Below are positions 1 to 64,000 of a DNA stretch of 64,000 bases, piece after piece (position 1 is the stretch's first letter; each line of letters begins with the position of its first letter). The DNA comes from Oscillospiraceae bacterium (GTDB lineage Bacteria > Bacillota > Clostridia > Oscillospirales > Ruminococcaceae). The translations under genes and the position numbers were made by a program. Below the pieces are notes generated by a model. The model was not told the DNA's origin. It did no database searches and saw nothing but the letters and a program-made list of their open reading frames with translations. Where the stretch lies: NCBI GenBank assembly GCA_017466865.1, contig JAFTTI010000013.1, positions 149,985 to 213,984 on the forward strand, read 5' to 3'.

Positions 1-117
1 CCATAGTTCAGGGTTTGAACAGTTTTTGCATTTTCTTTTACAACCTATTGTCCAGATACCCATTCTTTTTCCGTATCCCAATGTTTTAACGGGATAATAT
101 ATTCTGTCAATCTGCAT
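1..117 (-). CDS. Radical-SAM (4Fe-4S) protein, N-terminal fragment cut by window edge
   Basis: An ATG at 117 on the minus strand opens a frame of 39 codons that stays open to the window edge. It contains CKRKCKNC at about residues 26-33, the CxxxCxxC cluster motif of radical-SAM enzymes, inside a WTIGC context typical of small NrdG-like activating enzymes. The start overlaps the 3' end of the upstream FHA gene by 11 bp, so the two are almost certainly co-transcribed and translationally coupled. The substrate cannot be told from the fragment. It may be an activase or a peptide/protein modifier acting with the kinase/FHA/AAA+ genes before it. The rest of the gene lies outside the window. Confidence 0.8.
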   Translation of the reverse strand, partial: MQIDRIYYPVKTLGYGKRMGIWTIGCKRKCKNCSNPELW

Positions 118-526
118 TTTCAATCAGAAAAGCCATATCGGCAAAAGCAACTTCATCACCCGGATTTATTTCGGTCATCTTATTCTTTTCGATTCTGACA
201 CCATTTATTGTTGTTCCGTTTGTGCTGAAATCTGTAACGAAAATCTTATCATCAGTAACTTCAAATCTTGCGTGTTTACGGCTGATATAATCGCTGTCGT
301 TTACATAATCGGAAAGAATATCTCCTTCTCTGCCTATGGTTTCTCCGCCGAGAATAAACGCTGAAACACTCCCTCCCGTTGAGGTTATCTTCCATTTTGC
401 ACCGTTATTTTCTTCCACCATAACGGGTGCTATAAAGCTGAGGTCATATCCACAGGCTTCACATTCAAGCTTGTCTATGGTATTCTTTACGCCACAGTTT
501 TCGCATATTCTGACTTCTCTACTCAT
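107..526 (-). CDS. Zinc-ribbon plus FHA-domain protein
   Basis: This 139-residue cytoplasmic protein has two parts. Residues 8-26 hold a CxxC...CxxC zinc ribbon (CENC, CEAC). Residues about 50-135 form a forkhead-associated domain with the expected GREG, SRKHA and STNGTTING motifs, which bind phosphothreonine. FHA proteins normally read out Ser/Thr kinase activity, and a Ser/Thr kinase is encoded two genes upstream. The start ATG lies inside the end of the preceding gene (8-bp overlap) and its end overlaps the radical-SAM start. I infer that it is the phospho-reader of this operon. The partner phosphosite is unknown. Confidence 0.9.
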   Translation of the reverse strand: MSREVRICENCGVKNTIDKLECEACGYDLSFIAPVMVEENNGAKWKITSTGGSVSAFILGGETIGREGDILSDYVNDSDYISRKHARFEVTDDKIFVTDFSTNGTTINGVRIEKNKMTEINPGDEVAFADMAFLIENAD

Positions 527-1748
527 CGTATGTCATTCTCCTTGATTTTTTTGCTCTTCGTTTTTCGGTCTTTGATAAAAATTCTTCTGATACAGCCCTT
601 ACATATCTTTCGTCAGCCTCACATGTACGCTCATCGGTAACAGAAAGGTCATATTCAGAAAGAAGTGCTTTAACCTTATCGTAATCGGGACAGAATTTAT
701 CCATATCATCTTTGACCGCTCTCTTTTCGGCGGGAGTAATTTCGCCCGTAGGTGATTTCCCTAAAACCTCAAAAAGAACAGAACCTTCTTCGTTTGAAGA
801 AACATTTATAACCGAACTTTCGCTGAATTCATAGTAATCTTTCTGGGTTGTATGTTTGGGTGTTGAAACGGTATTACTTCCGATTATATCATAACCTATG
901 CGTTCCATAATATCTCTTACGGAATCGGTTATATATTCACCCATAGTTTTCTGTTCAGCCTCAGCATAAAGAGCGTTTACTTCATCTCTTAATGCGTGGA
1001 TATTTCCAAGAACAGATGCATTTGCATCCTTTGAAAGATATTCGCAGAGTGCTTCATATTTCGCTGTCAAAGACTCGATTTCTTCTGTATTATCAGATGA
1101 ATTTCTTTCTAAAATTATTCCGTCAAGGCGTTCCTTTAAAATATTTTCCTTGGTTTCTTCATCATACTTAACCGAAGAAATAACGGATTCAGCAAAGGAT
1201 TTTATCTCTGAAAATTTTTCGGAAGATAAAGTTTCTTCTATTATCTGTTCGTATAATTCATCGACTTTTTCGCTTGAAAGAACAGCTACGAAAGCAGTTG
1301 TATCGTCTGAAGCCCTTTCGGCGTTATAACTATTCTTATTTTCGATAACACTTAAAAGTGCGTCATACTCTTCACGCATAATATGCCAGAGATTTCCCAT
1401 TTCAAAATACCTTTCAACAGAGTTTCTTCTCTCTGATGTAAGAACTTTGCTATCGCCCTCTGTATTGCAGACGAAAGACGAAAGTCTCTGATACCTTAAA
1501 AGATGCTTTGAAAGCATACGATACTGTAAAGATTTTTCACAACCTGCTTTTTTTGCATCCTTGAGAATTGCTACAATTTCATCTGTCGGATGTTCTTCAA
1601 AAAACTTATCGAATTTATGTTGCAGGGCGTTCTGCTTATTGACAAGAGCGTTACATTCTCTTTTTTCGAGAGCAATATCAAGTTCTTTCATAAGTTTCAT
1701 ACGACGGATTTTTCCTAATAAAATCTGTCCGTATTTCGGTCCGCTCAT
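519..1748 (-). CDS. Helical protein of unknown function beginning MSGPK
   Basis: This 409-residue protein belongs to no catalytic family I recognise. It has no signal peptide or membrane segment. It is charged and mostly helical, with long Glu/Lys-rich stretches (about residues 15-60 and 110-290) that could form coiled coils. It starts MSGPK, a start I recall from other uncharacterised proteins linked to bacterial kinase/FHA clusters; this is recollection, not a search result. Its ATG directly follows the kinase stop (TAAATG), and its end overlaps the FHA gene by 8 bp. A scaffold or kinase-substrate role is an inference from this linkage only. Confidence 0.75.
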   Translation of the reverse strand: MSGPKYGQILLGKIRRMKLMKELDIALEKRECNALVNKQNALQHKFDKFFEEHPTDEIVAILKDAKKAGCEKSLQYRMLSKHLLRYQRLSSFVCNTEGDSKVLTSERRNSVERYFEMGNLWHIMREEYDALLSVIENKNSYNAERASDDTTAFVAVLSSEKVDELYEQIIEETLSSEKFSEIKSFAESVISSVKYDEETKENILKERLDGIILERNSSDNTEEIESLTAKYEALCEYLSKDANASVLGNIHALRDEVNALYAEAEQKTMGEYITDSVRDIMERIGYDIIGSNTVSTPKHTTQKDYYEFSESSVINVSSNEEGSVLFEVLGKSPTGEITPAEKRAVKDDMDKFCPDYDKVKALLSEYDLSVTDERTCEADERYVRAVSEEFLSKTEKRRAKKSRRMTYDE

Positions 1749-3323
1749 TTAAAAATCCTCCTCAAGAGTCAAAAGCCATTCACGAAGTTGTTTTCCATAT
1801 CCTTTTGAGAAAACCCACATATGAAAGAGTCTGTCATAAACAAGAGTTTTCGAAAACTCTTCTCTCTCATCATCAGAAAGGCTTTCGAGATAATCGCAAA
1901 GTGATTTCATATCCGAGAATTTATCGGAATAGATATAGTTTCTGTTAAGAAGATATAAAAGTGCGTAATAATACTCATATTTTTCGAGAGTAAACTGTGC
2001 GCCGATATATTCCATGCGTTCGATAACCTTACTATCTATACCCTTTTTCTCCATATAGATTTTAAGACATCCGCTTCTTACAAAGTCTATAATATCGTTA
2101 TCCTTCAAAGGAAGTTTCTGTTCGATTTCATCGCCCATAGCCTGTAAAGATGCAAACATTCTTCCGCGATAGAAAATAGGTGATTCAGGGCTGAGAAGCA
2201 TAATAACCTTGAAAAGACATTCATCGGGGCTATTATGGTCTTTAAGAACAGCAACCTCTCGTTGAAGGGATGCGCTGAATGCTGCAAGTCTTGTTTCGAA
2301 TGCGCTTGTATGATAAACATAAACGAGTGCCGCTTCCCAATTTTCGCCGAAAGCGTAAGCAAGTGAAACTAAATCGGGATAGGATTTATTTTCAAATACA
2401 AAGCCTGATTTATCTGCTGTTTTTTCGTATGTAGCCGAATTTCCTTCAGGAATAATCTCTCCCGCTAACCAACGCTTTATCTTATCATATCCGAAACGGT
2501 GTTCTCTGTCTTTTCTTGTAAGCCCTCTTATCAAAAGTGCAAACCCCGGGCTTACTGTTCTCGGAATGGGAATGTTTTTATTGAGAGTATGATAGAGTAT
2601 CTGCATTTCGGTCATTCCTGCAAAAACATCTATGCCTGTTACGAGGTGAAGAAGTGTTATTCCCAAAGAATAATAGTCACTCGCTTTGGAAACAAAACCT
2701 GCTGATGTTTCGGGTGCTGCGTAACCGAGAGTTCTTGAAATTCCCGTCGCCCTTACGCTTAAATTATCATCAAGAACAGAGCTTATTCCGAAATCTCCGA
2801 TAACGGCTTTTCCATCGTCAGAAATAAATATATTACCCGGTTTTATATCTCTATGAACTATGCCCATAGAATGAAGTTCTTTAAGACCTTCTGCAACGCA
2901 GGGAATGATATTTTCAGAAAGTTCCTTTTCTGAAATAGGCATTAAGGATGCTACATCGCCTTTACTGAAATAAGGCATTATAGCATAAAATTTTTCGCCG
3001 TGTTCTCCGCAATCTTCATAAGAAACTATATAAGGACAATTTGTTTTTAAAAGTTTCTGTATAATTTCTTCCTTAGGTTTCTTGTTTTTATGGAAAAGCT
3101 TGATTATTCTTTTTATTCCATCTTTTTCTCCGAGAAATACAGCCGCCTCACCCGTGTTTTCAGAGATAATGTTTATAATTTTATATCCACCGATAACAGC
3201 GCCTATGCCAACTATTCCATCTGATGAAGAAGATTTATTCATTATTTCAGATGTAGGCATAATCATTGTTTTTCTATCGGTTTTATCCCTCATATCAAGG
3301 GTTGGTCTGCTGTTTTCCTTCAA
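1749..3323 (-). CDS. Eukaryotic-type Ser/Thr protein kinase with C-terminal helical extension
   Basis: This 524-residue protein starts at TTG. After a Ser/Thr-rich N-terminal region of about 45 residues comes a Hanks-type kinase domain (about 45-290) with the catalytic loop HRDIKPGN near residue 156 and the DFG motif near 175. A lysine in the IIKLF segment fits the ATP-binding lysine. The glycine-rich loop is relaxed (ENTGEAAVF), but the domain otherwise looks active. The remaining roughly 230 residues are helical and unassigned; there are no PASTA repeats and no transmembrane segment, so it is not the cell-wall PrkC/IreK type. It should phosphorylate partners in the operon, with the FHA protein as likely reader. 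Confidence 0.9.
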   Translation of the reverse strand: MKENSRPTLDMRDKTDRKTMIMPTSEIMNKSSSSDGIVGIGAVIGGYKIINIISENTGEAAVFLGEKDGIKRIIKLFHKNKKPKEEIIQKLLKTNCPYIVSYEDCGEHGEKFYAIMPYFSKGDVASLMPISEKELSENIIPCVAEGLKELHSMGIVHRDIKPGNIFISDDGKAVIGDFGISSVLDDNLSVRATGISRTLGYAAPETSAGFVSKASDYYSLGITLLHLVTGIDVFAGMTEMQILYHTLNKNIPIPRTVSPGFALLIRGLTRKDREHRFGYDKIKRWLAGEIIPEGNSATYEKTADKSGFVFENKSYPDLVSLAYAFGENWEAALVYVYHTSAFETRLAAFSASLQREVAVLKDHNSPDECLFKVIMLLSPESPIFYRGRMFASLQAMGDEIEQKLPLKDNDIIDFVRSGCLKIYMEKKGIDSKVIERMEYIGAQFTLEKYEYYYALLYLLNRNYIYSDKFSDMKSLCDYLESLSDDEREEFSKTLVYDRLFHMWVFSKGYGKQLREWLLTLEEDF

Positions 3324-3337
3324 AAAAATTCACCGCC

Positions 3338-5173
3338 TTAATGAACGGAGTAATCAAGCCCCGCTATATTATCTTTTTCGTAGATAGAATTTACTGTAAG
3401 TGTTCCGCCTTCGATGTTTTCATCGAATATAACTCTTGAAAGGGGATTTATGAGGTTTTTTTCGATGACATTTCCTATGCCTCGACCACCGTTTTCAAGA
3501 TTTCCGAATGATTTTTTATAGATATATTCTCTTGCATCTTCGGAAAGAATAACCTGTATTCCCTTTTGTTCGAAGATTTTTGCAAAGATTTTATTTATCT
3601 GTGCGTTTGCGATTTCCTTTGCTGTATCTTCTCTTATAAAGTCAAAAACAACAAAGTTGTCGCCTATTCGGTTTAAGATTTCGGGTCTTCCGAGTTGGAG
3701 TTTGAAATAATCCTTTATAGACTTTATAAGTCTTTCACGCATTTCTTCATAGGTCATATCAAGGAAGATACTCTGTGTTTTTCTTCCCATTTCATCGGTA
3801 TTATAAACACCGAGGTTACTTGTAAAGATAATGATTGTTTCTGAAAAATAAACTGTTTCACCCTTACCATCGGTCATTCTTCCGTCTTCTAAAATCTGAA
3901 GGAATTTATCGAAAACAGAAGGATGCGCCTTTTCGATTTCGTCAAAAAGAATTATCGAAAAAGGCTTTTCCTTAACGGCGTTCGTAAGCTGTCCGCCCGA
4001 TTCATAGCCTACATATCCGGGAGGTGCACCCATAAGTTTCTGGTCTGACTGACTCTGCTGATATTCACTCATATCAAATCTTATGCAGTTATTGTCATCA
4101 CCGAAAAGAAGGTTAGCGACAGTTTTTGCAAGTTCGGTTTTTCCGACACCTGTGGGTCCTGCAAAGAAAAGAATACCCTTTGGTTTTCCGCTTCCCGAAT
4201 GTTGAAGTCCTGCCATATTTGAAGCCGCTCTTTTTATAACATCAAGTGTCTGGACAACGGCTGCATTCTGACCTTTAACACGGCTTTTTATGTAGCTTTC
4301 GGCATTTTCGAATTTTTCTCTCGGAATGTCGTTCCAGGGGTTATCCTTGATACCGTATTTATACATATTAACGGCGTCCTTTATCTTTGAGAAAGAAAGT
4401 TTTTCCTTTCGGCAAAGAAGTTTTAAAGCATTAAGTTCGAGATTTGCAAAACCTTCTGTAAGGTCGGCAAAATCATTCTTATACTTATCAAGTTCGTCAT
4501 CGGTAAACTTTTCTTCGCCGACAAAGAAAGCAAGTTGACTTTCTATGAACATTCTTCTTGAAGCCTTATCGGGTTCGCTTATATTTATTGCCTTTACCAT
4601 AGGATTGTCGATATAGAACCAAGCGGGAATATCATTTACCTTATCGGCAACAAAAAGCATAATATTGTTGATGAAACGGTCGCCCTGTTTTACCTGTGTC
4701 TTTTTAAGAGAAGCCATCATAAGTTTTGAATAGAAATCCTTTTCGCTGTCTGAAAGGCTGTCTGCTGAGATAACATATCTTGATGCAGACATCATTACAA
4801 CGGCAACGCTTTTCTCTTTATTCTGAACGGCTGTTCTTATGAAATCGGCTGCCTGATTGTATTTTACAGTAAAGGTCTTTGTTTTTTCATCAAGCTTATT
4901 GAAACCTATGAGTTTTAAGAAACTGTCAAGGTGTTCCCTTGAATAATCGTTATAGAAACCATCTATATGATTATAGAAAACAACGGTTGAATATCCGTTA
5001 TCGCAGAGATATTTGAAAAGATAATTATCAAGCATTATCATATCCCAGCGGGTGTTTCCATCTTCCTGAATTGTGGGGTATGCGTGAAGGTCATAGACAT
5101 TTCCTTCTAAAAGAAATGCTGTTTTTATATCTATAAACCTATTAAGTTCGGTATGCCATTTACCAAGTTTCAT
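3338..5173 (-). CDS. ClpB/HSP100-like AAA+ ATPase with degenerate N-terminal AAA-like half
   Basis: This 611-residue protein has one intact ATPase module in its C-terminal half: Walker A GPTGVGKTE near residue 339, Walker B ILFDEIEKA near 407, a pore-type GYVGYESGG segment, sensor-1 TSNLG, an arginine finger in LNRIGD, and a sensor-2-like GGRGIGN. This is the ClpB/ClpA second-domain type. Residues 1 to about 290 resemble an AAA+ fold with a lid-like helical segment but have no Walker A or B motif. The Clp N-domain and ClpB middle domain are absent. It overlaps the preceding gene by 14 bp. It probably remodels or unfolds a partner protein; the target is unknown. Confidence 0.88.
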   Translation of the reverse strand: MKLGKWHTELNRFIDIKTAFLLEGNVYDLHAYPTIQEDGNTRWDMIMLDNYLFKYLCDNGYSTVVFYNHIDGFYNDYSREHLDSFLKLIGFNKLDEKTKTFTVKYNQAADFIRTAVQNKEKSVAVVMMSASRYVISADSLSDSEKDFYSKLMMASLKKTQVKQGDRFINNIMLFVADKVNDIPAWFYIDNPMVKAINISEPDKASRRMFIESQLAFFVGEEKFTDDELDKYKNDFADLTEGFANLELNALKLLCRKEKLSFSKIKDAVNMYKYGIKDNPWNDIPREKFENAESYIKSRVKGQNAAVVQTLDVIKRAASNMAGLQHSGSGKPKGILFFAGPTGVGKTELAKTVANLLFGDDNNCIRFDMSEYQQSQSDQKLMGAPPGYVGYESGGQLTNAVKEKPFSIILFDEIEKAHPSVFDKFLQILEDGRMTDGKGETVYFSETIIIFTSNLGVYNTDEMGRKTQSIFLDMTYEEMRERLIKSIKDYFKLQLGRPEILNRIGDNFVVFDFIREDTAKEIANAQINKIFAKIFEQKGIQVILSEDAREYIYKKSFGNLENGGRGIGNVIEKNLINPLSRVIFDENIEGGTLTVNSIYEKDNIAGLDYSVH

Positions 5174-5660
5174 TATATGCTACCTCCGATACTGTTCTGG
5201 GGATACAATAATACCCCTCTTTACAGATTTTATTTGCTTTGAAAATCTGCATAAAATCCTTATCCTGTATATTGGTGTCATTCTGATAAATTTCTTTGAA
5301 GCTGAGTTTTCTTATGACATTCTTTATCGTTTCGGAACTATACAAATCGGGAGTATCGTCTTCGTTCAAGGCCCAGCCGTTTCCGAAACGGATTGCATTT
5401 GAAAGTCTTTCTGCCATAACGGGAATAAGCTCCATACACTTTTCGATTTCTTCGTATTTTTCGTGAGGAATTGAAAGGAGTTTTTCTTTTGAAAAATATT
5501 CATTGAATATTTCTTTTGTCATTTCACATTCCATAAATTCATAATAAAACGAACTATCAAAAAGTTTTTCAACTTCATATCGGTCAGATATTCTTTTGTC
5601 ATTGGGAGAACAGTTTTTAAGCAGTTCATATATTTTGCCTGTATAATTCTTTACAGCCAT
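5160..5660 (-). CDS. Conserved operon protein, function unknown
   Basis: This 166-residue soluble protein is acidic and mostly helical. I do not recognise a family, and no catalytic motif, signal peptide or membrane segment is visible. It lies one base after the preceding gene and overlaps the AAA+ gene by 14 bp, so it is very probably translated together with the ATPase and may be its adaptor or substrate. That role is inferred from gene order only. Confidence 0.7.
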   Translation of the reverse strand: MAVKNYTGKIYELLKNCSPNDKRISDRYEVEKLFDSSFYYEFMECEMTKEIFNEYFSKEKLLSIPHEKYEEIEKCMELIPVMAERLSNAIRFGNGWALNEDDTPDLYSSETIKNVIRKLSFKEIYQNDTNIQDKDFMQIFKANKICKEGYYCIPRTVSEVAYNETW

Positions 5661-5661
5661 T

Positions 5662-6843
5662 TTAATTCTCCTTAGTGCAGATAGGTTTTATAATTTCGGT
5701 TTCGTTTGTAAATTTGTCCTTAACCCTCTTCATTCCGAGATTTTCGAGAACATCAAGATAATTTTCGTCTGAAATTTCGATATTTTCAAAATCAGATTTT
5801 TTAACTGAAACTGCATAAACGCATCTTGAAACACCTGATGCGAATTTGGCTGTCATATTCTCGATATCCTTATTATTTGAAGGGACAAAAGCATTCAGGA
5901 TTATCTCTTCGACAAAATCGCCATAGAGTGCTTCGAAAAGTTCGTGGATTGAACGAAGCCCCGCTGATAAAAGTGATTTTTCGTATCTTCTGTATTTTTC
6001 ATCGGACGAAAATCTTACTTCGGTAACTGATTTATTTTCAATTATGCATCTGTATTTCATAATATCGGGGAAATTTTCAAATCCGCAGAAAAGAAGATTT
6101 ACTGTAAGGGTCTTGGTGTAAGGACTATAATTTATCTCGTTATCGGGCTTAAAATTTTCGGGGTAAACAGAGTTTGCAAGTATAATCTTTGAATACTTTT
6201 CAATAGCACTTTTTTCGCCGTTTTCAAAGCTCTTTTTAAGCCTTCTTACCTCGGCGTTGTTTCTTCTTTTTCTTATATTGAATTTTTCTCTTTCAATCAT
6301 ATATTTTCGGATAGCATCTTTTTTACCTGAAATATATTTATTCATCTGTATCCTGAATTCTTCCTCCGCTCTTTCCTCTGCTGATTTGAAAGAAAAGAGT
6401 TTGGCAAGTCCGCCTTCTTCTTCGGGGATTTTTTTCTGAGGCGGGAAAGGATAGAGAAAATCCTCATAATTTTCGGTTATGATTTTTGTATCCCAATCAA
6501 GACGGTCATCAATTTTAAGGGTATGTGAAATAAGCGACATCAGTTCGGAGTTGATTTTTTCAACCTTTTCGGTCATAATTTCGGTCGCGGCAAGTTCATC
6601 TCCGCCTGAAATTTCAACTATATGCTTTCTGAGTTCCTGTCCGCGCTGATTTCTTTCTTCTATTGCAACGAGCGATTCCAGTTCCCACATTGTTGTTGCC
6701 ATAACAACTCTGTCAGTACCGATATATGCATTACTCACTCTCACAGCATAGGGATGACTACGGTCTTTAGTCATAAAAACCGCACTTTTAACTATATTCG
6801 ATTTTATGGTAGGGTCAAAAAGTTCGGTTTCATTGATGTTCAT
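5662..6843 (-). CDS. Unknown protein with a C-terminal domain resembling the non-nuclease part of Mrr-like proteins
   Basis: This 393-residue protein lies 4 bp after queH. Residues about 150-210 form a highly charged helical segment. The last roughly 130 residues contain an IHELFEALYG segment, followed by a hydrophobic strand and a VKKSDFENI segment. As I recall, these match a region found next to the nuclease in some proteins annotated as Mrr-type restriction endonucleases, but the catalytic nuclease motif itself (D...ExK) is not seen here. It may be a ligand- or partner-binding component. With the genes that follow it forms the kinase/AAA+/FHA operon. The function remains unknown. Confidence 0.65.
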   Translation of the reverse strand: MNINETELFDPTIKSNIVKSAVFMTKDRSHPYAVRVSNAYIGTDRVVMATTMWELESLVAIEERNQRGQELRKHIVEISGGDELAATEIMTEKVEKINSELMSLISHTLKIDDRLDWDTKIITENYEDFLYPFPPQKKIPEEEGGLAKLFSFKSAEERAEEEFRIQMNKYISGKKDAIRKYMIEREKFNIRKRRNNAEVRRLKKSFENGEKSAIEKYSKIILANSVYPENFKPDNEINYSPYTKTLTVNLLFCGFENFPDIMKYRCIIENKSVTEVRFSSDEKYRRYEKSLLSAGLRSIHELFEALYGDFVEEIILNAFVPSNNKDIENMTAKFASGVSRCVYAVSVKKSDFENIEISDENYLDVLENLGMKRVKDKFTNETEIIKPICTKEN

Positions 6844-6847
6844 ATTA

Positions 6848-7474
6848 TCACTCCGTTACGGGTAAATTTCTTTTGCTGAAAACACATCCGCAGTAATTCT
6901 GTCTATAGAGATTATACTTTTCAGAAAGTCTTACAGACTCTTTGAATCCGTTTTTCTTCTTGAAATCAGAAGGAAGATGTCTTGTATTTTCATCGGCATA
7001 TTTTTCACCGATTTCGTTGAGTTTTTCTGCATTTTTATGAGGACTTATCGAAAGCGTTGTTGTATAATAATCAAAGCCCTCCCGCTTTGCAATTTCTGAT
7101 GCTTCCCTTATTCTGAGGTCATAACATTTAAAGCAACGCTCTCCGCCCTCTTTTTCGTTTTCAAGACCTTTTACAGTTTCGAAGAAAAGGTCAGGATTAT
7201 ACTCACCCTCTATAAAGGAAATCTTATTTTTAACAGGTAGTTCTTCTATAAGTCTTTTAACTTCGCTGACGCGATAAGAATATTCACTTTCGGGATAGAT
7301 ATTAGGGTTATAATAGAAAACCGTTATTTTAAAATACTCTGCGAGATAGGTTAAGACATAACTCGAACAAGGTGCGCAACAACTATGAAGAAGGAGTGTC
7401 GGTATTATATTTTTTTCTGATATTTCTGAAATTATCTTATCAAGTTTTTTCTGATAATTCACATTCTGAGCCAC
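6848..7474 (-). CDS. queH: Epoxyqueuosine reductase QueH
   Basis: This 208-residue enzyme reduces epoxyqueuosine to queuosine in tRNA, the last step of queuosine synthesis, in organisms that lack the cobalamin-dependent QueG. The N-terminal LLHSCCAPCSS motif and later cysteine pairs (ERCFKCYD and NYCGC near the C-terminus) are the expected iron-sulfur/metal ligands of the family (former DUF208). The start is GTG, chosen because a GAGGGAG site lies 8 bases upstream. It is the first gene after a consensus promoter and is followed 4 bp later by the kinase/AAA+ gene set, so it probably shares their transcript, although a functional link is not evident. Confidence 0.92.
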   Translation of the reverse strand: MAQNVNYQKKLDKIISEISEKNIIPTLLLHSCCAPCSSYVLTYLAEYFKITVFYYNPNIYPESEYSYRVSEVKRLIEELPVKNKISFIEGEYNPDLFFETVKGLENEKEGGERCFKCYDLRIREASEIAKREGFDYYTTTLSISPHKNAEKLNEIGEKYADENTRHLPSDFKKKNGFKESVRLSEKYNLYRQNYCGCVFSKRNLPVTE

Positions 7475-7515
7475 CGTTTTTTCTCCCTCACTTTCAGATA
7501 CACCTATACATTATA

Positions 7516-7544
7516 ATTATATCACAAAGGCTATATAAATTCAA
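7516..7544 (-). promoter_or_regulatory. Promoter of the queH-kinase-FHA operon
   Basis: On the minus strand TTGAAT (7539-7544) and TATAAT (7516-7521) are separated by 17 bp. It lies about 40 bp before the queH GTG start and next to the rpoC terminator. Confidence 0.8.
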
Positions 7545-7577
7545 CAAAAAAATCACAGCGATAAAATCGCTGTGATT
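7543..7577 (-). terminator. Rho-independent terminator after rpoC
   Basis: A perfect 12-bp stem (7551-7562 with 7566-7577) with a 3-base loop is followed on the minus strand by a run of seven T. It lies just after the rpoC stop and separates rpoBC from the queH operon. Confidence 0.9.
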
Positions 7578-7587
7578 TCTGTTTTTA

Positions 7588-10500
7588 TTAAACATTTGTG
7601 CCCTGGTTGTTATGCTGTTCAAGGAAACTGTCATTCTTGACAAGCTGGATGTTGTTGTAAACTTCCATACCTGTTCCCGCGGGAACGAGCTTACCGATGA
7701 TAACATTTTCCTTAAGGCCACGAAGTTTGTCGCTCTTTCCGTGGATTGCGGCATCTGTAAGAGCCTTTGTTGTTTCCTGGAATGAAGCAGCTGACAGGAA
7801 ACTGTCTGAATTTGAAGAAGCCTTTGTGATACCCTGGAGAACAGGAACTGTCTTGATGAGTTTGAGTTCTGTTTCGCCAGCATCAATTCTTTCCTGAATC
7901 TTGCGGTTTTCTTCTTCAACTTCCCTACGGTCAACAAGTGTACCATCAAGGATATAGCTACTTCCGCTGTCTTCAACGCGAACCTTACGGAGCATCTGAC
8001 TGATAATAACTTCAATGTGCTTATCATCGATATCAACACCCTGTGAGCGATAAACCTTCTGAACTTCTGTGATGATATAATCCTGAACAACCTGCTGTCC
8101 CTTGATTGCAAGGAGGTCGTTTGAATAAATCGATCCTTCTGTTAAAGGTTCACCTGCTTCAACTGTATCACCGTCTGCAACCTTTATCTTATAGCCGTAA
8201 GGAACGGGATAGTTTTCCTCTGTTCCGTCTTCCGCTGTAACGATAACTGTCTTGAGTTTCTTGATTTCTTCGATTCTTACAGAACCTGCCTGTTTTGCTA
8301 TGATAGCAGCATTCTTAGGTCTTCTGCTTTCGAAAAGTTCTTCTACTCTGGGGAGACCCTGTGTGATGTCTTCTGCTGAAGCAACACCACCGGTGTGGAA
8401 TGTTCTCATTGTAAGCTGTGTACCGGGTTCACCGATAGACTGTGCAGCGATTACTCCGACTGTTTCACCGACTGTTACAAGGTTGCCGTTTGCAAGGTTT
8501 GCACCATAACATTTAGCACATACACCGCGCTTAGCCTTACAGTTAAGAACAGAACGGATTTCGATGCTTTCTCTGCCTACTGAAATGAGGTAATCAACAA
8601 TCTTCTTTGCATCAACTGATGTAAGAAGTTTTGTCTTTGACATAATGAGTTCGCCGTTATCATCACGGAGATCATCAACGAGGTATCTTCCGACAAGTCT
8701 TTCATTGAGTGTTTCAAAGTATGCTTCCTTACTTGCAGTAGCCATACTTCTTTCTTTAGATGTTGTATCACGCCAGATAGGTGAAATATTAAGACCTTCT
8801 GTTGTGCAGCAATCATCTTCATAGATGATGACATCTTGTGAAACGTCAACAAGACGTCTTGTAAGGTAACCTGAGTCGGCTGTACGAAGTGCTGTATCGG
8901 CAAGACCCTTACGCGCACCACGCGATGAAATGAAGTATTCGAGGATATTAAGACCTTCACGGTAGTTGGCCTTGATAGGAAGTTCAATGACTTTACCTGA
9001 TGTGTTGTTGATGAGTCCACGCATTCCGGCGAGCTGACGCATCTGTGAGTCGTTACCACGGGCACCAGAGTCTGCCATCATGAAGATGGGGTTGTATCTA
9101 CCGAGGTTTGCCTTAAGTGCGTTTCCTACTTCCTTAGTAGCATCATCCCAGATTGTCTGAAGTCTCTTTGAGCGTTCTTCTTCTGAGATATAACCACGCT
9201 TATATTTAGCATTGAGAATATCAATCTTAGCATCGGCTGCTGCAACGATTTCCTTTTTCTGAGGAGGAATTGTAGCGTCGCATACGGCAACTGTAATAGC
9301 TGCTCTTGTTGAGTATTTAAAGCCTGTTGCCTTGATCCTGTCAAGAACTTCAGATGTTGTTGTTGTTCCGTGAATCTTTATACATCTTTCAATAATATCT
9401 GAAAGCTGTTTTTTACCTACAAGATGATTGATTTCAAGATCAAACTGCTTGTTGGAGTCTGTTCTGTCAACATATCCGAGATTCTGTGGGATATTTTCGT
9501 TGAAGATAAGTTTTCCGACTGTACAATCGATAAGCTTTGAAACCTTCTTACCACCGATTTCCTTAGAAATTCTTACCTTGATAGCAGCGTGGATTGAAAC
9601 TTCGCCTTCCTGATAAGCCATCATTGCTTCATCAGGATCACGGAAGCACTTGCCTTCACCCTTTTCTCCGTCTTTCTGGAGTGTGAGGTAGTAAGAACCA
9701 AGTACCATGTCCTGTGTAGGAACAGCAACAGGGCGTCCGTCTGAAGGTTTAAGAAGGTTATTTGCAGCAAGCATAAGGAATCTTGCTTCTGCCTGAGCTT
9801 CGGCCGAAAGAGGAAGATGGACAGCCATCTGGTCTCCGTCGAAGTCGGCGTTGAACGCTGTACATACGAGAGGATGAAGCTTGATAGCTCTGCCTTCAAC
9901 GAGAACAGGTTCGAATGCCTGAATACCAAGACGGTGAAGTGTAGGCGCACGGTTGAGGAATACAGGATGTCCCTGAATTACATCTTCAAGCGCTCCCCAT
10001 ACTGCGGGATCTGTTGCTCTTTCTACCATCTTTCTTGCGCTCTTGATATTATTTACCTTGTTGATACCAAGGTCAACAAGTCTTTTCATAACGAAAGGTT
10101 TGAAAAGTTCAAGTGCCATTTCCTTAGGAAGACCACACTGATACATTTTAAGTTCGGGACCTACAACGATAACCGAACGGCCTGAATAGTCAACACGCTT
10201 ACCGAGAAGGTTCTGACGGAAACGGCCCTGCTTACCCTTAAGCATATCAGAAAGTGACTTGAATGCACGGTTATTAGGACCTGTAACAGGTCTGCCGTGT
10301 CTGCCGTTGTCGATAAGTGCGTCAACAGCTTCCTGAAGCATTCTCTTTTCGTTTCTGATGATAATTTCAGGTGCTTCGAGTTCGAGCATCTTTTTAAGAC
10401 GAGTATTTCTGTTGATAACTCTTCTGTAAAGGTCGTTAAGGTCTGATGTTGCGTATCTTCCGCCATCGAGCATAACCATAGGTCTGAGTTCAGGAGGAAT

Positions 10501-11199
10501 TACGGGGATAACATCCATAACCATCCATTCAGGCTTGTTGCCTGATTTACGGAAAGCCTCAACGATTTCAAGACGCTTGAGAAGTTTTACACGCTTCTGT
10601 TCCGAAGGCATTGATGCAAGTTCTTCTTTGAGTTCTTCTGAAAGTTTGTCAAGGTCAATTTCACGAAGAAGCTTCTGGATTGCTTCAGCGCCCATTTCTG
10701 CAACAAATTCGTCTTCATATTTTTCCTTGTAATCGAAATATTCCTTTTCAGAAATAACCTTTTTCTTTTCAAGGTCTGACTTACCGGGATCGATTACGAT
10801 ATATTTTGTGAAGTAAAGAACTTCTTCAAGGTGTTTCTGGGAAACTTCAAGAATCTGACCGATTCTTGAGGGTGTACCTTTGAAATACCAGATATGAGAA
10901 ACAGGGGCAGCAAGTTCGATATGGCCCATTCTTTCTCTTCTTACTTTTGCTCTTGTTACTTCAACTCCGCAACGGTCACAGACTTTGCCTTTGAAACGGA
11001 TTTTCTTATATTTTCCACAAAAACATTCCCAGTCCTTTGATGGTCCGAAAATTCTTTCGCAGAAAAGTCCATCCCTTTCAGGTTTCTGTGTGCGGTAATT
11101 TATTGTTTCAGGTCTTTGAACAACACCGTAAGACCAAGCTCTGATCTGTTCGGGCGAAGCGAGACCTATTTTTATGGATTCAAATGTATTAAATTCCAA
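7588..11199 (-). CDS. rpoC: DNA-directed RNA polymerase beta' subunit
   Basis: This 1,203-residue catalytic subunit contains the Mg-binding [12 protein letters not shown] motif, the N-terminal zinc-binding cysteines (CFCGKY...CDRCG), and the second zinc site around [15 protein letters not shown]-type spacing. The length is normal for Firmicutes. The start is TTG, giving MEFNTFESI, with AGGAG 9-10 bases upstream. It follows rpoB by 39 bp as one operon. The genes usually found downstream in Firmicutes (rpsL, rpsG, fusA) are absent, and a strong terminator closes the transcript directly after the stop. Confidence 0.98.
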
Positions 11200-11238
11200 G
11201 ATTCAACCACTCCTATTAGTATTTTAAGTGCGAAAGAA

Positions 11239-14200
11239 TTATTCTTCGTCCGTATCGAAACTATAGCCATCATCGTCTGAATCGGCAAAATCATCGCCGT
11301 CATCGATCATATAGCCAACATCAAGGTCACCCTTTCCGATTGTTTCGGGCATAATATCGTCATCATCAGGAGACGATACGGGCTGAGGAATGAGATCTTC
11401 ATCATCGTCAAATGTCTGCTTAAGGTCGATTTCTTCATCATTTGCGTCAAGCACTCTTACATCGAGGCAGAGTGACTGAAGTTCCTTGATAAGAACCTTG
11501 AATGATTCGGGAACACCTGGCTTTGGAACATTCTGTCCCTTGACGATTGCTTCGTATGTCTTTACTCTTCCGACTGTATCGTCTGACTTGACTGTAAGGA
11601 TTTCCTGAAGTGTATAAGCAGCACCGTATGCTTCGAGCGCCCAAACTTCCATTTCTCCGAATCTCTGTCCGCCGAACTGTGCTTTACCACCGAGAGGCTG
11701 CTGTGTTACGAGAGAGTAAGGACCTGTTGAACGGGCATGAATCTTATCGTCAACAAGGTGATGGAGTTTGAGATAATACATATATCCTACTGTAACCTTG
11801 TTATCGAACATTTCACCTGTTCTTCCGTCATAGAGAGTGAACTTACCATCTTCTGACATGTGGATTGCCTTGGGGTTGATTGTTCCGTCAAAAGGATTGA
11901 TAAGGAAATCTTCATTAGGATCTTCTGTTGATTCTGTAATCTTGTTTGCCATATCAAATGCTTCGCGGATGTCTGCTTCATGAGCACCATCAAATACAGG
12001 AGTCATAATCTTCCAGCCGAGAGCCTTTGATGCCATACCGAGATGCACTTCGAGAACCTGACCGATGTTCATACGAGAAGGAACGCCGAGGGGGTTAAGA
12101 ACGATGTCAAGAGGTGTACCGTCTTCGAGGAACGGCATATCTTCGGGAGGAAGAATTCTTGAAACGACACCCTTGTTTCCGTGACGACCAGCCATCTTGT
12201 CGCCGACAGAAATCTTTCTCTTCTGTGCGATATAACAACGAACAAGCTTATTTACTCCGGGTGAGAGTTCATCACAGTTATCTCTTGTAAATACCTTTAC
12301 ATCGACAACGATACCTGATTCACCGTGAGGAACACGGAGAGAGTTATCGCGGACTTCTCTTGCCTTTTCACCGAAAATAGCACGGAGGAGTCTTTCTTCT
12401 GCTGTAAGTTCTGTTTCTCCCTTGGGAGTAACCTTACCTACGAGAATATCACCTGAACGAACTTCGGCACCGATACGAATGATACCATCTTCGTCAAGGT
12501 CTTTAAGAGCGTCTTCTCCGACATTTGTAATATCTCTTGTGATTTCTTCATCACCGAGTTTTGTATGTCTTGCTTCTATTTCATATTCTTCGATATGGAT
12601 AGAAGTAAATTTATCGTATCTTACGAGGTTTTCGTTGAGGAGAACGGCGTCTTCATAGTTATAGCCTTCCCATGTCATAAATCCGATAAGGGCATTCTTA
12701 CCGAGAGAAATTTCTCCGTCCTTTGTAGCAGGACCGTCAGCAAGAACCTGGCCCTTCTTGATTTCTTCTCCTCTGTCAACGATAGGTCTCTGGTTGATAC
12801 ATGTTGACTGGTTTGAACGCTTGAACTTGATGAGTTTGTATTCGTGGAGGTTTCCTGCTTTATCCTTGATTATGATTTCATCGCCTGAAACTCTTTCAAC
12901 GACACCATCTTCCTTGGCAACAACACAAACGCCCGAGTCAACGCCCGCCTTGTATTCCATACCTGTTCCGACGATAGGGCTTTCTGTTTTGAGAAGAGGA
13001 ACTGCCTGACGCTGCATGTTTGAACCCATGAGGGCACGGTTGGCGTCGTCGTTTTCAAGGAAAGGAATCATCGCTGTCGCGATTGAAACAACCATCTTAG
13101 GCGAAACGTCCATATAGTCAATGTTCTTTGCGTCTGTAACAAGAATCTGTTCACGGAAACGCGCTGCAACATTCTTGTTTGCAAACTTGTTTTCATCTGT
13201 TAAAGGTTCGTTAGCCTGAGCAACTACATAGTTGTCTTCTACATCGGCTGTCATATAAACTACTTCATCAAGAACAACGCCTGTTTCTTTATCAACCTTT
13301 CTGTAAGGTGCTTCGATAAAGCCATATTCGTTGATTCTTGCGAAAGATGCGAGATATGAGATAAGCCCGATGTTAGGACCTTCGGGGGTTTCGATGGGAC
13401 ACATTCTTCCGTAGTGTGTATAGTGAACGTCACGCACTTCGAATGATGCTCTGTCTCTTGAAAGACCACCGGGGCCTAAAGCTGAAAGTCTTCTCTTATG
13501 AGTAAGTTCTGCAAGAGGGTTTGTCTGGTCCATGAACTGTGAAAGTGGTGATGAACCAAAGAATTCCTTGATTGCAGCTGTTATAGGTCTGATATTGATA
13601 AGCTGTGATGGGCTGAGGTTTTCCATTTCCTGTGAACGGCTGTTCATCTTTTCGTGGATTACTCTTTCCATTCTTGTGAAACCGATTCTGAACTGGTTCT
13701 GGAGAAGTTCGCCTACAGAACGGATTCTTCTGTTTCCGAGATGGTCGATGTCATCTGTTGTTCCGACACCGTTGCAGAGGTTGAGGAAATAGCTTACTGA
13801 TGCGAAGATGTCATCAACAATGATATGTTTAGGAATGAGTTCGTCCATTCTTCTGATAATTTCATCATGAAGTGCATCAACATCTTCTGTGCCGTATTCA
13901 TCAAGGATTTCTTTGAGAACTCTGAAAAGAACCTTTTCGTTTATTCCGAGCTTTTCAGCAGAAAGTTTTTTGGGAAGGTAAGGATCAATATCAACCATAC
14001 CGTTACCGATAACCTTTATTTCTCTGTTTTCAACCTTTGTGAGATTTTCGCCGTTAGGACCTGTGTAGTTTTCCTTGATTTCAACTGTGATGAAAACTTC
14101 TGTTACACCAGCCTGTTCGATTTCAAGAGCCTTGTCATAAGTGAGCTTTTCGCCTTCGTCAGCCATAATTTCACCTGTTGTTTCGTTTACAACGGGGCGA

Positions 14201-15075
14201 GAGAGGATCTGATCGCGGAGTCTTGAAGCGATAGCAAGTTTCTTGTTGTATTTGTATCTACCGAAGCGAGAAAGGTCATATCTTCTCGCATCAAAGAAAA
14301 GATTGTTGAGGTGTGTTTCAGCACTTTCAACCGAAGGAGGTTCGCCGGGACGAAGTTTCTTATAAACTTCTATAAGAGCACCGCCTCTGTCCTTTGAATC
14401 ATCTTTTGCGATGGTCTGTGAAAGTCTTTCATCTTCACCGAACTTTTCTATCAATTCGGCATCTGTTTCACATCCGATAGCACGAATGAAAGTTGTGAGG
14501 GGAATTTTTCTGTTCTTATCGATTCTTACATAAACTACATCGTTTGAATCCATTTCGTATTCAAGCCATGCACCTCTGTTAGGGTTGATTGTAGAACTGA
14601 AAAGGTTTTTACCTGTCTTGTCCTTTTCAACGCCGAAGAAAACGCCGGGAGAACGAACAAGCTGTGAAACGATAACACGCTCAGCACCGTTGATAACGAA
14701 TGTTCCGCTTTCTGTCATAAGTGGGAATTCACCCATATAGACTTCACTTTCGGTAACAACGCCTGTTTCTTTGTTGAGGAGTGATGCTTTCACTCTTAAC
14801 GGAGCAGAATATGTTGTATCCCTTTCCTTACATTCCGCAACAGTGTATTTCGGTGTATCATCGATACGATAATCGAGGAATTTGAGTTCGAGATTTCCGT
14901 TGTAGTCTGTGATAGCATCTGTATCACGGAAAACTTCTCTCAGTCCCTCGTCGAGAAACCACTGATACGAGTTCTTCTGGATTTCGATAAGATTTGGCAT
15001 ATCGAGCACTTCGGTAATTTTTCCGAAACTCATGCGCTCATTTTTGCCGACTTTAACCTTCTTGACATTCACCAT
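11239..15075 (-). CDS. rpoB: DNA-directed RNA polymerase beta subunit
   Basis: This 1,278-residue subunit carries the rifampicin-pocket sequence ([18 protein letters not shown]), which is of the sensitive type as far as I can read it, and the conserved [13 protein letters not shown] segment. The C-terminus ends in an acidic extension of about 60 residues rich in Asp, longer than in Escherichia coli and in keeping with related Clostridia. The ATG start (MVNVKK) is preceded by an AAGGAGAG site. A leader of about 200 bases and a consensus promoter lie upstream. The ribosomal-protein genes rplJ and rplL, normally adjacent, are not present. Confidence 0.98.
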
Positions 15076-15286
15076 AGGTCTTTAAATCTCTCCTTGAAAA
15101 AATTTGCGGGAATATCAACGCTCCCTGTTCTTCTTCACAGATCTTCCTCTCCTGCAACCGCATTTTGCAGACGGTTAAAAACTGTGCCCCTCGAACCATA
15201 GGGAGATGTTTACTTAAAACATACCGTAATGCCTTTCGCGTAATATACTTATATATACACGCGCGTTTTATGGCATACCGATACAG
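15076..15286 (-). promoter_or_regulatory. Structured 5' leader of rpoBC mRNA
   Basis: About 210 bases separate the promoter from the rpoB start, without a gene. On the minus strand the leader can fold a long hairpin: ATGCC/GGCAT enclosing an ACGCG-type stem with an AT-rich middle, about 15222-15272. A second stem-loop with TGCAAAATGC lies near 15155-15180. No classic terminator was seen in it. It may control polymerase synthesis, but this is inferred. Confidence 0.5.
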
Positions 15287-15292
15287 TATATT

Positions 15293-15321
15293 ATTTTACT
15301 ACTATTTAAAAGTCAAGTCAA
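15293..15321 (-). promoter_or_regulatory. rpoBC promoter
   Basis: On the minus strand TTGACT (15316-15321) and TAAAAT (15293-15298) are separated by 17 bp, close to the sigma-A consensus. Confidence 0.8.
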
Positions 15322-15334
15322 CCAAATTTTGAAA

Positions 15335-15382
15335 AATCGTAAAAATAACCATATCCCGCCAAAGCGGAATATGGTTATTTAT
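15335..15382 (-). terminator. Terminator after the YifB/ComM gene
   Basis: A long near-perfect stem (AAATAACCATAT... paired across a GC-rich centre, 15343-15381) is followed on the minus strand by a T-rich tract. It lies just after the stop at 15398. Confidence 0.85.
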
Positions 15383-15397
15383 TTAAAATGATAACTA

Positions 15398-16918
15398 TTA
15401 TCGCCAGTATTTTCTGTCAAGACTACGATACTGAACTGCCTGTGCTATATCCTGCTTGGAAATAACGGCATTTCCGTTCATATCGGCTATTGTTCTCGAA
15501 ACCTTGAGTATTCTGTCATAAGCTCTTGCTGAAAGACCTAATTTGTCGAAAACATTTTTAAGCATTTCCTTTGCTGTATCATCAACAGGACATACATCAT
15601 GGAGAATATCGGAAGTAATTCTCGCATTGCAGGTTATGTCTGTTCCCTTGAACCGTTCATTCTGGATTTCTCTTACTCTCTGCACTCTTTCCCTTATCGC
15701 CGCTGAACTTTCTTCCTTTTCAGCAGAAGAAATGCTCTCGAATTCAACGGGTGCTACTTCGATATGAAGGTCAAATCTGTCCAGCATAGGACCTGATATT
15801 TTTGAGAGATAATTTGAAACCTGCTTTTCTGAACAGATACACTTCTTCGAAGGATGTCCGAAGTATCCGCAGGGACAGGGATTCATCGCCGCAACAAGCA
15901 TAAAAGAACAAGGGTAACTCACCGTTCCCGATGCCCTTGAAATCGTAACTTTTCTGTCCTCAAGAGGTTGACGGAGAATTTCAAGCGTCTGTCTTGAAAA
16001 TTCGGCAAATTCATCAAGGAATAATAGTCCGTTATGGGCGAGTGAAATTTCACCCGGTTTCGGTATTCCACCACCACCCGCAAGACCTGCCGCAGAAATT
16101 GTATGATGAGGTGAACGGAAAGGTCTTATTGTTACAAGCGGTGTTTCTTTATCCAAAAGCCCTGAAACAGAATGAACATTTGTTGTTTCTATCGACTCTT
16201 CAAAGGTCATTGAAGGAAGAATTGACGGAAGTCTTTTTGCGAGCATACTTTTGCCAGACCCCGGCGAACCGATGAGGAGCGCGTTATGCCCTCCGCAAGC
16301 GGCTATTTCAAGGGCTTTTTTAGCATAAATCTGTCCTTTTACATCAGCAAAATCAAGGTTATCAAAACGCTGATTTTCCTTTACAACATAAGGCGGACAA
16401 GCCTCTATGAAATCTCCCTCAAAATGAGAAATGACCTCTGCTAAATTTTTCACTCCGTAGATTGTTATTCCGTCACATACAGATGCTTCATAGGCGTTTT
16501 CTGCGGGAACAAAAACAGATTTTACGCCTTCCTTTTTAGCGGTTATTACCATAGGAAGAACACCGTTTACTCCCCTTATATCGCCGTTTAACGAAACTTC
16601 GCCGATAAAGGCACAGTCGTCTGTATCCCCTGTTATATTTCCGTTTATCGAAAGAAGTGCAACAGAAATAGCAAGGTCTGTTACAGAGCCTGATTTTTTA
16701 GTATCTGCAGGTGCTAAATTAACAACGATTTTTGCCGCAGGAAGATTGACTCCGACAGAGCGGAGCGCCGCCTTTATTCTGTCACGGCTTTCTCTTACAA
16801 CAACATCCCCGAGCCCGATTATATCGAATGAAGGAAGTCCCTTGCTGATTTCAACTTCAACATCGACAGGGAATGCGTTAAGTCCGAAAAGCCCCATACT
16901 TCTGACTTTTGAGAACAT
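15398..16918 (-). CDS. YifB/ComM family Mg-chelatase-like AAA+ ATPase
   Basis: This 506-residue protein has an N-terminal Lon-protease-like (ChlI-type) domain (about 1-175), a central AAA+ Mg-chelatase module with Walker A GSPGSGKSM and Walker B LLFLDEFAEF, a zinc-like CPCGYFGHPSKKC insert, and a C-terminal helical domain. Members of this family act in branch migration of incoming DNA during transformation (ComM) or are of unknown role. I chose the start MFSKVRSMG because family members begin there; an in-frame ATG 30 bases upstream has no Shine-Dalgarno site. The gene is divergent from the phosphohexomutase gene. Confidence 0.93.
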   Translation of the reverse strand: MFSKVRSMGLFGLNAFPVDVEVEISKGLPSFDIIGLGDVVVRESRDRIKAALRSVGVNLPAAKIVVNLAPADTKKSGSVTDLAISVALLSINGNITGDTDDCAFIGEVSLNGDIRGVNGVLPMVITAKKEGVKSVFVPAENAYEASVCDGITIYGVKNLAEVISHFEGDFIEACPPYVVKENQRFDNLDFADVKGQIYAKKALEIAACGGHNALLIGSPGSGKSMLAKRLPSILPSMTFEESIETTNVHSVSGLLDKETPLVTIRPFRSPHHTISAAGLAGGGGIPKPGEISLAHNGLLFLDEFAEFSRQTLEILRQPLEDRKVTISRASGTVSYPCSFMLVAAMNPCPCGYFGHPSKKCICSEKQVSNYLSKISGPMLDRFDLHIEVAPVEFESISSAEKEESSAAIRERVQRVREIQNERFKGTDITCNARITSDILHDVCPVDDTAKEMLKNVFDKLGLSARAYDRILKVSRTIADMNGNAVISKQDIAQAVQYRSLDRKYWR

Positions 16919-17031
16919 TCTATCACTTTCTTTCTGCATATAACACAAATATGTCTTTATTCAACAATATTATTGTGAATATGATAGCATAATTTTAATA
17001 GAATTACAACAAAATATTTTTAAAAAAGACT

Positions 17032-17060
17032 TTGCATTTCGCTTTGTTTTGTGTTATAAT
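17032..17060 (+). promoter_or_regulatory. Promoter of the phosphohexomutase gene
   Basis: TTGCAT (17032-17037) and TATAAT (17055-17060) are separated by 17 bp, about 50 bp before the start codon. Confidence 0.8.
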
Positions 17061-17109
17061 TATGCGGAATAGCAAAATCAAACCAATTTATGAGGGAGGT
17101 TTTTCCATT

Positions 17110-18828
17110 ATGAATGAAAAAGAACTTTACAGCCTTTGGTGTGAAAAAGCCGTTGAGGATGCTGATTTACAGGCAGAACTTATATCCATCAAAGACGATG
17201 AAGAAGCTATAAAAGACAGATTTTACCGCAACCTTGAATTCGGCACAGGCGGTCTTCGTGGTGTTATCGGCGCGGGAACATACCGTATGAACATCTATAC
17301 AGTAAGAAGAGCTACTCAAGGCCTTGCTGACTATGTAAACGAAACATTTACAGACGGAAGCGTTGCTATCGCTTATGACAGCAGAATAAAGTCTGATGTT
17401 TTTGCTAAGGAAGCCGCATCTGTTCTTGCGGCTAACGGAATAAAGGTTTATATCTATCCCGAACTTATGCCTACACCTATGCTTTCTTATGCAGTAAGAA
17501 AACTTGCTTGTAAAGCAGGTATCGTTATAACAGCAAGCCATAACCCTGCAAAATACAACGGATATAAGGCTTATGGTGCTGATGGATGTCAGATGACACT
17601 TGAAGCGGCTGAAATTGTACTCGGAAAGATAAACAGTGTTGAAATGTTCGGTGGTGCTAAGGTTGTATCATTTGACGAAGGTCTTTCATCAGGTATGATT
17701 GAATACATCGGCAAGGATGTTATCGAATGCTATCTCGAAGAAGTACAGAAGCAGAGCATCCATTCAGGAATATGCGCAACAAGTGGTCTTAAGGTTGTTT
17801 ACACTCCTCTTAACGGAACAGGAAACAAGCCCGTTCGTGCTATTCTCGATAAAATCGGAATCAAGGATGTTACTGTTGTTCCCGAACAGGAATACCCTAA
17901 CGGAAACTTCACAACATGTCCTTTCCCCAACCCTGAAATCAAGGAAGCTCTCGCTTATGGTTTAAAACTTTGTGAAACTGTAAAGCCCGACCTTCTTCTC
18001 GCTACTGACCCTGACTGCGACAGAGTAGGTATCGCTGTTCCTTCACCCGACGGAGAGTATGTTCTCTTCTCAGGAAACGAAGTCGGCGGACTTTTACTTG
18101 AATACATCTGCTCACAGAGAACAGCTATGGGAACAATGCCTACTGCTCCTATCGCTGTAAAGACAATCGTGTCAACAGATATTGCAGCGAAGATCTGCGA
18201 AGAATATGGCGTTAAACTTCTTGATGTTTTAACAGGATTCAAATTTATCGGTGAACAGATTGGTTTCCTTGAACAGAAAAATGAAGACAACCGCTTCATC
18301 TTCGGATTTGAAGAAAGCTATGGATACCTCGCAGGTTCTTATGTAAGAGATAAGGACGCCGTTGTTGCATCAATGCTCATCTGCGAAATGGCTGCATTCT
18401 ACAGAACAAAGGGAATTTCTCTCCTTCAGGCAAGAGAAAATATGTATAAGAAATACGGCAACTTTGTTCACACACAGAAGAGCTTTACTTGCGAAGGCGC
18501 TGCGGGAATGCAGAGAATGGCTGAAATTATGGCTGATCTTCGTGAAAATACACCCAAGACAATCGGCGGACTTACAGTTATGAAACTCGCTGACTACAAG
18601 AACAGCATTGAATACGATTTTGTAAACAACACAAAGGTAGCGCTTACACTTCCTAAATCTGATGTTTTAACATTCAGACTTTCATGTGATGCAAGTGTTA
18701 TCATCCGTCCTTCAGGAACAGAGCCTAAAATCAAAGCTTATTACACAACAATAGGCGAAAAGAGAGAGGACGCTCTCGCTCTTGAAGAAACTATTTCTGA
18801 AGATTTCAAGAAAATTCTCGGATTTTAA
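17110..18828 (+). CDS. Phosphoglucomutase/phosphomannomutase
   Basis: This 572-residue cytoplasmic enzyme of the alpha-D-phosphohexomutase family interconverts hexose 1- and 6-phosphates. The phosphoserine loop TASHNPAKYNGYK, the metal-binding ATDPDCDR motif, a sugar-specificity GFEESYGY segment and the C-terminal phosphate-binding RPSGTEPK motif are all present, so it should be active. The GFEESYGY signature and length fit the PgcA-type phosphoglucomutase of Firmicutes. The start is the ATG with GGGAGG about 10 bases upstream; an upstream in-frame ATG overlaps the promoter and was rejected. A lipoprotein gene follows 15 bp downstream. Confidence 0.95.
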   Translation: MNEKELYSLWCEKAVEDADLQAELISIKDDEEAIKDRFYRNLEFGTGGLRGVIGAGTYRMNIYTVRRATQGLADYVNETFTDGSVAIAYDSRIKSDVFAKEAASVLAANGIKVYIYPELMPTPMLSYAVRKLACKAGIVITASHNPAKYNGYKAYGADGCQMTLEAAEIVLGKINSVEMFGGAKVVSFDEGLSSGMIEYIGKDVIECYLEEVQKQSIHSGICATSGLKVVYTPLNGTGNKPVRAILDKIGIKDVTVVPEQEYPNGNFTTCPFPNPEIKEALAYGLKLCETVKPDLLLATDPDCDRVGIAVPSPDGEYVLFSGNEVGGLLLEYICSQRTAMGTMPTAPIAVKTIVSTDIAAKICEEYGVKLLDVLTGFKFIGEQIGFLEQKNEDNRFIFGFEESYGYLAGSYVRDKDAVVASMLICEMAAFYRTKGISLLQARENMYKKYGNFVHTQKSFTCEGAAGMQRMAEIMADLRENTPKTIGGLTVMKLADYKNSIEYDFVNNTKVALTLPKSDVLTFRLSCDASVIIRPSGTEPKIKAYYTTIGEKREDALALEETISEDFKKILGF

Positions 18829-18843
18829 CTGAAGGTGTAAATT

Positions 18844-19347
18844 ATGAAAACCCTTAAAAGTATAGGCGTTTCTTTTCTTGTTATCACGATAATACTTTTT
18901 ATCGCGTCTTCCCTTTCATCTTGTGTCGGCAGAGAACCCGAAAAAGAAAACAGAATAGAGCGTTCACACAACTATTCTATCTATACCGAACTTTTAAAGC
19001 AGTACCCTCTGGGTTCTGACTATGATGACATAATAAATTATATAACCACCGTCGATGTGATATATGCAGTAGACGAAAGCGACGGAGGTGTTTCCAGAGT
19101 ACAGCTTTATGGCGGTCAGCTTTTCTTCACATCGGATAAGAAACTCAACATTGTTTCTTCAACCGAATGGCAGACCCCCGAAGGATTTGGCGTAGGAAGT
19201 AGCATGAGTGAAGTAAGAGGCGCTTTAGGAAACGGCTCTGAAATTGAAAATTCGCCGGGTGAAAAGTATATATACGAAACAGAAAACGGCAATTATACTG
19301 TCAATTTCGACGATGAAGGCCTTGTCAGCCATTGGATTTTATCCTAA
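18844..19347 (+). CDS. Small lipoprotein, function unknown
   Basis: This 167-residue protein has an N-terminal hydrophobic segment ending in the lipobox LSSC at about residue 27, so it should be a membrane-anchored lipoprotein outside the cell. The mature part has short beta-rich segments with YGGQLFF and WQTPEGFGVG-like turns, similar in style to small SmpA/BLIP-like folds, but I cannot assign a family. It follows the phosphohexomutase gene by 15 bp and may share its transcript. Confidence 0.75.
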   Translation: MKTLKSIGVSFLVITIILFIASSLSSCVGREPEKENRIERSHNYSIYTELLKQYPLGSDYDDIINYITTVDVIYAVDESDGGVSRVQLYGGQLFFTSDKKLNIVSSTEWQTPEGFGVGSSMSEVRGALGNGSEIENSPGEKYIYETENGNYTVNFDDEGLVSHWILS

Positions 19348-19371
19348 AAACGACAAAAAACAAAAAAGGTC

Positions 19372-19400
19372 TTGCAAAAGAGTTTTTACTATGATATAAT
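19372..19400 (+). promoter_or_regulatory. rpmE promoter
   Basis: TTGCAA (19372-19377) and TATAAT (19395-19400) are separated by 17 bp. Transcription would start near 19406, leaving a leader of about 88 bases. Confidence 0.8.
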
Positions 19401-19405
19401 GTTAA

Positions 19406-19490
19406 GGCAATGATTTTTCCATAGCACTACTGTCTGTGTAAGTATGATGGGCTGCTATGTAATCATATTACACTTACAGAAAGGAGAAAC
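19406..19490 (+). promoter_or_regulatory. Structured rpmE leader, possible L31 autoregulatory site
   Basis: Between the promoter and the rpmE Shine-Dalgarno site the RNA can fold a long imperfect hairpin: CTGTGTAAGTATGAT on the left against ATCATATTACACTTACAG on the right, ending directly before AAAGGAG. Leaders that bind L31 and repress rpmE are known in several phyla. Whether this one matches the Firmicute type needs a covariance search. Confidence 0.55.
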
Positions 19491-19494
19491 TACA

Positions 19495-19698
19495 ATGAAA
19501 GAAGGACTTCATCCTAATTACGAAGCAACTACAATCACATGTGCTTGTGGTAATGTAATCGAAACTCGTTCTACAAAGAAGGACATTAAGGTTGAAATTT
19601 GTTCAAAGTGCCACCCCTTCTACACAGGTAAGCAGAAACTCGTAGATACAGGCGGACGCGTTGACAGATTCAAGAAGCGTTTCAATCTTGACAAGTAA
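19495..19698 (+). CDS. rpmE: Ribosomal protein L31 (zinc-binding form)
   Basis: This 67-residue large-subunit protein carries cysteines in CAC and CSKC, the zinc-binding (C+) version, and the family C-terminus [11 protein letters not shown]. The start is the ATG after AAGGAG; 17 upstream codons in frame belong to the leader hairpin. It is monocistronic, with its own promoter, structured leader and terminator. Confidence 0.97.
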
Positions 19699-19705
19699 TT
19701 ACATT

Positions 19706-19738
19706 CGGGCGGATTTTTTATCCGCCCATTGTTTTTTG
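19706..19738 (+). terminator. rpmE terminator
   Basis: The stem GGGCGGAT/ATCCGCCC with a T-rich loop is followed by GTTTTTTG. Confidence 0.85.
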
Positions 19739-19748
19739 TGAGGTTTAT

Positions 19749-20369
19749 ATGAATTACGAAACGATAAAAGACTATGCCGAAGATTCTTTTATAGAAAGAA
19801 AATCGGAATTTATAGGTTATATAAAGCCCGTTACAACAAACGATGAGGCTGTTGCTTTTATTGAAGAAATAAGGGCTAAACACAGAAAAGCAACTCACAA
19901 TGTTTATGCCTATATTCTTCGTGACGGAAATATTTCGAGATACAGCGATGACGGTGAACCGCAAGGAACAGCGGGAGTTCCTGTTTATGAAGTTATAAAA
20001 AAAGAAAACCTCACAGATGTCTGCGTTGTTGTTACAAGATATTTCGGAGGGATTCTTTTAGGCGGAGGAGGGCTTGTAAGGGCTTATTCACACGCTGCAA
20101 AAATTGCAGTTGACGCTGCTGAACGAATGAAAATGTGTTCCTGTTATAAGGTTTCATTTTCAGTTGACTATACCCTTTATGGAAAAATCAACTATATCCT
20201 TCCTGAATTTGAAATAAAGTTACTTGATACCGAATTTGCGGATAATGTAAGACTTACCCTTTTAGTAAGAAGTGAACAGTTTGACGCTATGGCTGAAAAA
20301 CTGAAAGATACATCTAACGGTGCGGTTATTCTTTCTAAAGGGACGGAACTTTTTGAGAATTTTGCATAA
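19749..20369 (+). CDS. IMPACT/YigZ family protein
   Basis: This 206-residue protein has the N-terminal UPF0029 domain with its SRYSDDGEPQGTAG and TRYFGGILLGGGGLVRAY signatures, and a C-terminal DUF1949-type domain. The family is conserved from bacteria to eukaryotic IMPACT, which regulates GCN2. Its bacterial role is unclear but is often linked to translation or nucleic-acid binding. It starts at ATG after GAGG, directly behind the rpmE terminator. Confidence 0.92.
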   Translation: MNYETIKDYAEDSFIERKSEFIGYIKPVTTNDEAVAFIEEIRAKHRKATHNVYAYILRDGNISRYSDDGEPQGTAGVPVYEVIKKENLTDVCVVVTRYFGGILLGGGGLVRAYSHAAKIAVDAAERMKMCSCYKVSFSVDYTLYGKINYILPEFEIKLLDTEFADNVRLTLLVRSEQFDAMAEKLKDTSNGAVILSKGTELFENFA

Positions 20370-20402
20370 AAGTGTATGTGTTTGCGCATACACTTTTATT
20401 TA
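20368..20402 (+). terminator. Terminator after the YigZ gene
   Basis: The stem AAAAGTGTATG/CATACACTTTT starts in the stop codon and is followed by ATTTATTTAT. Confidence 0.8.
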
Positions 20403-20492
20403 TTTATACAAAGTGTTCTCAAAAATAAAGGAGTTTTTGACACGAAATGAGTATATTATATATGATTGACTTTTTTACACGGGAGGTGCTTT

Positions 20493-21500
20493 ATGCCGAC
20501 AATAAGAGAAACTCAGGAAAATCTCGAAAGGCAGATACTCTGTAAAAGTGCTTGTTTTTCTGCCGATGGCGGAAAAAGAGCCGTCGAGGAAGAAAAATGT
20601 CCTTTAAGAACAGAATTCCAGCGTGACCGCGACAGAATAATACATTCAAACTCATTCAGAAGACTGAAACAGAAAACCCAGGTATTTCTCGTTCCCGAGG
20701 GCGACCATTACAGAACAAGACTTACTCATACTTTAGAGGTTTCTCAGATTGCAAGAACTATTGCAAGAGGGCTTCGTCTGAATGAAGATTTGACAGAAGC
20801 CATTGCCTTAGGTCACGACCTCGGGCATACGCCTTTCGGTCATTCGGGTGAAGCGGTACTTAACATCATCTGTCCCGATGGGTTCAAGCATTACATACAG
20901 AGCAAAAGAGTTGTTGAATACATAGAAAAAGACGGCAGAGGTCTTAACCTTACCGAAGAGGTTATTGATGGCATTATATCTCACACAAATATGGTGGCTA
21001 AAACAAAGGAAGGTTATATAGTAAGACTTGCCGACAGAATTGCTTATATAAATCACGATATTGATGACGCTATAAGAGCAGGGATTTTAAAAGAAAGTGA
21101 TTTACCTAAAGACATTACAGATATTTTAGGACATTCAAAAACAGAAAGAATCACAACTCTTGTAAGTTCAATCGTTTCTAATGGTGTAAAGAAAATAGGC
21201 CCTTCGGAAGAAATCGCAAAAGCACACGAAAGTTTACATTCATTTATGTTTGAAAGAGTTTACAGAAATCCTGTTGCTAAAAAAGAAGAAGAAAAAGCAA
21301 AGCTTCTTATCGAAAAACTCTACATTCATTTTTATAATAATCCCGATAAGTTACCGCCGCAGTTCAAGAAAATAATGGAACGCTTTGATATTCATCGTGC
21401 GGTATGTGATTATATCGCCGGAATGACAGATGGCTATGCGATAGCGCTTTACGAAGAAATCTTCATTCCCAAGGCATTTGAACTGAATTTCAATGTATAA
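20493..21500 (+). CDS. dGTPase-like HD-domain triphosphohydrolase
   Basis: This 335-residue protein of the dGTP triphosphohydrolase-like family has the HD-domain metal motifs: H in RTRLTHTLEVSQIA, GHDLGHTPFGHSGE, and a distal LADRIAYINHDIDD. It hydrolyses dNTPs to nucleosides and triphosphate, so it may adjust dNTP pools. It is the first gene of a dgt-dnaG-rpoD operon, the standard arrangement in Clostridia. The start ATG follows GGGAGG; nine earlier in-frame codons lack such a site. Confidence 0.93.
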   Translation: MPTIRETQENLERQILCKSACFSADGGKRAVEEEKCPLRTEFQRDRDRIIHSNSFRRLKQKTQVFLVPEGDHYRTRLTHTLEVSQIARTIARGLRLNEDLTEAIALGHDLGHTPFGHSGEAVLNIICPDGFKHYIQSKRVVEYIEKDGRGLNLTEEVIDGIISHTNMVAKTKEGYIVRLADRIAYINHDIDDAIRAGILKESDLPKDITDILGHSKTERITTLVSSIVSNGVKKIGPSEEIAKAHESLHSFMFERVYRNPVAKKEEEKAKLLIEKLYIHFYNNPDKLPPQFKKIMERFDIHRAVCDYIAGMTDGYAIALYEEIFIPKAFELNFNV

Positions 21501-21532
21501 ACAATAAAAGCAAAACGAAAGTGAGGTGTAAG

Positions 21533-23302
21533 ATGCGCTATTCAGACGAATTTTTATATAATTTAAGACAGAACAACCCTATTGAAGAAGTTATGTCTTC
21601 TTATGTTCATCTGAAAAAACAGGGCAGAAACTATGCTTGCGTATGCCCTTTTCATGCGGATAAAAATCCATCCTGCGTTGTCTACACCGACACTTCAAGC
21701 TATTACTGTTTCGGTTGCCATGCAGGCGGAGATGTAATAACATTCATAAAAGAAATTGAAAATATGGAATTTGATGAGGCTGTTAAACTTCTTGCCGACA
21801 GAGCGGGAATGATTATTCCCGAAAGAGCAGGAGAAGATGTTTCGAAAGCCTATAAAAAAGCAAGGATTCTTGAAATAAACAGAGAAGCTGCAAATTTCTA
21901 TTACCTTATGCTTTCAAAAAAAGAAGGCATAAAAGGTGTTATGTATTTCAAACAAAGAGAAATAAAACCTGAAACAGTAAAAAAATATGGTCTGGGATAT
22001 GCGCCTGACAGTTGGTCGGCGTTAAGGGATTATATGAATTCGAAAGGCTTTTCTGATGAAGAACTGATAGAAGCAAGGCTTTGCCAACGCTCTGAAAAAG
22101 GAACTGTATATGATATTTTCAGAGACAGAGTTATATTCCCTATTTCAGATGTAAGCAAGAATGTTATCGCTTTCGGCGGAAGAATAATAGATGGTAGTGG
22201 TCCTAAATATTTAAACTCCCCCGAAACTTATGTTTTCAATAAAAGTAAAAATCTTTTTTCTTTCCATTTTGCTAAAAAATCAAAGCCCGAAAGAATTATC
22301 CTCGCAGAAGGATATATGGATGTTGTAGCGCTTAATCAGGCAGGTTTTGAAAACGCCGTTGCAACACTCGGAACCGCACTTACAATAGAACAGGCTACGC
22401 TTATTGCAAGAAACACAAGCAAAAAAGAAGTTGTGGTAGCTTATGACTCTGACGGTGCAGGAAGGGCTGCTGCTCACAGAGCGATAAAGATTTTTGCCGA
22501 GGCTGACCCTGATGTTACAGTAAGGATTCTCGATATGCAGGGTGCTAAAGACCCTGATGAATATATCAGAAAATTCGGCGAGATAAGATTTAAACTGCTT
22601 ATAGAAAACTCGCAGGATGCTATACATTTCGAACTTGAAAAATGCAAGGAAAATCTTGACCTTTCGAAAGAAGCAGACAAGGCTAAATTTCTTAAAAAAG
22701 CAATATATGTTCTTTCAGAAATACCTTCCCCTGTTGACAGAGAAGTTTATGTTTCAAAAATATCAGAAGAACATAATATTTCAAAGGATGTCATAGTTTC
22801 GCAGATAACGCGGATTATAGCGTCAAGAAAAAAAGCCGAAAAAGATCTGAAATGGTCGGGAATTACGGCAAGAACGATAAACCATTTTTCTTCTGATGAT
22901 GTAAACCCCGATGCAAAAAAATATCCGAAAGAAAACAAAGCAGAATGTGGAATACTTGCTTATCTGTTTGAAAATCCCGAAAGGTTCAAGGATATATACG
23001 AAAGGATAAAACCCGAAGACTTTATAACATCTTTCAATAAAAAGGTATACTCTGTTTTTGCCGACAGAATACAAAGCACCGAATATTTTACGCTTTCATC
23101 GTTAGCGGATGAATTTTCAGGCGCAGAAATGGGTAAAATATCCGAAATAATGGCAAAATCTCAGGATATAACGATAAATGAAAATGCTATAAATGATTTT
23201 ATCAATGTCATTCTCTCTCACACAGGGAATGTTTCTGAAATCGGTGATTTAACCGATGATGACTTTTTAACTATGGTTGAAAAAATGAAAAATAATAAAT
23301 AA
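21533..23302 (+). CDS. dnaG: DNA primase
   Basis: This 589-residue primase makes RNA primers for replication. It has the N-terminal zinc finger (CPFHADKNPSC...CFGCHAGGD), a catalytic core with the EGYMDV and YDSDGAG TOPRIM motifs, and a C-terminal helical domain that binds the DnaB helicase. The start is the ATG preceded by GTGAGGTG; an ATG four codons earlier overlaps that site. It lies between the dGTPase-like gene and rpoD in the macromolecular-synthesis operon. Confidence 0.98.
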   Translation: MRYSDEFLYNLRQNNPIEEVMSSYVHLKKQGRNYACVCPFHADKNPSCVVYTDTSSYYCFGCHAGGDVITFIKEIENMEFDEAVKLLADRAGMIIPERAGEDVSKAYKKARILEINREAANFYYLMLSKKEGIKGVMYFKQREIKPETVKKYGLGYAPDSWSALRDYMNSKGFSDEELIEARLCQRSEKGTVYDIFRDRVIFPISDVSKNVIAFGGRIIDGSGPKYLNSPETYVFNKSKNLFSFHFAKKSKPERIILAEGYMDVVALNQAGFENAVATLGTALTIEQATLIARNTSKKEVVVAYDSDGAGRAAAHRAIKIFAEADPDVTVRILDMQGAKDPDEYIRKFGEIRFKLLIENSQDAIHFELEKCKENLDLSKEADKAKFLKKAIYVLSEIPSPVDREVYVSKISEEHNISKDVIVSQITRIIASRKKAEKDLKWSGITARTINHFSSDDVNPDAKKYPKENKAECGILAYLFENPERFKDIYERIKPEDFITSFNKKVYSVFADRIQSTEYFTLSSLADEFSGAEMGKISEIMAKSQDITINENAINDFINVILSHTGNVSEIGDLTDDDFLTMVEKMKNNK

Positions 23303-23314
23303 GGAGTAAAAAAT

Positions 23315-24403
23315 ATGAGTGAAAAGAAAACAACTTCTATTGAAGCACTTATGGAACAGGGTAAGCAGAACGGAAAGCTTACCACAAAAGAAATCACAGA
23401 TGTTCTTGAAGAACTCGACTATGATGCCGAACAGATGGACAAATTCTATGACAGTTGTGCTGAATACAACATTGAAATCATAGAAGACCTCAACATCGAC
23501 GGCAATGATCTGAAATTCACATCAGAAGGTTCTCAGGAAGAATTTGATCTCAATTTTTCAGCTGATGATGTTGCTATTGATGACCCTGTAAAAATTTATC
23601 TTAAGGAAATCGGACGAGTTCCCCTTCTTACTCCTGAAGAAGAAATCGAACTCGCTGACCGTATGGCAAAGGGCGACCCTTATGCGAGAAAGCGTCTTTC
23701 TGAAGCAAACCTTCGTCTTGTTGTTTCTATCGCAAAGAAATATGTAGGCAGAGGAATGCAGTTTTTGGATCTTATTCAGGAGGGTAACTTAGGTCTTATC
23801 AAGGCAGTTGAAAAGTTTGACCACACTAAAGGATTTAAATTTTCCACTTATGCAACATGGTGGATAAGACAGGCTATCACAAGAGCTATTGCTGACCAGG
23901 CAAGAACTATCCGTATCCCTGTTCATATGGTTGAAACAATAACAAAGGTAAAGAAAGTTTCAAGCCAGCTTCTTCATCAGAACGGACACGATCCTTCTCC
24001 TGATGAAATCGCAAAGGAACTTGATATGCCCGTTGAAAGAGTAAGAGAAATTATGAGAATCGCTCAGGATCCTGTTTCTCTTGAAACTCCTATCGGCGAA
24101 GAAGAAGACAGCCATCTCGGTGACTTTATCCCCGATGATGACGCTCCAGCACCTGCTGAAGCAGCATCGCTTATTCTTCTTAAGGAACAGTTGAACGAAG
24201 TTCTCGCTACTCTTACTGACAGAGAAGAAAAAGTTTTAAGACTCCGTTTCGGTCTTGAAGATGGTCGTCCCCGCACACTTGAAGAAGTCGGCAGAGAATT
24301 CAATGTTACAAGAGAAAGAATCAGACAGATTGAAGCAAAGGCTTTAAGAAAATGCCGTCACCCATCCAGAAGCAAAAAAGTCAAGGATTTCCTTGATTCT
24401 TAA
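23315..24403 (+). CDS. rpoD: Primary sigma factor RpoD/SigA
   Basis: This 362-residue sigma-70 has a short region 1.1, region 1.2/2 with [11 protein letters not shown], the region 2.4 segment [15 protein letters not shown], region 3, and the region 4.2 helix-turn-helix ([15 protein letters not shown]) for -35 recognition. It directs housekeeping transcription; the consensus promoters listed in this window fit it. It begins 12 bp after dnaG with AAGGAG as ribosome-binding site. Confidence 0.98.
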
Positions 24404-24416
24404 TTGGAGATAAGAT

Positions 24417-24815
24417 ATGCATATTACTTTGGAATCAGATTATGCGGTCAGAATTGTCGCTTGTCTTGCATCAGAAAACAAGCGAATTGACGCAAAAACA
24501 ATTTCGCAGAAAAACAATGTGAGTCTGAGATTTGCACTTAAAATCCTCAGAAAACTCGTTGAATCAGGCATTGTAAAATCATATAAGGGAACTCAGGGCG
24601 GATATGAACTTGCTAAATCCCCTTCTGAAATTTCTTTATGCGATGTTATAGAAACAGTTGAGGGAACATATCATTTCAGCCGTTGTCTTGAGGATGGTTA
24701 CGAATGTTCTTGCGGAAGGTCGGGCGATTGCTGTCATCAGAAAGCGTTTGGTCAGATAACCGAAATTGTCAAGAAAGAACTTAAAGCAAGAACCTTTGAT
24801 AAGCTGGTGAACTGA
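24417..24815 (+). CDS. Rrf2-family transcriptional regulator, probable Fe-S sensor
   Basis: This 132-residue winged-helix regulator has the Rrf2 signature: DYAVRI at the N-terminus, then GTQGGYELAKSP for the wing. The C-terminal part is cysteine-rich (RCLEDGYECSCGRSGDCC), at the position where IscR/NsrR-type proteins hold an iron-sulfur cluster, though with more cysteines than usual. It could sense Fe-S status, redox or NO. It sits 13 bp after rpoD and is coupled (ATGA) to a 65-residue gene. Targets are unknown. Confidence 0.88.
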   Translation: MHITLESDYAVRIVACLASENKRIDAKTISQKNNVSLRFALKILRKLVESGIVKSYKGTQGGYELAKSPSEISLCDVIETVEGTYHFSRCLEDGYECSCGRSGDCCHQKAFGQITEIVKKELKARTFDKLVN

Positions 24816-25012
24816 TGCAGTATGATTGCTATGTCATAAAGTTTCCTGATGGAAAATTTGTTTTCAAAAGAAACACTTTTGTCAAACTGAAAGAAAACGC
24901 AAGAAAGTTCAACACAACTGAAAGCGCGCAGAAATACGCAAAGCAGAACGGCTATACCGACTATGAAATAATCACTGTTTTAGGGAAAGAAAAATACCTT
25001 CCCGATTATTAA
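24815..25012 (+). CDS. Small protein coupled to the Rrf2 regulator, unknown function
   Basis: This 65-residue protein starts at the ATG of a TGATG overlap with the Rrf2 gene. It is basic, with aromatic residues spread over alternating beta-strand-like segments and one helix; there are no cysteines beyond one near the N-terminus. I do not recognise a family. Translational coupling suggests it is expressed with the regulator. Confidence 0.65.
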   Translation: MQYDCYVIKFPDGKFVFKRNTFVKLKENARKFNTTESAQKYAKQNGYTDYEIITVLGKEKYLPDY

Positions 25013-25028
25013 AATTACATATCACAAT

Positions 25029-25067
25029 AAAAAAGAGTACCTTTATAAAAGGTACTCTTTTTATTTT
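25029..25067. terminator. Bidirectional terminator between the Rrf2 operon and the chemoreceptor
   Basis: The stem AAAAGAGTACC/GGTACTCTTTT is flanked by A-runs and T-runs, so it can end transcription on both strands between convergent genes. Confidence 0.88.
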
Positions 25068-25071
25068 GTGT

Positions 25072-27066
25072 TTAGTGGAATTTCTTTACGATAGAATTGA
25101 TTTCTTCAGAAGTTTTCACATTGGATATGATGAGTTTATCAAGTTTTTCTACCATCGATTTTGTTATACGATTCTTTTCGTTTATGCTATAAACGCTCTG
25201 TTCGTTACGTGAAACGATTGTATCAAACTGGATTGCATCAGACTGTATTTCATCAACATATCCTGAAATCTTTTCGATAGCCTTATTGTTCTTTTCCATT
25301 GATTCTTTAAGTGTTCCAAAAATTTCATTGTTGCGTTCGAAGCTTGAAACAATGTCTTTCTTCATAAAGTCTGTGATTTCATTGAAGCAGCTTTCGATGC
25401 TTACGATATTTTCGTTCATTTCCTTACAAACTTCTGCGATAGCGTTTGCTGAAACAGATGAGTTGTTTGAAAGATTCTTGATTTCCTGTGCAACAACCGC
25501 AAATCCCTTTCCTGCTTCTCCTGCTCTTGAAGCTTCGATAGATGCGTTAATAGCAAGGATATTTGTCTGGGAAGCGATATCACGAATGCTGTTTACTTCT
25601 TCGTTTATCTTTTCAAACGCCTGAAGATAGCTCATCGCCTGTCTGATATTATCTTCTGTTATACCAGTTTTCTCTGAAATCACAGAATTGATTTTTTCAA
25701 CATCCTTAAGCATATCATCAACAACTGCTGTTCTGTCACGGTTGGCATTCATACTTTCTGTCATAACATCGTTGATTACCTTGATATTATTGTTTACTTT
25801 CTGAATTGTATCAGATGTAAGTTTTACATTCTTTGAAAGAGAATTTGCTGTTTCTTCGTTATCTGCTGTACATTCTCCGAGAGATTCGATTGTCTGTTTC
25901 ATAACCTTTGAATCTTCTCCGAGTGAATTTGAACAATCACCGAGAACCGAGATAATTCCCTGCCATGTATTGCCGAGAGTATCTACAGCAGTAGCAATCT
26001 GTCCTACTTCGTTGCCGTTTCCTACATATGGCTGTATGTTTTCTGATTTCTGAACAGAAAGATTTCCTAATAAGTTAACAGCGTCTGTAACCTTATTGAG
26101 TGGGCTTGTGATTGAAACTGAAAGTAATGCTGTTACTACAAAAATTACAACTATTGTTACAATAGCAAAAATAACAAGAACTGTTGTTATTTCATTACTT
26201 GAAGCATAAAGTTCTGCCTTGCTGTCACGCATTGTAAGAATAAGGCCTATTTCGGGAATATATTCATAAGCAACTATACTGTTTGCTTCATCATATGTTC
26301 CGCTTAAAGATTCATTATTTACAAGTTCGATTACCGCGAGATGTCCTTCGTCTTCAATAGCCTGTGCAAAAAATTCGTTATTTGTATGGTATGTATAAAT
26401 CATCGACTTAGGATCGAGAATAGCATATTCTGCATTTTCCATACCTTCGGTATCCATAGCTTCGATAACCTTGTTAAGACCTGAAAGGAATGGTCCACCA
26501 CCAACAAGGCCTATGGGCTGATTTCTTTCATTATAGATAGCCATGCGAAGATTGAGAATAAGTTGCTGTGAAGCAGGAGAAACGAATGCACCACCATCGA
26601 AAAATCCTTCAGGGCTGTCTGTCATTGTTGCACGATAAGGGATAAGGTCATCACCTTTTCTTGTTACCATGCCAACTGCCGGTGGGCTTGAGTGTGCAAG
26701 AACTTTTGTATCCCAGTCACTGAGATAAACGCCTTCCCAATCGGTAAGCTTTGCAAAATATCTTTCTGTATACGCCTGAGCTGCCGCAAAAGCTTCGGGG
26801 TCTTCGGGATTATCAAGCAATCTTCTCAGTTCGCCTGACGCAGCGTATGTTTTAAGAGTTGTTTCAGATTCCTGAACATAGAGTTTTATAACAGTTGACT
26901 GTCCCTCAAGGGCTGTCATCATGTTATTTACTACTTTTTCCTCAACCTTGTTTCGCGCCTGTGCATTGATATTGATACAGAGCACAAGCATACAAGCTGA
27001 GGTTACTATACCTATAGCTATTGTTATAAGTACAGACATTTTGGTTTTTTTGAACAGATTAAACAT
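25072..27066 (-). CDS. Methyl-accepting chemotaxis protein with dCACHE sensor
   Basis: This 664-residue transmembrane receptor has a first membrane segment at about 11-31, an extracellular double-CACHE-like sensor (about 35-280), a second membrane segment at about 283-310, a HAMP-like linker and a long helical signalling domain. The conserved hairpin tip (IASQTNILAINASIEASRAGEAGKGFAVVAQEI) is intact, so it should couple to CheA/CheW. The ligand is unknown. No che genes are nearby. It has its own promoter and a GGGGAG ribosome-binding site. Confidence 0.95.
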   Translation of the reverse strand: MFNLFKKTKMSVLITIAIGIVTSACMLVLCININAQARNKVEEKVVNNMMTALEGQSTVIKLYVQESETTLKTYAASGELRRLLDNPEDPEAFAAAQAYTERYFAKLTDWEGVYLSDWDTKVLAHSSPPAVGMVTRKGDDLIPYRATMTDSPEGFFDGGAFVSPASQQLILNLRMAIYNERNQPIGLVGGGPFLSGLNKVIEAMDTEGMENAEYAILDPKSMIYTYHTNNEFFAQAIEDEGHLAVIELVNNESLSGTYDEANSIVAYEYIPEIGLILTMRDSKAELYASSNEITTVLVIFAIVTIVVIFVVTALLSVSITSPLNKVTDAVNLLGNLSVQKSENIQPYVGNGNEVGQIATAVDTLGNTWQGIISVLGDCSNSLGEDSKVMKQTIESLGECTADNEETANSLSKNVKLTSDTIQKVNNNIKVINDVMTESMNANRDRTAVVDDMLKDVEKINSVISEKTGITEDNIRQAMSYLQAFEKINEEVNSIRDIASQTNILAINASIEASRAGEAGKGFAVVAQEIKNLSNNSSVSANAIAEVCKEMNENIVSIESCFNEITDFMKKDIVSSFERNNEIFGTLKESMEKNNKAIEKISGYVDEIQSDAIQFDTIVSRNEQSVYSINEKNRITKSMVEKLDKLIISNVKTSEEINSIVKKFH

Positions 27067-27112
27067 AATCGTTCTCCCCTCTATTTTTTTATAAGGACCA
27101 CATTATAATGTT

Positions 27113-27141
27113 ATCATACATTAACTATATATTTTTGTCAA
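27113..27141 (-). promoter_or_regulatory. Promoter of the chemoreceptor gene
   Basis: On the minus strand TTGACA (27136-27141) and TATGAT (27113-27118) are separated by 17 bp. This is sigma-A type rather than the flagellar sigma-D type. Confidence 0.75.
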
Positions 27142-27213
27142 TAATATACTAATATAATATTTTCATTTTTGTATGAATATATATATTTTGCACAATAACT
27201 TGTAATATATGTC

Positions 27214-27250
27214 AAAAAACCGTTTCCTTCTAAAGAAACGGTTTTTTATT
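27214..27250 (-). terminator. Terminator after the ECF S-component gene
   Basis: The stem AAAAAACCGTTTC/GAAACGGTTTTTT gives a run of six T on the minus strand. It overlaps the last bases of the gene region. Confidence 0.85.
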
Positions 27251-28022
27251 ATTCTTCTATTTCAAGCTTTTCATAGAGATAATCTATTTTTTCATTAAGT
27301 TCATCTATCTGTTGCTGATAGGCTATTGCCTTTTCTTCCTCTGCTTTGCGGATTTTCTTTTCTGCTGAAAGTCTTATTCCGAAACCTGCTGTAACTATGA
27401 TTGCAAAGATTGTAAGTGCTATTGTTACAGGATTAAAATAACCTTTGCTTTCGTTTTTTTCTTCGAGAAGAATTTTAAATCCTGATGAGCGAAGTGCTTT
27501 TTTGATTGCTATTGAAAGCGGAACTGCAATTATTACCGCAAGTGTTCCGTTTATCAAGGATGTTACCCCTTTTTCGACCATAACTCCCGTTGCGGTTTCT
27601 ATAGGGTTTCCTAAAAGAAGTTGCTCTATAAACGATTTTCCGAGATAGAGGATAATGTATGTTACCTGTCCTGAAATTGCTGCTATAAGTGTTCTTAAAA
27701 ATTCGCTCTTTATTCCGCTTCTGTTAAGTTTTCCTGAAACAAAACCCATTGAAAATTTCGAGAAAAATGTATAGGGTGCTGACATAACATAAGCGGGATT
27801 GAAAAGGTCATAAAGCGCTCCGCCTATGCCTGAAGAAAGCCCTCCGCTTACTCCTCCGAAAAGAAGTCCTGCGAGTAAACACATTGAATTTCCTAAATGA
27901 ACACGGGCATCATTATTGAGCCTTATTTCCATAAAATTCCCTACATAAACGAGTGCCGCCATAAGTCCTATTGACACCACACGATAGAGTGTCAATCTCT
28001 TTTCGGCATTTGTCTTTGCCAT
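27249..28022 (-). CDS. ECF transporter substrate-binding (S) component
   Basis: This 257-residue membrane protein has about six transmembrane helices (residues 15-205) and the LGNSMCLLAGLLFGG...GGALYDL pattern of ECF-type vitamin or micronutrient S components. After the last helix comes a cytoplasmic charged coiled-coil tail of about 35 residues (EEEKAIAYQQQIDELNE), which is unusual for the family. No EcfA/EcfT genes are adjacent, so it likely uses a shared energising module (group II). The substrate cannot be deduced. The promoter lies within an inverted repeat. Confidence 0.85.
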   Translation of the reverse strand: MAKTNAEKRLTLYRVVSIGLMAALVYVGNFMEIRLNNDARVHLGNSMCLLAGLLFGGVSGGLSSGIGGALYDLFNPAYVMSAPYTFFSKFSMGFVSGKLNRSGIKSEFLRTLIAAISGQVTYIILYLGKSFIEQLLLGNPIETATGVMVEKGVTSLINGTLAVIIAVPLSIAIKKALRSSGFKILLEEKNESKGYFNPVTIALTIFAIIVTAGFGIRLSAEKKIRKAEEEKAIAYQQQIDELNEKIDYLYEKLEIEE

Positions 28023-28033
28023 ATTTTTTTCTC

Positions 28034-28090
28034 CCTTCGTTTTCCGATAGGTTGATTATACTTCTTTGCCGTTTCTTTGGCAAACGAAGG
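28034..28090 (-). promoter_or_regulatory. Promoter of the ECF gene flanked by a 9-bp inverted repeat
   Basis: On the minus strand TTGCCA (28078-28083) and TATAAT (28055-28060) are 17 bp apart. CCTTCGTTT (28034-28042) and AAACGAAGG (28082-28090) form an inverted repeat around them. The downstream arm overlaps the AAGGGAG ribosome-binding site. It may be an operator pair or, if transcription starts further upstream, a hairpin covering the ribosome-binding site. Confidence 0.55.
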
Positions 28091-28283
28091 AAAGAAAAAT
28101 CCGATTTTTAAAAAAATATCAAAATTGCAATAATAATAAATCTTAATCGCTCGTTTTATAGTTATATTTAAACAATACATTTTATCCCGTTTTTTTGATA
28201 GATAGAGACCTATCGGCATAGTGTTGAAAACTCATATTGTCAAACTTGCGGTAATTGTAGGATTTGTATATTTTTATCTTTAT

Positions 28284-28312
28284 TTGACAACTACTATGAA
28301 AGGTGGTAGAAT
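28284..28312 (+). promoter_or_regulatory. Promoter of the lipoprotein gene
   Basis: TTGACA (28284-28289) and TAGAAT (28307-28312) are separated by 17 bp, just before the gene at 28345. Confidence 0.78.
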
Positions 28313-28344
28313 TATCATAATGATTTCATTTGTGAGGTGCTCTG

Positions 28345-29157
28345 ATGTTCAAAAAAATAACAGCTTTTTTACTCATAGCAACGATGTGTTTTATCCTTTC
28401 GGGATGTAGCAATAACGGTACTTCGGTCAGCGAAGGCGCTGAAACAGGAAATCCTGAAGAAATTGTCAAAGGATATTATACTTGTCTTATAAACGAAAAA
28501 TACGATATTGCCTATGACAAATATGTTTCAAGCATATCAAAGGTTTTCGAAACAAAGGAAGAATTTTCTCAGCGAATGGAGCTTTCTGCTTTTATGCAGG
28601 ACAAAAAGCTAAAGGATGTTCTTATAAACGATGCTGAACTTGTTATGGGAACAGAAGATGTTATCTATAAAATCAAGGGTATCGCAAAATACGAACTCGA
28701 TGGCGAAACAATAACAGAAGATTTTTTTGAATATGTAATCACGCAGAAGCAAACAGGATTCAACCGAATTTTAATTGATGGTGCACTTTCTGCAAAGCCT
28801 TATGAAATGGCAAACGGAAAAGGACTTCATGCATCAAAAGTTATGGTTTATAACACCGTTGAAGGAAAACGCGTTAAAATGACTATGACAAACAACGACG
28901 TTATTTTCCATGCTATCGGAAAAGAAACTATGCCTCCTATGCTTGAAATCGTTGTTGGCGGAAGAACAAGACCTTGCAAATTCCCATCGTATACAATAAT
29001 CGAACCAGGAAAAACTGCTGAATTCACAGCGGAATATGATGGAGTTTCAGGTGAGGTTACAAAGGTTGTCCTTTCTTCAATCTATGCTGTCGGAGAAAAT
29101 AAAAAGCCGTCTGAAGAAGACAGCGGAAGGGTTTATTCACTAACACTCGAAAAATAA
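28345..29157 (+). CDS. Lipoprotein with DUF-like surface domain, function unknown
   Basis: This 270-residue protein has a signal segment ending in the lipobox LSGC (about residue 20), so it is probably anchored outside the membrane. Residues about 35-140 look like an NTF2/DUF4878-style fold (EIVKGYYTCLINEKYDIAYDKY), followed by a beta-rich domain (about 150-265). No enzyme motif is visible. It has its own promoter and GAGGTG site. It is convergent with the large non-coding RNA on the opposite strand, and both share the terminator hairpin. Confidence 0.8.
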   Translation: MFKKITAFLLIATMCFILSGCSNNGTSVSEGAETGNPEEIVKGYYTCLINEKYDIAYDKYVSSISKVFETKEEFSQRMELSAFMQDKKLKDVLINDAELVMGTEDVIYKIKGIAKYELDGETITEDFFEYVITQKQTGFNRILIDGALSAKPYEMANGKGLHASKVMVYNTVEGKRVKMTMTNNDVIFHAIGKETMPPMLEIVVGGRTRPCKFPSYTIIEPGKTAEFTAEYDGVSGEVTKVVLSSIYAVGENKKPSEEDSGRVYSLTLEK

Positions 29158-29164
29158 CAGAAAT

Positions 29165-29198
29165 TGCAAAGGGAGCGACTATTGCCGCTCCCTTAATA
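29165..29198. terminator. Shared terminator of the lipoprotein gene and the large RNA
   Basis: The stem GGGAGCG/CGCTCCC (29171-29177, 29186-29192) lies between convergent transcripts. The T-tracts are modest in both directions (TTAATAATTT on plus, TTTGCAATTT on minus). Confidence 0.65.
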
Positions 29199-29239
29199 AT
29201 TTATTTGAAGTTTTTCGTCGCACTACCGACTATGCCAAG

Positions 29240-29594
29240 GGACTCACTCCTATCTGTTTAGATTCTTTTATTTACCTTTGGCATGATAATCAACTCTTTA
29301 CTAAAGATTTTAACCTATGCGGAGAAATTCATCCGCTAAAATGAGTATCCTGTCGGACTCACCCCTTATAATCAAATTTAAATGTTCAAATCGTGAAAAG
29401 TGGGCACAATCATTACCATATATGCCAACTCCCTCCGTTTAAAATTTGAAGAAGTGAACGACTTTCATCGTTTCGCAAAACTTTCGGGTGGTCTCACTCC
29501 AATCTAACTAAATTTTTCTGTCAAATGTCCTTAAAATCATAAGCATACCTTCTTTATAAAAGATGTAGTTACTTAATGGTGCATAGGACTCACC
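29240..29594 (-). repeat. Four dispersed GRGTGAGWCC motifs in the large RNA
   Basis: On the minus strand GGAGTGAGTCC (29240-29250), GGGGTGAGTCC (29355-29365), GGAGTGAGACC (29490-29500) and GGTGAGTCC (29586-29594) recur at spacings of roughly 95-135 bases. Each sits in or beside a hairpin. The 5' half has a related GGCGTGTC-type motif at about 29744, 29913 and, weaker, 29946. Confidence 0.7.
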
Positions 29595-30073
29595 TTTCCT
29601 GAAAGTTATTTTTTGCAGCCGATAAATATATCAAAACCTCACGGTTTAAGTTCTGGTTTATACCGCGTACAGCTGTTGACACTGCACCGATAAAGACCCA
29701 TAATCCCTATTGCCCAGGAACAAAACCCTGACTTTCGGATTACGACACGCCTTATTGTCTAAAACTTATCCTTAACCGATAAAACATCGTAATTTCGGAG
29801 TGGCTATCTGCCTTTTCAACTCCGCCAAAAGCAACGGACAGTTTACAACACGGCCACAAGCATGTCTACGAAAAGATTCTGCTCTGAGCTGATTTCTGAA
29901 ATTTTATCCAACGGACACGCCTGCCTTTCCGATAATAATTGTAAGCTGACACCCTTACCTCGTTTACGAATGATAAACTGTCGCACCCGACTATGTAAAC
30001 CTAACCGCAACCTTATGATAAGGATCGTTACTATCTTAGAGCCCTGACCTCTTGTGGTCTTCTCTATGTTTAT

Positions 30074-30102
30074 AATATACCACCACTTTTGGTTAATGTC
30101 AA
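30074..30102 (-). promoter_or_regulatory. Promoter of the large non-coding RNA
   Basis: On the minus strand TTGACA (30097-30102) and TATATT (30074-30079) are separated by 17 bp. The predicted start is near 30066. Confidence 0.75.
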
Positions 30103-30160
30103 CAGTTTTTTATAAAAATTGTTGATAACTTTTAGGTAAATTATTTGTAAAATTTGACTA

Positions 30161-30189
30161 TTGACTCTTTTTTCTGATAGTGGTATAAT
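30161..30189 (+). promoter_or_regulatory. Promoter of the DUF1292 gene
   Basis: TTGACT (30161-30166) and TATAAT (30184-30189) are separated by 17 bp. It is divergent from the large-RNA promoter. Confidence 0.8.
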
Positions 30190-30198
30190 ATTTTATGT

Positions 30199-30232
30199 TG
30201 GGTGAGTTTTTTCTCGCCCATATTTTATTATA
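30199..30232 (+). promoter_or_regulatory. Leader hairpin before the DUF1292 gene, attenuator-like
   Basis: GGGTGAG and CTCGCCC form a 7-bp stem with a T6 loop, followed by ATATTTTATTAT. It looks like a weak intrinsic terminator within the 60-base leader. Confidence 0.45.
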
Positions 30233-30253
30233 ATAGGTATAAAGGAGAATATT

Positions 30254-30574
30254 ATGTTTAACGAAGAAGAAATCAGTTTTACTCCAGATTTATATACTCT
30301 TGTTGATGAAAACGGCGAAGAACAGACATTCGAACTTTTAGACGCTATGGAATATGAGGGTGAAAGATACTACGCGCTTACGCCTTACTATCCAAACGCT
30401 GAAGATTTGCTCAATGATAACGGCGAACTCACTATACTCAAATCCGAATTTGTTGATGATGAAGAAATGATGATTTCTATTGAGGATGACGATGAGTTTG
30501 AGAAAATCGCTGAAATTTTCCTTGAAAGAATTGAAGTTATGTTTGATGAACCCGAAGACGAAGATGATTTCTAA
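30254..30574 (+). CDS. DUF1292 family protein (YrzB-like)
   Basis: This 106-residue very acidic protein matches the DUF1292 pattern: LVDENGEEQTFELLDAMEYEG, then RYYALTPY and a final acidic tail. The family is conserved in Firmicutes and has no known function. In Bacillus its gene neighbours ireB/yrzL; here ireB lies about 14 kb away. The AAAGGAG site is 8 bases before the ATG. Confidence 0.88.
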   Translation: MFNEEEISFTPDLYTLVDENGEEQTFELLDAMEYEGERYYALTPYYPNAEDLLNDNGELTILKSEFVDDEEMMISIEDDDEFEKIAEIFLERIEVMFDEPEDEDDF

Positions 30575-30583
30575 AAATTGCTA

Positions 30584-30612
30584 TTGATTTTTTGTTTTGT
30601 TTGATATATACT
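30584..30612 (+). promoter_or_regulatory. Promoter of the 6S-like RNA
   Basis: TTGATT (30584-30589) and TATACT (30607-30612) are separated by 17 bp, about 8 bases before the predicted RNA start. Confidence 0.65.
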
Positions 30613-30619
30613 ATCATAA

Positions 30620-30812
30620 AGGAAAGATATTCTGCCTTGTGCGTCAGATGTGATTTTTATAATCCAACACATAATTAAAGGGACTTGACCTCCGGATATG
30701 GATTGCAGACCTCCCGCTTTTGCGGACGAAGGGAGCGCGAAATATCAGGGGCATAACCCACCTGCTGAGTGCGGGTTTTATGCTTCACATCAACGGCAAG
30801 GCGGTCTTTTTT
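30620..30812 (+). ncRNA. ssrS: Probable 6S RNA
   Basis: This RNA of about 190 bases has the 6S layout. A long, bulged closing stem joins GCCTTG-TG-CGT-CA-GATGTGA (about 30633-30653) to TCACATC-A-ACG-G-CAAGGC (about 30785-30802). Inside are a large open central region, a terminal GC-rich hairpin (CCGC/GCGG, CTCCC/GGGAG), and a 3'-side hairpin GCATAACCC/GGGTTTTATGC. A promoter lies just upstream and CTTTTTT just after the stem. 6S binds the housekeeping polymerase. Identification is by structure only. Confidence 0.65.
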
Positions 30813-30821
30813 AAAAGCAAA

Positions 30822-30860
30822 TAACCCGTGAAGATTTTTTCTTCACGGGTCTATTTTTTC
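30822..30860. terminator. Terminator after sbcC, works on both strands
   Basis: The stem ACCCGTGAAG/CTTCACGGGT (30824-30833, 30841-30850) lies between the 6S-like RNA and the convergent sbcC gene, followed by a T-tract on plus and TTATTTGCTTTT on minus. Confidence 0.8.
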
Positions 30861-30862
30861 TT

Positions 30863-33800
30863 TTACTGTGTGCAGACTATTTCGCTTGATGTCATTGTTT
30901 TCTTGACATAAATCTTCTTATCAATTCTTTCCTTAAGGTCAGGCACATGAGATATAATACCTATGAGTCTGTCGCCCTGAGTAAGACTGTTAAGAACACC
31001 TATCGCCTGTTCGAGTGAGGCTGTATCAAGTCCGCCAAAGCCTTCATCTATGAACATTGATTCAATATGAATTCCTCCGCTGTTGCTCTGTATAACATCT
31101 GAAAGGCCAAGAGCGAGTGCGAGTGAAGCCTTGAATCCTTCACCGCCTGAAAGGGATTTTACAGTTCTGGGCTTTCCGCTGAAGTTATCGTAAACATCAA
31201 TATCAAGACCTGTCTGCTTTCTGAGGTTATCCGCTTCATCAGCCTGAACAAGAACATATCTGTTTTCGCTCATCTTCAAAAGACGCTCGTTTGCCTTATC
31301 AAGAATTCTTCTGAAATATGTTCTCTGAACATACTGTTCGAAAGTAATCTTCTGCTTTCCTGCAAGTTCACCATTTGCGGTCTTTGAAATATCACAGACA
31401 AGAGAATATTCCCTTTCGAGTTTATTTCTCTGAACATATTTTTCATTGATGAATTCGAGTGTTTTAAGGTTTCCTTCAAGTCTTGAAGCAACTCTGATAT
31501 ATTCGGATTCAATAATTTCTGTTTCTTTAGAAAGAGCGTCATTCTTTTCTTTGAGTTCAGAAATATCGACTCTTTCCTTGCCCTCTGTCTGCTGGAAAAT
31601 CTGTTCGTATCTTGCTTTCTGGGCAGTAACTTCATCTTTGTATGCCGAGAGTTCATTCTTCATAGAATTGAGGGTATTTTCTTCGATAATAGCAGATTTA
31701 TAATCATCTTCAGATGAGAATCCGTTTTCTGAAATCGCATTCTTGTATTCTTCAAGTGCATTATTATAGCCTTCTTCAGCAGACGCTTTTCTTTCTTCTG
31801 CCTCTTTAAGAACAGCGCTGTTATTTTCAACGAGAATCTTACATTCGTTATAAGCGGTTTCTGCATCTTTAAGAGCAGATTCCATTGTTTCGAGTTCGGA
31901 TTCGAGAACTGCTATATTTTCGAGAGCTTCTTCCTTTGTAGGATAATCGAGGAAAGAGAGAACATTATCATAAGATGCTGTTCTTTCTTTGACAGCCTCA
32001 AGGGTTTCTGAACGCTCCTTGATTTTTTCGGCAAGAGTTTTTTCAGATTCGGCTGCTTTCTGTCTTAATTCTTCAATTTTAGAAGAAAGTTCCGCCTTTT
32101 TCTGCTTTGCCTCTTCGATGAGTTTGTGTTCGCTTTCAAGTTCCCTTGCTTCATCTTCGAGCTTCTTCTGTTCGTTGAGGATAAGTTCAGGAAGATTATC
32201 TACTGTTATCTCGATTCCGGGGAAAAATCTGTCTGTTTCAGCTTTTAAGTGCTGTGCTGTCTGCTCGAAAGCGGCACTCTTTTCGTTTGCTGAGTTTGCG
32301 GCACTCTGAAGTCTTTTGAAAAGTCTGTCTCTTTCTTCACGGAGTTCTGCGAGTTTTTCATCGCTTACAGCACCCTCTTCCATCTTTGCGGGATTTGGAT
32401 GATGATAAGAGCCGCATACAGGACAAGGCTTATCGTCTTCAAGTTCTGATGCCATTATGCCTGCTTGTGAACGGAAGAACGCAAATTCAGCCTTTGTATA
32501 AGCGTCAAGAGCGTTGTTGTAGTTCTTTTCAACAGTATAATAACTCTTTCTGAGCATTTTGAGTTCGTTGTTATAAGAAAGCATATCTTTTGTAAGAGAT
32601 GCCATATTTTCGACTTTCTCGTATCTTGTCTGAAGTTTCTGGATTTTTGTTTCAGAAGATATGAAACGAACTTCTGCGTCAGAAACCTCTGCGAGTTCCT
32701 TTTCACATTCTAAAAGTTCTGCCTTGGCAGACTCCCCTGCTTCTCTTGCGGCAGTTTCAGCGGCTTCAAAGATGCTGTCCTGTGCTTTGAGTTTTTCTAT
32801 CTGACCGCCGAGAAGTATGAGGTTTTCATATCTCGGAAGATGTCTTTTAATCTGTTCGATACGGCTGAGTTTTGCGTTTCTCTGAGGTATTTCCTCCTGA
32901 CAGTGAAGAAGCTCTTTTTCAAGTTCCAGAAGTCTTGGAGCGGCATCTTTTGACGCTGCTTCAAGTTCTGAAAGTGATGATACCGCTTCATCGAAAAGCT
33001 GTTTTTCTCTCGCTAAAGCCTTTTCTTTGGGGAGAACATTCTTTATCGCTTTTTCTGCTTTTAAAACCTTTTCAGACATCTCTGTCATATCGTCTTTCTT
33101 ATCGCCAAGTTCGGCAAGTTTGAAACGGAGGTTTTCGTATTCATCGAAAAGCTTATTTGTTTCTTCTGCGGTTGAATATTCTGTATGGATTTTCTGCATT
33201 TCTTCGCGCTTTGCGTCAAAGAGTGCTTTCTTCTCGTCGCGGACAACAGTATCCTTTTCGTTAAGGTCTGAAAGTGCTGCAACAAGTTCTGTTATCTTAT
33301 TTACGTCTTTTTCTTCGAGAAGTTTTGCGAGTTCACTTTCTTCGCTTTCGGGAGTAATACCTTCGCAATACTGTTTTATTGCATCTGTATTCTTTTCGAG
33401 TGCGTAAGAAATTTCAGCGCTTCTTGATTTCAAAACATTCTGGAAAGACTGGAAATATGTTGTATCAAAAACTTTTCTGAAAATCTCTGAACGCTCTTTG
33501 CTGTCAGCGTGAAGAAGTTTTAAGAATTCACCCTGTGCGAGCATTCCGATATACTTGAAACGCTTATAATCAACGCCTAAAATTGTTTCGATTTCAGCGT
33601 TTACATTCTTTTCTCCCACACACTGAGAATTAGCTGTTTCAAGAATTGCATTAGCATTTTCTGTTGTTTCGCCTTCGGAGTTCTTTTTCTTTCTCTTGTA
33701 TGAGGGGTTTCTTCTTACTGTATATACCTCATCCTTATGAGAAAAAACAAGTTCTGCAAAAGTAGGAGTGTTATCGTTTGCAAAGTCACTTCTTATCATA

Positions 33801-33991
33801 TCTGATGTTCTGTTATCGCCACTCGCTTTTCCGAAAAGTGCATAACAGATACCATCGAAAATAGTTGTCTTTCCCGCACCTGTATCGCCTGTTATGAGAA
33901 AAAGCCCTTTCTGACCGAATTTTTCAAAATCAATTTCGGCTTTATCTGCATAAGGACCGAATGCGCTGAGGGTAAGTTTTATAAGTTTCAT
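30863..33991 (-). CDS. sbcC: Exonuclease subunit SbcC
   Basis: This 1,042-residue SMC/Rad50-like ATPase has an N-terminal Walker A (GDTGAGKTTIFDGICYALFG), a long antiparallel coiled coil with the zinc hook CPVCG near residue 523, and a C-terminal signature motif (SLSGGEGFKASLALALGLSD) plus Walker B (FIDEGFGGLD). With SbcD it forms the nuclease that cleaves hairpins and processes DNA ends. Its start overlaps the sbcD stop by 4 bp. Confidence 0.97.
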   Translation of the reverse strand: MKLIKLTLSAFGPYADKAEIDFEKFGQKGLFLITGDTGAGKTTIFDGICYALFGKASGDNRTSDMIRSDFANDNTPTFAELVFSHKDEVYTVRRNPSYKRKKKNSEGETTENANAILETANSQCVGEKNVNAEIETILGVDYKRFKYIGMLAQGEFLKLLHADSKERSEIFRKVFDTTYFQSFQNVLKSRSAEISYALEKNTDAIKQYCEGITPESEESELAKLLEEKDVNKITELVAALSDLNEKDTVVRDEKKALFDAKREEMQKIHTEYSTAEETNKLFDEYENLRFKLAELGDKKDDMTEMSEKVLKAEKAIKNVLPKEKALAREKQLFDEAVSSLSELEAASKDAAPRLLELEKELLHCQEEIPQRNAKLSRIEQIKRHLPRYENLILLGGQIEKLKAQDSIFEAAETAAREAGESAKAELLECEKELAEVSDAEVRFISSETKIQKLQTRYEKVENMASLTKDMLSYNNELKMLRKSYYTVEKNYNNALDAYTKAEFAFFRSQAGIMASELEDDKPCPVCGSYHHPNPAKMEEGAVSDEKLAELREERDRLFKRLQSAANSANEKSAAFEQTAQHLKAETDRFFPGIEITVDNLPELILNEQKKLEDEARELESEHKLIEEAKQKKAELSSKIEELRQKAAESEKTLAEKIKERSETLEAVKERTASYDNVLSFLDYPTKEEALENIAVLESELETMESALKDAETAYNECKILVENNSAVLKEAEERKASAEEGYNNALEEYKNAISENGFSSEDDYKSAIIEENTLNSMKNELSAYKDEVTAQKARYEQIFQQTEGKERVDISELKEKNDALSKETEIIESEYIRVASRLEGNLKTLEFINEKYVQRNKLEREYSLVCDISKTANGELAGKQKITFEQYVQRTYFRRILDKANERLLKMSENRYVLVQADEADNLRKQTGLDIDVYDNFSGKPRTVKSLSGGEGFKASLALALGLSDVIQSNSGGIHIESMFIDEGFGGLDTASLEQAIGVLNSLTQGDRLIGIISHVPDLKERIDKKIYVKKTMTSSEIVCTQ

Positions 33992-35130
33992 ATAATATTT
34001 CTTGCTCCTTCCTCAAACGCTTTTCTTACAACCGCCATCTTATCTTCTGAAAGTTCTGTGCCATTCTGTAACGCATAAAACTCAGCAAAAAGTTCTTCGG
34101 GTGATTTTTCTTCTATATTTTCAGCAGAATTCAGTTCTGCTTCGTGTGCTGTTCTGCTGTTTTCAATATCAATGTGCATAAGGTTAGGATAAATCGAACG
34201 GAGTTTTCCTGCCGCGTCATAAAGTTCGTCTTCATCCGTTAAAACAGCATAGATATAATCGTCATCATCGAGAGAAATCGTTGTTTTCATAAGGTCAGAA
34301 AGTTTGCCCTTGATTTTTCTCATATCTCTTCTTGGTGTTACAGGGATTTTGTCAACGCTTACACTTCCCTTTCCTTCAAGAGAAACAACTGTTACAGACT
34401 TTGTCTGCTGGATTTCTGAAAGAGAATATTTAAGAGGTGTACCTGCGTATCTTACCGTATCCCTGCCGATGCTCTGTGCCGAATGGATATGCCCTAATGC
34501 GACATAATCAAAGCAATCGAAAACAGAAACATCAACATTATCAATTCCGCCGACATTTATCTGTTCAGAGTCACATCTTACGGGTTCAGCACCACTGTTT
34601 GTAACAAACTGGTGTGAGATAAGGACATTTCTTTCTTTTCTGTCAATGTCTGCGTGATTTATTATAGCACGAACGGCGTCATCGTATGTTTCTATCTTGT
34701 CATCGGGATAATAAGGCTTTACATATTCCGGTCTTACAAACGGAAGCATATAAATATTCACTTTTCCGAAAATATCGTCGTATGTATATTTTCTGAGAGT
34801 TCCATCGAAATTGGAATAAATCATTACGCCCTTTGAACTCATAAGACGGCTGCCGAAGGAAAGGCGTTCCTTTCCGTCATGGTTTCCGCTTATTATATAA
34901 ACAGCAATTCCTTTTTCTGAAAGATCGGTAATGAATTTATCAAGAACTTCAACAGCGTTCGATGAGGGAACGCTTTTATCGTAAACATCACCCGCAACGA
35001 AAACAGCGTCAACCTTTTCAACACTTGCGGTGTGTATAATCTTTGAAAGTATGAATTCCTGATCTTCGGTCATATCGTAACCGTAAATCGTTCTTCCTAT
35101 ATGCAGGTCTGAAATATGAAGAAATTTCAA
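33988..35130 (-). CDS. sbcD: Exonuclease subunit SbcD
   Basis: This 380-residue Mre11-like nuclease has the calcineurin-type phosphoesterase motifs HISDLHIG, AGDVYD, SGNHD and LGHIHSAQ. It is the Mn-dependent nuclease partner of SbcC, encoded directly downstream. The start is TTG, placed by GGAGGG about 9 bases upstream. The length is close to the family norm. Confidence 0.97.
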   Translation of the reverse strand: MKFLHISDLHIGRTIYGYDMTEDQEFILSKIIHTASVEKVDAVFVAGDVYDKSVPSSNAVEVLDKFITDLSEKGIAVYIISGNHDGKERLSFGSRLMSSKGVMIYSNFDGTLRKYTYDDIFGKVNIYMLPFVRPEYVKPYYPDDKIETYDDAVRAIINHADIDRKERNVLISHQFVTNSGAEPVRCDSEQINVGGIDNVDVSVFDCFDYVALGHIHSAQSIGRDTVRYAGTPLKYSLSEIQQTKSVTVVSLEGKGSVSVDKIPVTPRRDMRKIKGKLSDLMKTTISLDDDDYIYAVLTDEDELYDAAGKLRSIYPNLMHIDIENSRTAHEAELNSAENIEEKSPEELFAEFYALQNGTELSEDKMAVVRKAFEEGARNII

Positions 35131-35168
35131 AGCAAAACCCTCCGATTATCAAAATATAAATATACAAG

Positions 35169-35197
35169 ATAATTATATCACATAATTTAAGATAAAA
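35169..35197 (-). promoter_or_regulatory. sbcDC promoter
   Basis: On the minus strand TTGTTT and TATAAT are separated by 17 bp, about 45 bases upstream of the sbcD TTG. Confidence 0.65.
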
Positions 35198-35323
35198 CAA
35201 GGAATTTTTGCATTTTAAGACATTCCGTGGTGAAAAAAATATACTGAAAATATCGTTGATTTTGTGATAATTATGTGATATAGTAATATTAGGTATATAT
35301 TTTTTAAAGAACGGAGGATTATT

Positions 35324-37540
35324 ATGGGTAAAAAAGCAATATCCTTAAAAGCGAAATTCTTTATCGTTACAACAATAGTTATCATTGTTCAGTTTGTGCT
35401 TAATATCGTTCTCTATCATTCTCTCGGGAATTTTGAATATATCGACCAGAAGATGTCGAAAGAGGTTTATTCTGAAACACTCAACGCCTACAATCAACTT
35501 CAGACCGCTCTTACAACTCCTGCAAAATCGCTTGACAGAGAAGCAAATCACATTGCCGAAAGCATAGAAACCGTTGTTATGAGCGAAAATAATATGCCTT
35601 TATCGGCAGAAGCAGACGAAGAAATCGTATTCTCCGAAAGATTTGATTTGCTTTCAGGAAATTCGCCCAAAATAACATCTATAACAGCATCTGTTGAAAA
35701 GAGTCTTCTTTCTGTTCTTTCAGATGATAACATTTCGGGTGCTTTTATAATTCTTGATACAAATGTTTCAAAAAAGGAAAATTCACACTCTGCATTATAT
35801 CTCAGAAAAACCGACAAGGGCGTTTCTGTAATATATGGAAACAATGCCAAGACAAGCCTTGACAGAACAAGAAAAATTGCTGATGAAATTGATTTTTCGC
35901 TCGAAAACGAAGAAACAGGCGTTTTATATTCATTCTATTCAAAACCTGCTCTTTATAAGAAAAAATCTCTCGTTAATTCGGCTGAATCATTTACATACTG
36001 GTCTGCCCCGCACCGTCTTTTCGAAGGCGAAGATAGGGTTATTTCGTATTCAAGGCCTATCGTTTCTTCAGACGGAACATTCATAGGGGTTATAGGATTC
36101 GAAGTTTCTGAAAAAACAATAAAATCATTCCTTCCTGCCGACAGCCTCGGTTTCGGAAATTCCGGATACGCTTTCTTTGACCGTTCAAACGGAATGATCG
36201 ACCTCTCAAATGCTATTGCAACAGGTGCTTCCATAAACGACATAGAAACTATTTCTCATCCCATAATTGCAACTTTAGACAATGACTATGGTCAGAATGT
36301 TTCTACCCTCGAAGCCGAAAATGGAAAACGCTCTTATCTCTATACACATTATCTTGATTTTTATGACGAAAACTCATACTTTGCAGAAGGCGAAGACTGG
36401 CTTCTTGTAGGAAAAGTCCCTGAAAATTACATAACCAAACAGTCAACAGTTGTAAAGAGTCTTTCGGTAGTTATTATGGCAACCGCTACTCTTGTTTCTC
36501 TTCTTGTTTCTATTTTCGTAATTTCAATTTCAACATCGAAAACAAAGAAACTTATAAGAACAATAGAAAATTTCAAAACAGATCATTCAAAATCAATTGT
36601 ACTTGAAAGAGTCGGAATAAAAGAAATCGACAAACTTTCTGAAATGTTGGAATCATACAGTGAAGATGTTTCTGTAAATTCTGCAAAGAAATCGAAGATT
36701 GTAGACCTTATTTCAAACCCTATAGCAACCTTTGAAATAAGCAAGAACGAGGACAAGGTATTCGTTTCAAACTCGATAGTAAACATTCTTCAGCTTAATC
36801 CTGCTATCATAATAAACGGATATATCAACAAGAAAGAATGGGAAGGAATATACACAAGGATAACATCCTCTGAAAACATTTCATATGAAGGAAGTTATCA
36901 TGTAAACAAAGAGGCAGGAAACGATAACAGCGGTCAGTGGCTTAAGATAAACACATATGAATCAGACAAGTATATAATAGGCGTCATAACTGATATTTCA
37001 GAACAGATACTTGAAAGAAAACGCATTGAATACGAACGCAACCACGACTCACTCACAGGAATTATCAACAGAAGAACATTCCTTTTAAGAACAGAAGAAA
37101 TCCTCGGAAACTGCAAGAATGCCGTTGTTGCTTTATGGGATATAAAGAACATAAAATTCGTCAACAACAAATATGGCCATGAAAACGGCGATAAACTCAT
37201 AAAGGCAGCGACAAGAGTTCTTGATTCAGTTTCAAATGACAGACACACAATAACCGCAAGACTTTCGGGCGATGAATTTGTAACAATATTCTTCGGTGAA
37301 AAGGATGTTTCGTTCTATAAGAGTGAAGTTAAAAATCTTTATGAGCTTCTTTCAAATGTTGTTATCGAAATACCTGATGGTACAGAAATAAAAATAGAAG
37401 CCGCAGTCGGAACTGCTTGTTACCCATTTGACGCACCCGATATAAAGGGACTCTTGCGTTGCACAGACAGCACACTTCTCAACAACAAAAACGAAAACGG
37501 CAGACATTCTGACGGAATATTTGAATACAAAGCTTATTAA
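35324..37540 (+). CDS. Membrane diguanylate cyclase: dCACHE sensor, PAS-like region, GGDEF domain
   Basis: This 738-residue protein has a membrane helix (about 13-32), an extracytoplasmic CACHE-type sensor (about 35-380), a second membrane helix (about 382-405), a HAMP/PAS-like linker (about 405-565) and a C-terminal GGDEF domain. The active-site loop reads SGDEF near residue 649, a variant common in active cyclases. The preceding NHDSLTGIINRR signature and the KNINKYGHENGDKL-type segment are present. It should make c-di-GMP from GTP. The EAL genes about 0.6 kb downstream on the other strand form the opposing activity. Confidence 0.92.
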   Translation: MGKKAISLKAKFFIVTTIVIIVQFVLNIVLYHSLGNFEYIDQKMSKEVYSETLNAYNQLQTALTTPAKSLDREANHIAESIETVVMSENNMPLSAEADEEIVFSERFDLLSGNSPKITSITASVEKSLLSVLSDDNISGAFIILDTNVSKKENSHSALYLRKTDKGVSVIYGNNAKTSLDRTRKIADEIDFSLENEETGVLYSFYSKPALYKKKSLVNSAESFTYWSAPHRLFEGEDRVISYSRPIVSSDGTFIGVIGFEVSEKTIKSFLPADSLGFGNSGYAFFDRSNGMIDLSNAIATGASINDIETISHPIIATLDNDYGQNVSTLEAENGKRSYLYTHYLDFYDENSYFAEGEDWLLVGKVPENYITKQSTVVKSLSVVIMATATLVSLLVSIFVISISTSKTKKLIRTIENFKTDHSKSIVLERVGIKEIDKLSEMLESYSEDVSVNSAKKSKIVDLISNPIATFEISKNEDKVFVSNSIVNILQLNPAIIINGYINKKEWEGIYTRITSSENISYEGSYHVNKEAGNDNSGQWLKINTYESDKYIIGVITDISEQILERKRIEYERNHDSLTGIINRRTFLLRTEEILGNCKNAVVALWDIKNIKFVNNKYGHENGDKLIKAATRVLDSVSNDRHTITARLSGDEFVTIFFGEKDVSFYKSEVKNLYELLSNVVIEIPDGTEIKIEAAVGTACYPFDAPDIKGLLRCTDSTLLNNKNENGRHSDGIFEYKAY

Positions 37541-37542
37541 AA

Positions 37543-37578
37543 TTATGGGGTATCGGATAAAAAATCCGTTACCCCTTA
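37543..37578 (+). terminator. Stem-loop after the GGDEF gene
   Basis: GGGGTATCGGAT pairs imperfectly with ATCCGTTACCCC around an A-rich loop. The following T-tract is weak, so it may allow readthrough into dtd. Confidence 0.55.
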
Positions 37579-37600
37579 CTTTTGAAGAAAGGAATTTATT

Positions 37601-38050
37601 ATGAAATTTGTAATACAGAGAGTAACCTCGGCTTCGGTTGAGGTTGAAGAAAAAATTGTCGGAAAAATAGGAAAAGGATTTCTTGTTTTAATCGGTATCG
37701 GAAAAGAAGACAATGAAGAAATCGCCGACAAGATGATTAAAAAACTCATAGGAATGAGAATTTTTGAAGACGAAAACGGAAAAACAAATTTAAGCCTTAA
37801 CGATGTTTCGGGTGAACTTCTTTTGATTTCGCAGTTCACGCTTTATGCCGATTGCAAAAAAGGAAATCGTCCTTCATTTATAAATGCAGGTTCTCCCGAT
37901 GAGGCAAACAGACTTTATGAATACATAATATCTGAATGTAAAAAAGAAATAGATGTTGTTGAAAAAGGCGTTTTTGGTGCTGATATGAAGGTTTCGCTTT
38001 TAAATGATGGGCCGTTTACTATAATTCTTGACAGCCGTGATATTTTATAA
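37601..38050 (+). CDS. dtd: D-aminoacyl-tRNA deacylase
   Basis: This 149-residue enzyme removes D-amino acids from mischarged tRNA. The family motifs are clear: the [17 protein letters not shown] segment and the C-terminal [10 protein letters not shown] (GP motif). It starts MKFVIQRV, typical of Dtd. It is transcribed in the same direction as the GGDEF gene, 60 bp after it, and ends at a strong terminator. Confidence 0.97.
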
Positions 38051-38054
38051 AAAC

Positions 38055-38088
38055 AAAAATCTCCTGCAAATTTGCAGGAGATTTTTTA
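38055..38088. terminator. Bidirectional terminator between dtd and the EAL gene
   Basis: A perfect palindrome, AAATCTCCTGCAAA with its complement, is flanked by A and T runs for both strands. Confidence 0.9.
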
Positions 38089-40032
38089 ATCATATTTTGA
38101 GTGTGCAAAAGAAAGTTCAGGGGAAACCGAGAAATCATTGAGATATTCTAAAAATTCAACGCCTGGAACTGCCTTCGAGAAATAATACCCTTGAAAATAA
38201 TCACATTTTAGTTCTAAAAGTTTATTTATATGTTCTATTGTTTCAACGCCTTCCATAACGACTTCTGTTCCGAGTTGCTGAAGCATATAGAATGTGTTTT
38301 TAAGAGTTGCATAAGCTTTGGGATTTCCAAGTGATGACCAGAGAATACTCTTGTCAATCTTAACACAATCAAACGGTAATGCGTAAACATAAGAGAGGTT
38401 TGAATAGCCTGTTCCATAATCATCAAGTGCGAATTTAACACCATTTGAAACGAATGTATCAACATTACGGCTTAAATTAACCTGTGAGCCTATCGCTGCT
38501 GTTTCGGTTATTTCAAGAACGATATTCTGCGGTTTAACATCGTAATCTTTCATTATTCTGATGTATCTGTCAGCAAGTCTGTACTGCATACACTGAACGG
38601 GAGAAAGATTTACTTCGATATATTCCACACCCTTATCGCAGATATTTCCATCTCTTATGAAACGACATACGCTCTCGAACACAAACTCGCCTATATCAAG
38701 GATAAATCCCTCTTTTTCAGCCATAGGAATAAATACCTCTGGAGAGATAAATCCGAGTTCGGGGTCTATGAGTCTTACGAGCGCTTCGGCTGCTATTATC
38801 TTTTTCTTTTCGGTTGAATAGATAGGTTGATAGTAGACTTCAAATCCACCGTTTGTAACAGCGTTTCTTACCGCTGTTCTTATAGCGTCAATACGGACTA
38901 CATCGACAATATCAGAAATCTGAAGAACACTTTTCTTGATGTTCTTGAATTCCATAATAGCTTCAACGGCATCGTAGTATTCACTGATACTTCTTATATC
39001 CTCGGGGCATCTTATCGCCGCTGTCTGCTGTGTGAGAACAGCAACATCATTTCCGTTCTTCCAGTTATTATTAAAGCGTTCTACTATTGCATTCACATAA
39101 TCATCAGGATTTTTATCGGGAATATACTTTATCTTTACCGCAAAAGCCCTGTTGTTTATCATAGAAACAATACAGTCTTTTTCAAGTTTTGAAAGGAATT
39201 TTACAACATCGCTGTAAATCTTGTCAACACTTTCAGAACCGAGTTTTTCCTGAATGATACGATAATCTCTTATATGAACAACAATTACAAGAAATTTCTT
39301 TCTTGAAATAAATTCCGAATCAAGAAACTCTGAAAACATCTTGTATTTCATAGCACCCGTAGGTTCATAGACTTCTTCGGGGTTCTGAATGAAGAATATC
39401 ATTATTACCGCCGAAAGTGAAACTGTGAAATTCTGAAGGAGAATCTGCGGGAAAAATGCCTGAATAACAACTGTGAGTATTGTAATGGCAATTATAACAC
39501 CAAACGCAACTATCTGTTTTTTACTGAAAACTCTTCTGTATACTATCGTTATAACAAAGATATATACAAGATAATAGAAAAGGATTGTATAGATGATGTT
39601 AAAGAAAAGTCCCTTACAGAAATGACCTTTGTTATCAAAATAGAAGAAAAGTTTTGTAGCGCCCGTTGTAACAAGCATAATAAAAAATGCGGTAAACGGT
39701 GCCCATACAAGAAAACGATGGAATGATAACTTTATATCTATCTTCGCAAGGCAAAGCGATAGCAGAAGAAGTGTTATCATTGTCAGACAATCGAACGCAT
39801 AGTAAAGAATATTCATAGAATATTTAACAAACGAACTTGTGACAAAGGGATTCTGTATTGCCATAGCCCCCATTGTATCGAAGAAGGTTGTTGCTATACC
39901 GTAAATGATAAGAAGGGTGTAAAAACGATACTGCATGAAAGGCAGTTTCTTTTTGAGTGAGTGATATACAAAAAGAAGTATGAAGGTAAAGAAGGCGCAT
40001 ATATCGAAATACATATTATATATTGTAATCAT
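38086..40032 (-). CDS. Membrane c-di-GMP phosphodiesterase (7TM, degenerate GGDEF, intact EAL)
   Basis: This 648-residue protein has about seven N-terminal membrane helices (1-215), a degenerate GGDEF-like domain (about 235-370, no GGDEF motif), and a complete EAL domain (about 390-635). Catalytic residues are all visible: EALVRL, NLSPVQC, LEITETA, DDYGTG, KIDKSIL, EGVET and QGYYF. It should hydrolyse c-di-GMP. Its ATG overlaps the TAA of the upstream paralogue by one base (TAATG), so the two are translationally coupled. Confidence 0.92.
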   Translation of the reverse strand: MITIYNMYFDICAFFTFILLFVYHSLKKKLPFMQYRFYTLLIIYGIATTFFDTMGAMAIQNPFVTSSFVKYSMNILYYAFDCLTMITLLLLSLCLAKIDIKLSFHRFLVWAPFTAFFIMLVTTGATKLFFYFDNKGHFCKGLFFNIIYTILFYYLVYIFVITIVYRRVFSKKQIVAFGVIIAITILTVVIQAFFPQILLQNFTVSLSAVIMIFFIQNPEEVYEPTGAMKYKMFSEFLDSEFISRKKFLVIVVHIRDYRIIQEKLGSESVDKIYSDVVKFLSKLEKDCIVSMINNRAFAVKIKYIPDKNPDDYVNAIVERFNNNWKNGNDVAVLTQQTAAIRCPEDIRSISEYYDAVEAIMEFKNIKKSVLQISDIVDVVRIDAIRTAVRNAVTNGGFEVYYQPIYSTEKKKIIAAEALVRLIDPELGFISPEVFIPMAEKEGFILDIGEFVFESVCRFIRDGNICDKGVEYIEVNLSPVQCMQYRLADRYIRIMKDYDVKPQNIVLEITETAAIGSQVNLSRNVDTFVSNGVKFALDDYGTGYSNLSYVYALPFDCVKIDKSILWSSLGNPKAYATLKNTFYMLQQLGTEVVMEGVETIEHINKLLELKCDYFQGYYFSKAVPGVEFLEYLNDFSVSPELSFAHSKYD

Positions 40033-41948
40033 TATGACATACCTCCTTTTACCATCGGAGATTCAAAGGATTTTACAAACTCTGTGAGTGATTTTTTATC
40101 AAATGAGCCTGAGATATATTCACCCTCAGCATACTGACAATTCATATTGCTGAGCATTCTGAAACTGTTTTCACAGTCTACCCCACCTGCTATTGTCTTT
40201 ATGCCAAGTTCCATCATAAGACTGAGTGTGCTTTCAAGCATTATAGCAGCCTTGCCGTTGCTGAGTGCTGCTGAAACAACGCTGTCCGCGATTTTGACAT
40301 AAGAGAAAGGCAGGTTATAGATGGATGATATTTCGGATTTTCCTGCCCCGAAATTATTGAAGCAGAACAAAAATCCCTTTTCGTGAAGGTTGTTAAGATA
40401 ATCTTCTATAATTACAGAAAGTTCATCAGTAACTATTTCTGAAATCTTGAAACAGATTTTAGATGGGTCTATCCCGTGCTTTTCGAGAACAGAAAGATAT
40501 TTTTCTGCCATATTATTCTGAACGCACTGAACAACCGAGAACGGAACTTCGACATGATGGAATCCGTTTTCTTCGAGTCCCCCTGCGTTTATGAAACGGC
40601 AGATTTTTTCAAATGCCGCTTCGCCTATTTTCGCCATATCTCCGCTTTTTTCTGCAACGGCTGAAAATTCAGCATCTGATATTACTCCTATAACTTCATC
40701 TGTTATGTAAAGTTCCGATTCAACATAAGAGATATTGTCATCGTCAAAAGAATATACAGGACGGTAGCTTATTTCAAATCTACCTGTTTCGACAACTTTC
40801 TTGACTGCTGATTTTATTGCAGATGCTCTTACGAGTGTTTTGTTATCAACCTCAGAAAAATAAAGAATTTTTTCGGATTCTTTATTATTTTCAAACCATG
40901 AAATTATGTTTATAAGAGTTGTTGTGTCGTTTACATCCTCAGGGCATTCAACAACGCATATTCTTATAGGAAGCATAGCCGAATTAGTTCCGCAATACCA
41001 AGGTCTATCAAAAATCTCACATAGTTTTGAAACTTTGCGGTTGATTTCAGAGAAACTCGGAAATTCAACACAAAGAACACCGGGGCTTACAGAATAAATT
41101 TTCTGTGCGCCTATTTCGAAAAGAACTTTTGTTATCTGTTTTACAGCGTTTGTAATAAATTCGTTTCCTAGAGATTTGCTGTAATGTTCAAAATTGTTGA
41201 TGACAATGGTCATCATATAGAATTTCTTTTTTCTTTCAAAGTCATATTTCAGCATAGAAACAAGGCTGTTTTTATTGTATATGCCGTATTCTGTATCTAT
41301 AACCGAAACAGGATTCTGAATTACGAGAAGAACTGCAAGTGCACAGAGCGCCATTGCGAAATTTTCGATTTTCTGGGATGGGAAAAAGAACTGAACAGCA
41401 GATGCGGCAACCATTATTCCGACAAGAGCTGTTATAGCGACAATTACAGATCTCGAGTAATTATTTCGGTGAACAAGAATGTATCCGACTATACAGATAA
41501 GGTAATAAAACGCTATGATATAAATGAAAATCATACCTTTTTCGCGCGTATAAACCATATCCTCAACCGAGAAGATAAGATTTGTAAGAGGATTTGTAAA
41601 AACGAGTATCTCTATGAAAACCAAAGGGGCGAAAAGCATTATGCGTTCTCTTGTATTGAAATCTCCAAGTTCTCGTCTTAAACTCATTACATAAAGAAGT
41701 GCTGTCGGAGTACACATGACATGGGTTATGAAATAAACCATATAAGAAATATGTTTTACAGTATTTATTCCGATATGGTCGGTTATGCCGTCTGTGAAGA
41801 TAGCAGCAACCGTTGTCATTACAATCGACAAAACAAAAACAAGATAACATTTGTTATGCAAAAGGGGAGTTTTTTTATTGAGACTATAGCATATCGCGAT
41901 GATAACAAGCATTAAAAGTCCTGCTATATGATAGCTTATTTCTTTCAT
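40032..41948 (-). CDS. Degenerate EAL-domain membrane protein, probably catalytically dead
   Basis: This 638-residue paralogue of the next gene has the same layout: seven membrane helices, a GGDEF-like remnant and an EAL-like domain. The catalytic motifs are lost: ESELY instead of EALxR, PFSVVQC without the Asn, FNNFGAG instead of DDFGTG, GGVDCE instead of EGVE, and AEGEYI instead of QGY. It cannot be expected to hydrolyse c-di-GMP. It may bind c-di-GMP or regulate the coupled active enzyme. It begins with GGAGAGG upstream. Confidence 0.88.
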   Translation of the reverse strand: MKEISYHIAGLLMLVIIAICYSLNKKTPLLHNKCYLVFVLSIVMTTVAAIFTDGITDHIGINTVKHISYMVYFITHVMCTPTALLYVMSLRRELGDFNTRERIMLFAPLVFIEILVFTNPLTNLIFSVEDMVYTREKGMIFIYIIAFYYLICIVGYILVHRNNYSRSVIVAITALVGIMVAASAVQFFFPSQKIENFAMALCALAVLLVIQNPVSVIDTEYGIYNKNSLVSMLKYDFERKKKFYMMTIVINNFEHYSKSLGNEFITNAVKQITKVLFEIGAQKIYSVSPGVLCVEFPSFSEINRKVSKLCEIFDRPWYCGTNSAMLPIRICVVECPEDVNDTTTLINIISWFENNKESEKILYFSEVDNKTLVRASAIKSAVKKVVETGRFEISYRPVYSFDDDNISYVESELYITDEVIGVISDAEFSAVAEKSGDMAKIGEAAFEKICRFINAGGLEENGFHHVEVPFSVVQCVQNNMAEKYLSVLEKHGIDPSKICFKISEIVTDELSVIIEDYLNNLHEKGFLFCFNNFGAGKSEISSIYNLPFSYVKIADSVVSAALSNGKAAIMLESTLSLMMELGIKTIAGGVDCENSFRMLSNMNCQYAEGEYISGSFDKKSLTEFVKSFESPMVKGGMS

Positions 41949-41982
41949 AAAATCCTCTCCTTTCTGCTATAATAAACCCCAA

Positions 41983-42026
41983 AAACGCAGCGACTGCAAA
42001 ATAGCAGTTGCTGCGTATTTTTTACA
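41983..42026 (-). terminator. Terminator after the DHH phosphoesterase gene
   Basis: The stem ACGCAGCGACTGC/GCAGTTGCTGCGT (41987-42018) is followed on the minus strand by TTTTTGGGG. Confidence 0.82.
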
Positions 42027-42031
42027 AATTC

Positions 42032-42970
42032 CTATTTCCACATTTCTCCGTAAATTTCATCATAATTCACGAGATCATCGAGAAGTCTTGGAATAAGAAC
42101 ATCCTGCTCTTCGTCGGAGAACTGGCAGGTTCCTACTGCACGGTGTCCCCCTCCGCCATACTTAAGCATAAGTTTGCCGACATTTACCTTTGAGGTTCTG
42201 TTCATAATGCTGTATCCTACTGCACAAGAACAGCCCTTTCCACCCTTGCCGTCAACTATCCATACAGAAATATTCTGTTCGGGATAGAGGCTGTAAATCA
42301 TAAATCTGTTTCCTGCGTAGATAGGATTTACACCACGAAGGTCAGTTATGATAACATCCTTTTCAACTCTTGTGTATTTATGTACCATTTCTGTGAAAAG
42401 GTCAGCCTGTTCACGATAAAGGTCGATTCTTTCCTTGATGTCATCGAGTGCGAGAATTTCTTCTGTTGTCATTGTGCGGCAGCAATCAATGAGTTTTTCC
42501 ATAAGCTGATAGTTGCTTATTGTGAAGTTACGGAATCTTCCGAGACCCGTTCTGGGGTCCATAATAAAGCCGATAAGAATCCATCCTTCAGGATGAAGAA
42601 CCTCATAAGGAGTAAGATGACCTGAGTCAACTTTGTCAACAGCTTCCATCATATCTGTGAAATTAGGGAAACGGTCTTCCCCGCCGTAATATTCATATAT
42701 GATTCTTGCACATGAAGGCGCGTGACGGCTTTCACCGCTATATTTTCCTTCGAGTTCGTTTCTTTCAAATTCACTGGAGTGATGGTCAAACCACATTCCG
42801 CATCCTTCAACATAAGGAACATTCGCAAGAACATCATCCTTTGTCACTTCAACTATGCCATCCTGTAAATCCTTAGGATGAGCAAATTTCCAGTTGTCGA
42901 TAATACCTACTTCTTTGAGAAGTGCGGCACATGCAAGTCCGTCAAAGTCGGAACGGGTAAGTAATCTCAT
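42032..42970 (-). CDS. DHH-family phosphoesterase
   Basis: This 312-residue protein has an N-terminal DHH domain (TRSDFDGLACAALL and FDHHSSE metal motifs) and a C-terminal DHHA1 domain with GGGGHRAVG. Such proteins act on nanoRNA, pAp, polyphosphate or c-di-AMP. The length and isolated domain pair suggest a small-substrate enzyme often annotated as exopolyphosphatase, but the substrate cannot be fixed from sequence. It is monocistronic, with its own promoter and terminator. Confidence 0.88.
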   Translation of the reverse strand: MRLLTRSDFDGLACAALLKEVGIIDNWKFAHPKDLQDGIVEVTKDDVLANVPYVEGCGMWFDHHSSEFERNELEGKYSGESRHAPSCARIIYEYYGGEDRFPNFTDMMEAVDKVDSGHLTPYEVLHPEGWILIGFIMDPRTGLGRFRNFTISNYQLMEKLIDCCRTMTTEEILALDDIKERIDLYREQADLFTEMVHKYTRVEKDVIITDLRGVNPIYAGNRFMIYSLYPEQNISVWIVDGKGGKGCSCAVGYSIMNRTSKVNVGKLMLKYGGGGHRAVGTCQFSDEEQDVLIPRLLDDLVNYDEIYGEMWK

Positions 42971-43023
42971 AAAAATACCTCCGAAAAATTATGTGAATGA
43001 ATATTATACATATCAATATGTTG

Positions 43024-43052
43024 ATTATACCATAGTAATACATAACATTCAA
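43024..43052 (-). promoter_or_regulatory. Promoter of the DHH gene
   Basis: On the minus strand TTGAAT (43047-43052) and TATAAT (43024-43029) are separated by 17 bp. Confidence 0.75.
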
Positions 43053-43183
43053 TAGTTTTTAAGTAATTTTGTCAGTTTTTTTCATAAAATTCAAGGAATT
43101 TTTATTCAAAAAGTGTAAACAATAAATCTGTACTCCGATAAAGCTCTGAAATCGAAGTAAATATTTTTGGGAGGATTTTTATT

Positions 43184-43357
43184 ATGAACATGAACAAAAG
43201 CATTAAATGCACAGTAGGAAACTGCAAGTATAATGTTAAGTCAGAGGGTTACTGCTCACTCGATGTTGTTAAAATCGGAACACACGAAGCAAACCCCACA
43301 GATTGTCAGTGCACAGACTGTAACTCATTCGTCTGCGATTCAGACTGCTGCCGATAA
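43184..43357 (+). CDS. DUF1540 cysteine-rich small protein
   Basis: This 57-residue protein has eight or more cysteines arranged as in DUF1540: IKCTVGNCKYN, YCSL, then DCQCTDCNSFVC and a terminal DCC. The domain is common in spore-forming and related Firmicutes and probably binds metal; its role is unknown. A GGGAGG site lies 8-9 bases before the ATG. It ends at a strong terminator shared with the deacetylase gene. Confidence 0.88.
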   Translation: MNMNKSIKCTVGNCKYNVKSEGYCSLDVVKIGTHEANPTDCQCTDCNSFVCDSDCCR

Positions 43358-43360
43358 AAA

Positions 43361-43398
43361 GAAAAATCGGAGAGGATTTCCCTCTCCGATTTTATTTT
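43361..43398. terminator. Bidirectional terminator, DUF1540 / polysaccharide deacetylase
   Basis: AAAATCGGAGAGG pairs with CCTCTCCGATTTT, followed by T-runs on both strands. Confidence 0.88.
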
Positions 43399-44344
43399 AG
43401 TTTGCAGGAATTGTAAATTCATATCCTTTAGCACGGTATTCGTCTATAACATCGCCGAGAATTGCGGTATTTGTTTCCGAAACGGCGTGAAGAAGAATTA
43501 TCTCACCGCTATGTGGATTTGATGTTATTTTAATGAAAGCCTCACTCTTTTCGGGCTGTTTGTTTACATCCCAATCGGCATAGGCAAAACTCCAGAAAAG
43601 TGTTTTATAACCCATTCTCTGAGCAAGTGCCAATGCTCTTTCTGAATAAACCCCCTCGGGCGGACGCATATATTTCATTTCATATCCATAGGTTTCAAGG
43701 ATATAATCTTCTATCTCTGTAAGTTCCTTTTCGGCATCTTCTATCGAAACATCGAGTAAACTTGCGAGTGATTTATGATTCTGTCCGTGGTTTCCGAGAA
43801 TGTGTCCCTCATCGATAATACGCTGAATTATAGCGGGATCAGCATATTTACAATAACCTCCTGTAACAAAGAAAATTGCCTTTACATCCTTTTCTTTTAA
43901 GGTATCAAGGATTATTTCTGTGTAGCCGTTTTCGTAACCTAAATCAAATGTCAGCCATACTGTATTGTCATCAAAGTTATTTACCGCATACGCTGAATAT
44001 TTGCTGTATTTGTCGTTGAATTGTGTAGCACCGTAAGGCCTTCCGTTTTCGTCAAACTGAACGCCCTGACCGAAACCACATTGTGTATTGTCAAGACATA
44101 TAAGTTCTTCATCGGGGATATAAGGAACTTCGATTTCAGGAAGTGTGCATAAATTTTCCGTTTCGGAAAAAATTGTTATTTCAGGTTCTGAAACAATGGG
44201 TTCGGTTTCTTCTACGGGCGTTCCCATAACCTGTTGCGCTTCGGTTGATTCTTCCCAGCCGTAATTCACATTCTGCGGGTCGAGTTCGGAGCAGGATGTC
44301 ATCATCATTGCAAAACAGAGAATAACAGGGAAAAAGTATTTCAT
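43397..44344 (-). CDS. Lipoprotein polysaccharide deacetylase, PdaA-like
   Basis: This 315-residue protein has a lipoprotein signal ending in TSCS (about residue 18), a Glu/Pro-rich linker (about 20-95) and a NodB-type deacetylase domain. Metal motifs are visible: TFDLGYENG for the catalytic Asp and GNHGQNH for the two His. TFDxGYENG is the pattern of peptidoglycan muramic-acid/GlcNAc deacetylases such as PdaA, which make delta-lactam in spore cortex. It probably acts outside the membrane on cell wall. Confidence 0.9.
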   Translation of the reverse strand: MKYFFPVILCFAMMMTSCSELDPQNVNYGWEESTEAQQVMGTPVEETEPIVSEPEITIFSETENLCTLPEIEVPYIPDEELICLDNTQCGFGQGVQFDENGRPYGATQFNDKYSKYSAYAVNNFDDNTVWLTFDLGYENGYTEIILDTLKEKDVKAIFFVTGGYCKYADPAIIQRIIDEGHILGNHGQNHKSLASLLDVSIEDAEKELTEIEDYILETYGYEMKYMRPPEGVYSERALALAQRMGYKTLFWSFAYADWDVNKQPEKSEAFIKITSNPHSGEIILLHAVSETNTAILGDVIDEYRAKGYEFTIPAN

Positions 44345-44489
44345 ATAATTCCTCCTTTTCTTTTAACTTAACGAGCGAAATGCTCTGCTTTTATTTTGTG
44401 AAAAGGGATATTTTTTATCCTATTTATATTTTAGCATATTTTTTTGTAGAATGCGATTACAATTTGGTTACAAATAAAGGATAATTTTT

Positions 44490-44523
44490 TATAAAAAATA
44501 TCCGCCCATAAAGGACGGATAAT
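44490..44523 (-). terminator. ireB terminator
   Basis: ATCCGTCC/GGGCGGAT pairs around TTTA, followed by ATTTTTTAT on the minus strand. Confidence 0.8.
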
Positions 44524-44526
44524 GTT

Positions 44527-44772
44527 TTAAGCATTGAGATAAGATCTTACAAGTGCCTGTAAAAGTTCGTCTCTGTCGAGATGGCGGATAAGACTTCTTG
44601 CGTTGTTGTAAGTTGTGATGTATGTAGGGTCTTCTGAAAGAATATAGCCTACAATCTGGTTTATGGGATTATAACCCTTTTCTTTGAGTGCATCATAAAC
44701 CGCCATAAGTGTTCTCTGCATTTCATCATCTTTTTCAGCCTTTACAGAAAAGGTCATTGTCTGTTCATTCAT
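44527..44772 (-). CDS. ireB: IreB family regulatory phosphoprotein (UPF0297)
   Basis: This 81-residue protein matches the family along its length ([35 protein letters not shown]). In Enterococcus IreB is phosphorylated on threonine by the PASTA kinase IreK and lowers cephalosporin resistance. The N-terminal Thr residues here fit that. It is usually beside ruvX/yqgF and alaS, neither of which is here. It has its own promoter with a palindromic -10 region. Confidence 0.95.
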
Positions 44773-44803
44773 TATAATCCCTCCTGAATCAGTTTAAGTT
44801 ATA

Positions 44804-44834
44804 GGGGTATTATACCCCAAAACCTATTAAAAAA
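44804..44834 (-). promoter_or_regulatory. ireB promoter with palindromic -10 region
   Basis: On the minus strand TTGTTT and TATAAT are 17 bp apart. The -10 is the centre of a 15-bp palindrome, GGGGTATAATACCCC (44804-44818), which could be a repressor site. Confidence 0.55.
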
Positions 44835-44893
44835 CAATAGAAAAATTACAAATTGGTTACAATATACAATTTTTCAAAGAAAATTTTGGTATG

Positions 44894-44930
44894 AAGAAAA
44901 AGAAAAGGTACGGAAAATCCGTACCCTTTC
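44894..44930 (-). terminator. pheST terminator
   Basis: GGGTACGGA/TCCGTACC pairs around a short T loop, followed by TTTTCTTTTTC on the minus strand. Confidence 0.82.
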
Positions 44931-44941
44931 GTAATCTTATT

Positions 44942-47350
44942 TTACGCTCTGAGTTCTGCACCAAATTCAGTCATTGCTTTAAGAACTCTCTTCATAGCAG
45001 CATCTGCCTGTTCATCTGTAAGAGTAGATTCCATAGAACGCATTGAGATTGAGAACGAAACGCTCTTCTTTCCTTCTGCAATCTGTGAGCCCTTATAGAC
45101 ATCAAAAAGTGTTACCTTTTCGAGAATTTTTCCAACAGCATTCTTGATAGCCTTTTCGAGTGATGCAACTGTGATGCTGTCATCACATACAACAGAAAGG
45201 TCTCTTGTTGTTGCGGGGAATTTAGGAAGAGGCTTATATGTCTTTTCTGTTACAGAAACGCTCATCATTTCGGGGATAAGAAGCTTTGCAACATAAGCCT
45301 TTACTCCGATTTCGTAGTTTTCGAGAGTTTCGGGATGAAGTTCCCCCATAATAGCGAGAACTGTATCTCCCTTTGTAACGATAGCGCTTCTTCCTGGGTG
45401 GAAAGCAACATATTCTTCAATGGGGCAACCTTCTGCGCAAGCAGTTACATCATAATCCATTATTCCCATTTCTTCCATAATTTCATCAACCGCACCCTTG
45501 ATGTCATAGAAATCAACGTTGTTCCCATACATACCGATAGCAAGTCTTGCGGGTTCATCGGGAAGTTCCTTACCTGAAACGGGGATATATTCGTTTCCGA
45601 TTTCGTAAAGTCGAGCGACAGCATTTCTGTAATTATAGTTACGTGCAAGAACTTCACACATCGAAGGTATGATTGTTGTTCTCATAACAGATGTATCTTC
45701 GCCTAAGGGGTTTGTGATAACAACTGTCTTTCTGAGAGGTGAATCAGCGGGGATTCTTATCTTATCAAAGTTCTTGGGAGAAACGAATGAGTATGTTGAG
45801 ATTTCGTTGCAACCTATAGAAAGCATTGTTCTTTCGAGCTTTCTTGTGTATTTCTGTTCAGGTGTGAGTTTAGCCTGAGCAACGCCTCTGATGATTGTAA
45901 GAGGAATGTTGTTATAACCATAGATTCTTGCAACTTCTTCCGCAATATCAGCCTTTACCTCAATATCAATTCTCCACTTGGGAGCATAAGCCTTGCCGTC
46001 TTTTACTTCAAAGCCTAACTTATCGAGGTATTTAATCATATCGCTTTCGGGAATATCTGTTCCGAGGAAGTTATTTATCCACTTGCTGTCGAAATCAACA
46101 CACTTTGGTGTCTTATCAGAATAATCCTTGTCGATTATCTTTGTTAAAACTTCGCCTGCACCGAGCATTTCAACAAGCTGACAAGCTCTCATAAGTGCAT
46201 CATAACAGTTTTCTGCATCAAGGCCTTTTTCAAATCTTGAAGATGCGTCTGTTCTCATTCCGAGTTTCTTTGCAGTTGTTCTTACAGATGCACCGTTGAA
46301 ACAAGCGGCTTCAAATACAACTGTTGTTGTATCATCCATAATTCCGCTGTATTCTCCGCCCATAACACCTGCAACGGCAACGGGCTTTTCAGCGTCTGCG
46401 ATAACGAGCATTTCTTCTGAAAGTTCTCTTTCTATTCCATCGAGAGTTGTAATCTTTTCGCCCTTGTCTGCGTTTCTTACAACGATTTTGTTGCCTGAAA
46501 CATAGCGAAGGTCAAAAGCGTGCATAGGATGACCATATTCGAGCATTACATAGTTTGTGATGTCAACGAGGTTATTGATAGGTCTTACACCGCATCCTCT
46601 GAGACGTTCTCTCATCCAACGGGGTGAAGGGCCGATTTTAACATTCTTGACGAGCGCTGCTGCGTATCTTGTGCAGAGTTCTGTATTCTTTACTTCAACA
46701 GAAAGGTCAGCGTCAATATCTCCGCCAACGCCCTTATATTCAGGCTTTTTGAGTTCAACGGGAACATCAAATGTAGCACCTGCTTCTCTTGCAAGACCGA
46801 TAACAGACATACAGTCAGGACGGTTTGATGTTATTTCAAATTCAACGCAGGTATCGTTAAGACCTATTGCATCGCGGATGTCTTCGCCTATCTTTATGGG
46901 TTCACAACCTTCTTCGTCCTGTAAAACAAAGATACCATCTTCGATAGCATAGGGGAAATCGTGAACTGTAAGTCCGAGTTCGCCGAGTGAACAGAGCATA
47001 CCATTACTTTCAACGCCACGGAGTTTGCCCTTCTTGATTTTAATTCCCTTGGGAAGAGTTGAACCGTCAAGTGCTACGGGGACAACTTCTCCGCCGTGGA
47101 TATTCTGTGCACCTGTTACTATCTGGATAGGTTCACCCTTGCCTACATCAACCTGACATACTACGAGGTGATCAGAATCTTCATGAGGAACAACAGAGAG
47201 AACTTTTCCGACAACAACATTTGAAATTTCTTCGCCTTCTGTGTCGAAGCGTTCAACCTTTGAACCGCTCATTGTCATATCATAACAGAATTTTTTTATA
47301 GGCTCATCGACTTTTACATAATCGGAAAGCCATTTCATAGATAAATCCAT
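44942..47350 (-). CDS. pheT: Phenylalanyl-tRNA synthetase beta subunit
   Basis: This 802-residue subunit has the N-terminal tRNA-binding EMAP-like domain (VVVGKVLSVVPHEDSDHLVVCQVDVG), B3/B4 editing domain, B5 domain and C-terminal anticodon-binding FDX-ACB domain (KFPATTRDLSVV). With PheS it forms the alpha2-beta2 enzyme. It begins 15 bp after pheS. The T-box upstream of pheS should control both. Confidence 0.98.
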   Translation of the reverse strand: MDLSMKWLSDYVKVDEPIKKFCYDMTMSGSKVERFDTEGEEISNVVVGKVLSVVPHEDSDHLVVCQVDVGKGEPIQIVTGAQNIHGGEVVPVALDGSTLPKGIKIKKGKLRGVESNGMLCSLGELGLTVHDFPYAIEDGIFVLQDEEGCEPIKIGEDIRDAIGLNDTCVEFEITSNRPDCMSVIGLAREAGATFDVPVELKKPEYKGVGGDIDADLSVEVKNTELCTRYAAALVKNVKIGPSPRWMRERLRGCGVRPINNLVDITNYVMLEYGHPMHAFDLRYVSGNKIVVRNADKGEKITTLDGIERELSEEMLVIADAEKPVAVAGVMGGEYSGIMDDTTTVVFEAACFNGASVRTTAKKLGMRTDASSRFEKGLDAENCYDALMRACQLVEMLGAGEVLTKIIDKDYSDKTPKCVDFDSKWINNFLGTDIPESDMIKYLDKLGFEVKDGKAYAPKWRIDIEVKADIAEEVARIYGYNNIPLTIIRGVAQAKLTPEQKYTRKLERTMLSIGCNEISTYSFVSPKNFDKIRIPADSPLRKTVVITNPLGEDTSVMRTTIIPSMCEVLARNYNYRNAVARLYEIGNEYIPVSGKELPDEPARLAIGMYGNNVDFYDIKGAVDEIMEEMGIMDYDVTACAEGCPIEEYVAFHPGRSAIVTKGDTVLAIMGELHPETLENYEIGVKAYVAKLLIPEMMSVSVTEKTYKPLPKFPATTRDLSVVCDDSITVASLEKAIKNAVGKILEKVTLFDVYKGSQIAEGKKSVSFSISMRSMESTLTDEQADAAMKRVLKAMTEFGAELRA

Positions 47351-47365
47351 CTTTAAAACCCTCCC

Positions 47366-48388
47366 TTAAAACTGTTCAAGAAAACGAAGGTCGTTTTCAT
47401 AAAGAAGACGCATATCGGTGATACCGAAACGACGCATAACTATTCTTTCAAGACCTACACCGAATGCAAAACCGCTGTAAACTTCGGGGTCGATGCCACA
47501 TCCTTCGAGAACCTTGGGATGTACCATTCCTGCGCCTAAAAGTTCGATATAGCCTTCATTCTTACAGAGAGGACAACCCGCTCCGTTACAGTTGTAACAC
47601 ATAACGTCAACTTCTGCTGATGGTTCTGTATATGGGAAATGATGAGGACGGAGACGGATTTTGCAATCATCGCCGTAAAGACGCTTCATAAGAAGTTCGA
47701 GAGTTCCGCAAAGGTCAGCCATTGTAACTCCCTTGTCGATAACAAGACCTTCGATCTGATGGAAAAGGGGTGAGTGTGTTGCGTCAACTGTATCGCAACG
47801 ATAAACACGACCGGGAGAGATAATTCTTATAGGAGGCTTTCTGTTTTCCATTGTTCTTATCTGAACGCTTGATGTCTGTGTTCTTAAAACAACGTTTTCG
47901 TTGATATAGAAAGTATCCTGTGTATCTCTTGCAGGGTGTGACTTGGGCATATTGAGTGCTTCGAAACAGTAGTGGTCTGTTTCGACTTCGGGGCCGTCAA
48001 CAATATCAAAGCCCATTCCTGTGAAAATATCCTTTACTTCGTTGAGAACGATTGTAAGAGGATGAAGTTTTCCGACTTTCTGTGACTTTCCGGGGAGAGT
48101 AACATCTATTACTTCACTTTTGAGTTTTTTCGCTGTAAGTTCATCCTTTAGAGCTGTCTTTCTTGCTTCAATCTGTTCTTCGATATCAGCACGTACTTTA
48201 TTAGCAAGTTGTCCGATAACGGGACGCTCTTCAGCGGAAAGACCACCCATCTGCTTTAAGATAGCTGTAAGTTCACCTTTTTTGCCGAGAAGTCTTACTC
48301 TTAAATCCTCAAGCTGTTTGCTGTCGGAAATGTTCTTGAGTTCTTCTGCGGCTTCTGCTCCGATTTTTTCAAGAGCCTCTTTCAACAT
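47366..48388 (-). CDS. pheS: Phenylalanyl-tRNA synthetase alpha subunit
   Basis: This 340-residue class II catalytic subunit has an N-terminal coiled coil, motif 2 ([21 protein letters not shown]) and motif 3 ([17 protein letters not shown]). I chose the ATG at 48388 because GAGGTG lies 6 bases upstream; a GTG three codons earlier overlaps that site. It is first in the pheST operon. Confidence 0.98.
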
Positions 48389-48419
48389 TTTTATCACCTC
48401 AATAAAATTTTTAACACAA

Positions 48420-48677
48420 ATAAAAAAGCCTGCCCCGTTTCAACAAACAGGACAAGGCCATACTGCACTTGTTTATAAACCACCCGATTGTTAAAGAAGC
48501 TATCACTTCCCCGACTATAACGCAGTCATGCGTTTTCCCCTACTCGCTTTATGCTTTAAGGAAAACCACTCGGGAGTGAAATTCATATTCCGCGGTGCGA
48601 AAAGCTCACAGCAAATGCTTTTCTCTCTGAAACTGCGCCGTTATCGGAAGACTACTGTACTCCGTCTTTGTGTTTAC
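48420..48677 (-). promoter_or_regulatory. T-box riboswitch upstream of pheST
   Basis: The 260-base leader on the minus strand has T-box parts in order: an AGAGAG segment with an adjacent AAAAGC/GCTTTT stem, a segment with a TTC triplet (Phe codon) as likely specifier, a GGGTGGTTT sequence matching the T-box that pairs with the tRNA 3' end, and a terminator hairpin (GCCTTGTCCTGTTT/AAACGGGGCAGGC followed by T6). The element after TGG is not the standard ACCGCG. Uncharged tRNA-Phe should favour readthrough. Confidence 0.75.
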
Positions 48678-48683
48678 TTATTC

Positions 48684-48712
48684 ATTATATATAATTTTTT
48701 TGAGATTTGCAA
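48684..48712 (-). promoter_or_regulatory. pheST promoter
   Basis: On the minus strand TTGCAA (48707-48712) and TATAAT (48684-48689) are separated by 17 bp, directly before the T-box. Confidence 0.78.
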
Positions 48713-48814
48713 GTGTTTTTCTTGAAATCTCTCGAAAAATATGCTAAAATATCACAGATAAAGGCAGGAATGTTTTTATATATTTTTCACAAACCAAAGG
48801 AGATCCCGATAAAA

Positions 48815-49309
48815 ATGGATACTTACGCAGAACAGCTTGTAATCAAAGAAAATACAACTCTTGACACTTTGAAAAGAGTTCTTATAATCGCAGGAGGATT
48901 TATTCTCGCCGTTGCGCTTTTCCTATTCTTTTCGATTTTAGGTCTTTTGCCCGTTGGAGCAATTCTTGCACTCGGAATAGCGGTAGGCGCTTATTTTCTT
49001 ATTCTCAATCTCGGTGTTGAATATGAATACATAATAACCGAGGGAGAACTTGATGTTGACAAAATCGTTGCTAAAAGAACAAGAAGCAGACTACTCACAA
49101 TAAAGGTTGAAAAATTCACTGAATATGGCATTATAACCGACGCAAAGGAAAAAGAAGGTCTTACTGTTTTTATGACAAACGGAAGAGGTTACAGCGATTA
49201 TTATGCCGATTTCACTCACAAGACACACGGCGAATGCAGACTTATCTTCTCTCCCGATGAGAAAATTCAGTCTTTGATAGAACCTTATCTCACAATTAAC
49301 AAAGAATAA
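48815..49309 (+). CDS. Two-helix membrane protein, function unknown
   Basis: This 164-residue protein has two adjacent transmembrane helices (about residues 22-45 and 48-66) followed by a cytoplasmic beta-rich region (YEYIITEGELDVDKIVAKRTR). It resembles uncharacterised Clostridial proteins I recall as DUF6106, without certainty. The ATG with AAAGGAG upstream was chosen; an upstream in-frame ATG would overlap the T-box promoter. It is followed after 15 bp by the NAD(P)HX repair gene. Confidence 0.72.
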   Translation: MDTYAEQLVIKENTTLDTLKRVLIIAGGFILAVALFLFFSILGLLPVGAILALGIAVGAYFLILNLGVEYEYIITEGELDVDKIVAKRTRSRLLTIKVEKFTEYGIITDAKEKEGLTVFMTNGRGYSDYYADFTHKTHGECRLIFSPDEKIQSLIEPYLTINKE

Positions 49310-49324
49310 TAAAGGGGAATTTTT

Positions 49325-50857
49325 ATGTATCTTCTCACTCCGCAGAAAATGAAGGAACTCGAAGCGTTATCGGATAAAAACGGCGTTTCTTATGCAGAAC
49401 TTATGCAGAATGCAGGTGAAAAACTTGCTGAATTCATCTATTCTTTACCTATAAATCACTCTTACGGAATTGTATTCTTCTGCGGAAACGGAAACAATGG
49501 CGGAGACGGATTTGTTGCTGCTAAAATGCTTTCTATGGGTGGATACCCCGTTACCGTTGTTCTTATGTGTGGCGAACCCGAAACAGAGCTTTCTATGAGA
49601 GCTTATCTTGAACTCGGAGAAAGCGATGCTGAGGTCTTAAACCTTTATGACAACAACGAAAAAATCTTCTCTAAACTTTCATCATCAGCGCTTATTGTTG
49701 ACGCTGTTTTCGGAACAGGTTTTCACGGAGAATTACCTCCTCAGGTTAAGGCTTGTTTTTCATTTGCCGCGAGGTCGGCTGCTAAAAAACTCGCCGTTGA
49801 TGTTGTAAGCGGAGGAAACTGTACTGACGGAAAAGTATCCGAAGGCACACTGAAATGCGATTATACAGTTACATTCGCCTATGAAAAAGTAGGAATGAGA
49901 ATGAAACCTCTTTCTAACTGCCTCGGCGAAATAACTATTGCTGATATAGGAATTGACAAATCACTCATAAGAAAAGTTATTCCCGTTATAAAGACAGAAG
50001 ATGATTTCATAGAAAAAGTAATCCCCGAAAGAAACCCTTATTCAAACAAGGGTGACTACGGAAAACTTGTGAATATCGCAGGTTCAAAGCGTATGCCGGG
50101 GGCTGCGGCACTTTCTACTATGTCAGCACTCAGAACAGGTGCTGGGCTTGTTACACTTGCTTCTGCACGAACAGTATGCGAAAGCCTTTCGGGAAACATA
50201 TATGAATGCACATATCTTCCCTTAAAAGAAACGACTATGGGAACAATATCGCAGACAAACGAAAAGGAAATCCTTTCTCTTTGTGAAAACGCAACTGCCG
50301 TTTCGATAGGTTGCGGAATGGGAAATAGCGAGGACACACTGTCGATTTTAAAAGCACTTCTTAAAAATCTCTCCTGCCCGATTATTATTGACGCTGACGG
50401 TCTAAATGCCATAGGAACAGGAATAGATATATTAAAGGACATAAAGGCGGATGTTGTAATAACTCCTCACCCGAAGGAACTTTCAAGGCTTCTGGGATTA
50501 CCCATTGAAGAAATACTTGAAAACAGATTTTCAATAGTAGAAAAGCTATCGAAAGAATATGGCATAACTGTTCTTTCGAAAGGGAATCCGACTATAATCT
50601 GTGGTGCTAACGGATATTCTTTTATAAACGAAAACGGAAACGCGGGTCTTTCAAGAGGAGGCAGCGGAGATGTTTTAACAGGCATTATAGCGTCACTCGC
50701 GGCGCAAGGTCTTTCAGGAACAGACGCTGCGGCGGCAGGAGCATACATATTCGGCAAGGCTGCTGATATTACTGCCGAAAAACTTTCTATGCAGGGTATG
50801 CTTCCCTCTGATGTTATAAAAGAATTGCCGACAGTTTTTAAAATGCTTAAAAGATAA
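49325..50857 (+). CDS. nnr: Bifunctional NAD(P)H-hydrate epimerase / dehydratase
   Basis: This 510-residue metabolite-repair enzyme has an N-terminal YjeF-N epimerase domain (about 1-215, with GNGNNGGDGFVAAKML) and a C-terminal ADP-dependent ribokinase-like dehydratase domain (about 230-508, with GGSGDVLTG). It restores NAD(P)H damaged by hydration. It often neighbours tsaE/alr; here it follows a small membrane-protein gene. Confidence 0.96.
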   Translation: MYLLTPQKMKELEALSDKNGVSYAELMQNAGEKLAEFIYSLPINHSYGIVFFCGNGNNGGDGFVAAKMLSMGGYPVTVVLMCGEPETELSMRAYLELGESDAEVLNLYDNNEKIFSKLSSSALIVDAVFGTGFHGELPPQVKACFSFAARSAAKKLAVDVVSGGNCTDGKVSEGTLKCDYTVTFAYEKVGMRMKPLSNCLGEITIADIGIDKSLIRKVIPVIKTEDDFIEKVIPERNPYSNKGDYGKLVNIAGSKRMPGAAALSTMSALRTGAGLVTLASARTVCESLSGNIYECTYLPLKETTMGTISQTNEKEILSLCENATAVSIGCGMGNSEDTLSILKALLKNLSCPIIIDADGLNAIGTGIDILKDIKADVVITPHPKELSRLLGLPIEEILENRFSIVEKLSKEYGITVLSKGNPTIICGANGYSFINENGNAGLSRGGSGDVLTGIIASLAAQGLSGTDAAAAGAYIFGKAADITAEKLSMQGMLPSDVIKELPTVFKMLKR

Positions 50858-50861
50858 AAAT

Positions 50862-50899
50862 AAAGCCTTTTTTGTCCTATTAGACAAAGGAGGCTTTTT
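50862..50899 (+). terminator. Terminator hairpin containing the next gene's ribosome-binding site
   Basis: AAAGCCTTTTTTGTC pairs with GACAAAGGAGGCTTTTT. The 3' arm includes AAAGGAGG (50886-50893), the Shine-Dalgarno site of the lipoprotein gene starting at 50902, so the site would be covered in readthrough RNA. Confidence 0.7.
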
Positions 50900-50901
50900 C
50901 T

Positions 50902-51423
50902 ATGAAAAAAATGAAAAATTTGTTGGTTTTAGTAGTTTCTGTGGTTGTTATCTTCTGTGGATGCGACAAAACATCAGGTGAAGATACGCCGATGACAAAC
51001 AGGCTGTTTAATGTATGCGCAGATATAGATTATGGCGAAAACAGTATATCCTGTAACATAACAAGACTTGGCGATGGAATATGGAAATCAGAGATAGATT
51101 CCCCCTCTGAACTTGAAGGAGTGAGTGTTTCTTTATCTGACAATATCATTGTTACCGAATATCACGGAATGACTGTTGCTAATGAAAAAGAAAATTCACC
51201 CGAAAACAATCTCTATCTCATTCTTTCGGAATGTATCGACCACAGTGCTAAGGCGGTAGCACTCCCCTACTCTGAAACGGATGACGGAAAAAGAATTTTT
51301 ACGGGCGAATGTGAAAAGGGAAAATATGAAATAACAGTTGATGAGAATGACAATTTATGTTCGCTTTATGTAAAAGACAGAAATATAAAAGCAGAGTTTT
51401 CGGAGTTCTGTGTTTTAGAATAA
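50902..51423 (+). CDS. Small lipoprotein, function unknown
   Basis: This 173-residue protein has a signal ending in the lipobox FCGC (about residue 22), so it should be lipid-anchored on the outside. The mature part is beta-rich and acidic (LSDNIIVTEYHGM, EKGKYEITVDEND) and has no recognised domain. No separate promoter was identified. A strong terminator follows. Confidence 0.75.
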   Translation: MKKMKNLLVLVVSVVVIFCGCDKTSGEDTPMTNRLFNVCADIDYGENSISCNITRLGDGIWKSEIDSPSELEGVSVSLSDNIIVTEYHGMTVANEKENSPENNLYLILSECIDHSAKAVALPYSETDDGKRIFTGECEKGKYEITVDENDNLCSLYVKDRNIKAEFSEFCVLE

Positions 51424-51452
51424 AAAAGAGGGGGTTATCCCCTCTCTTTTTT
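51422..51452. terminator. Bidirectional terminator after the lipoprotein gene
   Basis: AAAAAAGAGGGGG/CCCCTCTCTTTTTT pairs around TTAT, usable from both sides. Confidence 0.85.
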
Positions 51453-51607
51453 ATCTTAATTTGTATTCGATTCCGTTGATTTCAAGAGAAACAACATCAT
51501 CTGCTTTTATTCCTTCGGGAAGTCTTCCTGATAAAAGAACAAGGTCGCTATAATTATTCTTTTCATGGTATTCCGAGCGAGTTTAACGCAGTAGAAAGTG
51601 CAGGATT
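51451..51607 (-). pseudogene. Decayed 3' end of an unknown gene
   Basis: The minus strand just after the phosphotransferase stop holds a broken frame. One frame reads ENPALSTALNSLGIP and then stops; the next frame continues HEKNNYSDLVLLSGRLPEG and ends EYKLR-stop at 51451, right at a terminator. A one-base shift near 51550 would join them. No start codon or Shine-Dalgarno site is present. It looks like the surviving C-terminus of a former gene or of a longer version of the upstream one. No family is recognised. Confidence 0.55.
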
Positions 51608-51615
51608 TTCGTTTT

Positions 51616-52365
51616 TTACTGATAGTCTACTACATTTACCCAAGAAAGAAGAAATTCTCTTTCCTTTTCGTTGCCCTTGACTGACTGTGATGCGGCAACT
51701 ATGGGCATCCATTTCTGAACATACTGCATAGCTGTATCGCTCTTTTTACAGAAAAGTTCAAGATATTTCTTAGCGCCGTCCATATCTTCATTAAGACAGA
51801 AAAGAAGATATGTTCTTGCGGCGTCTGCTGAAGCGTTACCCTGTGTAGCGTGTGCCCAGTCGAGAATGTAGGGTGTGCCATCCTTTGATATGATTACATT
51901 GGATGTATTGAAATCGCCATGGCAGAGTTTATTATGCTTGGGCATTGATTCAAGACGGGTGAAAAGGTCGTATTTTACAGTTGCATCAAGTTCTGTAAGA
52001 CCTATTTTGCGGTTCATCTTATCCTTGAGTTTTGTAAGGAGAGGATTTGTCTTTGACTGAACCTGAAGCTGAAGGTCAACTAAAAGTTCGAGGTATTTAT
52101 CCTTATCGGAAGGATTTTCTTCGATAAGTTCTGTGAGTGTTTTTCCTTCGATAAATTCAGAAACTATTGCCCATTTATCTTCGATAGTTGTTACACCGAT
52201 GATCTTGTTGATGTTAAGACCTGTTTCTTCAACTCTCGCCTGATTGAGTGCTTCGTTTAAAACATCCGCTTTTGAATAATCCTTATCAAAAACTTTTATG
52301 CATTTATCGCCGTCACGGTAGATTGTTTTTTTGTTTCTTACTGCTATTACATTATCGAGTTTCAT
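51616..52365 (-). CDS. Aminoglycoside phosphotransferase-fold kinase
   Basis: This 249-residue protein has the kinase-like phosphotransferase fold: an N-lobe with a conserved lysine (CIKVFDKDYSK), the catalytic loop HGDFNTSNVI and metal-binding DWAHATQG. The family includes aminoglycoside, choline and thiamine kinases; the substrate cannot be told. It begins with AAGGAGG and lies 13 bp after adhE on the same strand, so may be co-transcribed. A decayed gene end follows it. Confidence 0.85.
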   Translation of the reverse strand: MKLDNVIAVRNKKTIYRDGDKCIKVFDKDYSKADVLNEALNQARVEETGLNINKIIGVTTIEDKWAIVSEFIEGKTLTELIEENPSDKDKYLELLVDLQLQVQSKTNPLLTKLKDKMNRKIGLTELDATVKYDLFTRLESMPKHNKLCHGDFNTSNVIISKDGTPYILDWAHATQGNASADAARTYLLFCLNEDMDGAKKYLELFCKKSDTAMQYVQKWMPIVAASQSVKGNEKEREFLLSWVNVVDYQ

Positions 52366-52378
52366 TTAAAAATCCTCC

Positions 52379-55132
52379 TTATGACTTTTTCTTGCTTGTT
52401 TTTGCCGGAGTTTTCTTTGCGGGTGTCTTTTTCGCCGCTGTTGTTGTTTTCTTTGTAGCTGTTTTTTTAGCGGCAGGTTTTTTAGCAGACGCCTCTTTCT
52501 TCTTGGGCATTTCGGGTTCAACAAAATGCTTTCCGTAGTAAGCATTAAGATACATCTGCTTGATTTCACTCATAAGAGGATAGCGAGGGTTAGCGCCTGT
52601 GCACTGGTCATCGAACGCCTGTTCTGTCATTTCATCGAGACGTGAAAGGAAATCCTTTTCATCAATACCGTAATCCTTTATAGATTTCTTTATGCCGACT
52701 TTCGCTTTGAGTGTGTTTATCGCCTTTATGAGATTTTCAAGTTTTTCTTCATCAGATTTACCCTTTATTCCGAGGTAATCGGCAACTTCTGCATAACGGG
52801 CGAGTGTATGAGGATGGTCATACTGTGAGAATGTTCCCATCTTAACGGGAGTTTCTGATGCGTTGAAACGCATAACTTCTTCTATGAGAAGTGCGTTTGC
52901 GACACCGTGAGGAAGATGATGGAATGCACCGAGTTTATGTGCCATTGAGTGACAAACACCGAGGAATGCGTTTGCAAAAGCCATACCTGCCATTGTTGCG
53001 GCATTGGCCATTTTTTCTCTTGCTTCAACATCGGTCTGACCGTTATCGTATGCTCTTGGGAGATACTCAAATATAATTTTGAGTGACTGAAGTGCAAGAC
53101 CGTCTGTATAGTCGGTAGCGAGCATTGCGGCATAGGCTTCGAGCGCGTGAGTTACAGCGTCGATACCTGATGCTGCTGTAAGTCCTTTGGGCGCTGACAT
53201 ATGGAAATCTGTGTCGATAACTGCCATATCGGGAAGAAGCTCATAATCAGCGAGAGGATATTTTACGCCCGTCTTTTCATCTGTGATAACTGCGAAAGGA
53301 GTAACTTCAGAGCCTGTTCCTGCTGATGTAGGAATAGCAACAAAATATGCTTTTTCGCCCATTTTGGGGAATGTATATACTCTCTTTCTTATATCCACAA
53401 AACGCATAGCCATATCCATAAAGTCTGCATCGGGATGTTCATAGAGTACCCACATAATCTTTGCAGCGTCCATAGCAGAGCCGCCGCCGAGTGCTATAAT
53501 GCAATCAGGTTTGAATGCAGACATCTGCATAGCCCCTTCTTTAGCGGAAGCGAGTGTTGGGTCGGGCTCAACATTGAAGAATGTTGTATGAGCAATACCC
53601 ATTTCGTCAAGCTTATCAGCGATAGGTTTTGTGTAGCCGTTTTCATAAAGGAAATTGTCGGTTACTATAAACGCTCTCTTCTTGCCCATAACTTTTCCGA
53701 GTTCGTCAAGAGCAACAGGCAGACAGCCTTTTTTCATATAAATCTTTTCAGGCGCTCTGAACCAAAGCATATTTTCCCTTCTTTCAGCTACTGTTTTAAT
53801 ATTGATAAGGTGTTTAACACCAACATTTTCGGAAACCGAGTTACCACCCCATGAGCCACAACCAAGTGTGAGTGAGGGAGCGAGTTTGAAATTGTAAAGG
53901 TCTCCTATACCGCCCTGTGATGAGGGTGTATTTATGAGAATACGGCAGGTTTTCATTCTTTCGCCGAATTTATGGATTTTTTCTTTTTCCGTTACTGCGT
54001 TAAGATAAACAGATGATGTATGACCATATCCGCCATCTGCAATAAGAACTTCTGCTTTACTCATTGCGTCATCAAAGGATTTCGCCTTATACATAGCAAG
54101 AACGGGAGAAAGTTTTTCGTGTGCAAATTCTTCAGAAAGATCAACACTCTTAACCTCCCCTATGAGGATTTTTGTTCCCTCGGGAACTTTTACTCCTGCA
54201 AGGTTTGCTATCGTGTGCGCTTTCTGACCTACTATCTTTGCATTGAGTCCACCATTGATGATAATTGTCTTTCTTACCTTTTCTGTTTCAGAGGGAGAAA
54301 GGAAATAACATCCTCTCTTTTGGAATTCTTCCTTGACCTTATCGTAGATACTGTCAAGAACTATAACAGACTGTTCTGAAGCACAGATCATTCCGTTATC
54401 GAATGTTTTTGAATGGATAATAGAGTTTACAGCGAGAATAATATCAGCAGTATCGTCTATTATGGCAGGTGTGTTTCCTGCACCTACGCCGACTGCGGGC
54501 TTTCCGCTTGAATAAGCCGCTTTAACCATTCCGGGACCGCCTGTTGCGAGGATTATGTCAGCCTCTTTCATAATGAGGTTTGAAAGTTCGAGTGAGGGAA
54601 CATCAATCCAGTCAATAATGCCTTCAGGTGCACCAGCTTCAACTGCCGCTTCAAGAACAACCTTTGCTGCTGCTATTGTTGAAAGCTTCGCTCTGGGGTG
54701 TGGGCTTATAATCATTCCGTTTCTTGTTTTAAGAGCAAGAAGTGTCTTGAAAATAGCGGTTGATGTAGGGTTTGTTGTCGGGATAATCGCCGCAACGACG
54801 CCTATGGGCTCTGCTATCTTCTTTATGCCGTAAGCCTTGTCTTCTTCTATAACACCGCAGGTTTTTGTATCCTTATAGGCGTTATAGATATATTCAGCGG
54901 CATAATGGTTTTTGATGACCTTATCTTCAACAATTCCCATTCCTGTTTCTTCAACGGCAAATTTAGCGAGTTCTATTCTCTTCTTATTTGCCGCAGATGC
55001 TGCTGCTAAAAAGATTTTGTCAACCTGCTCCTGAGAGTATTCTGCGAAAATCTGCTGTGCTTTTCTCACTCTCTCAATCGCTGATTCGAGTTTTTCGACA
55101 TTGTCAATAACTTCATACTGTTTTGACTTCAT
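52379..55132 (-). CDS. adhE: Bifunctional aldehyde/alcohol dehydrogenase AdhE with lysine-rich tail
   Basis: This 917-residue enzyme converts acetyl-CoA to acetaldehyde to ethanol. Residues about 1-440 are the CoA-acylating aldehyde dehydrogenase with catalytic Cys in NGMICASEQ; residues about 455-870 are the Fe-dependent alcohol dehydrogenase with GGGSAMDAAK and the metal ligands CHSMAHKLGAFHHLPHG. After the usual end (YYGKHFVEPEMP) comes a tail of about 45 residues made almost only of Lys, Ala, Thr and Pro with KKTPAK-type repeats, like histone H1. The start has GGGGG 7 bases upstream; earlier in-frame codons were rejected. Confidence 0.97.
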   Translation of the reverse strand: MKSKQYEVIDNVEKLESAIERVRKAQQIFAEYSQEQVDKIFLAAASAANKKRIELAKFAVEETGMGIVEDKVIKNHYAAEYIYNAYKDTKTCGVIEEDKAYGIKKIAEPIGVVAAIIPTTNPTSTAIFKTLLALKTRNGMIISPHPRAKLSTIAAAKVVLEAAVEAGAPEGIIDWIDVPSLELSNLIMKEADIILATGGPGMVKAAYSSGKPAVGVGAGNTPAIIDDTADIILAVNSIIHSKTFDNGMICASEQSVIVLDSIYDKVKEEFQKRGCYFLSPSETEKVRKTIIINGGLNAKIVGQKAHTIANLAGVKVPEGTKILIGEVKSVDLSEEFAHEKLSPVLAMYKAKSFDDAMSKAEVLIADGGYGHTSSVYLNAVTEKEKIHKFGERMKTCRILINTPSSQGGIGDLYNFKLAPSLTLGCGSWGGNSVSENVGVKHLINIKTVAERRENMLWFRAPEKIYMKKGCLPVALDELGKVMGKKRAFIVTDNFLYENGYTKPIADKLDEMGIAHTTFFNVEPDPTLASAKEGAMQMSAFKPDCIIALGGGSAMDAAKIMWVLYEHPDADFMDMAMRFVDIRKRVYTFPKMGEKAYFVAIPTSAGTGSEVTPFAVITDEKTGVKYPLADYELLPDMAVIDTDFHMSAPKGLTAASGIDAVTHALEAYAAMLATDYTDGLALQSLKIIFEYLPRAYDNGQTDVEAREKMANAATMAGMAFANAFLGVCHSMAHKLGAFHHLPHGVANALLIEEVMRFNASETPVKMGTFSQYDHPHTLARYAEVADYLGIKGKSDEEKLENLIKAINTLKAKVGIKKSIKDYGIDEKDFLSRLDEMTEQAFDDQCTGANPRYPLMSEIKQMYLNAYYGKHFVEPEMPKKKEASAKKPAAKKTATKKTTTAAKKTPAKKTPAKTSKKKS

Positions 55133-55172
55133 CGGTAATTCCCCCTGTATGATAAATAATATTTTGCGATAG

Positions 55173-55201
55173 TTAATCTGTATAAACTTATACATAATAT
55201 A
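55173..55201 (-). promoter_or_regulatory. adhE promoter
   Basis: On the minus strand TTGTAA and TAAAAT are separated by 17 bp, leaving a short leader of about 60 bases. No clear Rex operator (TTGTTAA...TTAACAA) was found in it. Coordinates are approximate to a few bases. Confidence 0.5.
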
Positions 55202-55257
55202 TTTTATCACAAATATCTGTTACTTACAATATCCAAATATCACAATTTTATTTCAAC

Positions 55258-55286
55258 TTGACTTTTTCTTTTAAGAGTGGTATCAT
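55258..55286 (+). promoter_or_regulatory. cysK promoter
   Basis: TTGACT (55258-55263) and TATCAT (55281-55286) are separated by 17 bp. Confidence 0.75.
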
Positions 55287-55337
55287 CAAATCGGTTTTAA
55301 ACCTTATAAAACGCGATATAAGGAAAGAAGGTATATA

Positions 55338-56264
55338 ATGAAAATTTACGATAAAATTACTGACCTCACGGGAAAAACTCCCCTTTTAAGACTTTCGGGA
55401 ATTATCAGAGAAGAAAACCTCTCTACTGACATTCTGGCAAAAGTTGAATTTTTAAATCCCGCAGGAAGTGTCAAAGACAGAGTTGCTGTTAAAATGATTT
55501 CTGACGCAGAAGAAAAGGGTCTTTTGAAAGAAGGTTCTGTTATAATTGAGCCAACAAGTGGAAACACAGGAATAGGTCTTGCTATGGCAGGGGTTGCAAA
55601 AGGATACAGAGTTATCATCGTTATGCCCGATACAATGAGTGTTGAAAGAAGAAAAATCATTGCAGCTTATGGTGCTGAACTTGTCCTTACAGACGGCGCT
55701 ATGGGAATGAAGGGTGCTATTAAGAAGGCGGAAGAACTTAAAAGCGAAATCAACAACAGCATTGTTATGGGGCAGTTTGTAAATCCCTCAAACGCTATGG
55801 CACACTATGAAACAACAGGCCCTGAAATATGGGAAGATACCGACGGAAAGGTTGATATTTTTATCTGTGGAATAGGAACGGGCGGAACTATAACGGGAAC
55901 AGGAAAATTCCTCAAAGAAAAAAATCCCGACATTAAAATAATAGGCGTTGAACCTTTATCATCGCCGTTTTTAACAAAAGGCGTTTCGGGGGCACATAAA
56001 CTGGAAGGCATAGGTGCAGGATTTATCCCCGAAATTCTTGACACGGATATTTATGATGAAGTGATAACTGTAAGCAACGAAGATGCTTATTCGATGGGCA
56101 GAAATCTTGCGAGAAAAGAAGGGCTTCTCGTAGGCGTTTCATCGGGTGCGGCTGCTGTTGCGGCGGTTGAAATCGCAAAGCGCCCTGAAAATGAGGGAAA
56201 AACAATAGTTGTTCTTTTACCCGATACGGGAATGAGATACCTTTCAACCACAATGTTTGATTAA
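55338..56264 (+). CDS. cysK: Cysteine synthase A (O-acetylserine sulfhydrylase)
   Basis: This 308-residue PLP enzyme makes cysteine from O-acetylserine and sulfide. The PLP lysine lies in NPAGSVKDRVAV, the substrate loop is EPTSGNTGIGLAM, the phosphate-binding glycine loop is GTGGTITGTG, and VGVSSGAA follows. The length is typical of CysK. It has its own promoter and a terminator shared with the convergent amidohydrolase gene. No T-box or S-box was seen in the short leader. Confidence 0.96.
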   Translation: MKIYDKITDLTGKTPLLRLSGIIREENLSTDILAKVEFLNPAGSVKDRVAVKMISDAEEKGLLKEGSVIIEPTSGNTGIGLAMAGVAKGYRVIIVMPDTMSVERRKIIAAYGAELVLTDGAMGMKGAIKKAEELKSEINNSIVMGQFVNPSNAMAHYETTGPEIWEDTDGKVDIFICGIGTGGTITGTGKFLKEKNPDIKIIGVEPLSSPFLTKGVSGAHKLEGIGAGFIPEILDTDIYDEVITVSNEDAYSMGRNLARKEGLLVGVSSGAAAVAAVEIAKRPENEGKTIVVLLPDTGMRYLSTTMFD

Positions 56265-56302
56265 TAAAAAAACGAGGTGTTTAAAGCACCTCGTTTTTAT
56301 TT
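56265..56302. terminator. Bidirectional terminator between cysK and the amidohydrolase
   Basis: AAAAAACGAGGTG/CACCTCGTTTTT pairs around TTTAAAG. It reaches into the last codons of the opposite gene. Confidence 0.85.
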
Positions 56303-57456
56303 TCTGATAAAAATCTTCTTGCGGTTTCAGCATAAGCGTACGCTCCGATTTTTAAAACCTCTTCATCAAAAACAACCTTGGGGTTATGTGCTGTGTATTC
56401 TCCCCTTTCATCTGAAAATCCCGATGAAAGATAAATCATCGCCGAGGGGATTTTTTCTGCGATAAAAGAAAAGTCCTCAGAGGCTGCGGCTTTCATTCCG
56501 GCTATTCCCTCAAAGCCTTTATCAGAAAGGACTTTTACAACTAAGTCCGTTATCTTTTCATCACACAAAAGAACGGGTGTTTCTGATAAAAGGGTTACTT
56601 TTACATCACCGTTAAAAGCCTTCGCTATATACTCTGAAACCTCTTTTAAACGAGAGAAAATGCGTTCTGCCTCATTGTTATCATCTGACCTTATCGAGCC
56701 TTCCATAAAAGCGGTTTCGGGGATGATATTCGGTGCTGTTCCCGATGACATTCTTCCGATTGTGAGAAATGTTTTATAATCGGGGTTACCCTCTTTTGAA
56801 ACGAGAGAAGAAACTGCGGAATATATTTTAGTAAGAATAAAAAGTGCGTCGACAGAAAGATGAGGATAAGCACCATGTCCGCCCTTGCCTCTTGTTTCAA
56901 TGCGAAACATTTTTACAGCCGACATCATAGCAGAGGTTTTTTTATACATAAATTTTCCCGTCGGAATTTTTCCCGCAGCGGTATGAAAAGCAATGGCTGC
57001 ATTGGGTTTAGGATTTTCAAGTACTTTATTTTCAATCATATTTTTTGAGCCTAAAAGAAGTTCCTCGGCGGGCTGGAACATAAGTTTAACAGTTCCCATA
57101 AGTTCAGTTTCGGTTTCTTTTAACATTCTTGCGGCGGTAAGAAGCATAGCGGTATGCATATCGTGTCCGCAGGCATGGGCATTTCCGTTTTCACTTGCGA
57201 ATTTTTCACCGCTTTCTTCTTTCATCGGCAAAGCATCCATATCAGCACGAAGAAGGATAACGGGGTTTCCTTTTCCTATTGTGGCGGTTATTCCCTTTCC
57301 GCAAGGAGTCGGATTTATGCCGTAACTTTTCAGTTTCTCACAAACAAACTCTGTTGTTTTCGGCAGTTCAAATCCTGTTTCGGCATTTTTGTGAAGATAG
57401 CGTCGGTTTTCTTTGGTTTCGGAAAAAAGTTCTTCCGACCTCTTAAAATAGTCCAT
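56281..57456 (-). CDS. M20-family amidohydrolase
   Basis: This 391-residue zinc amidohydrolase has the family motifs LLRADMDALPM and NAHACGHDMHTAML, an EELLLGSKNMIE segment with the catalytic Glu, and the dimerisation domain in the middle. It belongs to the group of hippurate/IAA-amino-acid/N-acyl-diaminopimelate hydrolases; the exact substrate is unclear. The ATG follows AAAGGTGAG. No partner genes of lysine synthesis are adjacent. Confidence 0.93.
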   Translation of the reverse strand: MDYFKRSEELFSETKENRRYLHKNAETGFELPKTTEFVCEKLKSYGINPTPCGKGITATIGKGNPVILLRADMDALPMKEESGEKFASENGNAHACGHDMHTAMLLTAARMLKETETELMGTVKLMFQPAEELLLGSKNMIENKVLENPKPNAAIAFHTAAGKIPTGKFMYKKTSAMMSAVKMFRIETRGKGGHGAYPHLSVDALFILTKIYSAVSSLVSKEGNPDYKTFLTIGRMSSGTAPNIIPETAFMEGSIRSDDNNEAERIFSRLKEVSEYIAKAFNGDVKVTLLSETPVLLCDEKITDLVVKVLSDKGFEGIAGMKAAASEDFSFIAEKIPSAMIYLSSGFSDERGEYTAHNPKVVFDEEVLKIGAYAYAETARRFLSENKNEVL

Positions 57457-57471
57457 TTTTTCTCACCTTTC

Positions 57472-57500
57472 TTGACGGATTTTTTCATAGATGTTATAAT
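57472..57500 (+). promoter_or_regulatory. Consensus promoter without an obvious gene
   Basis: TTGACG (57472-57477) and TATAAT (57495-57500) are separated by 17 bp on the plus strand. Transcription would run into a hairpin at 57545-57576, antisense to the 3' end of the small gene downstream. Confidence 0.55.
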
Positions 57501-57540
57501 CTTTTTTAGTATGTGAGAAAGAGAAATGAATATCCCAAAA

Positions 57541-57580
57541 ATAAAAAGACCTTATCTTAAAAAAGATAAAGTCTTTAAAA
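57541..57580 (-). terminator. Terminator after the 60-residue membrane protein gene
   Basis: AAAGACTTTATCTT/AAGATAAGGTCTTT pairs, followed by TTATTTTTGGG on the minus strand. Confidence 0.75.
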
Positions 57581-57581
57581 A

Positions 57582-57764
57582 TTATTCTATTGTTTCTGAA
57601 ACCGACGGGATATCTTCGTCGTCAAATTCGGGTCGGGGATCTTTTCCCATCTGGATTGCCATATTCGCAAAACAGATAATTCCGTAAATTGCAGATGCTA
57701 TTATGAGAAGAAGCGCTATATTAAGTCCGCTTATTTTTTTCTTAGGTTTCTTTTCTTCTGACAT
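57582..57764 (-). CDS. Small single-pass membrane protein
   Basis: This 60-residue protein has a lysine-rich N-terminus (EEKKPKKKI), one transmembrane helix (about residues 16-37) and an acidic C-terminal tail (PEFDDEDIPSVSE). By the positive-inside rule the N-terminus should be cytoplasmic. The family is unknown. It has a good promoter, an AAGGAGG ribosome-binding site and a terminator, so it is very likely a real gene. Confidence 0.75.
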   Translation of the reverse strand: MSEEKKPKKKISGLNIALLLIIASAIYGIICFANMAIQMGKDPRPEFDDEDIPSVSETIE

Positions 57765-57791
57765 TTTTCTTCCTCCTTAATGTTTTGTAAA

Positions 57792-57820
57792 ATTATACCA
57801 CACAAAAAATATTTTTTCAA
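57792..57820 (-). promoter_or_regulatory. Promoter of the small membrane-protein gene
   Basis: On the minus strand TTGAAA (57815-57820) and TATAAT (57792-57797) are separated by 17 bp. Confidence 0.75.
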
Positions 57821-57837
57821 GTAAAGGATTTTTTATT

Positions 57838-58251
57838 ATGATAAAAGAACTTATTCACTCTCCCGAAATGTTATCAGAAAAAGCAGAAATCGCTACAAAA
57901 GACGATATACAAGTAGCCAACGACCTTTTAGAAACCCTCATTTCTCACAAAGATGGCTGTGTTGGAATGGCGGCTAATATGATAGGTGAAAACAAGCGTA
58001 TTATTGCTTTTGATAACGACGGTGAATATATGGTTATGTTTAATCCTGAGATAATAAAGATGTCAGATCCTTATGAAACGAAAGAGGGGTGTCTTTCACT
58101 TCTTGGCGGACCGAGACCTTGCAAGAGATATAAGAAGATAAAGGTTAAATGGCAGAACGAAGATTTCAAAGAAAGGATAAAAAATTTTGACGGTTTCACA
58201 GCACAGATTATCCAGCACGAAATCGACCATTGCAACGGTATACTTATATAA
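57838..58251 (+). CDS. def: Peptide deformylase
   Basis: This 137-residue metalloenzyme removes the formyl group from nascent proteins. Motif 2 EGCLSL (Cys ligand) and motif 3 QHEIDH (two His and the catalytic Glu) are intact. Motif 1 reads GCVGMAANMIG rather than GxGLAAPQ; the Gln that normally stabilises the transition state is replaced, as in the short Clostridial Def-like group. It is not next to fmt, so it may be a second deformylase. Confidence 0.9.
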   Translation: MIKELIHSPEMLSEKAEIATKDDIQVANDLLETLISHKDGCVGMAANMIGENKRIIAFDNDGEYMVMFNPEIIKMSDPYETKEGCLSLLGGPRPCKRYKKIKVKWQNEDFKERIKNFDGFTAQIIQHEIDHCNGILI

Positions 58252-58254
58252 AAC

Positions 58255-58295
58255 CAAAAATCCCGCAGGGTGTATAACTTCCTGCGGGATTTTCA
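58255..58295 (+). terminator. def terminator
   Basis: AATCCCGCAGG/CCTGCGGGATTTT pairs strongly just after the stop. Confidence 0.85.
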
Positions 58296-58350
58296 GTCTT
58301 AAGGGTACTTACTGTATATTTCTGAGGTTCTAAGATATGTTCTGATTTTT

Positions 58351-58460
58351 AAGTTAGCTTTTGCTAACTGTATTTATTTTAACCATTTTCTTAGCCTTTG
58401 TCAACTGTCTGAAATCAACTTTGGAAGATTTTATAAAATACAGTTAGCATAAGGTAACTA
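58351..58460. repeat. Palindrome cluster with 25-bp imperfect inverted repeats
   Basis: Between convergent def and the AraC gene lie AGTTAGC-TTTT-GCTAACT (58352-58369) and AGTTAGC-ATAA-GGTAACT (58442-58459), plus a weaker related copy at 58390-58408. GCTAACTGTATTT (58363-58375) and AAATACAGTTAGC (58436-58448) are exact reverse complements, so the outer arms form imperfect 25-bp inverted repeats around about 60 bp. It could be an operator array, a small RNA or a MITE-like element. Confidence 0.7.
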
Positions 58461-58481
58461 TATTTAGTCATAAGCGATAAA

Positions 58482-59219
58482 TTATTCGTGTTTTGCATAC
58501 ATATCGCGGTATTTTTTTGGCGTTAAACCTACTTTTTCTTTAAAGAGAGTTATAAAGGCGCTCTGTGAAGAAAATCCTAAAGCAAGGGCTATTTCTGAAT
58601 AATCATAATCTGATAATGTAAGCATATTTTTGGCGGTATTTATCTTTACATCGTGGACAAAATCTTTAGCACTCATTCCTGTTTCTTTCATAAAAAGTTT
58701 TGAGAAATATGTTACATTAAGTCCTGAAAATTCAGAAAGTTCGTTTACTGTGAGTTTTTTATCAAGATTATCATAGATATAGTCTATCGCCCTTCTTATA
58801 TGAATGGAAATTGCCATATCCTTTTTTATGGTTCTCATCCTGCTTGCATAGTCAAGCTGCATTTCTTCAAGAAGGTCTATGAGCTTTTCTGTGTCGTTAC
58901 AGACATCTGCCCTTTGAATATATATATCCGCAAGAGTATATGCAGCATCATGTGGCATTCCACCATCAATACAATTTCTTGAAACCATTGCAACTGCGAC
59001 AATTATATGGTATCTTATATTACGGACAGGGTCTTTTGAAAGAACACCCTTTCCTTTGAGAAAATCCTTTTTTACCTCTGCCATATTCTTTTTTATCTGC
59101 TCTGTTCTGCCCTCTCTTACATCGGCATAACGCTCGTGTTCTTTACTGTATGAAGTTCTTTCAAAGCCTTCTACTTTGTGAAGATAAAGCTGATAACTAA
59201 GGTCACGGTTGGTATTCAT
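58482..59219 (-). CDS. AraC-family transcriptional regulator
   Basis: This 245-residue protein has a C-terminal double helix-turn-helix (about 145-243) with NELSEFSGLNVTYFSKLFMKETG and EIALALGFSSQSAFITLFKEKVG-type helices, and an N-terminal helical region of about 140 residues of unknown ligand specificity with no cupin barrel. It is divergent from the MATE/ADH pair, which it may control. The GGAGATG site sits before the ATG. Confidence 0.9.
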   Translation of the reverse strand: MNTNRDLSYQLYLHKVEGFERTSYSKEHERYADVREGRTEQIKKNMAEVKKDFLKGKGVLSKDPVRNIRYHIIVAVAMVSRNCIDGGMPHDAAYTLADIYIQRADVCNDTEKLIDLLEEMQLDYASRMRTIKKDMAISIHIRRAIDYIYDNLDKKLTVNELSEFSGLNVTYFSKLFMKETGMSAKDFVHDVKINTAKNMLTLSDYDYSEIALALGFSSQSAFITLFKEKVGLTPKKYRDMYAKHE

Positions 59220-59337
59220 ATTTTCTCATCTCCTTTTGATTATGATAGCAGATTTTTATAATAAAAGCAAGATTTTTGAAATATTTTTATTTTTCCTCCC
59301 TTTATAATACAATTAGAAAAATGGGAGGTGTTTAAAA

Positions 59338-60726
59338 ATGACAAAAACAACAGATCTTACAAAAGGCAGCATCACATCGTCTATACTCGGATTTTATTTT
59401 CCTATGCTGCTTACAAATATGTTGCAACAGTTATACACAGTAGCCGACACAGCAATAGTCGGAAAAGGACTTGGGGATGACAAGCTGGGCGCTGTCGGAA
59501 ATATGTCATCGCTCACTTTTCTCATATTCGGATTTGCAACAGGGCTTGCTAACGGATTTTCAGTTATTATTTCACAGAGTTTCGGTGCAAGAAATGCGGA
59601 CAGATTAAGAAAAAGCGTTGCAGCAACAGTAAAGCTTTTTATATTCTTTTCAGTAGTTCTTACCGCTTTAAGCGTAGGTTTTTTACCTAATCTCTTAACT
59701 CTTATCCAGACAGACCCATCTATTATGAAAGACGGTCTTATCTATGGATACATTATTTTCGGCGGACTTATCGTTACTCTTTCATATAATTTATGTTCGG
59801 GAATTTTAAGGGCTTTAGGCGACAGCAAAACTCCGTTCTTTGCGATAATTGTTTCTTCTGTAATAAATGTAGTTCTTGACATACTTCTCATATTCGGATT
59901 TAAAACAGGTGTTGAGGGTGCTGCTATCGCAACGGTTGTTTCTCAGGTTGCATCAACTCTTATCTGCTTTAATAAAATAAGAAATATAGATGAACTCCGT
60001 TTTTCACACGAAGATTTCCTTCAGTCAGGAGGACTTATAGGAGAACTTATTTCAAACGGGCTTCCTATGGCACTTATGAACTCAATAACAGCGATAGGAT
60101 GCATTGTTCTTCAGTATTTTGTAAACGGACTGGGACTTGCTTATACAGAGGCCTATTCGGCTTACAGCAAATTTATAAATCTTTTCTCACAGCCTGCCTG
60201 CACAGCGGGATTTACAATCTCGGCATTCACAAGCCAGAATTATGGTGCTAAAGAATATAACAGAATAAGAGCAGGCGTAAAGGTTTGTCTTGGTATAGCA
60301 ACGGTTGCTTATCTTGTTTTAGGCTCTTTGATGGTATTCATTCCAAGACAGTTGGCTCTTATTATGTTAAATGGTGATGAAGCGATTTCTCTTACTGTAA
60401 GATACCTCATTCCATCAGGAATGATGATTTTTGCAGTTGACTATCTCTTTATCTTCAGAAGTGCTGTTCAGGGAATGGGAAAACCCGTCATTCCTATGAT
60501 TTCAGGAATAGCTGAAATGATAATCAGAGTTGTTGTTGTATTCATGCTTATAGAAAGCATAGGATTCATGTCAACAGCCTATGCACAGATTGCCGCATGG
60601 GTAGGCGCTCTTATAATGAACTTCTCTGCATACGTATTCTATATAAGAAAAGTTACGGTTAAATCAGAGCATCGCAAATTTGCTCTGTTCAATAAAAAAA
60701 TGAAAGGACAGATTTATAATGGATAA
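59338..60726 (+). CDS. MATE-family multidrug/metabolite efflux transporter
   Basis: This 462-residue inner-membrane protein has about twelve transmembrane helices and the MATE pattern (QQLYTVADTAIVGKGLG, SGILRALGDSKTPFFAI, FRSAVQGMGKPVIPMISG). It exports cationic compounds using Na or H gradients; the substrate is unknown. It starts after GGGAGG. It overlaps the ADH gene by 8 bp and is divergent from an AraC regulator, so this trio may respond to one small molecule. Confidence 0.95.
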   Translation: MTKTTDLTKGSITSSILGFYFPMLLTNMLQQLYTVADTAIVGKGLGDDKLGAVGNMSSLTFLIFGFATGLANGFSVIISQSFGARNADRLRKSVAATVKLFIFFSVVLTALSVGFLPNLLTLIQTDPSIMKDGLIYGYIIFGGLIVTLSYNLCSGILRALGDSKTPFFAIIVSSVINVVLDILLIFGFKTGVEGAAIATVVSQVASTLICFNKIRNIDELRFSHEDFLQSGGLIGELISNGLPMALMNSITAIGCIVLQYFVNGLGLAYTEAYSAYSKFINLFSQPACTAGFTISAFTSQNYGAKEYNRIRAGVKVCLGIATVAYLVLGSLMVFIPRQLALIMLNGDEAISLTVRYLIPSGMMIFAVDYLFIFRSAVQGMGKPVIPMISGIAEMIIRVVVVFMLIESIGFMSTAYAQIAAWVGALIMNFSAYVFYIRKVTVKSEHRKFALFNKKMKGQIYNG

Positions 60727-61900
60727 TTTTCAGTTTTACAGTCCGACAGAATTTGTTTTCGGAAAGGAAACAGAAAACGAAAGCGGCAGACTTGTCAAGA
60801 AATATGGTGGAAGTAAAGTTCTCATCCACTACGGCGGAGGTTCTGCTGTAAAATCAGGACTTTTAGACAGAGTAAAAGCATCGCTCGAAAAAGAAGGAAT
60901 AGGTTATGTCCTTTTAGGCGGAGTAAAGCCTAATCCTCGTGATACAAAGATTTATGAGGGCATCGAACTCTGCAGAAAAGAAAATGTTGATTTTATCCTC
61001 TGCGTCGGCGGTGGTTCTGTTATCGACTCTGCAAAGGGTATCGCAATAGGTGTTCTCTATGACGGAGATTTCTGGGATTTTTACGGAACAGGTAAGAAAG
61101 TTGAAAGAGCGCTTCCGATAGGAACTGTTCTTACAATAGCGGCGGCAGGAAGCGAAGGTTCTCCCGGTTCTGTTGTTACTAAGGAAGATGGAATGTTGAA
61201 GCGCGATGTGGGTTCTGACCTTTTAAGGCCGAAATTCTCTATCCTTAACCCCGAACTTACAGAAACTCTCCCCGCTTATCAGACAGCCTGTGGTGCTACT
61301 GACATTATGGCGCATGTTTTTGAAAGATACTTTACAAACACAGAAGAAGTTGAAATTTCAGACAGACTCTGTGAGGCTGTTCTTATGACAATGATAAAGG
61401 AAACACCGAGAGCTATTGCTGATCCTCACAATTATCAGGCAAGAGCGAACATTATGTGGGCAGGAACAGTTGCACACAATGACATTGTCGGTGTAGGAAG
61501 AAGTCAGGACTGGAACAGCCACGGAATAGAACACGAACTTTCAGGTCTTTATGACTGTGCACACGGCGCAGGACTCGCGGTTATAATGCCATCCTGGATG
61601 GAATTTGTATATAAGCATAACATAATGCGTTTTGCGCAGATGGCTGTTCGTATATGGGGTTGTCCTATGAACTTTGAAAACCCAGAAGAAACAGCACTTA
61701 AAGGTATCGCTTGTTTCAGAAGATTTTTACACGATATAGGAATGCCGATAAACTTTGAAGAACTTGGTGCTAAAGAAGAAGATATACCTGTTCTCGTTGA
61801 AAAATTCGGTCTTGGTGACGGAAAAACAGGTGGATTTGTTCCTCTTTCATCAGAAGATGTTGCAGAAATTTACAGAATTGCCGTTAGAGCCTCAATTTAA
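60719..61900 (+). CDS. Iron-containing alcohol dehydrogenase, BDH type
   Basis: This 393-residue enzyme has the NAD-binding GGGSVIDSAKGIAIG motif and metal ligands around TDIMAHVFERYF, HGIEHELSGLYDCAHGAGLA. The pattern resembles NADPH-dependent butanol dehydrogenases of Clostridia (BdhA/B, YqhD group), which also reduce various aldehydes. It overlaps the MATE gene by 8 bp, suggesting aldehyde detoxification with export. It ends at a strong terminator. Confidence 0.94.
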   Translation: MDNFQFYSPTEFVFGKETENESGRLVKKYGGSKVLIHYGGGSAVKSGLLDRVKASLEKEGIGYVLLGGVKPNPRDTKIYEGIELCRKENVDFILCVGGGSVIDSAKGIAIGVLYDGDFWDFYGTGKKVERALPIGTVLTIAAAGSEGSPGSVVTKEDGMLKRDVGSDLLRPKFSILNPELTETLPAYQTACGATDIMAHVFERYFTNTEEVEISDRLCEAVLMTMIKETPRAIADPHNYQARANIMWAGTVAHNDIVGVGRSQDWNSHGIEHELSGLYDCAHGAGLAVIMPSWMEFVYKHNIMRFAQMAVRIWGCPMNFENPEETALKGIACFRRFLHDIGMPINFEELGAKEEDIPVLVEKFGLGDGKTGGFVPLSSEDVAEIYRIAVRASI

Positions 61901-61905
61901 AACAA

Positions 61906-61945
61906 GAGAACTCCGTAAATACATTACGGAGTTCTTTTGTTTTTT
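61906..61945 (+). terminator. Terminator after the ADH gene
   Basis: GAACTCCGTAA/TTACGGAGTTC pairs around ATACA, then TTTTGTTTTTT. Confidence 0.88.
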
Positions 61946-61946
61946 G

Positions 61947-61976
61947 ACAATATAATTACAGATATGCTATAATTAT
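61947..61976 (+). promoter_or_regulatory. Promoter of the duplicated-domain membrane protein gene
   Basis: TTGACA and TATAAT are separated by 18 bp, directly after the terminator. Confidence 0.68.
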
Positions 61977-62005
61977 GCATAAATAAAATGAAAGGACAAA
62001 TCCGA

Positions 62006-63124
62006 ATGTTTGAAACAGAAGAAAACTTCAGCATACTTGATGAGTTTTACGATTACGAAGTAATTGGACCTGCTGACATTAAAACCCGTTCTATTACCGA
62101 ACGTGAATATCAGGCAATAAATTTTTCTTATAAATCAAAATCGAAAAGTATTTTTACAATGCAAGGGTTTATTCTTATACTATTAAGTTCTATTGCCATA
62201 TTCTGCATTTGGTCTTCTGTAAATAGTATCATAAAAGGTGAACCTGACGCTTTTATGCACTTGTTTATAGCTTGTGCACTCAGTCTTTTTGCAATCGCAC
62301 TTTCTTCGATAATATATGTTGAAAGGCTGAAACAGGTAATTTCGAAAGATGAACAGATTGCACCTGGTGAAATAGTATATACAGATATCAAACGAGATTA
62401 CAGAAATACTGTTATGGGTGCTTATCATACTATAGCTCTTCATGGAAATAAACAAATTATAAAGATTTTTGATAGGCATGTGATTAAAAAAGGAAAAACT
62501 GTTCTTGTAATTGTAAAGCATAACATACCGCCTTATATGATACGCATTCCAAAAGAGGCTGTGGACTATGATTTAATCACAAACAAATGTGAATATAATG
62601 AACCATTTTCAGATATAGAAGAATATAGTTACACAATAGGTAATCTTGAAACTATAGCATATCCCATTTCATCTGAAGAAAACGAAAAGATTGTTCTGAA
62701 AGAATGTTTGCTGAGTCCGTTTAAACACGGTGTAATCAGTATGATATGGATGTTCTTTACTATAATTACAATCGTTATGCTTACATTTCTGATAAAAAGT
62801 TTCTTTTCAAATGAATCAGAAATATTTTTTCCGCTTCTGATAGGATTTTTATGCGAAATATTTATTGAGTGTATGCTTTGCAAGATAGTTTTCAAAAAGA
62901 AAGTTTCGTATCAAGATTCTGGTATACTGGAATGTGTTATTATTAAAAAAATCGAGGATGATAACATAGATAAGAAATATATCAGCGTAGCCATTCCTGA
63001 AAGAAAACAGTTTGTAAATTTAACTGCTACACATTTTGATTATAAACGTTTATCGCTGAATGAACGAGTTACTTTGGTTGTGAATAAATCTACCAGCGAG
63101 ATACGATATGTCATCAGAAAATAG
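62006..63124 (+). CDS. Membrane protein with two similar halves, function unknown
   Basis: This 372-residue protein has two pairs of transmembrane helices (about 45-105 and 240-300), each followed by a beta-rich cytoplasmic domain with ISKDEQIAPGEIVY and SGILECVIIKKIED-like starts. The two halves resemble one another, as after an internal duplication. The ATG at 62006 has AAAGGAC 8 bases upstream; an ATG six codons earlier would overlap that site. Family and function are unknown. Confidence 0.75.
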   Translation: MFETEENFSILDEFYDYEVIGPADIKTRSITEREYQAINFSYKSKSKSIFTMQGFILILLSSIAIFCIWSSVNSIIKGEPDAFMHLFIACALSLFAIALSSIIYVERLKQVISKDEQIAPGEIVYTDIKRDYRNTVMGAYHTIALHGNKQIIKIFDRHVIKKGKTVLVIVKHNIPPYMIRIPKEAVDYDLITNKCEYNEPFSDIEEYSYTIGNLETIAYPISSEENEKIVLKECLLSPFKHGVISMIWMFFTIITIVMLTFLIKSFFSNESEIFFPLLIGFLCEIFIECMLCKIVFKKKVSYQDSGILECVIIKKIEDDNIDKKYISVAIPERKQFVNLTATHFDYKRLSLNERVTLVVNKSTSEIRYVIRK

Positions 63125-63140
63125 AATAAAAAATATAATC

Positions 63141-63192
63141 GAGGGGCATTTGTAAGATGTTATAATCTGCAATATGCGCCCTCTTATATTTT
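63141..63192 (+). terminator. Terminator after the duplicated-domain membrane protein gene
   Basis: GAGGGGCAT and ATGCGCCCTC pair over a 24-base loop that holds a smaller AGAT...ATCT hairpin; TTATATTTT follows. Confidence 0.6.
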
Positions 63193-63234
63193 AAAATAAA
63201 AAATCGTTGTTTCATTTCTTGAAACAACGATTTC
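63190..63234 (-). terminator. Terminator of the rRNA/tRNA operon
   Basis: AAATCGTTGTTTC/GAAACAACGATTT pairs just after tRNA-Trp, followed by TTTATTTT on the minus strand. Confidence 0.88.
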
Positions 63235-63310
63235 TGGCAGGGGCAGTAAGATTCGAACTCACGACACGCGGTTTTGGAGACCGCTGCTCTACCAACTGAG
63301 CTATACCCCT
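63235..63310 (-). tRNA. tRNA-Trp (anticodon CCA)
   Basis: A full cloverleaf with acceptor AGGGGTA/TGCCCCT, anticodon loop CTCCAAA, GTTCGAATC T-loop, discriminator G and an encoded CCA end. Confidence 0.97.
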
Positions 63311-63324
63311 AAATATTAAATTAT

Positions 63325-63401
63325 TGGTGGGCCATCGGGGACTCGAACCCAGGACCGTCCGGTTATGAGCCGGATGCTCTAACCAACTGAGCTAATGGCC
63401 C
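63325..63401 (-). tRNA. tRNA-Met or tRNA-Ile2 (anticodon CAT)
   Basis: A full cloverleaf with acceptor GGGCCAT/ATGGCCC, anticodon loop CTCATAA and encoded CCA. It lacks the initiator-type mismatch at position 1-72, so it is elongator Met or lysidine-modified Ile; sequence alone does not decide. Confidence 0.93.
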
Positions 63402-63447
63402 TAATATGACAATTGGCTAGACTATTAATCTAGCCAATTGCACTTTA

Positions 63448-63566
<119 letters not shown>

Positions 63567-63634
63567 TATGTCGCAGAATTACTGCGAACTAATTTTGTAT
63601 GAACCCGTAGTTTGTAGTTACTCTCCACAGATCT

Positions 63635-63709
63635 TGGTGACCCGTAGGAGATTCGAACTCCTGATGCCGCCGTGAGAGGGCGGAGTCTTAACCACTTGAC
63701 CAACGGGCC
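63635..63709 (-). tRNA. tRNA-Glu (anticodon CTC)
   Basis: A full cloverleaf with acceptor GGCCCGT/ACGGGTC, anticodon loop CTCTCAC and encoded CCA. It is the CTC isoacceptor, while most bacteria use only TTC. Confidence 0.95.
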
Positions 63710-63713
63710 AAAT

Positions 63714-63789
63714 TGGTGCACCATCGGGGGCTCGAACCCAGGACCCACTGATTAAGAGTCAGTTGCTCTACCAACTGAGCTAATGGTGC
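63714..63789 (-). tRNA. tRNA-Lys (anticodon CTT)
   Basis: A full cloverleaf with acceptor GCACCAT/ATGGTGC, anticodon loop CTCTTAA and encoded CCA. It lies directly downstream of the 23S gene. Confidence 0.95.
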
Positions 63790-63885
63790 ACATATTCCGC
63801 GTTTACGGATTTATTCAAGGTAAATACCCTGAAAATTGAATAATGGTTTTAAAGAAGAGTCAGACAAGCTTCTGTTAAAGAAGTT

Positions 63886-64000
63886 AAAGGTTAAGCCCTC
63901 GACCGATTAGTACTCGCTGGCTGAACATATCACTATGCTTACACCTTGAGCCTATCAAACCAGTAGTCTACTGGAGGTCTTACTCATAAATGATGGGATA
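63886..64000 (-). rRNA. rrl: 23S ribosomal RNA, 3' end (partial)
   Basis: On the minus strand the last bases hold GTACTAATCGGTCGAGGGC and CTTAACC, the conserved 3' end of 23S rRNA. The gene continues beyond the right edge. Confidence 0.96.

Follow-up and report, generated by a model that had tools for sequence, protein, structure and literature searches.

The minus strand of the 64,000-nucleotide window (the whole stretch of DNA that was analysed) carries a gene that is discrete and conserved and has a promoter of its own, as supported by comparison with its relatives, and the body of the RNA that it specifies, about 0.8-1.6 kb long across the family, is probably a translated array of ribosome-binding modules. 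Each module would consist of a Shine-Dalgarno (SD) site, a start codon, an ORF of 2-26 codons and a stop; the start codon often lies in a small hairpin, and modules have been duplicated and have diverged. A preliminary description had presented the locus as an ornate non-coding RNA; the term "non-coding" no longer fits an array of ORFs, each of 2-26 codons and led by an SD, in which starts, stops and frames seem to be maintained beyond controls. The evidence for the array is comparative: the promoter, a repeated motif (GGRGUGAGUCC), the starts, stops and frames of the tiny ORFs and some of the start hairpins are supported by comparison, and from sequence we infer both transcription and translation of the RNA. 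The component parts (minigenes, start hairpins and a leader-like first ORF, ORF1) are of known kinds; to our knowledge, no free-standing gene built of them has been described in any bacterium.

The locus, its promoter and its relatives

The minus-strand TTGACA-17-TATATT promoter of the preliminary description is present (Table 1), and such a promoter also stands upstream of most motif clusters of the family (69 of 82 in the fetched loci); the 13 clusters without one include two unrelated viral matches, and several others are truncated by the end of the locus. Fifty-four promoters, including the window's own and all chosen for having such a promoter, align without gaps to the consensus TATTGACATTnCACAAAAAGTGTGnTATAnTATATTCAAGGAAA, in which the consensus spacer is CACAAAAAGTGTG. 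This spacer is a near-palindrome in many relatives and is possibly an operator. At E 0.01, a sequence model of the promoter has matches in 317 of the family's 396 genomes, and 85 of the 396 reach E 1e-8; most of the weak matches are probably ordinary strong promoters. For 39 further regions behind promoter-model matches of varied strength, the ORF lists were read, without individual scoring: clear arrays among them include L161, L168, L169, L172 and L173, and regions that plainly do not belong to the family of RNAs include L167, L198, L199 and, despite E 6.7e-9, L210. In genome G000 only this locus falls below E 0.004, the weak matches in the family look ordinary, and the promoter was not retained as a private operator. 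Three promoter matches outside the family (E <=1e-7) were likewise set aside, two of them entering ordinary long ORFs and the third lying in a locus that ends too early.

Table 1. Features of the RNA gene and its surroundings in the window.
Feature	Position	Strand	Remarks
6S RNA	30626..30811	+	Rfam RF00013; adjoins DUF1292 gene
DUF1292 protein, divergent neighbour	30254..30574	+	Pfam PF06949, E 1e-15
Promoter TTGACA-17-TATATT	30074..30102	-	TG before -10; 11/12 consensus positions
Transcript, ~0.9 kb	29165..30067	-	presumed start ~7 nt past -10; presumed end at hairpin
ORF1, (M)DKISEISSEQNLFVDMLVAVL-stop	29843..29911	-	UUG start; RBS GGCGUGUCC
Hairpin HP1, CGGAGUUGAAAAGGCAGAUAGCCACUCCG	29796..29824	-	
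Motif copy AGGUGAGUCC / AGGTGAGTCC	29586..29595	-	
Minigene MHH-stop	29573..29584	-	
Tiny ORF MILRTFDRKI-stop	29508..29540	-	
Motif copy GGAGUGAGACC	29490..29500	-	
Possible tiny ORF VRPPESFAKR-stop	29465..29497	-	GUG frame of motif; start uncertain
Tiny ORF MVMIVPTFHDLNI-stop	29378..29419	-	start codon in hairpin GGCAUAU x UUGUGCC; codons AUG GUA AUG AUU GUG CCC ACU UUU CAC GAU UUG AAC AUU UAA
Motif copy GGGGUGAGUCC	29355..29365	-	
Possible tiny ORF VSPTGYSF-stop	29336..29362	-	GUG frame of motif; start uncertain
Motif copy GGAGUGAGUCC	29240..29250	-	
Minigene (M)A-stop	29230..29238	-	UUG start
GGGAGCG/CGCTCCC hairpin	29169..29194		possible terminator, common to convergent gene 28345-29157

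In 27 members of the family, measured from the promoter to 130 nt beyond the last motif, the RNA is 777-1552 nt long. At its 3′ end in the window, the terminator hairpin proposed earlier was borne out in part: the GGGAGCG...CGCTCCC hairpin is real, and a terminator scan reports it on the plus strand only. Among ORFs of at least 40 aa within the RNA region none looks gene-like. The earlier statement that the region has no credible ORF stands for ordinary ORFs and probably fails for the array of SD-led ORFs of 2-26 codons.

The homologues that the preliminary description proposed to collect by nucleotide search exist in number. In the window's genus, a DNA search found the RNA in five of six genomes, including the window's own, and the sixth, without a match, is 74% complete. 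Across the family, 57 of 396 genomes gave matches, mostly weak and often colinear, that cover the promoter, the 5′ part and short pieces bearing GGRGUGAGUCC. A scan of GTDB for two such motifs 95-125 bases apart returned 83 stretches, 23 of which (actinobacteria and others) were put aside by title; among the other 60, the 57 for which titles are listed are Ruminococcus, Oscillospiraceae, Clostridia or Clostridiales, with one Lachnospiraceae and one Merdivicinus. The gene is chromosomal and conserved in the window's family; most of the relatives that have names belong to Ruminococcus and other Oscillospiraceae. No match to the RNA turned up in phage or plasmid records, and two pattern matches in IMG/VR were judged by eye to be unrelated.

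The upstream neighbourhood recurs in part. A 6S RNA lies near the RNA gene in 11 of 18 relatives' loci scanned, at about 0.5-2.1 kb from the promoter in the loci measured, and most loci have an ORF of roughly 80-190 aa directly upstream of the promoter. By eye, this upstream gene encodes a divergent DUF1292-like protein in 8 of 16 loci, is a different gene in L122 and is missing as an ORF in one more; in the remaining six, the ORFs listed may merely mirror coding sequence in another frame or on the opposite strand. The convergent ORF behind the window's RNA (28345-29157, plus strand) encodes 270 aa, looks lipoprotein-like by eye and matches nothing in Pfam at E 0.01. A partial SAM riboswitch (L029, 1-83) and a T-box-like leader (L022, 2823-3025), both below the gathering score, were seen close to the RNA genes of two relatives.

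The repeated motif and the tiny ORFs

The RNAs of the family share a repeating layout, in which an ORF1 of 13-26 codons near the 5′ end is followed by ORFs of 8-16 codons and by minigenes of 2-4 codons, the last mostly MA-stop (AUG GCA UAR) and placed directly after GGAGUGAGUCC plus N. Rule-based calling recovered an ORF1-like ORF from 59 of 61 RNAs; two of the picks (L047 and L048) differ from the ORF1 of the SD-led ORF listing, and in the two misses (L114 and L120) ORF1 lies earlier than the scanned range. In the window's genus, ORF1 begins with UUG, and four relatives share it with the window copy. The ORFs of 8-16 codons have conserved C-termini (FHDLNI-stop, KEYEF-stop and LKI-stop), and synonymous codons vary in FHDLNI-stop and TKRLNI-stop. 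Modules have been duplicated within RNAs (MITKGYHDLNI occurs twice in L061 and MIKGFYRLEI three times in L208), and the number and kind of peptides differ between lineages.

The repeated motifs of the preliminary description correspond to GGRGUGAGUCC, with four copies in the window; conceivably, this motif could act as a bulged complement to the 3′ end of 16S rRNA. Where an AUG follows the motif within 5 nt, a stop comes after two or three codons in 92 of 110 copies (TAA 57, TAG 22 and TGA 13, related copies included). Against the array, most motif copies have no AUG behind them (177 of 265 are not minigenes), and the SD touches the motif's GUG, which leaves their start codon uncertain. Many motif copies have ACA, AAG or CCN in the place of the AUG, and their frame still closes soon. 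When the motif's GUG sets the frame, translation would meet a stop within nine codons in 44 of 47 distinct minigene copies, against 23 and 15 in the other frames, and in 72 of 87 other copies, against 44 and 41; at random places the figure is about 46%. Sponges of the CsrB/RsmZ type are built of repeated GGA in loops, and CsrB acts through such GGA repeats. Many GG-rich repeats in one RNA could make this family a sponge for CsrA, or an SD-type sponge, that works by binding only; we consider this highly improbable, since many copies of the motif have G or C in place of the A of GGA, its third base varying among A, G and C, and the stop codons appear to be under selection.

The layout of an SD at working distance, an AUG, a few codons and a stop occurs far more often than composition predicts. 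A count over 27 of the 61 RNAs, chosen for this purpose, gave 171 SD-led AUG ORFs that do not exceed 26 codons, against 48.6 expected from dinucleotide shuffles, and 65 that do not exceed three codons, against 10.0. Taken alone, the window copy is not significant (three AUG ORFs against 1.5 expected, with 5 of 40 shuffles as good), and L012 does no better than its own shuffles in its count of tiny ORFs.

Comparison of sister RNAs argues for translation of these ORFs. Across 21 disjoint pairs of sisters, start and stop are aligned in the sister for 59 of 64 minigenes; for ORFs of at least eight codons, both ends are kept in 70 of 112, and the other 42, which do not keep both, count against the array. 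With each pair read in both directions, so that events can count twice, changed ORF stops became another stop in 35 of 82 cases, as opposed to 178 of 1192 for other stop triplets; starts were kept in 282 of 320 ORFs, as opposed to 564 of 969 other ATGs; and 27 of 38 gapped ORFs kept their net frame, whereas outside ORFs 57 of 373 indels were multiples of three. Over 70 ORF pairs, pN/pS is 0.60 (0.51-0.72) in frame and 0.78 and 0.88 in the shifted frames, and by halves it is 0.48 for the C-terminal and 0.72 for the N-terminal part. Differences by codon position (104/93/125) speak against translation, being only weakly coding-like, with a weak excess at position 3. A column-shuffle null (amino acid identity 570/735 vs 529) was discarded as biased, because differences cluster.

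Selection on the peptides themselves would be expected if the RNA were a polycistronic micropeptide mRNA, in which ORF1 (13-26 aa) and the peptides of 8-16 aa served as signals, inhibitors or membrane peptides and the minigenes tuned translation. The lower in-frame and C-terminal pN/pS, the C-termini conserved through synonymous changes and the presence of an ORF1-like ORF in nearly all RNAs examined are in keeping with such a role. However, the N-terminal halves are more variable, the number and kind of peptides shift between lineages, ORF1 codons may partly serve RNA pairing, and the products of two-codon ORFs are almost free of information, yet minigenes are the best kept of all. We regard micropeptides as a possible function, less than even in probability and equal in likelihood to the translation-sink mechanism considered below.

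RNA folding and hairpins

The local hairpins of the preliminary description hold up. The window RNA has a minimum free energy of -254.3 kcal/mol, compared with -221.9 +/- 7.1 for 20 dinucleotide shuffles (z -4.58, no shuffle as good), and the hairpins of the family show some covariation. The 9-bp long-range match, also part of that description, exists exactly in the window (GACAGTTTA with TAAACTGTC) and was rejected as a helix: L010 keeps it, L009 (96% identical over the query) shows a single mismatch, and neither side was found in L011, so that two of three relatives checked do not keep it and conservation lends it no support. We estimate that chance alone would give about 1.5 matches of this kind in 900 nt.

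In the 5′ region, HP1 follows ORF1 and was found by pattern in 20 of 61 RNAs, its GGAGU/ACUCC stem being replaced by GGAAGU/ACUUCC in 3 of those 20. Behind it, a hand-picked hairpin with a GAUUA loop was studied in 10 distinct sequences, one of them probably mis-picked: its pairs 1-4 form in 9, 10, 8 and 9 of the 10, with several pair types, and the best of 500 shuffles reach 9, 9, 8 and 9, so that single pairs are hardly better than the control. RNAalifold recovers HP1 and a CCGCA stem in this region with a covariation term of -0.08; covariation in the 5′ region thus comes down to one hand-picked hairpin. The CCGCA...UGCGG stem with UAUUUUUAUACC resembles an internal terminator in many relatives, e.g., L101:1210-1354 (-) and L118:2373-2527 (-).

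Leader peptides with attenuators consist of a short ORF followed by hairpins. The 5′ region is arranged alike, and 17 aligned relatives have ORF1, HP1, the GAUUA hairpin and the CCGCA...UGCGG stem with a U-run in this order. ORF1 and its hairpins might accordingly control read-through into the array or into a downstream gene as the regulated part, and of 41 loci with a listed downstream ORF of at least 80 aa, 27 have the first such ORF on the strand of the RNA. Such a leader differs from the window copy, in which the gene behind the RNA is convergent rather than same-strand and the U-run is absent. Moreover, the downstream proteins of relatives are, by eye, of several unrelated kinds, and in L118 and L062 the RNA ends in a terminator-like hairpin with a U-run. 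We consider attenuation an improbable account of the RNA.

Pairing also touches the starts of the ORFs. Codons inside ORF1 pair with the RBS that precedes it, and the two sides seem to change together between relatives (GCGAGUC/GGCUCG, GCGUGUC/GACAUGC, GGGAGUCC/GGGCUCU and UUCCG/CGGAA); in the window, GGCGUGUCC can pair with GACAUGC inside ORF1. The mean for this pairing is -13.2, compared with -10.4 for shuffled coding parts, and it beats nearly all composition shuffles in only 11 of 41 RNAs. Start codons of the longer tiny ORFs often lie in hairpins (GUGCAAU/AUUGCAC, GUGCAG/CUGCAC and GGCAUAU/UUGUGCC), with a mean of -5.5 kcal/mol versus -4.5 kcal/mol for swapped partners, and no more than 31 of the 110 ORFs do better than 90% or more of the swaps; these start-codon hairpins seem to covary.

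The folding energy, the covariation of some hairpins and the motif copies without AUG would also suit a structured non-coding RNA in which the ORFs were incidental and the SD-like motifs were binding sites for protein or rRNA. Substitution of stop for stop, frame-keeping indels and the stop bias of one frame would be unexpected in such an RNA, and RNAalifold gave few invariant pairs within the motif, where a conserved helix had been sought and was not retained. We consider this explanation unlikely, about to the same degree as attenuation.

Known systems and possible functions

No Rfam family reaches threshold inside the RNA: with the window region searched to E 10 and the whole window at gathering, only the nearby 6S RNA does so. 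The best match inside the window RNA is mir-1302 (E 0.81), and this and the weak matches inside RNAs to GibS (E 0.5) and RefA9 (E 0.21) are chance-like. The raiA-motif (ModT) RNA, which like the RNA described here is a large conserved RNA of Bacillota, has a model in the Rfam library, and that model gave no match here. It is described as a monomeric structured RNA (PMC12286853; PMC11706538). The kinship to GOLLD, ROOL and OLE suggested by the preliminary description is not supported: what is shared is a large, richly folding bacterial RNA, and neither the window nor seven relatives' loci searched to E 0.5 matched any of the three models, nor did phage records match the RNA. A further trait of GOLLD, ROOL and OLE is homo-oligomeric RNA assembly. 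GOLLD and ROOL occur in phages and prophages, often near tRNA islands (PMC12286853); unlike them, the RNA described here lies beside DUF1292 and 6S RNA genes and shows coding signals. In the open-licence literature searched, including passages of PMC7580957, PMC12286853 and PMC8708949 and the main text of PMC8040213, we found no description of the RNA.

The modules are closest to bacterial minigenes such as those of LEE1, LEE4 and axe-txe (2-6 codons in leaders), with which they share an SD, an AUG, few codons and a stop. The minigenes described in PMC8708949 stand singly or in twos before a gene and act in cis on it. The family RNAs differ in being separate RNAs, each composed of tiny ORFs that number from several to a dozen. 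In insects, the tarsal-less/polished rice gene gives one "non-coding" RNA with several very short ORFs. This RNA shares with ours the several very short ORFs; in contrast, it is eukaryotic, repeats similar peptides and has neither two-codon ORFs nor SD modules.

Varied N-termini, better-kept C-termini and best-kept two-codon ORFs would fit an RNA in which translation itself matters, and the N-terminal codons perhaps vary with the hairpins. In E. coli, minigenes can deplete tRNAs via release of peptidyl-tRNA, a strong SD allows re-initiation on minigenes without dissociation, and two-codon ORFs, especially those ending in UAA, are reported as most toxic (PMC8708949). We therefore propose, tentatively, that the RNA may act by being translated, as a sink for, or a sensor of, initiating ribosomes, initiator tRNA or peptidyl-tRNA: with strong RBSs and ultra-short ORFs, each transcript would take up ribosomes, let them terminate and take them up again many times over, and a terminating ribosome may open one start hairpin and so expose the next. 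Conceivably, though we hold it as doubtful as the preceding proposal, the family is a new class of RNA whose hairpin-gated modules pass ribosomes on like dominoes, as a sink for ribosomes or peptidyl-tRNA or a gauge of translation capacity. The conserved C-terminal residues suggest that the peptides may matter too, as a pure sink needs no such conservation. 6S RNA is a known sink for RNA polymerase; the proposed sink or gauge of translation would sit beside it.

Gene finders usually drop ORFs so short, and RNA finders take RNAs of this kind to be non-coding; hence a gene made wholly of ORFs of 2-26 codons escapes both. If the array is confirmed, what this bacterial gene produces would be translation as such, or else a set of micropeptides, and it would offer a natural system for studying very short ORFs. 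Furthermore, other candidates for ornate non-coding RNAs may hide similar arrays.
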